Source: Chitinophaga pinensis (lineage in GTDB: Bacteria > Bacteroidota > Bacteroidia > 2-12-FULL-35-15). From it: a DNA stretch of 35,520 bases. Location: the NCBI GenBank assembly GCA_945885475.1, contig CAMCYR010000033.1, positions 1-35,520 of the forward strand, given 5' to 3'. Shown here in pieces: positions 1 through 35,520 of the stretch; the stretch's first letter is position 1, and each line of letters begins with the position of its first letter. The notes below the pieces were generated by a model. That model was not told where the DNA came from. It made no database searches and worked only from the letters and a program-made list of their open reading frames with translations. A program made the translations under genes and the position numbers.

Positions 1-331
1 TGATTGTAATTGTTAGCATAATTTGTACAACTTGAGGACTTACTTGATTAAGTGAAATAATTATTTCTTCATCATCCCCTTCTCCAACTCCAGTTCTGTT
101 ATCTCCTCCATAGCGAACAGCCCCATCGCCACTATTAGGATTATTATAAAAAACAAAAAATTCGTCTGAAGGTATTTTTCCATTTTCTCCTAACATAAAT
201 GCAGATGCATCTGCATCTGGAGAGTGGCCATTTAAAATTGTTTCATCCCAACTTAAGCCAACTTTTACATGATTTAAGCTAGGTATTGATTTGCTTAAAT
301 TTATTGGTTTTTTTTTCTCTAAGTTTATCAT
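1..331 (-). CDS. TerD-family stress protein, 3' end outside the window
   Basis: Reading leftward from the ATG at 331, the frame stays open to the window edge, giving 110 N-terminal residues of a protein that normally has about 190. The pattern is that of the TerD domain. It has an N-terminal NLSKSIPSLNHVKVGLSW segment, then DADASAFML, then FFVFYNNP, then GDNRTGVGEGDDEEI. TerD domains bind calcium through the conserved acidic residues of the DADAS and GDNRTG..GDDE segments, and these are intact here. The gene starts 19 bp after the stop of the upstream DUF805 gene and is the last gene of the minus-strand operon visible in this window. TerD-family proteins occur in tellurite-resistance and general stress clusters; that this one confers tellurite resistance cannot be inferred. 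The family call is firm. Assignment to TerD rather than TerE or TerZ is not possible. Confidence 0.9.
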   Translation of the reverse strand, partial: MINLEKKKPINLSKSIPSLNHVKVGLSWDETILNGHSPDADASAFMLGENGKIPSDEFFVFYNNPNSGDGAVRYGGDNRTGVGEGDDEEIIISLNQVSPQVVQIMLTITI

Positions 332-350
332 ATTTTTTATTTTTATAGCA

Positions 351-911
351 TTATTTTGGCGAAACACCATATTCGTTTTGAACTTTATCGCCTTCTGCAA
401 AAATCATCCAAAATACATAAAATGGTATTATTTGGTACCATCCTGAGTTACCTCTGTCATGACATCTTTTAGCTCCTTGAGCCCATAAAAACCAAAGTAA
501 TGGTATATAAGCTAATGCAAATACGACTGATGTTTGCACTATTCCAATAATGATTGAATAAGCTATTATATAAATAATAAAACTTAATCCGTATTCTGTT
601 CTTCTTATTCTTCCATCGAATGAAAAGGCAGAAGAAAACATTTTTTTCGGAATATTTTTAGCGCTTTCTGATTGATAGTTTGTTGCATGTTTTACTTCTT
701 TTTCCACAACCTTCACTATTGGGGCAGGAAAAAACTTTTTAAGCTCGGGTGCCTCTGATGCTTTTATCCATTCAATCCCTTCTCTCCATACTAATGTATC
801 TCTATCAATTTTAGATATTAATGTAGCCACATCATAAGGCCCATATTGAACTTCATCAATTAAACAATAGTATTCATGAGACACTGATGTTTTATTTGTA
901 TTTATAGCCAT
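351..911 (-). CDS. GYF_2 plus DUF805 membrane protein
   Basis: The protein has 186 residues. Residues about 14-60 form a GYF_2-type domain: aromatic YYC, the YGPY motif at 23-26, W42, W48, then a hydrophobic helix. Residues about 92-186 match the DUF805 membrane domain, with the opening FSFDGRIRRTEYG, hydrophobic helices, the WAQGAKRCHDRGNSGWY signature loop and a final NEYGVSP tail. The GYF_2 domain would lie on the cytoplasmic side. GYF domains in general bind proline-rich peptides, and a gene with a long polyproline linker lies two genes upstream in the same operon, so a docking role is a reasonable inference. The gene sits 4 bp downstream of another GYF_2 gene and 19 bp upstream of the TerD-family gene. 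Domain calls are good; function is unknown. Confidence 0.85.
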   Translation of the reverse strand: MAINTNKTSVSHEYYCLIDEVQYGPYDVATLISKIDRDTLVWREGIEWIKASEAPELKKFFPAPIVKVVEKEVKHATNYQSESAKNIPKKMFSSAFSFDGRIRRTEYGLSFIIYIIAYSIIIGIVQTSVVFALAYIPLLWFLWAQGAKRCHDRGNSGWYQIIPFYVFWMIFAEGDKVQNEYGVSPK

Positions 912-915
912 TTAT

Positions 916-2166
916 TTATTGTTTAGTAATTTTAAGATCTTTTATTTCTAATTCTTTGTATGATATTATTTTATTTTGGTCATCAAAAATAAATTCAACT
1001 TTTACTCTACAAGATTGAAATTTCTTTTTAGATGTTCTATAACATGAAAAATTTATCCATGCCTGTCTTGAATTTACTCCTGAAATAATTACGCGCGAAC
1101 CTATTAAATTAACTTTTGAATCTACAAAATCTGAATTGGAATTAATGATTTCGTTTATTTCGATTGGATTTGTATTTTTTCTATTAATAAACTGATTAAC
1201 GTTTTCGCCATAAAAATTATTAGCATCCATCGTTTTGTTATTCATTGCGTCAAAGTAATTCATTATAATACTAAGGTAAATCGATTCTTCAATTACTGAA
1301 TCAAATATAGCATTTTTTTCAATTATTTGTAGATAATTGAGGCTATTTCGGAATGAATAAAAGGTGGTGTCTTTTTCTACATTATTTAATATTGTTGGAT
1401 TAAAATTTAATTCATTTAAAAGTTCACTTTTAACAAGTTCGTAATTCCCCTGAATAGCATGAATTGAAATAAGTTTATAATCTAATTCTGATTTTGGCTG
1501 ATAATCCATACTGGTAGCTAATTGAAGGCATTGTTCACTTCTTGTAAAATCATTACTTTTTAAATAAGCATTTGATAAAAGAAAATAGGTTTGCGCTTGA
1601 GGAGCATTTTTTAACGACTCTTTATACTTGGAAATTGCTTCAGTAAAATTTTGATTTAACATTGCTGCATTTGCCTCATTTAATAAATTAGGCGCAATAT
1701 TTTTTTGCTCATCTGTAGGTTTATAATTACGAACAACTTCAAAATCAAAGATTTCAAAATCAGTTAATGTTTTAGCTTCTAACTTAACGGAATCAATAGA
1801 TGCTGTAATTTCCGGAACAATAGCAGTATTTTGATTATAAAAATAGTAACCTACTCCAGCTAAAACTAATAGAATTATAAAAAACCAAATCCCGCCATTA
1901 TTACCTTTTTTCTGCTCAACTATAGGTTTGGTTATATTAGCTTGTTTTTGCGGATTTTGTTTCTCAATTATTTTTTCGACCTTAAAGTAATTTTTCAATT
2001 CAGCAATTTCTTTTGCTTCAGTCCAATCAATGCCCTCTCTATAAACACGCGTATTTGCTTTAATTTTACTTAGCAGCACAGACAAAGAAAATGGACCGTA
2101 AGTATTACCTTTTTCTTCATAGAAATACTGTTTTTCTATTGCACTTTTATCTAAATTAAGAGCCAT
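916..2166 (-). CDS. GYF_2 domain, single transmembrane helix, TPR-like protein
   Basis: The protein has 416 residues. The N-terminus (about 14-60) is a GYF_2 domain with YGPF at 23-26, Y42 and W48, aligned residue for residue with the GYF_2 domain of the next gene. A charged linker follows, then one transmembrane helix at about 91-110. Residues about 160-260 contain helical repeats that look like TPRs, with motifs such as ANAAMLNQNFTEAISKYKES. The C-terminal 150 residues (from about 265) are not recognised and end in a probable beta-rich part. Topology is predicted as GYF_2 in the cytoplasm and TPR and tail in the periplasm. It lies 55 bp after the polyproline protein gene and 4 bp before the DUF805 gene, in a single operon. 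It could act as a transmembrane adaptor, but no activity can be assigned. Confidence 0.82.
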   Translation of the reverse strand: MALNLDKSAIEKQYFYEEKGNTYGPFSLSVLLSKIKANTRVYREGIDWTEAKEIAELKNYFKVEKIIEKQNPQKQANITKPIVEQKKGNNGGIWFFIILLVLAGVGYYFYNQNTAIVPEITASIDSVKLEAKTLTDFEIFDFEVVRNYKPTDEQKNIAPNLLNEANAAMLNQNFTEAISKYKESLKNAPQAQTYFLLSNAYLKSNDFTRSEQCLQLATSMDYQPKSELDYKLISIHAIQGNYELVKSELLNELNFNPTILNNVEKDTTFYSFRNSLNYLQIIEKNAIFDSVIEESIYLSIIMNYFDAMNNKTMDANNFYGENVNQFINRKNTNPIEINEIINSNSDFVDSKVNLIGSRVIISGVNSRQAWINFSCYRTSKKKFQSCRVKVEFIFDDQNKIISYKELEIKDLKITKQ

Positions 2167-2221
2167 TTATTTAAATTGTTTTTAAAGTATTTTAAAGTAT
2201 ATTTCTATAATCAACAATTAT

Positions 2222-3904
2222 CTATTTCTTTATATTTTTTAAATAATTTTCAATCCATTTTTTTGCTTCAATTAACCCAATATTTCGAGTATCCTTGAGG
2301 TGTTTTACCGCAGCCAATATTTGTCCAGTAGAAATAAGCCTTTCTAATTCTGGATTATTACCCAATAACAAACTATTGTTGTTTTTGGGAGGTGGTGGAG
2401 GTAAAACCTTTTTAGGCGGTGGTGGCGGTGGTATTGGCGCCTTTACCTTTGGAGGCATTGGAGGCGGAGCCGTTACCTTTGGAGGTATTGGAGGCGGAGC
2501 CGTTACCTTTGGAGGCATTGGAGGAGTTGCTGATACCTTTGGAGGCATTGGAGGCGGAGCTGATACCTTTGGGGGCATTGTAGGAGGAGCCGTTACCTTT
2601 GGGGGCATTGGAGGAGTTGCTGATACCTTTGGAGGCATTGGAGGTGGAGCCGTTACCTTTGGAGGAATTGGAGATTTAACTGCTGGAGGAATTGATTTTG
2701 TTGGAGGCGGTGCTAAAGGCTTTTGTTGTGTTGAAGGGGAAGCTATTTGCTTTACATTAATTGGTGGAGTAATTTGAACTGATGGAGCCAATGATGTTGG
2801 TTCCTTTCCTCTTAAATGAGAAATATTTAATTGATTCTCTAAATAATCGAAAGTAAAAAGTAAGAAGTTTCCAGAAAAGTCATTTCCCTCAGTTAATATA
2901 CTAGAATATGTGGTTTTAAAAAAATCAATGAAAATATCTTGATTTATTATTTCACCATTTAAGAAAATCTTGTGTCCCGTTGCCTGGTTAGCGTTTCTAA
3001 AATTATCAAATTCCCCTTGTATAAAATTTAAGGATGCTCTATTATTTAATCGATTAGCAACTGCATCTTTATGAAAATCTAAAATTAAAGGATAAACACC
3101 TATATCATAATTTTTAATCTTGTAATAAACCCACCCTTCATTGAGTAAACTCAAAATTGCAGGACCATCTGAAGCTATTTTTTTTTTAATTTCATTGACA
3201 GGCAAAAGACTCCCTTTTCTGACTGCTATTTCGGCAACATACTCCAAAATAGTATCTAATCTAGGATCATTACCTCTTCCGATTAGAGTCTTTTTGTTAA
3301 TTGTAAGCGTAGGGTTTTGAGCAACTAAATTAATTTTCAAATCTCCTAAAGCTGAATTAATACTTAAAAAAGATTCTTTAGAATTTATACTGCCGTTTTT
3401 CTCATAATAAGCCCTATATAATTCCCAATAATCAAAAGTTACTAATGTGGAAGGATTAAAACCAATAACTTCAATCAAATCTTTATTCACTCTATGCCTA
3501 TGTTGCTCATCAATAAATGAATCGTAAACAATTATTGTTTTACAGGTATTTAAAAACGATTCCTGTGTAAAACCGCTATAGTTATTTCTAATTATATCAG
3601 GTAAAATATTTTCTTTAATTGCATAAGATAACAGACTACTAAATGGATGAGAAGCATTAAATCGATTATATTTTAATTGTGGATTTAAAATATTAATCCA
3701 ATAGTCGCCAAATGCATTTTCTAAATTTGAATCAAATTGCATTTTCGCATTTTGATCCATAGAAATTTGATCTCCACTAACTAAAAAGTACAAAGGCGCT
3801 CTATTATCCAATCCACAATTGATAGGCACTAGCCTTCTGCTTTGATCTATAGTCCAAAACTCAACCGTGTATTCTTTAAAATATATTAATAATGGAGCTT
3901 GCAT
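2222..3904 (-). CDS. Polyproline-linker protein with L7/L12-like C-terminal domain
   Basis: The start is ATG at 3904; a TTG lies one codon upstream. The product has about 560 residues. Residues 1 to about 370 are a globular domain I do not recognise. Its opening LLIYFKEYTVEFWTI and a later INSALGDLKINLVAQ are faintly reminiscent of actin-fold strands that have lost their DxG residues, which is speculative. Residues about 375-505 are proline-rich, with eight related decapeptides of the form PPxMPPKVxA followed by runs of six and five prolines. The last 45 residues, with ILAAVKHLKDTRNIGLIEAK, resemble the C-terminal domain of ribosomal protein L7/L12, a fold often used outside the ribosome. The gene begins 6 bp after the stop of the giant actin-like gene and precedes two GYF_2 genes. 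It looks like a scaffold linking operon partners. Translation through the proline runs would be expected to need EF-P. Confidence 0.82.
   Translation of the reverse strand: MQAPLLIYFKEYTVEFWTIDQSRRLVPINCGLDNRAPLYFLVSGDQISMDQNAKMQFDSNLENAFGDYWINILNPQLKYNRFNASHPFSSLLSYAIKENILPDIIRNNYSGFTQESFLNTCKTIIVYDSFIDEQHRHRVNKDLIEVIGFNPSTLVTFDYWELYRAYYEKNGSINSKESFLSINSALGDLKINLVAQNPTLTINKKTLIGRGNDPRLDTILEYVAEIAVRKGSLLPVNEIKKKIASDGPAILSLLNEGWVYYKIKNYDIGVYPLILDFHKDAVANRLNNRASLNFIQGEFDNFRNANQATGHKIFLNGEIINQDIFIDFFKTTYSSILTEGNDFSGNFLLFTFDYLENQLNISHLRGKEPTSLAPSVQITPPINVKQIASPSTQQKPLAPPPTKSIPPAVKSPIPPKVTAPPPMPPKVSATPPMPPKVTAPPTMPPKVSAPPPMPPKVSATPPMPPKVTAPPPIPPKVTAPPPMPPKVKAPIPPPPPPKKVLPPPPPKNNNSLLLGNNPELERLISTGQILAAVKHLKDTRNIGLIEAKKWIENYLKNIKK
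2441..2672. repeat. 30-bp tandem repeats encoding PPxMPPKVxA
   Basis: Seven full 30-bp units run from 2451 to 2660, with partial units at 2441-2450 and 2661-2672. On the plus strand each unit begins GGAGG(C/T)ATTG and ends ACCTTT with at most a few changes. Variant units recur in an interleaved order, for example the same GAGGAGTTGCTGATACC version at 2521 and 2611. This suggests expansion by slippage or unequal recombination. Because 30 bp is ten codons, changes in copy number would keep the frame and only change linker length. Confidence 0.95.
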
Positions 3905-3910
3905 CAATTT

Positions 3911-6900
3911 TTATCCCTTCTGAATTTTTGGCATTAGCGTGTTTTTTAGAAACGCTTGACCTTGTAAAATAATAAGCGGAGCAACAAAATCAAATTCTTT
4001 TGCCCTAAGCGCTTGAATATACCCATCATCCGTTTTTAATTCATTCACTATATTCAATGAGTTTATACCTCTCACCAATTCATCGCCATCCATGTCAAAA
4101 TCTAAATTTTGACTAGCGAACATATAGAAAACTTCAATAAAAGATCTAAATCTAGGATAATTATCTTGACCTGCCTTAGGTGGAAGAAGTTCAGAGCCAA
4201 GTCTTTGAATTAATGATGGATTAATATCCATTAAAGCACTTAATGCAACCGGTTCTTTACCTGCAATTTTTAGCATATAGCCATCTTCACCAATAATTTC
4301 TGATAGTTTTACATTCGCTTCTGCAATACCCCTCTGTTTGCCGTCTGCAGATTTTATTGCCAATCCTTTTGCAACTTCAGTTTTAACATTATCATCTTTT
4401 GGATTATTAGAAGTTATTGGGTTGGGATTAAAATTCCCCATACGCCATGTATTACCACCATTAAAATGCTCATTAGCGTCAGGACCATAACCAGCACTAA
4501 AGCAGGAAATATAATAATTCCAAGCATTTTGACTATCTAAGGCTTTAAACCAATCGAATATTCTAGCCCCCTTTCCGTAAAAATTCAAGGTTAGGTCATA
4601 AAGTGGATCTGCAAATAATTCTGAATTATTTTCGGTAGTTGACCTTAATTTTCGAGCAACCATACCACCATAAAATATTGACAAACCGGTAAGATACAAA
4701 TTGAGCCACATTATCGGCTTACAATTTGCAGCAATTTTATTATAAAATAAATTCAACTCTTCCTGGCTATTTAACCTGTCTACAATTTGGTTGTAATAAA
4801 AGGGAACAGTATTGTCATTCATGTTTTTAATACCATGAATTCTCCATCCTTTTTGATCTGCAAAATTTATTAATACATCCTTAAAACCAGGTGCTTTTTT
4901 AGTAGCATCCGCTATCATTCCTGCAGCAATTTTGATTGAACTTTGTTTTATTAAAGAAGGAGTTGAACTTCCATTAACATTAACTGAGGTAATTGCCAAA
5001 ATATCAGTAGTTGAACCTCCCACATCAAACCCTAAAGAAAAATGCCCAGCACTCAGTCCACTTAAAGCTGATGCATGATTACTTACAGCCATTGCTTCCG
5101 TACAAGCTTTAAAATCGGCAGAAAACTTGACCTGAAAAGATGAGTTAGCAGATCCATTGGAATCTAATTCGGTAGGTAATTCAAGTGGTAACATTTTAAC
5201 AGCACTACTCAATCCTGCATTTCCCATACCGCCGGCCATTGGATTCATTCCTCCGCCCATTGGGTTCATACCCATTCCAGTTGCCTGTCCGCCGGTAGAA
5301 GAATTTCCTGATAACACACCTTGCTTAGTGGCAATAGTGTCTCTCGACCCTTGAGCAATTGATAATTTAAATGAATCGGGATTTTCTTTAGTTGCTAATG
5401 GATTACAGTCCCCAATTTCACTCCAAATCTTTGTGCTATAATCTTTTATGGCAGATGCTGACATAGAGGATGGATAAGCCCAAACCAATTCGTTTGGATA
5501 ATAAGGCTTTGTAGTGTTCATATACAATTCAGCATATGTCTGTAACATTATTGCTTTTAAAAAAGCTTGTTTATGACTTTCTTCTTTTGTATCATTGTTC
5601 CACTTCATGCTGTGCACCATCATTACCTTTTGATCTCCTATTTTTGGAACTTTTAAAATATGGCGATTTGGAGTACTGTCTTCAATTGCAATATTATTTT
5701 CATAACACATAAAACCACCTTTGCCGACTTCACTTAAGGATAAATTAATATTACCATCTGTAATAACCCTTGTCTCATCATGGATAGTTAAGGTGCTTTT
5801 AATTTTATTAGACATTATTTCATCATTTTGAAAAAATAACATTTCAAAAGATGCAGCAGCTGATGACTTATTTGATTCGTTTTGGTCATTATCGGAACTA
5901 AACATCGCAACCCTTCGGTTTTTAAACTCCAACAATTCAGAGCTAGTGGTTACTTCGTCCCAATAAGCAATACAGGTATTGTTACTTCCAAAGTCTATTC
6001 CAACACGAGTTGGACTAAGTTGTTTGTTGGTATTAATTTCATTCTTAATATTGTTTGAAGAAGCATCTCCATCAAATTTCAAAAATACGAAACCAGCAGA
6101 TTTTCCTGAATGCTTTAATTCCACACCCTTAAATGGTTTAGCAGATTCATAAATCTCGTACTTATAACTACTAAGTGTTTTTATATTACCAACAATAAGT
6201 TTAGCTAGATCTTTATTTTGTACAATCCCATTTTCAGCTACTTTTAAAAATCCGAACTCTGTTTCAGGCAATCCCTCTTTTCTACCTGATTTAATAGCAT
6301 GCTCTTTATCAAATAAAGTAAAATGAGTATCAGTATCACCTAATATTGGAAAAGCCTGCCAACCAGAAGGGTTATTATGCGGCATTTCAGAAAACATATA
6401 ATACTTATTCCAAAATTTACTTACAAAATTTGGCCACACAATTAATTGTTCAGAACCTACCGGCTCAGCATTACACTTGTATTTTAAGCCTGTTAATTTT
6501 GTAATTTGTGAACCATCTGTTTTCCTGACATCTAAGGTTACATTAAGAACATTAGCATTCTGGTCATAAACGCCTGTTAAACTTGTCGATTGAGAACCAA
6601 CTTTTCCAGAGATTAAGTCGGTCATATTACGTTGAAATATTTTTAATCCTAACTCACTTAATGGAATAGTAAAAAACCTATTCCCATTTCCTGTTTGAAC
6701 TTTAAACAAATGAACAGGACATTGAGAAATACTTTCTTCATCTCCCTCTATGCGAGCAAGGACAGTTGTTTTATCATCTAACAATAAATCCGCAACTTTA
6801 AATTCTGTATACTCTGAACCAACAACAATATCAGAATCTTTAAAAATATTACCTTCGAAATCTGCGTAAAATGCATTAGAAACATTAAATAAAGATTTGA

Positions 6901-7801
6901 ATGGTTCTAATTTAAAAAAGTCGACACTAGGAGAAACTTCTTCATTAATGATAATATTATTTTCAGTGGCATAGGATCTCATTTCGGCTATCCAAATACC
7001 AAGTAATTTACCTATTGACTGATCAATAGAATCTGGTAACAAGTGCTTACTTGCACTGTATTTAGAATAAAAAGAACTTAATTTTTTTGCTAATTTATCA
7101 ACATAAACAACCAATTCACTTAATTCATTCTGCGTAACTTTTCCTTTTGCTTTTAATGGATCAGTAAATTTACCGGTCGTTTCGCCAATAAACACATAGT
7201 TACGTTCGGTTGCAGCAAATTCATAACCCGGTGATGTAAAAACCAATGACTCTGGAGATGTAGCACCTACAACTTTATTATTAAAGTAAATAATATCTAT
7301 AAATGGTCTGAGCGTTCTCCCTTCAACTCCTATTTCATTCTGGTCTTCCCACAATTGTTTTTTTCCAAACAACACATTTCCAAATGCACCTTTTGGTTCA
7401 TATATATTTTCGGCATTCTCCATAGTCCCATCACCGGTAGAGTAATTTAGCTTAACCCTTTTCACTTTAAATGAAGCTGAGCCCGCCAATACAAAACTTG
7501 CAATAAAACCTTTCCACTCATCTAAGAGCATTCCGTAAAAAGCATTTAATCCAGTACCCTGTCCATCAGCTGCAGTTGACTTCATTGCATAAGCAAACAT
7601 ACTCGATCTTGCATAGGCACTAGGCAAACCTGAAACAGCTTGTGATATATTTGGCTTTTTTCCTCCTTCCCCTGAAGAAAAAGTCGCATCAATACTTGAT
7701 GTAAATTCCTTGATGAAGTCACCCATGCCATGCCATTTGTATAATGGACCAGAGGCATTTTTATTCGATTTAATTAATACAGATTTATTTTCTACTGCCA
7801 T
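3911..7801 (-). CDS. Giant actin/Hsp70-superfamily ATPase-like protein
   Basis: The protein has 1296 residues. A phosphate-1 motif of the actin/Hsp70 fold lies at about 599-614 (VGIDFGSNNTCIAYW). A strand and turn comparable to the Hsp70 AVxTVPA segment are at 771-780 (ELVWAYPSSM). The phosphate-2 motif is at 924-937 (GFDVGGSTTDILAI). Both DxG aspartates are kept, so ATP binding is likely. Between them is an insertion with a Met/Gly-rich stretch at about 841-862. The first 590 residues are a large extension I do not recognise, ending just before the ATPase core. Total length is about twice that of DnaK and there is no Hsp70 substrate-binding domain. It lies 30 bp after the tubulin-like gene and 6 bp before the polyproline protein gene. 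The proteobacterial SrfB family, also large and possibly actin-like, should be compared, but I am not sure of any relationship. Confidence 0.85.
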   Translation of the reverse strand: MAVENKSVLIKSNKNASGPLYKWHGMGDFIKEFTSSIDATFSSGEGGKKPNISQAVSGLPSAYARSSMFAYAMKSTAADGQGTGLNAFYGMLLDEWKGFIASFVLAGSASFKVKRVKLNYSTGDGTMENAENIYEPKGAFGNVLFGKKQLWEDQNEIGVEGRTLRPFIDIIYFNNKVVGATSPESLVFTSPGYEFAATERNYVFIGETTGKFTDPLKAKGKVTQNELSELVVYVDKLAKKLSSFYSKYSASKHLLPDSIDQSIGKLLGIWIAEMRSYATENNIIINEEVSPSVDFFKLEPFKSLFNVSNAFYADFEGNIFKDSDIVVGSEYTEFKVADLLLDDKTTVLARIEGDEESISQCPVHLFKVQTGNGNRFFTIPLSELGLKIFQRNMTDLISGKVGSQSTSLTGVYDQNANVLNVTLDVRKTDGSQITKLTGLKYKCNAEPVGSEQLIVWPNFVSKFWNKYYMFSEMPHNNPSGWQAFPILGDTDTHFTLFDKEHAIKSGRKEGLPETEFGFLKVAENGIVQNKDLAKLIVGNIKTLSSYKYEIYESAKPFKGVELKHSGKSAGFVFLKFDGDASSNNIKNEINTNKQLSPTRVGIDFGSNNTCIAYWDEVTTSSELLEFKNRRVAMFSSDNDQNESNKSSAAASFEMLFFQNDEIMSNKIKSTLTIHDETRVITDGNINLSLSEVGKGGFMCYENNIAIEDSTPNRHILKVPKIGDQKVMMVHSMKWNNDTKEESHKQAFLKAIMLQTYAELYMNTTKPYYPNELVWAYPSSMSASAIKDYSTKIWSEIGDCNPLATKENPDSFKLSIAQGSRDTIATKQGVLSGNSSTGGQATGMGMNPMGGGMNPMAGGMGNAGLSSAVKMLPLELPTELDSNGSANSSFQVKFSADFKACTEAMAVSNHASALSGLSAGHFSLGFDVGGSTTDILAITSVNVNGSSTPSLIKQSSIKIAAGMIADATKKAPGFKDVLINFADQKGWRIHGIKNMNDNTVPFYYNQIVDRLNSQEELNLFYNKIAANCKPIMWLNLYLTGLSIFYGGMVARKLRSTTENNSELFADPLYDLTLNFYGKGARIFDWFKALDSQNAWNYYISCFSAGYGPDANEHFNGGNTWRMGNFNPNPITSNNPKDDNVKTEVAKGLAIKSADGKQRGIAEANVKLSEIIGEDGYMLKIAGKEPVALSALMDINPSLIQRLGSELLPPKAGQDNYPRFRSFIEVFYMFASQNLDFDMDGDELVRGINSLNIVNELKTDDGYIQALRAKEFDFVAPLIILQGQAFLKNTLMPKIQKG

Positions 7802-7831
7802 AATATTTATTTTTTTAAAATAATGTCATTG

Positions 7832-9487
7832 TTAAAATGTCTCGATTTGTTGTTTTTTACTGATCGTCTTAAATAGCTGAGCTAATAATTTCATCTTAGC
7901 TCCTTCTATATTTTGAGAATCCTCAATAATTGTATTCTCATTTTTTATAAATTCATCTACAAAATCATTAAAAGATTCAGCCGCATCTTTCGGAGAGGGT
8001 TTCCCAAACCTAGATTTGCCCATACCCCATTGACTTTTTTCGTCCTCTAGCAAAACTCCTGGATTAATTTTTTGTATTACACTGAAGTCCTTATCAAAGG
8101 AACTATTTGGAAGTAAAAATTTACCAGTAAAGGAATTTCGAATTTGGTAAAGCCAACCCTCAGAAATCTGTCCAGATTCCATATTAAATAAAAATGCTTT
8201 GAAATATGCGTTAATTTGTTTTTTGTCTAAATCAGAAAAAGTATTTTCAAATTCCATATACTTCATTAGCTTCATCCTATTTAACCAACCCGTTAAACCT
8301 TCTTTATCTTTAACAATTCCATCTAAATTCACTAAAGTGAATAGTGCAATTGCATAAAACCCTGTCAGTCTATTCTTAAATATCTTCTCAGAGTCTAAAA
8401 AATCCTTAAACTCAAACTGAAAGGTTCCCTCGTCAAATTTTGCAGTTCTGAATAAATATTCTACTTTCTTTTCGGGAAAATCTTCTCTTGTAAAAAAATC
8501 ATATGCTGCAAATGCACACATCAATTCAGTAACATGGCATGGGTTCAATTGCTTTTCCCCACCTGTTACTGTTTCTGTTTCCGTTTTTCCTTTAGAGAAA
8601 TCAGCTTTAGTGTTAACTGGCCAACCCACATTGTATAAATACTTGTAAGTCCGCTCTACTGTTGGATCATTTTCATAAAACTGCAATGCAGCTTGGCTAT
8701 TTAAAGTAAAATAATTTGCATCGGCAACAACACCCTCTCCTGGCTTTTTCTTTTGAGCTTCATTGGGTGATGTAAAAGAAAAATACTCAGTTAACAAGGA
8801 AGCACCAAACTTCGCCTCAATAGGTAGTGATTTCGCAATGGCATAAGCATCTTTAAAAGCAACTGGAATAACAGGAATAGAAGATGCTCCAGTTCCTCCA
8901 AAAATAGAACCCAAAATAAATACACGTGCATCCTTACCAGCTTTTACAATGCTTTCAATATATTGCATAAGTGCTTTTTCTTGAGGGGCAGCGGTGTTCT
9001 TTTTAACCTTTATTGCCGAATCCAAAATAGCGTGATACATTAGCTGAGAGCCCAAATGTGTTTGAGCCCTATAGCCATGTGCTAAATTAAAAGTTTGTGC
9101 AGGCTCCTCTAAAAAAAGGGAGGCCAAATCAATATTTTCTTGATTGTTTTCGTCTTTTATTGCAATTTTAGAGAGTTTTTGATAAGTAACATCACCGGAA
9201 TAAGATGGCCAATATTTAGTTAAATTAAGTTTAGCAGAAAAAAAAGTATTATTCGATGGCTTTCCACCAAAATCTGCAGGCGCAGCACCTGCAGGAGTTT
9301 TAACGGCATTATATAAATCAATTAAATCCCAAACTCTTTTTAGGTTCCCATTTGCTTGATCGGTATCTAAAGTAAGAATGTTTATTTCTTTACTATCAAA
9401 CATTCCAATAGCACTTAAGTGCACAAAGGACTCTAAACATCGCATACCAGTTCCACCGATTGCAATTACAAATAATTTATCTGCCAT
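7832..9487 (-). CDS. Tubulin/FtsZ-superfamily protein (Tubulin_2-like)
   Basis: The protein has 551 residues. The N-terminal strand runs into a nucleotide-binding loop at 11-15 (IAIGGTGMRCLE). Next come DTDQANGNL at 41-49, the position of the T2-type loop, and ILGSIFGGTGASSIP at 191-205, which matches the glycine-rich tubulin signature GGTGTG/GGTGAG of FtsZ and tubulin. The order and spacing fit the GTPase half of the superfamily. The remaining 300 residues do not look like FtsZ and carry no FtsZ C-terminal peptide. It is therefore not the division protein. It resembles the divergent bacterial tubulin-like families annotated as Tubulin_2. It lies 30 bp upstream of the actin-like gene and 35 bp downstream of a small membrane protein, with no sign of an independent promoter. 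GTP binding is likely; polymerisation cannot be judged. Confidence 0.85.
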   Translation of the reverse strand: MADKLFVIAIGGTGMRCLESFVHLSAIGMFDSKEINILTLDTDQANGNLKRVWDLIDLYNAVKTPAGAAPADFGGKPSNNTFFSAKLNLTKYWPSYSGDVTYQKLSKIAIKDENNQENIDLASLFLEEPAQTFNLAHGYRAQTHLGSQLMYHAILDSAIKVKKNTAAPQEKALMQYIESIVKAGKDARVFILGSIFGGTGASSIPVIPVAFKDAYAIAKSLPIEAKFGASLLTEYFSFTSPNEAQKKKPGEGVVADANYFTLNSQAALQFYENDPTVERTYKYLYNVGWPVNTKADFSKGKTETETVTGGEKQLNPCHVTELMCAFAAYDFFTREDFPEKKVEYLFRTAKFDEGTFQFEFKDFLDSEKIFKNRLTGFYAIALFTLVNLDGIVKDKEGLTGWLNRMKLMKYMEFENTFSDLDKKQINAYFKAFLFNMESGQISEGWLYQIRNSFTGKFLLPNSSFDKDFSVIQKINPGVLLEDEKSQWGMGKSRFGKPSPKDAAESFNDFVDEFIKNENTIIEDSQNIEGAKMKLLAQLFKTISKKQQIETF

Positions 9488-9522
9488 AATAATTTTTTAG
9501 TTAACTTAATGTAAATTTTATA

Positions 9523-9849
9523 TTAAAACCAATTCCCCAATTTTCCGTGCTTAAACATTTTGCTTAATACAAAGCCTAAGATGATATAGACTACAAATCC
9601 TACTATGGTAGCAATTGGTAAGGAATCATTCCAAGATTCTAGTTCGCTTCTATTACTCGGTGCCATTACAAATGCAGCTATTGAATAAAATATAATGGGG
9701 TTTAAAACAGCAAAAATCCAAAACCACATTTTTCGTTTTCCTGGATCTTTTGGGTTTGCGCCACCTTCGAATTTTATGGCGTTAGAAATTAATGCCGCTA
9801 GTAACAATACTACAGCTGCGAAAATGATTGATAAAATGTACGTGCTCAT
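9523..9849 (-). CDS. Small three-helix membrane protein
   Basis: The protein has 108 residues and three hydrophobic segments, at about 3-24, 41-62 and 79-100. A polar loop (FEGGANPKDPGKRK) lies between the first two, and a serine- and acid-rich loop lies between the last two. The basic C-terminus KMFKHGKLGNWF is probably cytoplasmic or interfacial. No family is recognised. It sits 27 bp after the large lipoprotein gene and 35 bp before the tubulin-like gene. It is a candidate inner-membrane anchor between the periplasmic or outer-membrane lipoproteins and the cytoplasmic NTPases, by position only. Confidence 0.75.
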   Translation of the reverse strand: MSTYILSIIFAAVVLLLAALISNAIKFEGGANPKDPGKRKMWFWIFAVLNPIIFYSIAAFVMAPSNRSELESWNDSLPIATIVGFVVYIILGFVLSKMFKHGKLGNWF

Positions 9850-9876
9850 TTTGTTTGTTTTTATTTGGTTGTTTAA

Positions 9877-11433
9877 TTATTTACTTTGTTCTAATTTTAA
9901 GTAGTAGGAATATAAAATTCCTTTCGGTTTTACTGATTGCAAGGTGTTTCTTATAGATTCGTAAAAACTGTTATTAACACCATTCGAAGCACTTATTATA
10001 GATTTCCATTTGAATGCGTCTAGTTGGCCAGAATAGTTTTCATCTGTTGTCTCCACAACATAATCTATCCTCAAAATTAGTTGATTCTTAGTATTAAACT
10101 TACCTTCAAAATTTTTATGAAAGGTTGTTATAAGCTCTACCTTTTTTGGTGTTTTCGTTAAATGGTCTGAAAAAATAGATACATCAAAGTCAAATATTTC
10201 AGACATCAGGTCTCCTGGTGTATATTTGTAAATATATTGATTTTTTAGTTTATTTGAATTTTTCTCATAGCATTCTGTAATAATCGGATTCGCAGCATCC
10301 GATTTACTCCATATTTTGTTTTTACCCTCGTCATTTTCAAGAACTGGAACATTTTTTTTAGCTTCTGATGATTGAATGTAGTTTGTGTAATCTATTGTAA
10401 CATCAGTTACTTGAACTTTAACATTTTTGAGAATAAAAGAAGCACTATTTGATGCATCTAAAAATAAATTCTTTGAGAATCTGCCTTTTCCTTTAAAATA
10501 AAAATCATAAAGGTCGTTTAAGCTTTGTCCAAATTCAAATGCCTCGAAAGGTCTTCCGTTATTTAAAAAACCGTTTTGATAAAAAAGGAGAGCACCTTCC
10601 TTATCACCAATTTCCAATGCTGATTTATTTTCAACATCTGTATTTAAAGTAAGGCCAGTTTTTTCTTTTCCTCCATAGTAATTTGAAACAGAATAAGGAT
10701 TTGGGTTAATATCAAATCTATTCAAGCCAACTAAATCCGATCTTCCTTCTATCGCTTTATTGAATTTACTGAGTAAACTATTTTCATTTACTTCGCCATA
10801 ATTAAAAAGCACAAAATAAAGGTTTTTTTCGCCCGACAAATTTGATTTATTATTTGTTTCGATATATTTTGAATAATAGATTGTGATTGAATTTCCCGCT
10901 TCTACCCATTTAGTAAAGTAATCTTTTGCATAAGCATATTTCTGTTCTTTTCCATCAGGAGTATATTCTTCAAAATCAGTTATTAACAAGGCATCATTGG
11001 ATGAACCAGCAATTTTTTTTAGAGACTCTTCGATTGGAGCCATTATATCAACATAACTTGCTTCTGAGATAACTTTGTTATAAATATCTCTATCGTTAGC
11101 GTAAATTAATTTACCAACCCCATTATGATTTTTGCCTAAACCAAACCAATCAATTGCTGACCCTACCATTTTTTGCGAAATGTAGTCAACCACTTTTTTA
11201 TTGGTTTCACTTGAATAAGCCTGAACCAAGCCATCAGAAAAATCGACATAAACCGCTTGATTACCATTCCGAACTTTAGACTGTTCACCTATTGCTGCCT
11301 CGTGGTAATTCGAAATATTGTCTTGATAGACGGAAAGAGGGTTGTCAAAGGCAGTATCCTTCTTATTATTATTACAACTTGAAAACATTGTAATTGCAAT
11401 AACTGCTGCTGAGAATAAGATTTTTTTATTCAT
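9877..11433 (-). CDS. Large lipoprotein with possible vWA-like region
   Basis: The protein has 518 residues. The signal peptide ends in the lipobox MFSSC (Cys at about 20), so it should be lipid-anchored outside the cytoplasm. A strand AVYVDFSDGLVQAY at about 60-73 is followed by helices and later by NDALLITDFEEYTPDG at about 146-161. This order recalls a von Willebrand A fold, where a first DxSxS and a later TD build the metal site. Here only D-x-S and the later Asp are visible, so the metal site may be incomplete. The C-terminal half has alternating strands and is not recognised. The start codon overlaps the end of a 39-codon ORF by 8 bp, which suggests translational coupling. The next gene, encoding a three-helix membrane protein, follows after 27 bp. 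The lipoprotein call is firm; vWA is a structural guess. Confidence 0.78.
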   Translation of the reverse strand: MNKKILFSAAVIAITMFSSCNNNKKDTAFDNPLSVYQDNISNYHEAAIGEQSKVRNGNQAVYVDFSDGLVQAYSSETNKKVVDYISQKMVGSAIDWFGLGKNHNGVGKLIYANDRDIYNKVISEASYVDIMAPIEESLKKIAGSSNDALLITDFEEYTPDGKEQKYAYAKDYFTKWVEAGNSITIYYSKYIETNNKSNLSGEKNLYFVLFNYGEVNENSLLSKFNKAIEGRSDLVGLNRFDINPNPYSVSNYYGGKEKTGLTLNTDVENKSALEIGDKEGALLFYQNGFLNNGRPFEAFEFGQSLNDLYDFYFKGKGRFSKNLFLDASNSASFILKNVKVQVTDVTIDYTNYIQSSEAKKNVPVLENDEGKNKIWSKSDAANPIITECYEKNSNKLKNQYIYKYTPGDLMSEIFDFDVSIFSDHLTKTPKKVELITTFHKNFEGKFNTKNQLILRIDYVVETTDENYSGQLDAFKWKSIISASNGVNNSFYESIRNTLQSVKPKGILYSYYLKLEQSK

Positions 11434-11545
11434 TTTCGTTTGTTTTATTGTTAGTATCCGATTGTATTCCTTCTATAAACCCTTCCATCTGATGCCCTAA
11501 GTCTTTTACAGATTCCTGAAAATCATTGATCCCTTTGTTTTTCAT
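11426..11545 (-). CDS. 39-residue ORF resembling the upstream lipoprotein's C-terminus
   Basis: The ATG at 11545 opens a frame of 39 codons ending in TAA at 11426-11428. The peptide starts MKNKGINDFQESVKDLGHQM and is predicted to be one charged amphipathic helix with an Asn-rich tail. It lies 14 bp after the stop of the small lipoprotein and its last codons overlap the start of the large lipoprotein by 8 bp, so it fills the only gap between them. Aligned without gaps to the last 31 residues of the small lipoprotein, it shares GIN.F, L.HQ, FI and SD at the same spacing, 11 identities in 27 positions. It has no signal peptide and would stay in the cytoplasm. It may be a real small protein or a leader that couples translation. 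Confidence 0.6.
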   Translation of the reverse strand: MKNKGINDFQESVKDLGHQMEGFIEGIQSDTNNKTNENE

Positions 11546-11559
11546 TTTTTATAATTTAG

Positions 11560-11931
11560 TTATTTAGATGTAGTAGAATCAGAAGTCAATTCTTTAATAA
11601 ACGAATCAGCCTGATGAAGCAGACCATTAATACCCGAATTAAATTGATTAATCCCTGCTTTTATCTTTAAAGCTTGGTATTTGCCTATTAATTCATTAAC
11701 ACGAGCAGATTCTTGAGGGGTAAGCTTCGATTCCCATTTTTGGTAATCTCGATTCTGAAAATGAACAAAGGTGGTATCAGCATTAACCCATGCCTTTTCA
11801 TCATAGCCTTTATAATTTTCAGAAGTTCTTGTTACAAAAGAATCAAAGTTTGAAATGTAAGAATCCTTACTTTCAAAACTGCATGAAACAGTCAAAGTAA
11901 TAATCAAAAAAAACTGGAATAGCCTGCACAT
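11560..11931 (-). CDS. Small lipoprotein (possibly DUF6565-like)
   Basis: The protein has 123 residues. The signal peptide runs MCRLFQFFLIITLTVSC with a lipobox Cys at 17. The mature part is helical, with a central segment KWESKLTPQESARVNELIGKY typical of small Bacteroidota lipoproteins that I associate, from memory and unverified, with DUF6565. It ends in an amphipathic helix GINQFNSGINGLLHQADSFI. It is the first gene of the long minus-strand operon: no gene lies between it and the terminator of the PRTase gene. The start ATG is immediately preceded by three 9-bp repeats, so no conventional ribosome binding site is present. A role in the periplasm with the large lipoprotein is inferred from position only. 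Confidence 0.75.
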   Translation of the reverse strand: MCRLFQFFLIITLTVSCSFESKDSYISNFDSFVTRTSENYKGYDEKAWVNADTTFVHFQNRDYQKWESKLTPQESARVNELIGKYQALKIKAGINQFNSGINGLLHQADSFIKELTSDSTTSK

Positions 11932-11958
11932 AGTTGGAGTAGTTGGAGTAGTTGGAGT
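11932..11958. repeat. Three exact 9-bp direct repeats abutting the start codon
   Basis: AGTTGGAGT occurs three times end to end at 11932, 11941 and 11950, directly upstream of the small lipoprotein ATG (minus strand, read as ACTCCAACT repeats). The unit is in frame with the gene, so a start further upstream would add Thr-Pro-Thr repeats; I see no good start there. Confidence 0.9.
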
Positions 11959-12068
11959 ATGACAATAGAAAATAAAATAATAATAAGCGAATGTATGAAA
12001 ATTTTCTAATGATTTACTAATAAATGAAAAAAAGATCGATTTTTTACTCTACAAAACGATAAAAGAAT

Positions 12069-12122
12069 AAAAAAAAGACCCTTTCTTTGTAAAACAGAGC
12101 TGTATGCGTATTGCAAAGAAAG
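12069..12122 (-). terminator. Rho-independent terminator of the HAD-PRTase operon
   Basis: On the minus strand the PRTase stop codon is followed at once by CTTTCTTTG (12122-12114), a 24-nt loop, the complementary CAAAGAAAG (12089-12081), and then GGTC and eight T residues (12076-12069). The 9-bp stem is perfect. The long loop is unusual but the stem plus T run is convincing. It separates the HAD-PRTase unit from the long lipoprotein-to-TerD operon. Confidence 0.75.
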
Positions 12123-12123
12123 C

Positions 12124-12960
12124 TTATTCAGAGTAATTTCCTTCTTTCATTTTTAGCAAATTCTTTCGATACATGTCAATTTCACCATACTTATTCTCTA
12201 ATGCTGAAAAATATATCAGACTCAAGATTTTTGATTTTCCTGTTTTTTTTATGCTTTCAATGAAATAATCAAAGTCAGAATCATTTAAAGCAAGAATATA
12301 TTTCACAGCCCTTGTGGTCAAACCAAATTCTTTTGTTGTGAATAATTGTGACAATTCTCTTATAGATTTTATTTCTGCATAATTCAATTCATTCTCAAAG
12401 GATGGCAGAACATTAGAATCCTCTAGTTTTGCAAAATATAAAAAGACAACTTCATTTTTAATTTCTAATTTTGAAAGCAAACTTTCTACTACAAATTGAT
12501 GGCTTCCAGTAATTGAAATATCATCAATGAAAATTAAAAAATCATTTACATGAGGTAAATTATTAAAGGAATAGGTATCGTTTTTAATTAAATTATACCG
12601 TTCAATGGCCGCTAGATTTCCATAATCAACAGTATATGTTTGATTTCGGTTTATCTTTTCAAATTTAATATTTCTAACTAATGATGAATAATCATTTTTA
12701 AACTTTTCATAAAAATATTCTGTCAAATAAAAACTTGAAGTTGGAAGTGTAACATAAGGACTAGAATAAATAGTAATATTTCTATCTTTTATACGATGTA
12801 AATTTTCTTTAATAAAATGATCAAATAATTCTATTGCAAATTTCTTAGCAACTTGCTTATCGCCAAATTTAAATCGAGAATATTCTTCGGCAGAAAACCC
12901 TACTTCATTTAAACGTATAGTATAAACTGAGCTACGACTATGAATCAATTTAAACTCCAT
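12124..12960 (-). CDS. Phosphoribosyltransferase-fold protein of the ter-associated type
   Basis: The protein has 278 residues. The PRPP-binding signature of type I phosphoribosyltransferases is at 142-154: a hydrophobic strand, then the acidic pair DD at 146-147, then ITGSH, in the segment FLIFIDDISITGSH. The N-terminus contains YSRFKFGD at about 27-34, a motif I associate with PRTases of ter gene clusters. The C-terminal 100 residues are helical and unassigned. The likely reaction is transfer of a ribose phosphate from, or hydrolysis of, a nucleotide-like substrate; the substrate is unknown. It starts 4 bp after the HAD gene stop and is followed by a terminator. The pairing with a HAD phosphatase-like protein next to a TerD-containing operon matches the biosynthetic modules described for ter systems (Anantharaman and colleagues, from memory). 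The fold call is strong; the pathway is inferred. Confidence 0.8.
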   Translation of the reverse strand: MEFKLIHSRSSVYTIRLNEVGFSAEEYSRFKFGDKQVAKKFAIELFDHFIKENLHRIKDRNITIYSSPYVTLPTSSFYLTEYFYEKFKNDYSSLVRNIKFEKINRNQTYTVDYGNLAAIERYNLIKNDTYSFNNLPHVNDFLIFIDDISITGSHQFVVESLLSKLEIKNEVVFLYFAKLEDSNVLPSFENELNYAEIKSIRELSQLFTTKEFGLTTRAVKYILALNDSDFDYFIESIKKTGKSKILSLIYFSALENKYGEIDMYRKNLLKMKEGNYSE

Positions 12961-12964
12961 AAAT

Positions 12965-13642
12965 TTATACTAAAATACCTTTAAATCCATTATTTATGCA
13001 ACCATTATAATCTGCAATGACACTATCACCAACATGCAAAATATCACACTTATGAACTTTTTTTTCGACAGAATTTTGCTTTTTGGCTAGTAAATTATCG
13101 AACATTTTTTTTTCAGGTTTTGCACAATTTTCTTCATCAGAAAACAACAGAAAATCAAAAAAATCCAACTTTTCTGCATTCCTTAGAACCTTCCTTATTG
13201 TTTTGCCTGGAATAAATGCAGTGTTACTAGTTATTGAAATAGATATCCCTGTTTTTTTTAAATCAGGTATTACTACAGTAAATAAATATTTCGAAAAAGT
13301 TGGTGGGTGCTTTACAAATAATTCTAAAGTTGTTTCAAACAATTCGGTTATTTCCTTTTTGCCCCTAATTCCAATAGTTTCACAAACCTCAGAAAACAAT
13401 TCATTTGATTGCGAAATTAATCCACCACTTTCTATTCTATAATTATAATTAGTTCCAATTGATTTGAGAGCATCGTTAACAATATCGATTGTTGTACTTT
13501 TTTTATTACTCAATAAAAGTGATCGTTCAATCTTAAAAGTTGAATTAGAAAATGCGAGCGTATTCCAAAAATCAAAAGAAACGTGTATGATTTTATTATC
13601 AAAACAAAATTTCCGTATATCATTATTACTAATTTGCGTCAT
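12965..13642 (-). CDS. HAD-superfamily hydrolase
   Basis: The protein has 225 residues. Motif I is HVSFDFWNTL at 20-29, with the nucleophile Asp at 24 but Trp at the +2 position where phosphatases usually have Asp. Motif II is ISITSNTAF, motif III is the Lys in CAKPEKKMF, and motif IV is HVGDSVIADYNG. The core is complete for a C1-type cap HAD. The loss of the +2 acid suggests altered chemistry or a very specific substrate, as in haloacid dehalogenases, which also lack it. It is the first gene of the minus-strand HAD-PRTase pair, with 4 bp between them, and the pair probably acts in one pathway. Upstream lies a 460-bp AT-rich gene-free region that must hold the promoter, but I find no clear box there. 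Confidence 0.82.
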   Translation of the reverse strand: MTQISNNDIRKFCFDNKIIHVSFDFWNTLAFSNSTFKIERSLLLSNKKSTTIDIVNDALKSIGTNYNYRIESGGLISQSNELFSEVCETIGIRGKKEITELFETTLELFVKHPPTFSKYLFTVVIPDLKKTGISISITSNTAFIPGKTIRKVLRNAEKLDFFDFLLFSDEENCAKPEKKMFDNLLAKKQNSVEKKVHKCDILHVGDSVIADYNGCINNGFKGILV

Positions 13643-14102
13643 ACTTTTTTAAAAATTTTATCTAATACAGCTAATTAGTAATGATTAAATAATATATAGT
13701 TCCGAATTTTTAAAACAACGCAATATATAAAAAAATTACTTAAGCAAGATTTTTAAATCAAGTGTGGCATCCTCAAAAAAATAAACTTTCCGAAAAACTT
13801 TCTATGAAGTACTATTTATAATTCGAATTATTCTTGATAAGTCCTATTACCATGTAGAATTCAATTCAAGCATATTTAATTCCTAAATTTTCTTTAAAAC
13901 AATACATTTGGACTTTAAAATTTCTAAAAAGCTGAAAAAATTTAGACAAATAAAACATTTTCAATTAATTATTATTATTCCAAGTAACTTTAATACATTA
14001 GCTTCTAATAATAAAACTTGAAAAGAAAAAGAGATAGCGAAAATTTTTTTAAATTAATTTAAAACTACGAAGTAACTATTATAAATTTCAAAAAACGAAA
14101 AT
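13643..14102. other. Gene-free AT-rich region between divergent units
   Basis: About 460 bp of very AT-rich sequence between the HAD gene (minus strand) and the plus-strand lipoprotein gene. I see no ORF with coding character, no RNA gene, no strong hairpin and no convincing TTG-N19-TAnnTTTG promoter on either strand. It must carry the promoters of both flanking units and marks the edge of the accessory island. Confidence 0.6.
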
Positions 14103-14846
14103 ATGTCTAATAATTTAAAATCAAAATTGATCATTCTCGATAAACTGAAATTTGCTGCACTTTATCTGGCGCTTGCATTATTTTTTGCGAATTGTAATGA
14201 AAATAAAACAATAAAAGCAGAAGCCGGGCAGATTGATACTACAGCGAAAACAAATGCTGTAAAAGTAGACGGCAAAAATATTGAAAATATTGATTGTGAT
14301 AATTGCCCTTTTCAGGGGAATGCAAAAACATTAAAATTAAAAGAATTAAACATTTTAAAAAATCGCATAAATTTCCCTACTGATAAAGATATCAATGCGT
14401 TGATCACTCTGAACGCATTGTTAAGAAAAGGGGATGATACAGATAGATGGGATACCAAATCTGCTGCCAGAATTACTGGGTATGTATATGATGTAAAACC
14501 GGGTGGTATTGAAACTGCTAATTGTAAATCGAAAGACAAAGACCTCAGAGATACTCACATCGAACTCATTCTAAATCCAATGAGTAACGAAAAGAATGAA
14601 AAAATTATTGTGGAAGTTACACCACGTATGCGCAAAATTATGGCTACAAATGGAGAGGATTGGAGAACCTCAACTCTTAGAACTAAATATTTGGGACGAT
14701 GGGTTGAAATTGAGGGATGGATGCTTTTCGATTTTGAACATAAAAATATGGCCGAAAATACTCATCCCAATAATCCAAAAAATTGGCGAGGGTCGGCATG
14801 GGAAATACATCCTATAACAAAAATTAAGATTGCTGAAAAACATTGA
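14103..14846 (+). CDS. Lipoprotein of unknown function
   Basis: The protein has 247 residues. The signal peptide has a long basic n-region and a hydrophobic stretch ending FFANC (lipobox Cys at about 31). After a linker there is a CDNCPF segment, then a folded region with AARITGYVYDVKPGGIETANC (about 121-141), DTHIELILNP, EVTPRMR, LGRWVEIEGWMLFD and WRGSAWEIHPITKI. The alternation of short strands and the GRWVEIEG step suggest a small beta-barrel such as an OB-fold; this is a guess. I do not recognise the family. The next gene, another lipoprotein, follows after 85 bp on the same strand. Confidence 0.75.
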   Translation: MSNNLKSKLIILDKLKFAALYLALALFFANCNENKTIKAEAGQIDTTAKTNAVKVDGKNIENIDCDNCPFQGNAKTLKLKELNILKNRINFPTDKDINALITLNALLRKGDDTDRWDTKSAARITGYVYDVKPGGIETANCKSKDKDLRDTHIELILNPMSNEKNEKIIVEVTPRMRKIMATNGEDWRTSTLRTKYLGRWVEIEGWMLFDFEHKNMAENTHPNNPKNWRGSAWEIHPITKIKIAEKH

Positions 14847-14931
14847 AATATTAACTATTGATATTTCTGTTATTTTCTTGGATCTCTTCATGGGTGGGGG
14901 TGGGGTAGCAGACATTAAAAAATCGACAACA

Positions 14932-15489
14932 ATGAAATCAAAGAAATGTTTTAGAATCTTGGTAGCTGTTTTATGCATTTCATTATTTGCCTGTGGACAG
15001 TCAACAAATAAGCAGACAAATACAGAGATGAATTCGGTTAACACCCATGTCTCATCAAAAAAATTCGCAGACAACATTCCCAATCCAACCGGCTATGTAA
15101 ACGACTATGAAAAAATTTTCGCCGACAATCAAAAAATAATATTAGACTCTTTAATAAGAGCATTTGAGAAACAGACTACTATAGAAATTGCAATCCTAAC
15201 GCTTGATAGTTCGCAGACAACTGCTTTAGAGTTTGACGACTTAGTATTAAAAATTGCAAAAAAATGGGGTGTTGGAAAAAAGAATAAAGACAATGGTATT
15301 CTAATTGGATTATCATCATCGTTGCGGACAATGAGAATACAAAATGGCTTCGGCATTGAAAAAGTATTGACTAATGAAGACACGCAAAAAATTATAAATA
15401 TTTATTGTATACCTCAATTTAAAAAGGGTGACTACTTTGAGGGTACAAAGCAATTTATTCTTGCGCTTATTGACAAATTAAAACAATAA
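14932..15489 (+). CDS. TPM-domain lipoprotein
   Basis: I chose the ATG at 14932 because it opens a normal lipoprotein signal peptide (MKSKKCFRILVAVLCISLFAC, written here as two parts: MKSKKCFRILV and AVLCISLFAC). An in-frame start 34 codons upstream would put an unrelated sequence before it. The product has 185 residues. From about residue 45 it matches the TPM domain (TLP18.3/Psb32/MOLO-1): NPTGYVNDYEKIF, then QTTIEIAILTLDS, then a FDDLVLKIAKKWGVG helix, NGILIGLS, and IQNGFGIEKVLTNEDT. TPM proteins are exported or membrane-bound and some have acid phosphatase activity or act in quality control of membrane complexes. The transmembrane C-terminus found in many homologues is absent. It is probably co-transcribed with the preceding lipoprotein gene. 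Confidence 0.82.
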   Translation: MKSKKCFRILVAVLCISLFACGQSTNKQTNTEMNSVNTHVSSKKFADNIPNPTGYVNDYEKIFADNQKIILDSLIRAFEKQTTIEIAILTLDSSQTTALEFDDLVLKIAKKWGVGKKNKDNGILIGLSSSLRTMRIQNGFGIEKVLTNEDTQKIINIYCIPQFKKGDYFEGTKQFILALIDKLKQ

Positions 15490-15732
15490 ACGCCTAATAA
15501 AAATAAGGTTTCTTTGCGTAATATAATGGTGTGCCAAAAGCTTTAAAAATAAGGAATCACTGGAAATTTCGCTAAGCGAGGCACCATTTAATCGAAAAAA
15601 CTGAACCACCAAAATTTGCCTAAAGGTATTGATTTAAAAAAGCTTCCCCTCGTTTAAAAGAGAGATCTGAAATCTCCAATCTTCTGGTAGCTAAGGTTGT
15701 GAAATTTGCAATAAATCAATCCTAAAAAAAAA

Positions 15733-17595
15733 CTAATCTTCTTCTTCAAACTCCAATTCAGCATCTTTCTCCCAAATTTCCATTTCGCAGGGCTTGCAAT
15801 TAAATTTCAGTTTGTATTCATTTTCTCCATGCTTGAGTGTGAGCGGCTCCACCACTTTTTCGCCCATTGTTGCTTTTTGAAACCGGGCACATTTACCTAA
15901 CTCATACTTCACACAGTATTTTGTTGTCATTACCCGCGACTTCCCCGGATCCCATTGCAACTCAAATGCTTTTTCTATTTCAGTAACACCATGTCGTTTA
16001 TAAAACGTGCGCGCCAATTGATTGGAAACATTATAGGTGAAATCTAATTTAGAAACGGGATAAGGATGATCTGTTTTTGTTATTTGAAATTCTTCGCGGT
16101 GGTATTGCGCAATCCGGATGTCGATCAGTTGCTCCAACACCACTCTCCGCATTTCATTAATTTTAGAAATGGGTAAAAACCAATTTTTAGAAAATTCAAT
16201 CGCTATCTCTTCCACCACGAAAGGTGTATTGCCTGTTTTGGAAAGATTTTTTTTGATGTTCGGATAAGTCGATTCCTGATTTTTTGCTACTTCTTTTTCT
16301 GACTGCAAAACGAAAACACTTTCATGTCCGTCTTCATCCATAGCGGTCAATCGAAATCCATCATTTGTTTCAGTGAATTTTAGCTGCACACTAATTTTCC
16401 GGATGGCGCTATCTTCTCTTTCCACCAATTTATTAAAATTGGCATCTGAATTTCTGTAGATAATCGTTCCGGGTTTAATCGACTTGATGGTATTTGGAAC
16501 AACAACATCGTTTATGATCGTATTTATCTGAACACCATCGGGCTCATTATTTTCATTGATAAAATAAAGTCCGTCACCGTTATTTAGCTTATCATAATTT
16601 TCGATGATGTAACCATTGGCTTTTGTCTCAATTAATTTCCCGATCAATTGTCCTTGTGATTTGGGGCTTTCCCATGAACCAATTTTTTCTGTGCGTTTAT
16701 TTACAAAATAATCGGTGTAGCCTCTGTTAAAACTTCTGTCCATTTCCGCTTCGAAGTTGTAAATTGTTTTTCCGGAAGAAGCTTTTTGGTAGGACTCATT
16801 ATTTTCTAAAAACGCATCCAGTTTTTTACGCAGGTAGGAGGTGTTGTTTTTAACATAAACCATATCTTTTAAGCGCCCTTCAATTTTAAAAGAAGTGATA
16901 CCCGCTTCAATCAAGTTCGGCAATTGGTCGCTGAGGTCAAGATCTTTAATGGATAAGAGATGGCTGTTTGCAATCAGGGTTTTTCCTGTGCCATCGGTTA
17001 AGTTATAAGGTAAGCGACAGTTTTGTGCGCACGAACCTCTGTTGGCACTCCGTTCACCACCGGCAATACTCATGTAGCAATTTCCGCTGAAAGAGACACA
17101 TAGGGCGCCCGAAACAAAAAATTCTAATTCCACATCGGTTGCACTACTAATTTCTTTGATCTGATCGAGATTTAACTCCCGGGCGAGAACAACACGTTTC
17201 ATTCCGGCATCAGCCAAAAACTTTACATGCTGAGGATCTCTGTTGTTTGCCTGCGTGCTGGCATGAATAACAATGGGTGGTAAATCCATTTCCATCAGCG
17301 ACATGTCCTGAACGATAAGCGCATCCACACCAATCGCATACAACTGGTGGATCAGTTTTTTACAATCGGCAAGCTCCTGATCGTATAGGATCGTATTAAT
17401 TACAACAAAAACCTGCGCCTTGAATAGGTGCGCATATTTCACTAATTCCTCAATATCTTCAACAGAATTGGTTGCATTTGAGCGGGCACCAAATTGTGGC
17501 GCACCGATATATACAGCATCTGCACCAGCATTAATTGCCGCCATGCCTTGAACCAAATTTTTGGCAGGAGCTAGAATTTCAATTTTCTTTTTCAT
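15733..17595 (-). CDS. rlhA: U32-family 23S rRNA C2501 hydroxylation protein RlhA
   Basis: Start chosen at ATG 17595 (MKKKIEILAPAKNL); an in-frame start 7 codons upstream adds nothing family-like. The product has 620 residues. It closely follows E. coli RlhA (YdcP) along its whole length: GADAVYIGAPQFGARSNATN near 25-44, the VDALIVQDMSLMEMDLPP segment, HASTQ, and the cysteines C166, C173, C189 and C193 in GALCVSFSGNC and GSCAQNCRLPY. Later come SFKIEGRLKDMVYVKN and the C-terminal FNCKPCEMEIW. The four cysteines probably hold an iron-sulfur cluster, as in related U32 proteins. RlhA is needed for 5-hydroxycytidine at 23S position 2501, and the old peptidase name is likely wrong for it. It is a single gene, convergent with the TPM gene. 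It has 620 residues against 653 in E. coli. Confidence 0.85.
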   Translation of the reverse strand: MKKKIEILAPAKNLVQGMAAINAGADAVYIGAPQFGARSNATNSVEDIEELVKYAHLFKAQVFVVINTILYDQELADCKKLIHQLYAIGVDALIVQDMSLMEMDLPPIVIHASTQANNRDPQHVKFLADAGMKRVVLARELNLDQIKEISSATDVELEFFVSGALCVSFSGNCYMSIAGGERSANRGSCAQNCRLPYNLTDGTGKTLIANSHLLSIKDLDLSDQLPNLIEAGITSFKIEGRLKDMVYVKNNTSYLRKKLDAFLENNESYQKASSGKTIYNFEAEMDRSFNRGYTDYFVNKRTEKIGSWESPKSQGQLIGKLIETKANGYIIENYDKLNNGDGLYFINENNEPDGVQINTIINDVVVPNTIKSIKPGTIIYRNSDANFNKLVEREDSAIRKISVQLKFTETNDGFRLTAMDEDGHESVFVLQSEKEVAKNQESTYPNIKKNLSKTGNTPFVVEEIAIEFSKNWFLPISKINEMRRVVLEQLIDIRIAQYHREEFQITKTDHPYPVSKLDFTYNVSNQLARTFYKRHGVTEIEKAFELQWDPGKSRVMTTKYCVKYELGKCARFQKATMGEKVVEPLTLKHGENEYKLKFNCKPCEMEIWEKDAELEFEEED

Positions 17596-17844
17596 CGTAG
17601 TGCAAAGTTCTAACATTTATTTTAATTTCGGCAAAAATTCTTGATTTGAGCTCCCTGAATACGATAAAAAGAGAGTATTGAACTCAAGGTTAGATAAACT
17701 GAATAAAATAATGGGCAGAAATGTTGTAAAGTATATAGTAATGAGAGTTGAAAAAAAATGAAAATTACTGCAAGAGATGCTAATCCCTTGCTGCACCGCC
17801 CGACTAGATAAAGTTTTCACAATAAATATTTAAAACAAACAAGG

Positions 17845-18204
17845 ATGACACAAAAAGGCGAACATGAAAAGGATCTATACAGTGACGATGATCTGATAAA
17901 ATATATCCGTGAAACAGTATCCGATGAATTAAATGCGAAACTGGCGAATGAGGATATTTTAGTACTGACAGAATTTGAGGACGATTATATTGAAGCGCTG
18001 TATCAGAAAAATCTCAAAAGAAAACCATTCATTGCCTTTGAACTGATCAATATCGATCAGGAAAATATTAATGCATATATTTTTAATAAAGCAACCGAAC
18101 ACAATCTGATACTGACCTATGAAGATGTGAAAACAATAATGGATGCGGAGCTCGCGTTTTTGAATTCATTGGGATTAACAGAAGAAATAATGCGACCTAA
18201 TTAA
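17845..18204 (+). CDS. Small acidic protein of unknown function
   Basis: The protein has 119 residues, is strongly acidic and is predicted to be mostly helical, with no signal peptide or transmembrane segment. Recognisable blocks are SDDDLIKYIRETVSDELNAK, LTEFEDDYIEALYQKN and LTYEDVKTIMDAELAFLNS. I do not recognise a family. It ends 11 bp before the SRAP gene on the same strand, so they are probably co-transcribed. The 249-bp region upstream, shared with divergent rlhA, contains a hairpin at 17770-17791. Confidence 0.7.
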   Translation: MTQKGEHEKDLYSDDDLIKYIRETVSDELNAKLANEDILVLTEFEDDYIEALYQKNLKRKPFIAFELINIDQENINAYIFNKATEHNLILTYEDVKTIMDAELAFLNSLGLTEEIMRPN

Positions 18205-18215
18205 AATTCAAGCAG

Positions 18216-18962
18216 ATGTGCTATACTCTAAATGCAAAAGCAACCATTGCTCAATTAAATAAAAAATACAAGGCGGGCAATGAAACACCGGAAGTTCACA
18301 AGGTGTTTCATAAACTGTCGGGGTTCAATGCTGCTGCAACAGCGGTGAAATACTACGCGAAACTGCCTGTTTTAACGGCAACGCAAAATGATGTATTTAG
18401 CTATATGCAATGGGGGCTAATACCATCCTGGACTGCTCAGGAAAAAGCGAAAAGCTATGTGATCAACAATCTGAACGCCAGATCAGAAACCGTATTTGAG
18501 AAGAGATCCTTTGCGCCTTCACTCAAAGAAAAGAGATGCATTATCCCTGTAACAGGATTTTTTGAGAGTAGAGAAATCAACAAAGAGAAGTATCCTTATT
18601 TCATATATTTAAAAAACGAAGCGATTTTTTCTTTCGCAGGAATCTATGATATATGGAAAGATGAAGCAAGTGGCGCAACAATAAAATCGTTCAGCATCAT
18701 TACTACCGAAGCCAATCCACTGATGGCAGAGATCCACAATACTAAAAAACGGATGCCGGTCATCCTAACCGGTGAGAATGAAAAAAAATGGTTAGCACCG
18801 ACAATAAGCGATGAAGAAATAAAGTACCTGCTTCAACCTCTGGATGATTCATTGATGAAAGCACATACCGTTGCCAAAAAAGTAAATAATACACGTATTG
18901 ATACGGATCAACCCGGAATAACGAATTTGGTGGAATATCCGGAATTGGCGTTCTATGAATGA
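18216..18962 (+). CDS. yedK: SRAP-domain abasic-site DNA-protein crosslinking protein
   Basis: The protein has 248 residues. After removal of Met1 the catalytic Cys2 is exposed (MCYTL). N87 in NARSET, E117 in GFFES and H174 in EIHNTKKRMP match the active-site residues of E. coli YedK (Asn75, Glu105, His160). The central MQWGLIPSW and SIITTEAN blocks are also typical. SRAP proteins form a thiazolidine link to abasic sites in single-stranded DNA and so protect replication forks. It is slightly longer than E. coli YedK (222). It follows the small acidic protein gene by 11 bp. All key residues are present, so it should be active. Confidence 0.93.
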   Translation: MCYTLNAKATIAQLNKKYKAGNETPEVHKVFHKLSGFNAAATAVKYYAKLPVLTATQNDVFSYMQWGLIPSWTAQEKAKSYVINNLNARSETVFEKRSFAPSLKEKRCIIPVTGFFESREINKEKYPYFIYLKNEAIFSFAGIYDIWKDEASGATIKSFSIITTEANPLMAEIHNTKKRMPVILTGENEKKWLAPTISDEEIKYLLQPLDDSLMKAHTVAKKVNNTRIDTDQPGITNLVEYPELAFYE

Positions 18963-19088
18963 ACATTTTAGAAACATTGAAAAGACACTTGACACTATTG
19001 TTTCAAAATATTTAAAACAAAGGTGAGCAAAACCGAAAAACAAAAAGAATTTAATACAACCTTGTCCGCTTCCGAATGATGCGATGCA

Positions 19089-20108
19089 TTAAATTGTCCA
19101 GGTATTTTTTCCTCTGATCAGATCATCGAGATCACCTGCACCTTTTGTTTCAATTGCATGTGCGATCTGCGCATTCATTTCCGTTTCATAACAAAAACGA
19201 TCTTCGGTATAGAACACGCCGAAAGGACGAGGCAAGGTGTTTTCATCAGAAGGAGCATCGAATAAACGAACAAGAATACTTGCTTTCACTTGATCTTTTT
19301 CATCGTGAATCCACAACTCATTTACAGAAACATCAGCAAGATCGACCACAACCGGTTTGAATCCGTCTAACTTAATTCCTTTGTCGCTGTTGGCTCCAAA
19401 TACAAGTGGTTTTGCTTGCTCCACCATCAATGTATTTAATTTTTTTGTTGCTTTTTCGGTAAACACTTCAAAGGCACCATCATTGAACACATTACAATTC
19501 TGATAAATCTCGACCATGGACGTTCCTTTGTGAGCATTCGCTCTTTTCAACACTTCACGCAAGTGAATAGGATCACGATCCATAGAACGGGCGATAAAAG
19601 TAGAATCGGCACCAAGGCACAATGCTAATGGATTAAAAGGATGATCGATCGAACCCATTGGTGTAGACTTGGTCACTTTACCAAATGGAGAAGCTGGAGA
19701 ATATTGCCCTTTTGTTAAACCATAAATTTCGTTGTTGAACATCAACACATTTACATCAAAATTTCTACGTAACAAATGCATGAGGTGATTTCCTCCGATA
19801 GAAAGAGCATCACCATCACCAGTAACGATCCAGACGCTTAAATCGGGGCGGGCAGCTTTCAGGCCACTGGCAACTGCTGTAGCACGTCCATGAATACTAT
19901 GCATACCATATGTTTCCATATAATATGGAAAACGGGAAGAACAACCGATACCGGAAACAAAAACAATTTGTTCGCGTGGAATCCCTAATTCAGGCATCAC
20001 TGTTTGTACTTGTTTCAATATTGAATAGTCGCCACAACCCGGGCACCAGCGTACTTCCTGATCGGTAACAAAATCTTTAGCTGTTAATTTTATTTCTGCA
20101 GTCGTCAT
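19089..20108 (-). CDS. korB: 2-oxoacid:ferredoxin oxidoreductase subunit beta (KorB)
   Basis: The protein has 339 residues. It is the thiamine diphosphate-binding subunit, with [13 protein letters not shown] near the N-terminus, [23 protein letters not shown] and the TPP/metal motif [15 protein letters not shown] followed by [16 protein letters not shown]. It works with KorA to decarboxylate 2-oxoglutarate (or a related 2-oxoacid) to the acyl-CoA, passing electrons to ferredoxin, in the TCA cycle of many Bacteroidota. It is the second gene of a korA-korB operon; the 66-bp gap between them holds an 8-bp-stem hairpin. Substrate choice between 2-oxoglutarate and other oxoacids is inferred from family resemblance. 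Confidence 0.92.
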
Positions 20109-20134
20109 ATGTTTATCAAATTCAGTCGTTAATT

Positions 20135-20160
20135 TGATTTCGCGTCACAACACGAAATCA
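20135..20160 (-). promoter_or_regulatory. Hairpin between korA and korB
   Basis: TGATTTCG (20135-20142) and CGAAATCA (20153-20160) form a perfect 8-bp inverted repeat with a 10-nt loop, in the 66-bp gap between the two subunits. There is no following T run, so it is more likely an RNA processing or stability element than a terminator. Confidence 0.45.
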
Positions 20161-20174
20161 CAGTCCAATAAAAA

Positions 20175-22016
20175 CTATTTCAACATTTCTTTAATTTTCT
20201 CTTTGATCTCATCACTTGAGAAAGGCATTCCTTTTATTTTATTCAATCCTTTCGCATCAATAAAATATTTATCGCGGATCACTTTTATGAGTTGTCCGTT
20301 ATTGATCTCCGGAATTAGCACCTTATCAAAATTTTTGAGCATGTCTCCCAAATTTTTAGGAAAAGGATTTAAGTATTTCACCTGTGCATGAGACACATCG
20401 AGTCCTTCAGCAATGGCATCACGGACAGCCGTTTTTATTGAGCCGTAGGTGGAGCCCCAACCCAGGATCAACAACTTTCCTTTTTCATTTCCATTATCAA
20501 GTGTTTGCAAGGGAATATAGTCTGCAATCCGGTCAACTTTTTCCTGACGGAGTTTTACCATCAATTCGTGGTTATCAGGATCATAAGAAATATTACCCGT
20601 TTCATTTTCCTTTTCAATACCGCCTACTCTATGTTCCAGCCCTTTTGTACCGGGGATTGCCCAAGGACGAGCTAATTTTTCGTTCCGTTTATAAGGTAAG
20701 AAAGCTTCCCCTTCTTTCAATTCATTCTTCGCGAAAGAAACTTTCAGTTCCGGCAAATCTGCAGCGGCAGGGAATTTCCAAGGTTCAGAACCATTTGCAA
20801 TATATCCGTCACTCAGAAAAAATACAGGAGTCATGAATTCAAGCGCTAAGCGACAAGCTTCAAAAGCACCGTAAAAACAATCGGAAGGCGTATATGAAGC
20901 AACAACAGGAACAGGAGCTTCACCATTTCTACCGTATAAAGCTTGCAGCAGATCAGCTTGTTCTGTTTTTGTAGGCAATCCGGTACTTGGGCCGCCACGC
21001 TGAACATTCACGATGACTAAAGGAATTTCAAGCATAAAGGCTAAACCGATGGCTTCACCTTTTAATGCGATACCCGGACCCGAAGAAGCCGTAACACCCA
21101 AAGCTCCACCAAAAGATGCACCGATGGAGGAAGTGATAGCGGCAATTTCATCTTCCGCCTGAAATGTTTTTACACCAAAATTTTTATGCTTTGATAATTC
21201 ATGTAAAATATCAGAAGCAGGAGTGATCGGATAGGTTCCGTAGAACAATGTGAGTCCTGATTTTTGTGCCGCAGCTACCAAGCCCAAAGCTGCAGCTTGA
21301 TTCCCCATAATGCTACGGTAGGTACCTTTCGCAACCGGCGCAGGTTTAACTTCAAAGCGATGCATGGGAGCTTCCACAGTATCACCATAATTAAAACCAG
21401 CCTTTAACACTTTAACATTCGCGTCAATTAGTTCGGGGCGTTTTTTAAATTGTTCTTTTAAAAATTCGATTGAATTATCAAGAGAGCGGTTGTACATCCA
21501 ATAAATATATCCGAGTACGAACATATTTTTAGAACGGTCCATTTCTTTTGTACCAAGTCCCGAATCAGCTAATGCAATGCGGGTAATTTTGGTGACATCA
21601 ATTTCATACACCTTAAATTTTTCAAGCGATCCATCCTTTAAGGGATTCACACCATCGGGATATTTAGCAAGTTTTAAATTTTTAGGATCAAAACCATCGC
21701 TATTCGCTACGATAATTCCACCCGGTTTAAGTTGTTTAATATTTGCTTTCAGAGCCGCGGCATTCATTACCACCAACACATCGTATGCATCACCGGCAGT
21801 AAAAATCTCGACACTGCCAAAATGAAGCTGAAATCCGGATACACCGGCAATAGTGCCTTGCGGAGCGCGAATCTCTGCGGGGAAATTCGGGAACGTACTA
21901 ATATCATTTCCAAATAATGCGGCAGTGGTAGTAAACTGAGAACCCGTTAATTGAATTCCATCACCCGAATCTCCGGCAAAAAGAATGACCACGTCTGATT
22001 TTATTTCTGTTTTCAT
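20175..22016 (-). CDS. korA: 2-oxoacid:ferredoxin oxidoreductase subunit alpha (KorA, gamma-alpha fusion)
   Basis: The protein has 613 residues. The N-terminal 190 residues are the gamma domain (VVILFAGDSGDGIQLTGSQF and IRAPQGTIAGVSGFQ). The remainder is the alpha domain with GTYPITPASDILHELS, FQAEDEIAAITSSIGASFGG, ASSGPGIALKGEA, NVQRGGPSTGLPTKTEQAD and a C-terminal transketolase-C-like part. This gamma-alpha fusion paired with KorB is the usual two-subunit form. It is the first gene of the operon. A predicted -7 box lies at 22138-22145, and an inverted repeat lies at 22105-22122 in the transcribed leader. The gene is divergent from the OmpP1/FadL-family gene. Confidence 0.92.
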   Translation of the reverse strand: MKTEIKSDVVILFAGDSGDGIQLTGSQFTTTAALFGNDISTFPNFPAEIRAPQGTIAGVSGFQLHFGSVEIFTAGDAYDVLVVMNAAALKANIKQLKPGGIIVANSDGFDPKNLKLAKYPDGVNPLKDGSLEKFKVYEIDVTKITRIALADSGLGTKEMDRSKNMFVLGYIYWMYNRSLDNSIEFLKEQFKKRPELIDANVKVLKAGFNYGDTVEAPMHRFEVKPAPVAKGTYRSIMGNQAAALGLVAAAQKSGLTLFYGTYPITPASDILHELSKHKNFGVKTFQAEDEIAAITSSIGASFGGALGVTASSGPGIALKGEAIGLAFMLEIPLVIVNVQRGGPSTGLPTKTEQADLLQALYGRNGEAPVPVVASYTPSDCFYGAFEACRLALEFMTPVFFLSDGYIANGSEPWKFPAAADLPELKVSFAKNELKEGEAFLPYKRNEKLARPWAIPGTKGLEHRVGGIEKENETGNISYDPDNHELMVKLRQEKVDRIADYIPLQTLDNGNEKGKLLILGWGSTYGSIKTAVRDAIAEGLDVSHAQVKYLNPFPKNLGDMLKNFDKVLIPEINNGQLIKVIRDKYFIDAKGLNKIKGMPFSSDEIKEKIKEMLK

Positions 22017-22104
22017 TAGTAAACTTAATTCTATTCGTTAATATATATCCTCACAGCGATCGGGATCTCCTAAATTAGCATTCCACATTTTCCAAATTCA
22101 GAAA

Positions 22105-22122
22105 CACTTGTCGCAGCAAGTG
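22105..22122. promoter_or_regulatory. Inverted repeat in the korA leader
   Basis: CACTTG-TCGCAG-CAAGTG, a perfect 6-bp inverted repeat, located just downstream of the predicted korA start of transcription. It could be an operator or a short RNA hairpin. It shares the CACTT half-site with the repeat at 22227. Confidence 0.45.
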
Positions 22123-22137
22123 ACGATAATTTTATTG

Positions 22138-22145
22138 CAAAGGTA
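22138..22145 (-). promoter_or_regulatory. Predicted korA -7 box
   Basis: On the minus strand TACCTTTG fits the Bacteroidota TAnnTTTG -7 consensus. A TTG lies 23 bp upstream, slightly further than the usual 19-21, so the -33 match is weak. It would place transcription start about 115 bp before korA. Confidence 0.45.
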
Positions 22146-22156
22146 GAATAAAGCAA

Positions 22157-22188
22157 AAAAGGTTTTCCCAACTCTGGAAAAACCTTTT
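22157..22188. promoter_or_regulatory. Terminator-like hairpin in a divergent promoter region
   Basis: AAAAGGTTTTCC (22157-22168) and GGAAAAACCTTTT (22176-22188) form a 12-bp stem with one bulged base and a 7-nt loop, flanked by A and T runs on the two sides. It looks like a bidirectional terminator but lies upstream of both flanking genes, over the -33 region expected for korA. Confidence 0.5.
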
Positions 22189-22226
22189 AAATACGTATTG
22201 TTAATATATATATAAAATCAATCCAG

Positions 22227-22243
22227 GTAAGTGAAACACTTAC
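22227..22243. promoter_or_regulatory. Perfect palindrome at the porin promoter
   Basis: GTAAGTG-AAA-CACTTAC is a perfect 7-bp inverted repeat. It lies where the -33 element would be relative to the -7 box at 22258-22265, an expected place for a repressor operator or activator site controlling the OmpP1/FadL-family gene. Confidence 0.5.
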
Positions 22244-22257
22244 AACGAACAAAGTAA

Positions 22258-22265
22258 TATTTTTG
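22258..22265 (+). promoter_or_regulatory. Predicted -7 box of the OmpP1/FadL-family gene
   Basis: TATTTTTG fits TAnnTTTG exactly. No TTG is found at the expected distance upstream; the palindrome at 22227-22243 occupies that position. Transcription would start about 115 bp before the ATG. Confidence 0.45.
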
Positions 22266-22386
22266 CATATTTTTTACAGCCTGATTCACTTTATTTTCCT
22301 TTCTTTCGGCTACAAATGTAAGGATATAATATTATTCAACAAACAAAAACTTGATTTGTGCACAGAAAATGGTTTATTTTGTTGTT

Positions 22387-23619
22387 ATGAAAAAACTGTC
22401 CGTTTTATTGGTAATAGCCCTCCTTTCCTCCATGACATTATTCGGAGGAGGATTTCAGATCAACTTGCAAGGTCAAAAGCAGACGGGAATGGGTCATACA
22501 GGCACAGGATTATGTCTGGATAATGCAAGTATCTTATTCAATCCGGGGGCACTTTCTTTCCTGGATTCATTAAAAGGGATATACGTAGGTGCAAGCTTTA
22601 TTATGCCACGTACAACTTACCTTGACTACAAAACAAGGTATGTAGCGCATCCTGAAAAACACGTTGGAACACCCCTTACTTTATATGCAGTTTATAAATT
22701 CAAGAAAGCGAAAAAATGGAACTGCGGACTGGGAATCTACAATCCATTCGGCAGCAAAGTGCAATGGGCCGACGACTGGAAAGGAAATGCACTGATCCGT
22801 GAAATAGATCTGAAAACATTTTTTATTCAGCCAACCGCATCCTACAAGATCAACGATAGGATTGGAATAGGAGCCGGATTTGTTTATGCTACAGGAAGTT
22901 TCAGCTTAAGAAAAGGTGTTCCGCTTCAGGACTCTCTGGGAAATTACGGAGAAGCTTCTCTGGAAGGAAAAGCCAGTGGTTATGGATTTAATGCAGGTAT
23001 TTATTTCAAGGTAAGCGATAAATTTTCTGTAGGCATCGACTACCGTTCACAGGTAACCGTCAATGTAAATGGCGGCAGCGCAGACTTTACAACACCCTCT
23101 TCTCTTGCTTATAAATTCCCGAATACAACCTTTTCGACAACATTACGATTACCACAAGTTGCTACAGTGGGATTGGGATATGTGCCGAACAATAAATTGA
23201 AACTCGCGTTGGATGTCAATTTCGTAGGATGGAAATCATACGATTCGCTGGTGATCGATTTTGCCGACAACACCGATGCATTAGAAGATGTTCACTCAGC
23301 ACGAATGTATAAGAATTCGTATATCTTCAGATTAGGAGCGCAATATACCTTAAACGAAAAATGGACTGCACGCTGCGGAGCTTATTACGATATGACTCCG
23401 GTACAAGCAGGTTATCTGACACCTGAAACACCCGATACAGACAAGTTAGGAATTACAGTAGGCGCTTCCTTTAAAGTAACAAAAAAGATCCATATCGATG
23501 CATCTTTTTTATATATTGAAGGAAAAAAACGTACGGATACAAACCTAGAGACAGAATTTACAGGCACTTATAAAACAAGAGCTTTTGTTCCAGGAGTGAG
23601 TCTTGAATATGTATTTTAA
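22387..23619 (+). CDS. OmpP1/FadL/TodX-family outer membrane protein
   Basis: Start set at ATG 22387 because it opens the signal peptide MKKLSVLLVIALLSSMTLFG; in-frame codons upstream add no family sequence. The product has 410 residues. The mature N-terminus GGFQINLQGQKQTGMGHTG matches the FadL/TodX family, whose N-terminus plugs the barrel, and NASILFNPGALSFL is the usual NPA-type segment. The remainder is amphipathic beta-strands ending in an aromatic, SLEYVF, as needed for outer-membrane insertion. FadL-type channels take up hydrophobic compounds such as long-chain fatty acids; the actual substrate is unknown. The gene is divergent from korAB and has a palindrome at its promoter. Confidence 0.87.
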   Translation: MKKLSVLLVIALLSSMTLFGGGFQINLQGQKQTGMGHTGTGLCLDNASILFNPGALSFLDSLKGIYVGASFIMPRTTYLDYKTRYVAHPEKHVGTPLTLYAVYKFKKAKKWNCGLGIYNPFGSKVQWADDWKGNALIREIDLKTFFIQPTASYKINDRIGIGAGFVYATGSFSLRKGVPLQDSLGNYGEASLEGKASGYGFNAGIYFKVSDKFSVGIDYRSQVTVNVNGGSADFTTPSSLAYKFPNTTFSTTLRLPQVATVGLGYVPNNKLKLALDVNFVGWKSYDSLVIDFADNTDALEDVHSARMYKNSYIFRLGAQYTLNEKWTARCGAYYDMTPVQAGYLTPETPDTDKLGITVGASFKVTKKIHIDASFLYIEGKKRTDTNLETEFTGTYKTRAFVPGVSLEYVF

Positions 23620-23633
23620 TTAAAAAAACATTG

Positions 23634-23662
23634 CAGGAAGGAATAGAATTTCCTGTTATTCA
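23634..23662 (+). terminator. Weak terminator after the porin gene
   Basis: CAGGAA (23634-23639) and TTCCTG (23650-23655) form a 6-bp stem with a 10-nt loop followed by a T-rich stretch (TTATTCAATTTT). It is in the right place, 14 bp after the stop codon, but is weak. Confidence 0.35.
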
Positions 23663-23778
23663 ATTTTAAAAATTGTCGAGAATTTTTTTATTCAACTTGC
23701 TTTAGTATCTTTAACATCATTCTTATGAACGCGTAATAAACGCATAACAATTCACAATTTCCTAAAAAACTACAAAAC

Positions 23779-25053
23779 ATGTATAAAAAAATTTACTCAT
23801 TAATTGCCGGAAGTTTAATGTTAGCATCAACGGCTTCGTTGAATGCACAATGTGCCGGTGGGCGCTACCACGATTTTATTTTTCCACTTACTCCGGATAC
23901 GACAAAGAATGTTGTTTACGGAAGTAATGTAAAAGAAACGGGTGCAGTACAACCACTGTTAATGGATGTTTACCAACCTACAGGAGATGTTGCAACCAAC
24001 CGTGCTTTAATTGTTATGGCACATGGCGGAAGTTTCATCGGAGGATCAAAAGACGGTAGCGATGTTGTTCCATTATCAAAGGACCTTGCAAAAATGGGAT
24101 ACGTTGTAGCGTCAATTGAATACCGCTTGGGTATGAATAATTTCCCTTTCCCAGGTCCCGATTCATCAGATGCAACGGAAGCAGTAATGCGCGCTGTTCA
24201 TGATGGAAGAGCTGCAGTTCGTTACTTCCGAAAAAATGCACGAATAGGTGGAAACACATTTGGTATCGATACCAACAACATTTATTTCGCAGGTGTTTCT
24301 GCGGGAGGATTTATTGCTTTACACCTTGCATATCTAGATGAGCAATCTGAATTCCCATCTTTTATTGACACGCTTCAACCCGGATTATTAGGGGGTGTTG
24401 AGGGCTTGAGTGGAAACCCAGGATATTCATCCGATGTAAAAGCGATCGTAAATATTTGTGGCGCTCTTGGTGATACTGCATGGATCAAACCGGGCGATGA
24501 ACCGGTACTAAGTTTTCACGGAACAAATGACAATACCGTTCCTTATAATACGGATATGATTGTACTTGGTGGATTTTACCCTCTTTTGGTAATTGACGGC
24601 AGTGCTTCAGTCAACGAGCAAGTTGACCAATTGGGAATTGTAAATTGTTTTGAAACATACGAAGGACAAGATCACGTGCCTCACACGTCAAGCGCAACTT
24701 ATTACGATACGACCTTGGTGATTACCAGAAATTTCTTAGAGCATTTCACGTGTGGTGTTCCATTAGATTGTAACTATACAACCGGTGTAGGAATCGAGGA
24801 TATTGCAAGTGATGCGAATTTTAATATTTACCCGAACCCAACCTACAACTCCGCAACTATTGATCTTACTGCATTTAACGGCGAAGAAGTTTCAATTGAA
24901 TTGTATGATGCTTTAGGCCGTCAGACAAGAAATGTGAACAGTATTAAAACAAATCTATACACGTTAACGAGAGATAATTTACCAAGTGGTATTTATTTTA
25001 TGAATGTATTGGTGGATGGAAAAAAATTCAGTAAAAAGATCGTATTTGAATAA
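23779..25053 (+). CDS. T9SS-exported alpha/beta-hydrolase (esterase family)
   Basis: The protein has 424 residues. A Sec signal peptide (MYKKIYSLIAGSLMLASTAS, cleaved near NAQ at 24) is followed by an alpha/beta-hydrolase domain. The oxyanion motif HGG is at 82-84, the nucleophile elbow GVSAGG is at 172-177 (Ser174), an acid is at D251 in HGTNDNTVPY, and the His is at 299 or 302 in QDHVPH. The last 80 residues form a type A T9SS sorting domain: NIYPNPTYNSATI, IELYDALGRQ and a final LPSGIYFMNVLVDGK before a basic end. The protein should be exported and fixed on the surface or released. Similar folds include feruloyl/acetyl esterases and carboxylesterases; the substrate is not predictable. It is a single gene ending in a strong bidirectional terminator. 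Confidence 0.88.
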   Translation: MYKKIYSLIAGSLMLASTASLNAQCAGGRYHDFIFPLTPDTTKNVVYGSNVKETGAVQPLLMDVYQPTGDVATNRALIVMAHGGSFIGGSKDGSDVVPLSKDLAKMGYVVASIEYRLGMNNFPFPGPDSSDATEAVMRAVHDGRAAVRYFRKNARIGGNTFGIDTNNIYFAGVSAGGFIALHLAYLDEQSEFPSFIDTLQPGLLGGVEGLSGNPGYSSDVKAIVNICGALGDTAWIKPGDEPVLSFHGTNDNTVPYNTDMIVLGGFYPLLVIDGSASVNEQVDQLGIVNCFETYEGQDHVPHTSSATYYDTTLVITRNFLEHFTCGVPLDCNYTTGVGIEDIASDANFNIYPNPTYNSATIDLTAFNGEEVSIELYDALGRQTRNVNSIKTNLYTLTRDNLPSGIYFMNVLVDGKKFSKKIVFE

Positions 25054-25070
25054 TCTTGCGATCCTGAAAT

Positions 25071-25111
25071 AAAAAAATCCCACTCCGTAAATTTCGGAGT
25101 GGGATTTTTTT
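25071..25111. terminator. Strong bidirectional terminator
   Basis: ATCCCACTCCG (25077-25087), a 7-nt loop, and CGGAGTGGGAT (25095-25105) form a perfect 11-bp stem, preceded by seven A and followed by seven T. It lies between the convergent esterase gene and the LD-carboxypeptidase gene and should stop transcription from both sides. Confidence 0.92.
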
Positions 25112-25131
25112 GTATTTTCTCCACTGCTGTA

Positions 25132-25220
25132 GAAATGACAAAGGAATCGGTTATCGAAATAACAAAGGGAGGTGTTGTCGAAATGACAAATGAAGCTGTT
25201 TTCGAAAAAACAAAAAAGTA
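25132..25220. repeat. 24-bp tandem repeat block
   Basis: Four degenerate units begin at 25132, 25156, 25180 and 25204, each opening GAAAT(G/A)ACAAA (the fourth GAAAAAACAAA) and, for the first three, ending GTT-TC-like. The period is exactly 24 bp. It lies between a terminator and the end of the LD-carboxypeptidase gene. It can be read as a short open frame with an 8-residue repeat, but no start context or partner supports translation. Confidence 0.8.
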
Positions 25221-25229
25221 TGATCGTTT

Positions 25230-26123
25230 TTAAGAAAGTGAAGAACCAGATTCATCTACCACCAGCTTCATTCTTTTCCCTAATACAAGTGCCAGATTCC
25301 GATCAACATGTCCGGCTGGGAAATTAAAACAGACAGGAAAATTATACTCCTTCACAGCATCAATAATAATTTCTTCCGCAGTTTTTCCAAAAGGAATTGC
25401 GTTATCTTTCATATCGGTCATACCACCTACGAGCAATCCCGCGAGATGTCTCAATTTTCCAGCACGCTGTAAGTTCAGCAGCATACGATCGATGTGGTAT
25501 AAATATTCATCAAGGTCCTCCATAAATAAAATTTTTCCTTTTGTATCTACATCAGAAACACTTCCCGACAAGGCGTATAAAAGTGAGAGGTTCCCTCCTA
25601 CTACTTCCGCTTCAGCAACACCTTTTTTATTGAAAACAGATGCTTCAAATTCATAGGCGAACTCTTTTGCAAACAATGTCTTCATTAATGTTTCAACCGC
25701 TTCTTCATTTTTAGAAAAATTGATTGGCATGGTGGCATGCAGCGTTTGGATCCCGAGCGAATGAATATGCGAATGCAACACAGTAATATCGCTGTAGCCG
25801 ATGACCCATTTGGGTTGTTCTATAAACCCGCTGAAATCAATTTTATCAATGATCCGCATTGTACCATAACCACCACGTGCACTGATGACTGCTTTTATTG
25901 ACTTATCATCTAATGCCGTTTGAAGATCAGCAGCGCGCTCAGCATCCGTTCCTGAAAATTGATTGTTTTGTTTGAATAAATTATCGCCCAACACAACATC
26001 CAGACCCCAGTTTTTAAAAACACTGATAGCGGCACCAAGCTCCTCCAAAGCTATTTTACGAGCTGATGCTATAATGGCGATTTTATCGCCTTTTTTTAAG
26101 TGAGGTGGTTGAATTAAATTCAT
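25230..26123 (-). CDS. ldcA: S66 family LD-carboxypeptidase
   Basis: The protein has 297 residues. It follows the S66 family from end to end: PPHLKKGDKIAIIASA at the start, SARGGYGTMRIID, the nucleophile Ser111 in WVIGYSDITVLH, GGNLSLLYALSGS, a catalytic Glu in LFMEDLDEYLYHIDRML and the His in FPAGHVDRNLALVLG. There is no signal peptide, so it is cytoplasmic. LdcA removes the terminal D-Ala from tetrapeptide muropeptides during cell-wall recycling. The same family contains MccF-type enzymes that cleave microcin C, so a peptide-nucleotide resistance role cannot be excluded. It is convergent with the esterase gene and divergent from a decayed globin gene. Confidence 0.88.
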   Translation of the reverse strand: MNLIQPPHLKKGDKIAIIASARKIALEELGAAISVFKNWGLDVVLGDNLFKQNNQFSGTDAERAADLQTALDDKSIKAVISARGGYGTMRIIDKIDFSGFIEQPKWVIGYSDITVLHSHIHSLGIQTLHATMPINFSKNEEAVETLMKTLFAKEFAYEFEASVFNKKGVAEAEVVGGNLSLLYALSGSVSDVDTKGKILFMEDLDEYLYHIDRMLLNLQRAGKLRHLAGLLVGGMTDMKDNAIPFGKTAEEIIIDAVKEYNFPVCFNFPAGHVDRNLALVLGKRMKLVVDESGSSLS

Positions 26124-26179
26124 TTTCGAGTGGTTCTTTTAGCAAAAGTAATCGGATATTTGTAAAAAAAAGGATATTA

Positions 26180-26530
26180 GTAAAAACAGATACTCTCCTT
26201 CCTGCAGATGTAACAAAGCTAATCAAAACTTTTTACGATATGTTGATGATAAGTTCCATAAAGCATTATTTTACTCATCTGCATTTAGACGAACACAGTC
26301 CCAGCACGGATAGTTTTTGGAAGGCGACCTTATTTGCTGATTTCACCTATGGGCAGAATATGATGGAAAAGTACATGTATTTACCCTTAAAAAAAGAAGA
26401 ATTTACGATCTAGCTTTAGCTATTGTGGGATTCGGTTGATGCGCTTGACAGCGGTCCGAATGCGGAAACAAGAAAGAACAGGTCGTCCAGCATCGCTTAT
26501 ATCATGCAAAAGAAGTTATTGAAGGATTAA
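26180..26530 (+). pseudogene. Decayed group III truncated haemoglobin
   Basis: In one frame, 26180-26530 encodes a recognisable group III truncated haemoglobin (117 codons): KTDTLLPADVTKLIKTFYD, then SFWKATLFADFTYGQNMMEK, LPLKKEEF, and after two stops LWDSVDALDSGPNAETRK and SIAYIMQKKL. The frame is broken by TAG codons at 26411-26413 and 26417-26419, the first at the place of the Trp that usually follows the helix EF region. The proximal haem-ligand His expected after MEK is Tyr. A few residues are missing around the C-D helices. No good start codon precedes the homologous part: GTA stands where ATG would be expected. An upstream start at 26105 in this frame would add unrelated sequence overlapping the divergent gene. 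The gene should not be functional. Confidence 0.8.
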
Positions 26531-26534
26531 TTTT

Positions 26535-26542
26535 TATCTTTG
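26535..26542 (+). promoter_or_regulatory. Predicted metG -7 box
   Basis: TATCTTTG matches the TAnnTTTG -7 consensus and lies 50 bp before the metG ATG, just after the remains of the haemoglobin gene. A clear -33 TTG at 19-21 bp is not seen. Confidence 0.45.
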
Positions 26543-26591
26543 TTAGCCTTTTTTACTTACTCTGAAAAAAGGAAGAAATTTGAAGCCAATT

Positions 26592-28628
26592 ATGAAATTT
26601 AAAAGATATACTGTTACCGCAGCATTGCCCTACGCAAATGGTCCCGTTCATATCGGTCATTTAGCCGGCTGCTATTTACCTGCTGATATTTACGTTCGCT
26701 ATCTGCGCTCAAAAGTTGAAGACGTGAAATTTATATGCGGATCAGATGAACATGGTGTGCCTATAACCATCAAAGCTAAAAAAGAGGGCATTACGCCGCA
26801 ACAGGTTGTAGACAAGTATCACAAAATGATGGCTGAGGCCTTCAACGAATTTGGTGTTTCATTTGATATTTATTCGCGTACCTCATCCAAAATACACCAC
26901 GAAACAGCATCTGAGTTTTTTAAAAAACTATACGACAAAAAAGTATTTGTTGAGGAAGTGACGGAGCAGTATTTTGATGAGAAAGCAAATCAGTTTTTAG
27001 CTGATAGATATATTGTAGGGACTTGTCCGAAGTGCGGAAACGAAAATGCATACGGTGATCAGTGTGAAAAATGTGGTAGCACCTTAAATGCAACCGACCT
27101 GATCAATCCTAAATCGGCACTTTCCGGTGAAAAACCCGTATTAAAAAATACGAAGAATTGGTTTTTACCACTTGATAAAATGCAGCCGCAAATTGAATCC
27201 TATATCGATTCACATAAAGAATGGAAGAGCAATGTATTCGGACAATGTAAAAGCTGGCTGAACTCGGGCTTACAACCTCGCGCCATGACACGCGATTTAG
27301 ATTGGGGCGTTAAAGTTCCTGTAGAAGGTGCCGAAGGAAAAGTGTTGTATGTTTGGTTTGATGCGCCTATCGGATATATTTCCGCAACAAAAGAATTAAC
27401 GCCCGACTGGGAATTATATTGGAAAGACAAAGAAACGAAACTCGTACATTTTATCGGAAAAGATAATATTGTATTTCATTGTATTATTTTTCCAGCCATG
27501 TTAATGGCTGAAGGTTCATACATTTTACCTGAAAATGTTCCGGCAAATGAATTTCTGAATCTGGAAGGCGATAAAATCTCTACCTCACGCAACTGGGCCG
27601 TATGGCTTCATGAGTACCTTGTCGATTTTAAAGACAAACAAGATGTGTTGAGATATACACTTTGTGCGAATGCTCCTGAAAGCAAAGACAATGATTTTAC
27701 CTGGAAAGATTTCCAGGCAAAGAACAACAACGAATTAGTTGCCATACTTGGAAATTTCGTGAACCGCACCTTGGTTCTGACGCACAAATACTACGAAGGA
27801 AAAGTTCCAGAGGCATCCGAATATACAAAAGTAGACCTTCTTTTATTGGAAGAGATTAGCAAATATCCTGCGAAAATTGCAGCAAGTATCGAACAATACC
27901 GTTTTCGTGAAGCGTTAAGCGAATTAATGAATCTGGCGCGATTGGGAAACAAATATCTTGCCGATAACGAACCATGGATATTGATCAAAACAGATGAAAA
28001 GCGTGTACAAACGATTATGAACGTATCGCTGCAGATTTCGGCAAACCTTACTGTATTGATGGAACCATTTTTACCATTTACATCTGTTAAACTAAGCAAC
28101 ATGCTGAATTTAAATAAAGAATTAAAATGGAATGACGCTACCCGCACAGATCTTTTGTTGGCCGGACATTTAATAAACACAGCAAGTTTACTCTTCGATA
28201 AAATTGAAGATGAAGCGATCGTTGCACAAGTTCAAAAACTGGAAGATTCAAAACTATTGAACGAGGAAAACAATGTTGCTATGATAGAACCATCAAAACC
28301 TGAAACATCATTTGATGATTTCTCTAAAATGGATATCCGCATCGGGACTATATTAGAAGCGGAACGTGTTCCTAAGACCGATAAATTATTAAAATTATTA
28401 ATCGATACGGGAATCGACAAGCGAACCGTTGTTTCCGGAATAGCAGGCTATTACAAACCAGAAGAGATTATTGGTCAGCAAGTATGTATTCTTGTTAATC
28501 TTGCTCCACGTAAAATAAAGGGGATAGAAAGTCAGGGTATGATCTTAATGGCGGAGAACAACAAAGGAGAATTAAGCTTTGTTGCAGCAACAAAAGACAC
28601 GATGAATAATGGCGGTGCTGTAAAATAA
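26592..28628 (+). CDS. metG: Methionyl-tRNA synthetase with C-terminal tRNA-binding domain
   Basis: Start set at ATG 26592; a TTG four codons upstream is less likely. The product has 678 residues. The class I HIGH motif is at 20-23 ([10 protein letters not shown]). A zinc-binding knuckle with [18 protein letters not shown] is near 145-163. The second signature, KMSKS in most enzymes, is KISTS at 328-332, a variant found in MetG1-type enzymes. The anticodon-binding helices follow, and from about residue 575 there is an EMAPII/Arc1-type tRNA-binding domain ([47 protein letters not shown]). It charges tRNA-Met. It has its own -7 box and a strong terminator. Confidence 0.96.
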
Positions 28629-28644
28629 AAAAACATCCTAATCA

Positions 28645-28689
28645 AAAAAAAGCAAGCCGATCAATAGGAATACGTTGGCTTGCTTTTTT
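28645..28689. terminator. Terminator after metG
   Basis: AAAAAAGCAAGCC (28646-28658) pairs perfectly with GGCTTGCTTTTTT (28677-28689) across an 18-nt loop, 17 bp after the metG stop. The A and T tails make it potentially bidirectional. Confidence 0.88.
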
Positions 28690-28720
28690 ATAAATACACT
28701 TTAAAACGATACCAGTAACA

Positions 28721-30877
28721 ATGAAAAAAATCAACTTTCTCTTTTTATTATTTATTACCGTATCACCGGTACTCTTCGCTCAGGAAAGAATATTAACAAT
28801 GGAGGAAGCCGTTATAAAACAGCGCAGCTCTTTGGCACCATCACGACTTAAGCAATTGATGTGGATAAAAGGAAGCAACAATTTCTCTTACATCGAAAGC
28901 AGCAATAAAGAGGAAACGCTCGTTAGCGGAAGTGCAGAGAACGACAAAAAAAACAACCTGGTTTCACTTACTGAGCTGAATAATTCATTGAGCTCAGCGG
29001 GACAAGCAGCGGTAAAACCATTCCCCATAATACTATGGAAAAATGCCAAACAATTTACATTTGAGTCGGATAGAAAAGTTTTGTGCTATGATATCAGCAC
29101 AAAGAAAACAAGCATAGACGCTACGCATGATTTCGGGGATGACGCGGAAAATAAAGATGTTGCAAAAAGCACAAATTATGCAGCCTACACGATAAAAAAT
29201 AATTTATTCATCTATGATGGAAAAAATAACCTGATCGTTACGAATGATAAAGATGAAAACATCGTAAACGGAAAATCGGTTCACCGTGATGAATTCGGAA
29301 TTTCAAAAGGAACATTCTGGTCGCCTAGCGGCAAGCTGCTTGCCTTTTACAGGATGGATCAAACGATGGTAACAGACTACCCGATCATCGACTGGACGAG
29401 TCGTCCTGCGAAAAATGAAAACATTAAATATCCGATGGCCGGAGATAAAAGCCATGAAGTAACAGTTGGAATATACAATGTAAGCAACGGCAAAACGACC
29501 TTCTTAAAAACGGGTGAACCGAAGGAGCAATACCTCACCAACATTGCATGGAGTGCCGACGAATTGCATGTGTTTATAGCAGTATTAAACCGCGATCAAA
29601 AGGGGATGAAATTAAATTCATACAGTACAGTTACGGGCTTATTTGAAAAAACATTGTTTGAAGAGAAGCACGAAAAATATGTACATCCGATGCATCCGAT
29701 GGTATTTTTACCGAACGCCTCCGGACAATTTATCTGGCAAAGCGAGCGCGATGGATACAACCATTTATACCTATACAATAGCGACGGAACGCTTATAAAA
29801 CAATTAACGAAGGGCAACTGGATAATCACTGATTTCGCAGGATTTGACGCCAAAGGAACAAAAGCATTTTACACTTCGACAACAGAAAGCGGCATTACCA
29901 GAAACTTTTATTCGATAGAAATTAAATCGGGAAAAACAACACGTATCACCTCAGGAGAGGGGACACATACAAGTACGTTAAGCAGTAATGGAAATTACAT
30001 CATCGATAATTTTCAAAGTACGATCATTCCACGCAGCATCAACATTGTGAGCGTGTCGGGTAAAAAATCAAAAACGATTTACACAGCCAAAAATCCATTG
30101 CAGGAATACAAGTTAGGAGAGCTGAATATTTTCAAGCTAAAAAGCGAAAACGGAGACGAACTTTTTTGCAGATTATTTAAACCAGTCGCATTCGATTCAA
30201 CAAAAAAATATCCAGTGATTGTCTATTTGTATAATGGTCCAGGTTTACAAATGATCAACAACACTTGGAATGGCGGAGGCGATCTTTGGTTTCAATACAT
30301 GGCAGAAAGAGGCTTTGTTGTATTCACGATGGATGGTCGGGGAAGCAGCAACCGCGGATTGGCATTTGAACAAGCGACCTACTTGCATGCAGGTGTAGTG
30401 GAAATGAAAGATCAGATGGTTGGCGTAAACTATTTAAAGTCTCAGCAATATGTTGATAAAGATCGTATGGGTATTTTCGGCTGGAGTTACGGTGGATTTA
30501 TGTCAAGCAGTATTATGACCCGCTATCCGGATGTTTTCAAAGTGGGTGTTGCAGGCGGACCTGTTATCGACTGGAGCTATTATGAAATTATGTATACGGA
30601 ACGTTTCATGGGGACACCACAATCAAATCCGGAAGGTTATAAAGAATCAAGAGTGATCAACTACATAGATAATTTAAAAGGAAAATTATTGCTGATTCAT
30701 GGGGCGCAAGACAATGTAGTTGTTTGGCAGCACAGCATGCAATTTATAAAGGAATGTGTTGACAAAGGCAAACAGGTTGACTACTATGTATATCCGGGAC
30801 ATGAACACAATGTTTTAGGAAAAGACAGAGAGCATCTGTATCAAAAGGTAACAGATTATTTCATACAGAATTTGTAA
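28721..30877 (+). CDS. S9 family peptidase (dipeptidyl peptidase IV-like)
   Basis: The protein has 718 residues. The signal peptide MKKINFLFLLFITVSPVLFA is followed by a beta-propeller of the DPPIV N-terminal type, with FWSPSGKLLAFYRMDQTMV, YPIIDW and WQSERDGYNHLYLY. The alpha/beta-hydrolase domain then carries IFGWSYGGFMSS (Ser589), the acid D664 in HGAQDNVVVW and a His at 694 or 696 in YPGHEHNV. This is the layout of periplasmic S9B dipeptidyl peptidases, which remove N-terminal dipeptides, usually after Pro or Ala. Bacteroidota use several for peptide utilisation. Length is normal for the family. It is a single gene following the metG terminator. Confidence 0.92.
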   Translation: MKKINFLFLLFITVSPVLFAQERILTMEEAVIKQRSSLAPSRLKQLMWIKGSNNFSYIESSNKEETLVSGSAENDKKNNLVSLTELNNSLSSAGQAAVKPFPIILWKNAKQFTFESDRKVLCYDISTKKTSIDATHDFGDDAENKDVAKSTNYAAYTIKNNLFIYDGKNNLIVTNDKDENIVNGKSVHRDEFGISKGTFWSPSGKLLAFYRMDQTMVTDYPIIDWTSRPAKNENIKYPMAGDKSHEVTVGIYNVSNGKTTFLKTGEPKEQYLTNIAWSADELHVFIAVLNRDQKGMKLNSYSTVTGLFEKTLFEEKHEKYVHPMHPMVFLPNASGQFIWQSERDGYNHLYLYNSDGTLIKQLTKGNWIITDFAGFDAKGTKAFYTSTTESGITRNFYSIEIKSGKTTRITSGEGTHTSTLSSNGNYIIDNFQSTIIPRSINIVSVSGKKSKTIYTAKNPLQEYKLGELNIFKLKSENGDELFCRLFKPVAFDSTKKYPVIVYLYNGPGLQMINNTWNGGGDLWFQYMAERGFVVFTMDGRGSSNRGLAFEQATYLHAGVVEMKDQMVGVNYLKSQQYVDKDRMGIFGWSYGGFMSSSIMTRYPDVFKVGVAGGPVIDWSYYEIMYTERFMGTPQSNPEGYKESRVINYIDNLKGKLLLIHGAQDNVVVWQHSMQFIKECVDKGKQVDYYVYPGHEHNVLGKDREHLYQKVTDYFIQNL

Positions 30878-30955
30878 TTAAAAATTAAAACCGGATACAA
30901 AGCGTAACGGAAAATAATTTCAATATTTTTCTGAATAACAACGATGCTATTTTAG

Positions 30956-31027
30956 TGATTTCGCCCAGAATCGAACTGGGATCAAAAGTTTAGGAAACTT
31001 CTATTCTATCCGTTGAACTACGAAACC
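30956..31027 (-). tRNA. tRNA-Arg (anticodon CCT)
   Basis: Read on the minus strand from 31027, the sequence folds as a cloverleaf. The acceptor stem pairs GGTTTCG with CGAAATC. The D-arm is GTTC-AACGGAT-AGAA. The anticodon stem GAAGT/ACTTT holds the loop TTCCTAA, anticodon CCT. The T-arm is CCCAG-TTCGATT-CTGGG with the normal TTCGA. The discriminator is A and the CCA end is not encoded. It reads AGG codons. It stands alone between the S9 peptidase gene and lpxD, antisense to both. Confidence 0.93.
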
Positions 31028-31074
31028 TTGATTTTAAAGGACTGCAAAGGTATCAAATTTAACAGAATTCCATA

Positions 31075-31104
31075 TTGTCAATTGCGTAATAATTAGTAAT
31101 TTTA
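31075..31104 (+). promoter_or_regulatory. lpxD promoter
   Basis: TTG at 31075-31077 is followed after exactly 19 bp by TAATTTTA at 31097-31104, one mismatch from TAnnTTTG. This is the expected arrangement of a Bacteroidota housekeeping promoter, 27 bp before the lpxD ATG. Confidence 0.55.
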
Positions 31105-31131
31105 GGTTCTATATTTAGAATCGGCAATTAA

Positions 31132-32178
31132 ATGAAATTTACAGCTAAACAAATAGCAGACCTATTACGCGGAACTGTAGAAGGAGATGGAGATGTTGTT
31201 GTTTCCAGCCTTGCTAAGATTGAAGAAGGAAAGGAAGGTAGCCTGTCCTTTTTATCCAATACCCTCTATACACCATATATATACGAAACGGATGCTTCCG
31301 TTGTGATTGTAAACAATTCATTAAAGCTCGAAAAACCAGTAAAATCAACACTTACGATCATTCGTGTGGAGGATTCATATACCAGTTTTGCTGAATTATT
31401 AGAAGTCTACCATCAAACAAAACACAATAAAAAAGGGATAGAGCAGCCATCGTTCATTTCTCCCAGTGCGAAACTCGGAAACGATTGTTATATCGGTGCC
31501 TTTGCTTATATAGGCGAAAATGTAAAAATCGGAAATAATGTAAAGATCTACCCGCATTGTTATATTGGCGACAATGTAACAATAGGAAATGATTGCACAT
31601 TTTTTTCAGGAGTAAAGATCTATTACGACTGCCTCATCGGGAATGATTGTACAATACACGCCAGCACCGTTGTTGGAAGTGATGGGTTTGGATTTGCTCC
31701 GAATGCAGAAAATAACTATAAAAAAATTCCTCAAATCGGAAATGTGATCATTGAAGATCATGTGGAAATAGGATCCAATACCTCTATCGACAGAGCAACA
31801 ATGGGCTCAACGATCATACGGAAAGGATCCAAACTGGATAATCTGGTGCAAATAGCACACAATGTTGAATTGGGTGAAAATTGCATATTGGCAGGCGGCT
31901 CGTTTGTAGCCGGCTCCACAAAGCTCGGAAACAATGTAATGATGGGCGGACAGGCGGGTGTCATCGGACATTTAACGATTGCAAACGGTGTTAAAATTGC
32001 CGGACAATCCGGTGTCGGAAACAGTATCGAAACCGAAGGATTGGTTGTACAAGGATCTCCGGCTTTCGCAATCGGTGATTTCCAGAGAAGTTATGTCTTA
32101 TTCAGAGGCTTTAAAAAGCTGAATGACAGAGTCTGGTCACTTGAAAAAGAAGTGAAAAAGATAAACATCACAGAATAA
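31132..32178 (+). CDS. lpxD: UDP-3-O-acylglucosamine N-acyltransferase (LpxD)
   Basis: The protein has 348 residues. The N-terminal uridine-binding domain includes [19 protein letters not shown]. From about 105 the left-handed beta-helix is formed by hexapeptide repeats ([20 protein letters not shown] and many others). The catalytic His is H243 in [13 protein letters not shown] (His239 in E. coli). A C-terminal helix follows. LpxD adds the second acyl chain to UDP-3-O-acylglucosamine in lipid A synthesis in the cytoplasm. Here lpxD is apart from the usual lpxC/fabZ/lpxA cluster and is followed after 20 bp by an acyltransferase gene, probably in one operon. Some Bacteroidota carry two lpxD copies, so this one may not be the only one. 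Confidence 0.94.
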
Positions 32179-32198
32179 GCAGCGCGTTTTCAAAGAAT

Positions 32199-33050
32199 AT
32201 GACTCCAGATAAATTCATAGATGTAGAAAAGGTTCTCAGAGAGAAAGCTCCAGGTTTAAAAAAATGGATGCCCCGGTTTGTATTGAACTGGCTGAAACGA
32301 AAACTGCATGAAAGCGACATCAATGAAATGATGATCGACCTGAAAGATTTTCATGGTGTAGAATTTAACAATAGAGGCTTAGATAAATTAGGTGCAAAAA
32401 TAGAATCAACCAATCCTCATTTTATTCCTAAAAAAGGAGGAATAATTTTGGCAGCCAATCATCCTCTTGGCGGATTGGACGGCATGGCATTCGTCAAAAC
32501 TATCGCAGAGATTCGCCCCGATATTCATTTTGTTGTGAATGACGTTTTGAAAAATCTGAAAAATTATGGCGATGTATTTATTGGGATCAATAAGATAAAA
32601 TCTACCTCCGCAACTTCATTAAGAACCATTGAAAGTGTTTTAATGACAGAAGAAGCAATCGGTTTCTTTCCTGCAGGATTGGTATCCAGAAAACAAAATG
32701 GAGTGATTATGGATCTGGATTGGAAAAAAAGTTTTGTTACTCAGGCGATCGATCACAAACGAATGATCGTTCCGGTTTTTATTGAAGGTCAAAATTCAAA
32801 ATTCTTTTACAACTTCGCTAGTTTCCGCAAGCGCATTGGCATCAAGGCAAATATTGAAATGTTATTTTTGCCCGATGAAATGTTCAAACAAAGAAACCGC
32901 ACCATTAAGGTCCATTTCAGCAAAGCATTTGATCCCGCAATATTAGATAAGCGCAAATCTCACAAAGGCTGGGCTGATCACATCAAAAAGTATATTTATT
33001 CGAAGGAGTTTAAAAAGGGTATTCCGTTTGAAGAGTATATGAATATGTAA
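32199..33050 (+). CDS. Lysophospholipid acyltransferase-family protein
   Basis: The protein has 283 residues. The acyltransferase motif is NHPLGGLDG with H88 and D94, the HPxGxxD form seen in hemolysin-like and ornithine/glycine-lipid acyltransferases, rather than the NHxxxxD of PlsC. The second block is FFPAGLVSRK, and a third VPVFIEGQNSKFFY. The N-terminus is basic and amphipathic without a full transmembrane helix, suggesting peripheral membrane association. It probably acylates a lyso-lipid with acyl-ACP or acyl-CoA. Coupling to lpxD by position suggests envelope lipid synthesis, but the acceptor is unknown. It ends upstream of a bidirectional terminator. Confidence 0.83.
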   Translation: MTPDKFIDVEKVLREKAPGLKKWMPRFVLNWLKRKLHESDINEMMIDLKDFHGVEFNNRGLDKLGAKIESTNPHFIPKKGGIILAANHPLGGLDGMAFVKTIAEIRPDIHFVVNDVLKNLKNYGDVFIGINKIKSTSATSLRTIESVLMTEEAIGFFPAGLVSRKQNGVIMDLDWKKSFVTQAIDHKRMIVPVFIEGQNSKFFYNFASFRKRIGIKANIEMLFLPDEMFKQRNRTIKVHFSKAFDPAILDKRKSHKGWADHIKKYIYSKEFKKGIPFEEYMNM

Positions 33051-33137
33051 AATCAATTCCTTTTCAAAACAATATTCTTTTGCTGCATTTCCACCTCATC
33101 ATACTTTTTAAGCAAATTTCAATTAATATTAAATCAA

Positions 33138-33168
33138 AAAAAAGTCCCGCAACATGCGAGACTTTTTT
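33138..33168. terminator. Bidirectional terminator
   Basis: AAAAAAGTCCCGC (33138-33150) and GCGAGACTTTTTT (33156-33168) pair with one mismatch around a 5-nt loop. It sits between the convergent acyltransferase and TPR-protein genes. Confidence 0.85.
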
Positions 33169-33187
33169 ATACTTAACAAAAGTAATT

Positions 33188-33841
33188 TTATCCTGGAAGA
33201 CGGGAAATATTTTTCTCCATCATATTTAATTGCTTCACAATTTCTTCGGCTTTGGGCTTCATCGCTTTTGCCTTTCTGAAATATTCTTTCCCGATTTTAT
33301 TTTGTTTGCGTTGTATTTCGATGGAACACAATTGCAAATAAACTGCAGCCATACTGTCTTTATCAGGAATACCCGCTTTAACAGCATCCATTAATGTTTG
33401 TCGCGCTTCTTTTGTTTTGCCCTGCTTCAGCTGAATAAAACCAAGCTGCATTAAATTTGTACCGGTTACATCACCAACAATCTTTGATTTTGTTTGTAAG
33501 CTCTTGCGAATACTTGTTTCAGCAGCTGTTAAATCATCAGATGCAAGCGACAAATTACTTTGAAGCATATAATATCCAGAACGAATCGGTTTTAATAATA
33601 AACGAGGAAACTTTATCATTTTAATGTATTCCATCGCTTTTTCCACTTCACCATCCGATACGGCTTCCTGAACCAATCGCATCGTTCCCATCATAAAATA
33701 CAATAGGAAAGAGATGAAAGCCAGACTATAACAAATCCAGGCTGTGATCGAATCTTTGTAATAATGTGAAACGACACCCAAGGCAACCAACACAAAAATA
33801 ATTGGTAAGCGGTAAAGAATGTAAAAACGTAAAATTTTCAT
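33188..33841 (-). CDS. Membrane-anchored TPR-like protein
   Basis: The protein has 217 residues. Two hydrophobic helices at about 10-25 and 32-52 form an N-terminal hairpin in the inner membrane. The remainder is helical repeats of TPR type, with clear units at LMQLGFIQLKQGKTKEARQT and MAAVYLQLCSIEIQRKQNKI. The soluble part would be cytoplasmic by the charge distribution. No enzyme motif is visible. It stands alone between terminator and a 63-bp gap to the alkyltransferase-like gene. Probably a protein-protein interaction factor; the partner is unknown. Confidence 0.75.
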   Translation of the reverse strand: MKILRFYILYRLPIIFVLVALGVVSHYYKDSITAWICYSLAFISFLLYFMMGTMRLVQEAVSDGEVEKAMEYIKMIKFPRLLLKPIRSGYYMLQSNLSLASDDLTAAETSIRKSLQTKSKIVGDVTGTNLMQLGFIQLKQGKTKEARQTLMDAVKAGIPDKDSMAAVYLQLCSIEIQRKQNKIGKEYFRKAKAMKPKAEEIVKQLNMMEKNISRLPG

Positions 33842-33904
33842 AGGTATTTATTTATGTATAATCAGGGCACAAAAATAAGGGAAAATCCCAATTAAAGGAC
33901 AATT

Positions 33905-34249
33905 TTAAAGCTCAAGTTCTTTCATTGGCTCCCAGTAATGCTTGTCGAAGTTCCGGATTTTGTCGTTCACCACTCCTATACCTTCTTTTTCAAGCAATTC
34001 CTGCATCAAAAAGGGAGTTCCAAAATGATGTTTTCCGGTTAATTGCCCATTTCTATTTACTACCCGATGAGCGGGTACGGCTTTTTTCTGAGAATGTGAC
34101 GCATTCATTGCCCAACCAACCATTCTAGAAGATCGGGCTGTACCCAAATATTTTGCAATGGCTCCATAACTGGTCACACGCCCTTTTGGGATGAGCCGAA
34201 CGACTTGATAAACCATGTGAAAAAAATCTTCGTGCTTCTCTAGATTCAT
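33905..34249 (-). CDS. Alkyltransferase-like protein (MGMT fold without the active Cys)
   Basis: Start set at ATG 34249; an in-frame TTG at 34294 would add 15 residues. The product has 114 residues and corresponds to the DNA-binding domain of O6-alkylguanine-DNA alkyltransferase: PKGRVTSYGAIAKYLG (about 21-36), the arginine-finger segment SRMVGWAMNA, and then VPAHRVVNRNGQLTG. The usual PCHR acceptor motif is PAHR here (Ala60), so it cannot take the alkyl group onto Cys. That is the definition of alkyltransferase-like (ATL) proteins, which bind alkylated guanine and recruit nucleotide excision repair. Ala instead of the common Trp at that position is a variant. The gene is followed by the TPR gene and preceded by trmB on the same strand. 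Confidence 0.87.
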   Translation of the reverse strand: MNLEKHEDFFHMVYQVVRLIPKGRVTSYGAIAKYLGTARSSRMVGWAMNASHSQKKAVPAHRVVNRNGQLTGKHHFGTPFLMQELLEKEGIGVVNDKIRNFDKHYWEPMKELEL

Positions 34250-34380
34250 ATCGTAAACAAAATAATCCGCTAATACCGTTTTACTACTCGGCAACGCCCT
34301 CCCTTTGCAATTTTATAAGAAGGAACTTCAATTAAAGCAAATAGCGACCGATTACAAAGTCAACTTTTTGGCAATACCAT

Positions 34381-35052
34381 TTATACGCTGAACTTTAAAT
34401 AACAGATCTTAAAACCCTTATCGGAAAATAATTTTTCGTAATACGTTTTGATATTCGTCAACACCTCATCGCGTTCTATTCCATCACCGTATAAATCATT
34501 TGTGCTATCCAGCACTTCAAATTTATTTTCAGCAACAACTTCCTTCGAATAGTCATAGAATGGTTCGTTATCAGTTTTCAGATTAATAATTCCGTTCTTT
34601 TTCAAGATCTTCTGATAGCGCGTAATAAACATCATATTCGTCAAGCGGTTGCGTGTCCGGGTTTTCTGAGGTTGGGGATCAGGAAAAGTGATCCAGATCT
34701 CATCAACTTCATTATCGGCAAAACAAGAATCGATAAAATCGATGCGTGTGCGGATAAAAGCAACATTATCCATTTTATTTTCAATTGCCGTTTTTGCACC
34801 CGTCCAGATACGGTTACCCTTAATATCTACACCGATAAAATTTTTATCGGGAAAACGCTTCGCCAATCCGACAGTATACTCGCCCTTACCACAACCCAAC
34901 TCCAGCACGATCGGGTTTTCGTTTTTAAAATATTCTTTGTGCCACTTCCCTTTCATAGGCAAGCCATTATCTCTTGCCTGCTCAAACGACAGGAAGAAAC
35001 AATTTCCGAAAGAAGAAACCTCAGCAAATTTTTTTAATTTTCTTTTAGCCAT
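34381..35052 (-). CDS. trmB: tRNA (guanine-N7-)-methyltransferase
   Basis: Start set at ATG 35052 (MAKRKLKKFAEVSSF). The frame is open for 79 more codons upstream but that part is not family-like and overlaps the divergent gene. The product has 223 residues. The SAM-binding motif is ELGCGKGEYTVGLAKRFPD at 51-69 with GVDIKG following. The TrmB signature is WITFPDPQPQKTRTRNR at 120-136 (FPDPWPKKRH in many). It makes m7G46 in the variable loop of tRNAs. It is divergent from the glycosyltransferase gene with 64 bp between, which contain a candidate TATTTTTG -7 box for trmB at 35102-35109 on the minus strand. Confidence 0.93.
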   Translation of the reverse strand: MAKRKLKKFAEVSSFGNCFFLSFEQARDNGLPMKGKWHKEYFKNENPIVLELGCGKGEYTVGLAKRFPDKNFIGVDIKGNRIWTGAKTAIENKMDNVAFIRTRIDFIDSCFADNEVDEIWITFPDPQPQKTRTRNRLTNMMFITRYQKILKKNGIINLKTDNEPFYDYSKEVVAENKFEVLDSTNDLYGDGIERDEVLTNIKTYYEKLFSDKGFKICYLKFSV

Positions 35053-35116
35053 AAACCACTTGTTGCAATACCCAAAATGAGGGGATAATTCATTATTTTT
35101 ACAAAAATAAGCATTA

Positions 35117-35520
35117 ATGCAAAAACAAAAACGAATATTAATTTGTCCGCTTGATTGGGGACTCGGACATGCCACCCGCTGCATTCCTATTATTCGTTTA
35201 CTGCTAAAAAAAAATGCGAAAGTCATCATCGCAGCCGATGGCCGGCCCCTCGAACTACTGAAACAGGAATTCCCCGAATTACAATTCATACAACTGAAGG
35301 GTTATTCTATAAATTATCCTGCATCAGACGCTATGATTTTAAAAATGTTGTTTTCATTACCCAAAATAATGAAAGGAATAAAAGAGGAACATGCGCAACT
35401 GAATAAGATCATTGATGAATACAACATCGATATTGTGATCTCCGACAACCGTTATGGCTGCTGGAATAAAAAAGTAAAAAGTGTTTTTATTACACACCAG
35501 CTACTGATCAAAGCGCCTTT
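35117..35520 (+). CDS. Glycosyltransferase of the MurG/GT28-like type, cut by the window end
   Basis: The ATG at 35117 opens a frame that stays open to the last base, giving 134 residues. The N-terminus RILICPLDWGLGHATRCIPI has the glycine-rich loop and His typical of GT-B glycosyltransferases related to MurG (GHATR). The segment VIIAADGRPLELLKQEFPEL and IVISDNRYGCWN continue the Rossmann-like N-terminal half. The nucleotide-sugar-binding half is outside the window. The acceptor cannot be predicted. It is transcribed away from trmB. Confidence 0.8.
   Translation, partial: MQKQKRILICPLDWGLGHATRCIPIIRLLLKKNAKVIIAADGRPLELLKQEFPELQFIQLKGYSINYPASDAMILKMLFSLPKIMKGIKEEHAQLNKIIDEYNIDIVISDNRYGCWNKKVKSVFITHQLLIKAP

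Follow-up and report, generated by a model that had tools for sequence, protein, structure and literature searches.

A conserved gene set joining tubulin-family and Hsp70-like proteins to TerD and a candidate envelope anchor in Bacteroidota

Operons combining FtsZl1, vWA and OmpA proteins were described as a predicted membrane-remodelling system, and the species listed for them include Bacteroides and cyanobacteria (Makarova & Koonin 2010, PMC2875224). Like them, the gene set analysed here groups a divergent tubulin in one operon with a secreted or membrane protein, probably of the vWA type, and with OmpA-domain proteins, kinases and GTPases. For FtsZl1, the loop is described as GGGTG(S/T)G and a long coiled coil is usual, whereas the present tubulin has an FGGTGAS loop. 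Moreover, the main-text description of FtsZl1 mentions neither an Hsp70-fold partner nor TerD, covarying tags, a HAD-PRTase_3 pair or GYF_2 proteins (PMC2875224).

Kaur et al. 2020 (PMC7159879) described another related group, GTPase-centric conflict systems (DO-GTPase/GAP1) with tubulin or HSP70 among their components. The combination of tubulin, HSP70, vWA and membrane components is common to both, and seven loci of the present set encode a DO-GTPase with a GAP1-like protein. Unlike the Kaur systems, the majority of loci lack a DO-GTPase. The tubulin theme was stated there to be restricted to Firmicutes and Actinobacteria, while the present loci come mostly from Bacteroidota; TerD is named once in that paper, in another context.

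The ter clusters, linked to tellurite, phage and colicin resistance, share TerD, TerC, HAD-PRTase_3 genes and a Ca2+ link with this set. Studied TerD homologues bind Ca2+. Unlike in classical ter clusters, the ter components are here joined to a tubulin/Hsp70/vWA core, and neither TerB nor TelA was seen in the window, that is, the whole 35,520-nucleotide stretch of DNA that was analysed. The open literature searched contained no paper uniting TerD, actin-like and tubulin-like proteins, and TerD, tubulin and GYF all occur only in Kaur et al. 2020 (PMC7159879), in separate contexts. The parts were foreshadowed by the FtsZl1-vWA-OmpA operons of 2010 and the GTPase-linked tubulin/HSP70 systems of 2020, but no description of the whole was found in that literature. 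In agreement with the preliminary description, which regarded the set as uncatalogued, Pfam, NCBIfam and PADLOC offered no name for it either.

The minus-strand operon is real, with its ten genes in the strand and order first reported, and Pfam confirms TerD, two GYF_2 domains and DUF6565. Its original extent (1-11931) was too short: a PRTase_3 (PF15610) phosphoribosyltransferase of ter-type clusters (12124..12960; Pfam E=1.1e-49) and a REG-2/YjjG-like HAD hydrolase (12965..13642; NCBIfam HAD models) come next on the same strand, so that the operon reaches 13642 and the HAD gene becomes its first gene. As the window is a whole contig, TerD is truncated at its end, and any anchor or TerC would lie past this end. 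A promoter and terminator scan scored no better than shuffled sequences.

Conservation was assessed in 83 tubulin loci, for the most part from Bacteroidota. A giant protein adjoins the tubulin in 76 of them, in accordance with the initial proposal of one conserved unit. That proposal was to fall if the neighbours proved not to be conserved together in other genomes, and the unit withstood this check. The order of vWA-like lipoprotein (VWAL), small membrane protein (TM3), tubulin (TUB), giant protein (ACT) and adaptor (SCAF) is kept at most loci, with median gaps of 27, 18, 6 and 3 bp. Distances among these five families correlate (Mantel r 0.76-0.97, reached in none of 300 permutations), although such correlations partly reflect common vertical descent. 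Because the neighbours are conserved across loci and co-diverge, chance gene clustering was rejected. The gene set was found again in numerous gut and soil Bacteroidota, and its spread is patchy (13/396 genomes of the phylum). Cyanobacteria also possess the tetrad of vWA lipoprotein, membrane protein, tubulin and Hsp70, some copies being plasmid-borne. Family profiles matched the cyanobacterial core at E=4e-44 for TUB, in a protein annotated as tubulin-like, and 3e-21 for ACT. Conservation and domain content together establish a fixed, co-diverging core of five proteins: a vWA-like lipoprotein with a predicted location beyond the inner membrane, the small membrane protein, a putatively cytoplasmic tubulin-family GTPase and Hsp70-like ATPase, and an adaptor.

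Two lipoproteins were initially recognized in the window. The smaller (11560..11931) is confirmed as a DUF6565 lipoprotein (LP65; Pfam E=1.8e-9), whose gene lies upstream of the vWA lipoprotein gene in several relatives too. The larger, VWAL (9877..11433), carries a lipobox, is predicted to be extracytoplasmic, and probably contains a degenerate vWA domain, which would make it the vWA partner that the 2010 work already connected with these tubulins. In the alignment D64-x-S66 and D153/E155 are nearly invariant, and the MIDAS (DxSxS...T...D) is incomplete: DxS and the later D are conserved, with G or C as the third residue. The AlphaFold model (pLDDT 89.4) gave highest-probability Foldseek matches in the PDB mostly to vWA/I domains (0.60-0.84), which are weak (E>0.01; best vWA match 0.06), and the Pfam vWA domain matches 0/45 members. 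The cyanobacterial counterpart, adjoining the core, has DGSGS. Between the lipoproteins lies a 39-aa ORF (11426-11545) that, from a likeness judged by eye, probably repeats the C-terminus of the DUF6565 lipoprotein in degenerate form. The integral membrane protein TM3 (9523..9849) is kept between VWAL and the tubulin in about 70 loci.

The tubulin-superfamily protein (7832..9487; Tubulin_2/FtsZl1-like) matches Tubulin_2 (PF13809) weakly in the window (E=0.0035; 17.1 bits, below the cut-off of 27). In the first alignment of the family, each of the six sequences matches this profile at E<1, the best at 8.3e-7. The GGTG T1 loop and the FGGTGASS T4 loop are invariant in 44/44 sequences, and none of them has the FtsZl1-type nucleotide loop. 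By eye, no canonical T7 catalytic loop was recognized. With about 550 aa in total, the protein leaves scant room for the long coiled coil and helical C-terminal domain of FtsZl1.

The giant protein (3911..7801; 1296 aa) consists of an N-terminal region of about 590 aa without assignment, followed by an Hsp70-like ATPase domain of the ASKHA fold. Its phosphate-1, phosphate-2 and adenosine motifs were recognized by Foldseek and motif alignment, and DFGSxN, DxGGSTxD and GKGxR are nearly invariant across 37 sequences. The AlphaFold model of a relative's protein (pLDDT 84.6) matched Hsp70 at E=1.8e-9, and 50/50 of the Foldseek matches listed were Hsp70 structures; the Pfam HSP70 profile gave no match. 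The modelled protein thus folds as Hsp70 more than as filament actins, and its reading as a filament actin was rejected, as MreB, actin and FtsA are structurally more distant. The "actin-type" label of the preliminary description therefore gives way to Hsp70, and its notion of two cytoskeletal NTPase folds is not supported: the second NTPase is nearest to the ATPase domains of Hsp70 chaperones, and polymerisation is unsupported for either protein. The fold and ATP-binding motifs are those of the Hsp70/DnaK nucleotide-binding domain. Unlike in Hsp70/DnaK, a large N-terminal region precedes the ATPase domain, and no substrate-binding domain is recognized, although some Foldseek alignments reach beyond the nucleotide-binding domain.

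In about 59 loci the next gene after that of the giant protein encodes a homologue of the adaptor or scaffold SCAF (2222..3907), which combines a GxGxDPR motif, a polyproline linker with PPPMPPKV repeats and a short L7/L12-like C-terminus (a weak Pfam match, E=0.21). Its N-terminus appears ASKHA-like by eye. In the window, two genes for GYF_2 membrane proteins follow: one with a transmembrane segment, TPR and the N-terminal tag MALNLDK (916..2166), the other with DUF805 and the N-terminus MAINTNK (351..911). Although their GYF_2 domains are genuine (Pfam 4e-10 and 2e-6), these genes, once counted as system components, are a lineage-restricted extra of the window and three related loci, outside the core. 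The GYF loci account for four of the six most proline-rich adaptors. As GYF_2 occurs in 23/30 genomes searched, genome-level co-occurrence is uninformative on polyproline binding, and the pairing is suggestive only, GYF_2 being common in these genomes.

TerD proteins and a tagged peptidoglycan-binding anchor with a single transmembrane helix are the core's commonest added module. In the window, the N-terminal part of TerD (2..331; N-terminus MINLEKKKPINLSK) matches profile positions 3-111 of 187 (Pfam E=2.9e-33). Both TerD and PRTase_3 score above the Pfam cut-off, and TerC occurs in the operons of relatives. Of two gene overlaps noted initially, that between the 39-aa ORF and the vWA lipoprotein gene (8 bp) stands, while that between TerD and GYF vanishes once the TerD start is placed at the gene's own ATG near 331, which the N-terminal motif of TerD implies. 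TerD is placed at +3/+4 in 36 loci and immediately 3' of SCAF in about 33 (median gap 26 bp), one of them from another class of the phylum (L122). In relatives, the gene after TerD encodes an anchor with N-terminal tags, one transmembrane helix and a peptidoglycan-binding domain, which is OmpA (E to 8e-20) or CW_7 (6e-12). The strict tag motif was detected in 31/35 genes after TerD versus 0.3 expected, and in 4/510 background genes. These tags resemble the N-terminus of TerD from their own operon and change with it, as in FNLNKG/FDLNKN, VTLKKK/VTLKRK and FSDADFDK/FTEADFDK (28.6 at the own locus versus 22.9; matched by 0/5000 permutations). In many loci, TerC or a cation P-type ATPase comes after the anchor. 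TerD and tubulin are true members of the unit, and the proposed envelope association is supported.

The composition of the system is well supported, and we infer its function as follows. At somewhat short of an even chance, it is a Ca2+-linked trans-envelope NTPase assembly that fixes cytoplasmic tubulin and Hsp70-like proteins to the cell wall and serves in envelope stress or defence. These two proteins would form a nucleotide-regulated assembly beneath the inner membrane, linked through TM3 to the vWA lipoprotein. TerD and the anchor may dock on a common partner, SCAF or the giant protein, by their near-identical N-terminal peptides, and docking would pin the assembly to the wall upon a change of Ca2+ or envelope state. 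TerC, the cation P-type ATPase and the HAD-PRTase_3 pair might set or answer this signal, and in the window's lineage GYF_2 proteins could bind the adaptor's polyproline linker. The likely purpose would be sealing or reinforcing the membrane-wall interface during chemical or phage stress. Since the TerD module is missing from many loci, Ca2+ sensing cannot be universal. A broader and rather more doubtful proposal is that of an undescribed class of trans-envelope NTPase machines, with an ancient core (extracytoplasmic vWA, membrane protein, tubulin, Hsp70-type ATPase) common to Bacteroidota and cyanobacteria. Its attachment to the wall would run through short N-terminal peptides, of which TerD and the peptidoglycan anchor carry copies and which are probably exchanged on a Ca2+-sensing partner.

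Alternatively, the set may serve primarily in biological conflict, against phages or toxins, as in the systems predicted by Kaur et al. 2020, with NTPases as a thresholding switch and membrane components as effectors. Seven of the 83 loci carry the DO-GTPase and GAP1-like pair at the TerD position (a pair absent from the window and from TerD-type loci), kinase/PP2C variants occur among the loci, the distribution is patchy with plasmid copies in cyanobacteria, and ter operons have been implicated in phage inhibition (PMC8123226). Nevertheless, the annotated genes include no toxin, nuclease or pore-forming effector. PADLOC models gave no match except a weak one of ShosT to the PRTase, a search found no phage-borne copies, and the core co-diverges stably, unlike fast-evolving effectors. 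This explanation appears unlikely, though worth serious consideration.

A true filament cytoskeleton, in which tubulin and the ASKHA protein both polymerise for shape, motility, division or vesicle formation, is improbable. Both superfamilies include polymer formers, and membrane remodelling was proposed for the related FtsZl1 operons, but that paper left filament formation by FtsZl1 undecided (Makarova & Koonin 2010, PMC2875224). Moreover, the ASKHA domain is nearest to Hsp70, and a system present in few Bacteroidota cannot serve a general shape or division function. Least credible, and largely refuted, is the juxtaposition of two unrelated units, a tubulin/vWA operon and a ter stress operon. 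Many loci do have the tubulin core without TerD, and Pedobacter and Chitinophaga additionally carry separate classical ter clusters with HAD-PRTase_3; against this stand the close SCAF-TerD arrangement, extending to another class, and the covariation of anchor tags with TerD.

With this system, divergent tubulins gain an almost constant Hsp70-fold partner, and TerD, of long-obscure role, is tied to a defined gene set. The small membrane protein and the tagged anchor with its peptidoglycan-binding end are offered as candidate envelope bridges. The short covarying peptides are directly testable, and cultivable hosts include Pedobacter, Chitinophaga and Phocaeicola.

The missing part of TerD and the genes expected beyond it were also sought in the window's own genome assembly. 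No second TerD was present, and the only TerC (C30) sits amid unrelated genes. In the nearest relative (L118), the HAD-PRTase_3 pair lies inside the operon, 3' of TerD and the anchor. Its homologues adjoin the operon in L119 and belong to separate classical ter clusters in L120 and L121.

The operon that the preliminary description placed at 1-11931 is real and larger than claimed, occupying positions 13642 to 2, read along the minus strand, of a contig from a 3.06 Mb Bacteroidota genome. Its gene order is HAD, PRTase_3, a DUF6565 lipoprotein, a 39-aa ORF, VWAL (a vWA-like lipoprotein of 518 aa), TM3 (a small membrane protein), TUB (tubulin family), ACT (a giant Hsp70-like protein of 1296 aa), SCAF (a proline-rich adaptor), two GYF_2 genes and TerD, which is cut by the contig's first base. 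The nearest relative carries HAD and PRTase_3 inside its operon, which continues as TerD-TerD-anchor-HAD-PRTase_3-OmpA/PD40 protein-77 aa-TerC, and this accounts for the presence of the pair in the window. In Pedobacter and Chitinophaga, the pair is found in separate classical ter clusters. One large separate ter cluster of Chitinophaga filiformis (L121, 2277-12095) holds several TerY-like vWA genes, three TerDs, HAD, PRTase_3 and TerC. Intergenic gaps in the window operon are mostly below 60 bp. The widest, 192 bp, separates PRTase_3 from the DUF6565 gene; the next, 126 bp, is mostly occupied by the 39-aa ORF (11426-11545, minus strand), whose similarity to the C-terminus of the adjoining DUF6565 lipoprotein gives it the look of a decayed partial duplication.

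A class-wide search with ACT recovered four further genomes with matching neighbours, and a tubulin-alignment scan of a genome collection returned at least 511 relatives, from which 80 loci, nearly all from Bacteroidota, were fetched. Family profiles built in this analysis showed that the VWAL-TM3-TUB-ACT-SCAF order is kept in most of them, with median gaps of 27, 18, 6 and 3 bp. ACT lies near TUB in 76 of 83 non-duplicate loci, the other seven including divergent or truncated ones. When 396 genomes were sampled evenly across the phylum, TUB was found in 13, and ACT adjoins it in all six loci inspected among these. Pairwise distances of the five core families correlate (r 0.76-0.97, equalled by no permutation), which shows that they travel as a unit, not that they are in contact, because co-evolution and joint vertical descent both predict this. 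Composition and conservation of the system are shown. The core is constant and the input module varies: where TerD would stand, seven loci carry a DO-GTPase (1e-7) together with a gene weakly resembling GAP1, and four loci carry kinase and/or PP2C genes. Many loci also have a gene for TerC (E to 8e-55) or a cation P-type ATPase downstream.

TUB gives weak but consistent matches to the Tubulin_2 and Tubulin profiles, and its loops T1 (GGTGMR) and T4 (FGGTGASSIP) are invariant. In ACT, the motifs DFGSxN, DxGGSTxD and GKGxR are near-invariant; the predicted structure of a 1155-aa relative (pLDDT 84.6) matched Hsp70s in all 50 PDB matches listed (E from 1.8e-9). The Hsp70-like assignment covers the rear half of ACT. 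The VWAL model (pLDDT 89.4) had vWF A1, integrin I and Ku structures as its best-probability PDB matches, with E above 0.01, and Pfam vWA was found in none of 45 VWAL members. VWAL can be regarded, with moderate confidence, as a probable degenerate vWA because of its conserved DxS and TDxE and a cyanobacterial bridge (DGSGS). At another locus (L032, 15550-18255), a SCAF homologue and a complete Hsp70 domain (E=2e-87) form one fusion protein, a different adaptor-Hsp70 link.

At least one TerD gene is present at the operon in 36 loci, mostly directly after SCAF, and a diverged TerD-like protein in four more. The gene after TerD, termed the anchor, encodes N-terminal repeats (e.g., FDLNKN...FDLSKG), one TM helix and a terminal OmpA or CW_7, both peptidoglycan-binding domains. 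Its repeats resemble TerD's own first residues, the strict motif occurring in 31/35 anchors, 36/66 TerDs and 4/510 background genes. The two N-termini also change together, being of the VTLKRK type in Prevotella/Porphyromonas relatives and forming an FSDADFDK/FTEADFDK pair in Phocaeicola sartorii. In L091, L078, L083, L086 and L090, diverged TerD or TerD-like proteins have their own N-terminal peptide, which the neighbouring anchor matches. Among 23 dereplicated loci, TerD-anchor similarity was higher within a locus than in shuffled pairs (matched in 0/5000 shuffles). GYF_2 proteins of the window lineage start with a similar peptide (MALNLDK, MAISLTK, MGIDLEK) outside the strict motif. We interpret the TerD, anchor and GYF_2 peptides as putative docking tags for a single partner; alternatively, their likeness may stem from gene conversion or from a shared signal for starting translation.

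Because GYF domains recognise proline-rich ligands, GYF_2 proteins would be an attractive fit as partners of the SCAF polyproline. The loci with both genes (n=4, related to one another) fall within the six most proline-rich adaptors. GYF_2 is common genome-wide, beyond the operon, which weakens this inference.

The system is best viewed as a variant of the FtsZl1-vWA kind that also shares traits with ter and GTPase-centred systems. Makarova and Koonin 2010 (PMC2875224) reported FtsZl1 alongside genes for vWA, OmpA, GTPase and kinase proteins and suggested membrane remodelling; their reviewer raised the question of how parts in the cytoplasm could come together with periplasmic ones. Kaur et al. 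2020 (PMC7159879) described conflict systems built around GTPases that include tubulin or HSP70, with the tubulin theme confined to Firmicutes and Actinobacteria. As cited in PMC8123226, Klebsiella TerD binds Ca2+, and resistance to phages and colicins has been linked to ter operons. The openly readable main text of these papers does not describe TerD together with tubulin and an Hsp70-like partner, and the system is provisionally considered previously undescribed. A trans-envelope architecture is strongly suggested; Ca2+ control, docking, and a stress or defence role would be plausible. The operon finding merits bench work.

Cyanobacterial tubulins were found on plasmids by a tblastn search. 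Two cyanobacterial loci inspected in full (L099, L100) contain TUB (E 4e-44 and 4e-46), ACT (E 3e-21 and 3e-24), and vWA-lipoprotein and small membrane-protein candidates, the latter two called by position and motif with no significant profile matches. The Gloeothece lipoprotein has an intact-looking DGSGS motif, and its gene lies on the strand opposite to the other core genes. Core genes of both loci are unannotated, except for a Gloeothece 'tubulin-like doman-containing protein'. This combination suggests that the core either predates Bacteroidota or passed between phyla. At divergent tubulin/Hsp70-like loci, OmpA-type membrane genes (L126, 1117-1815, MotB_plug-like; L127, 11530-12198) possibly encode another wall anchor.
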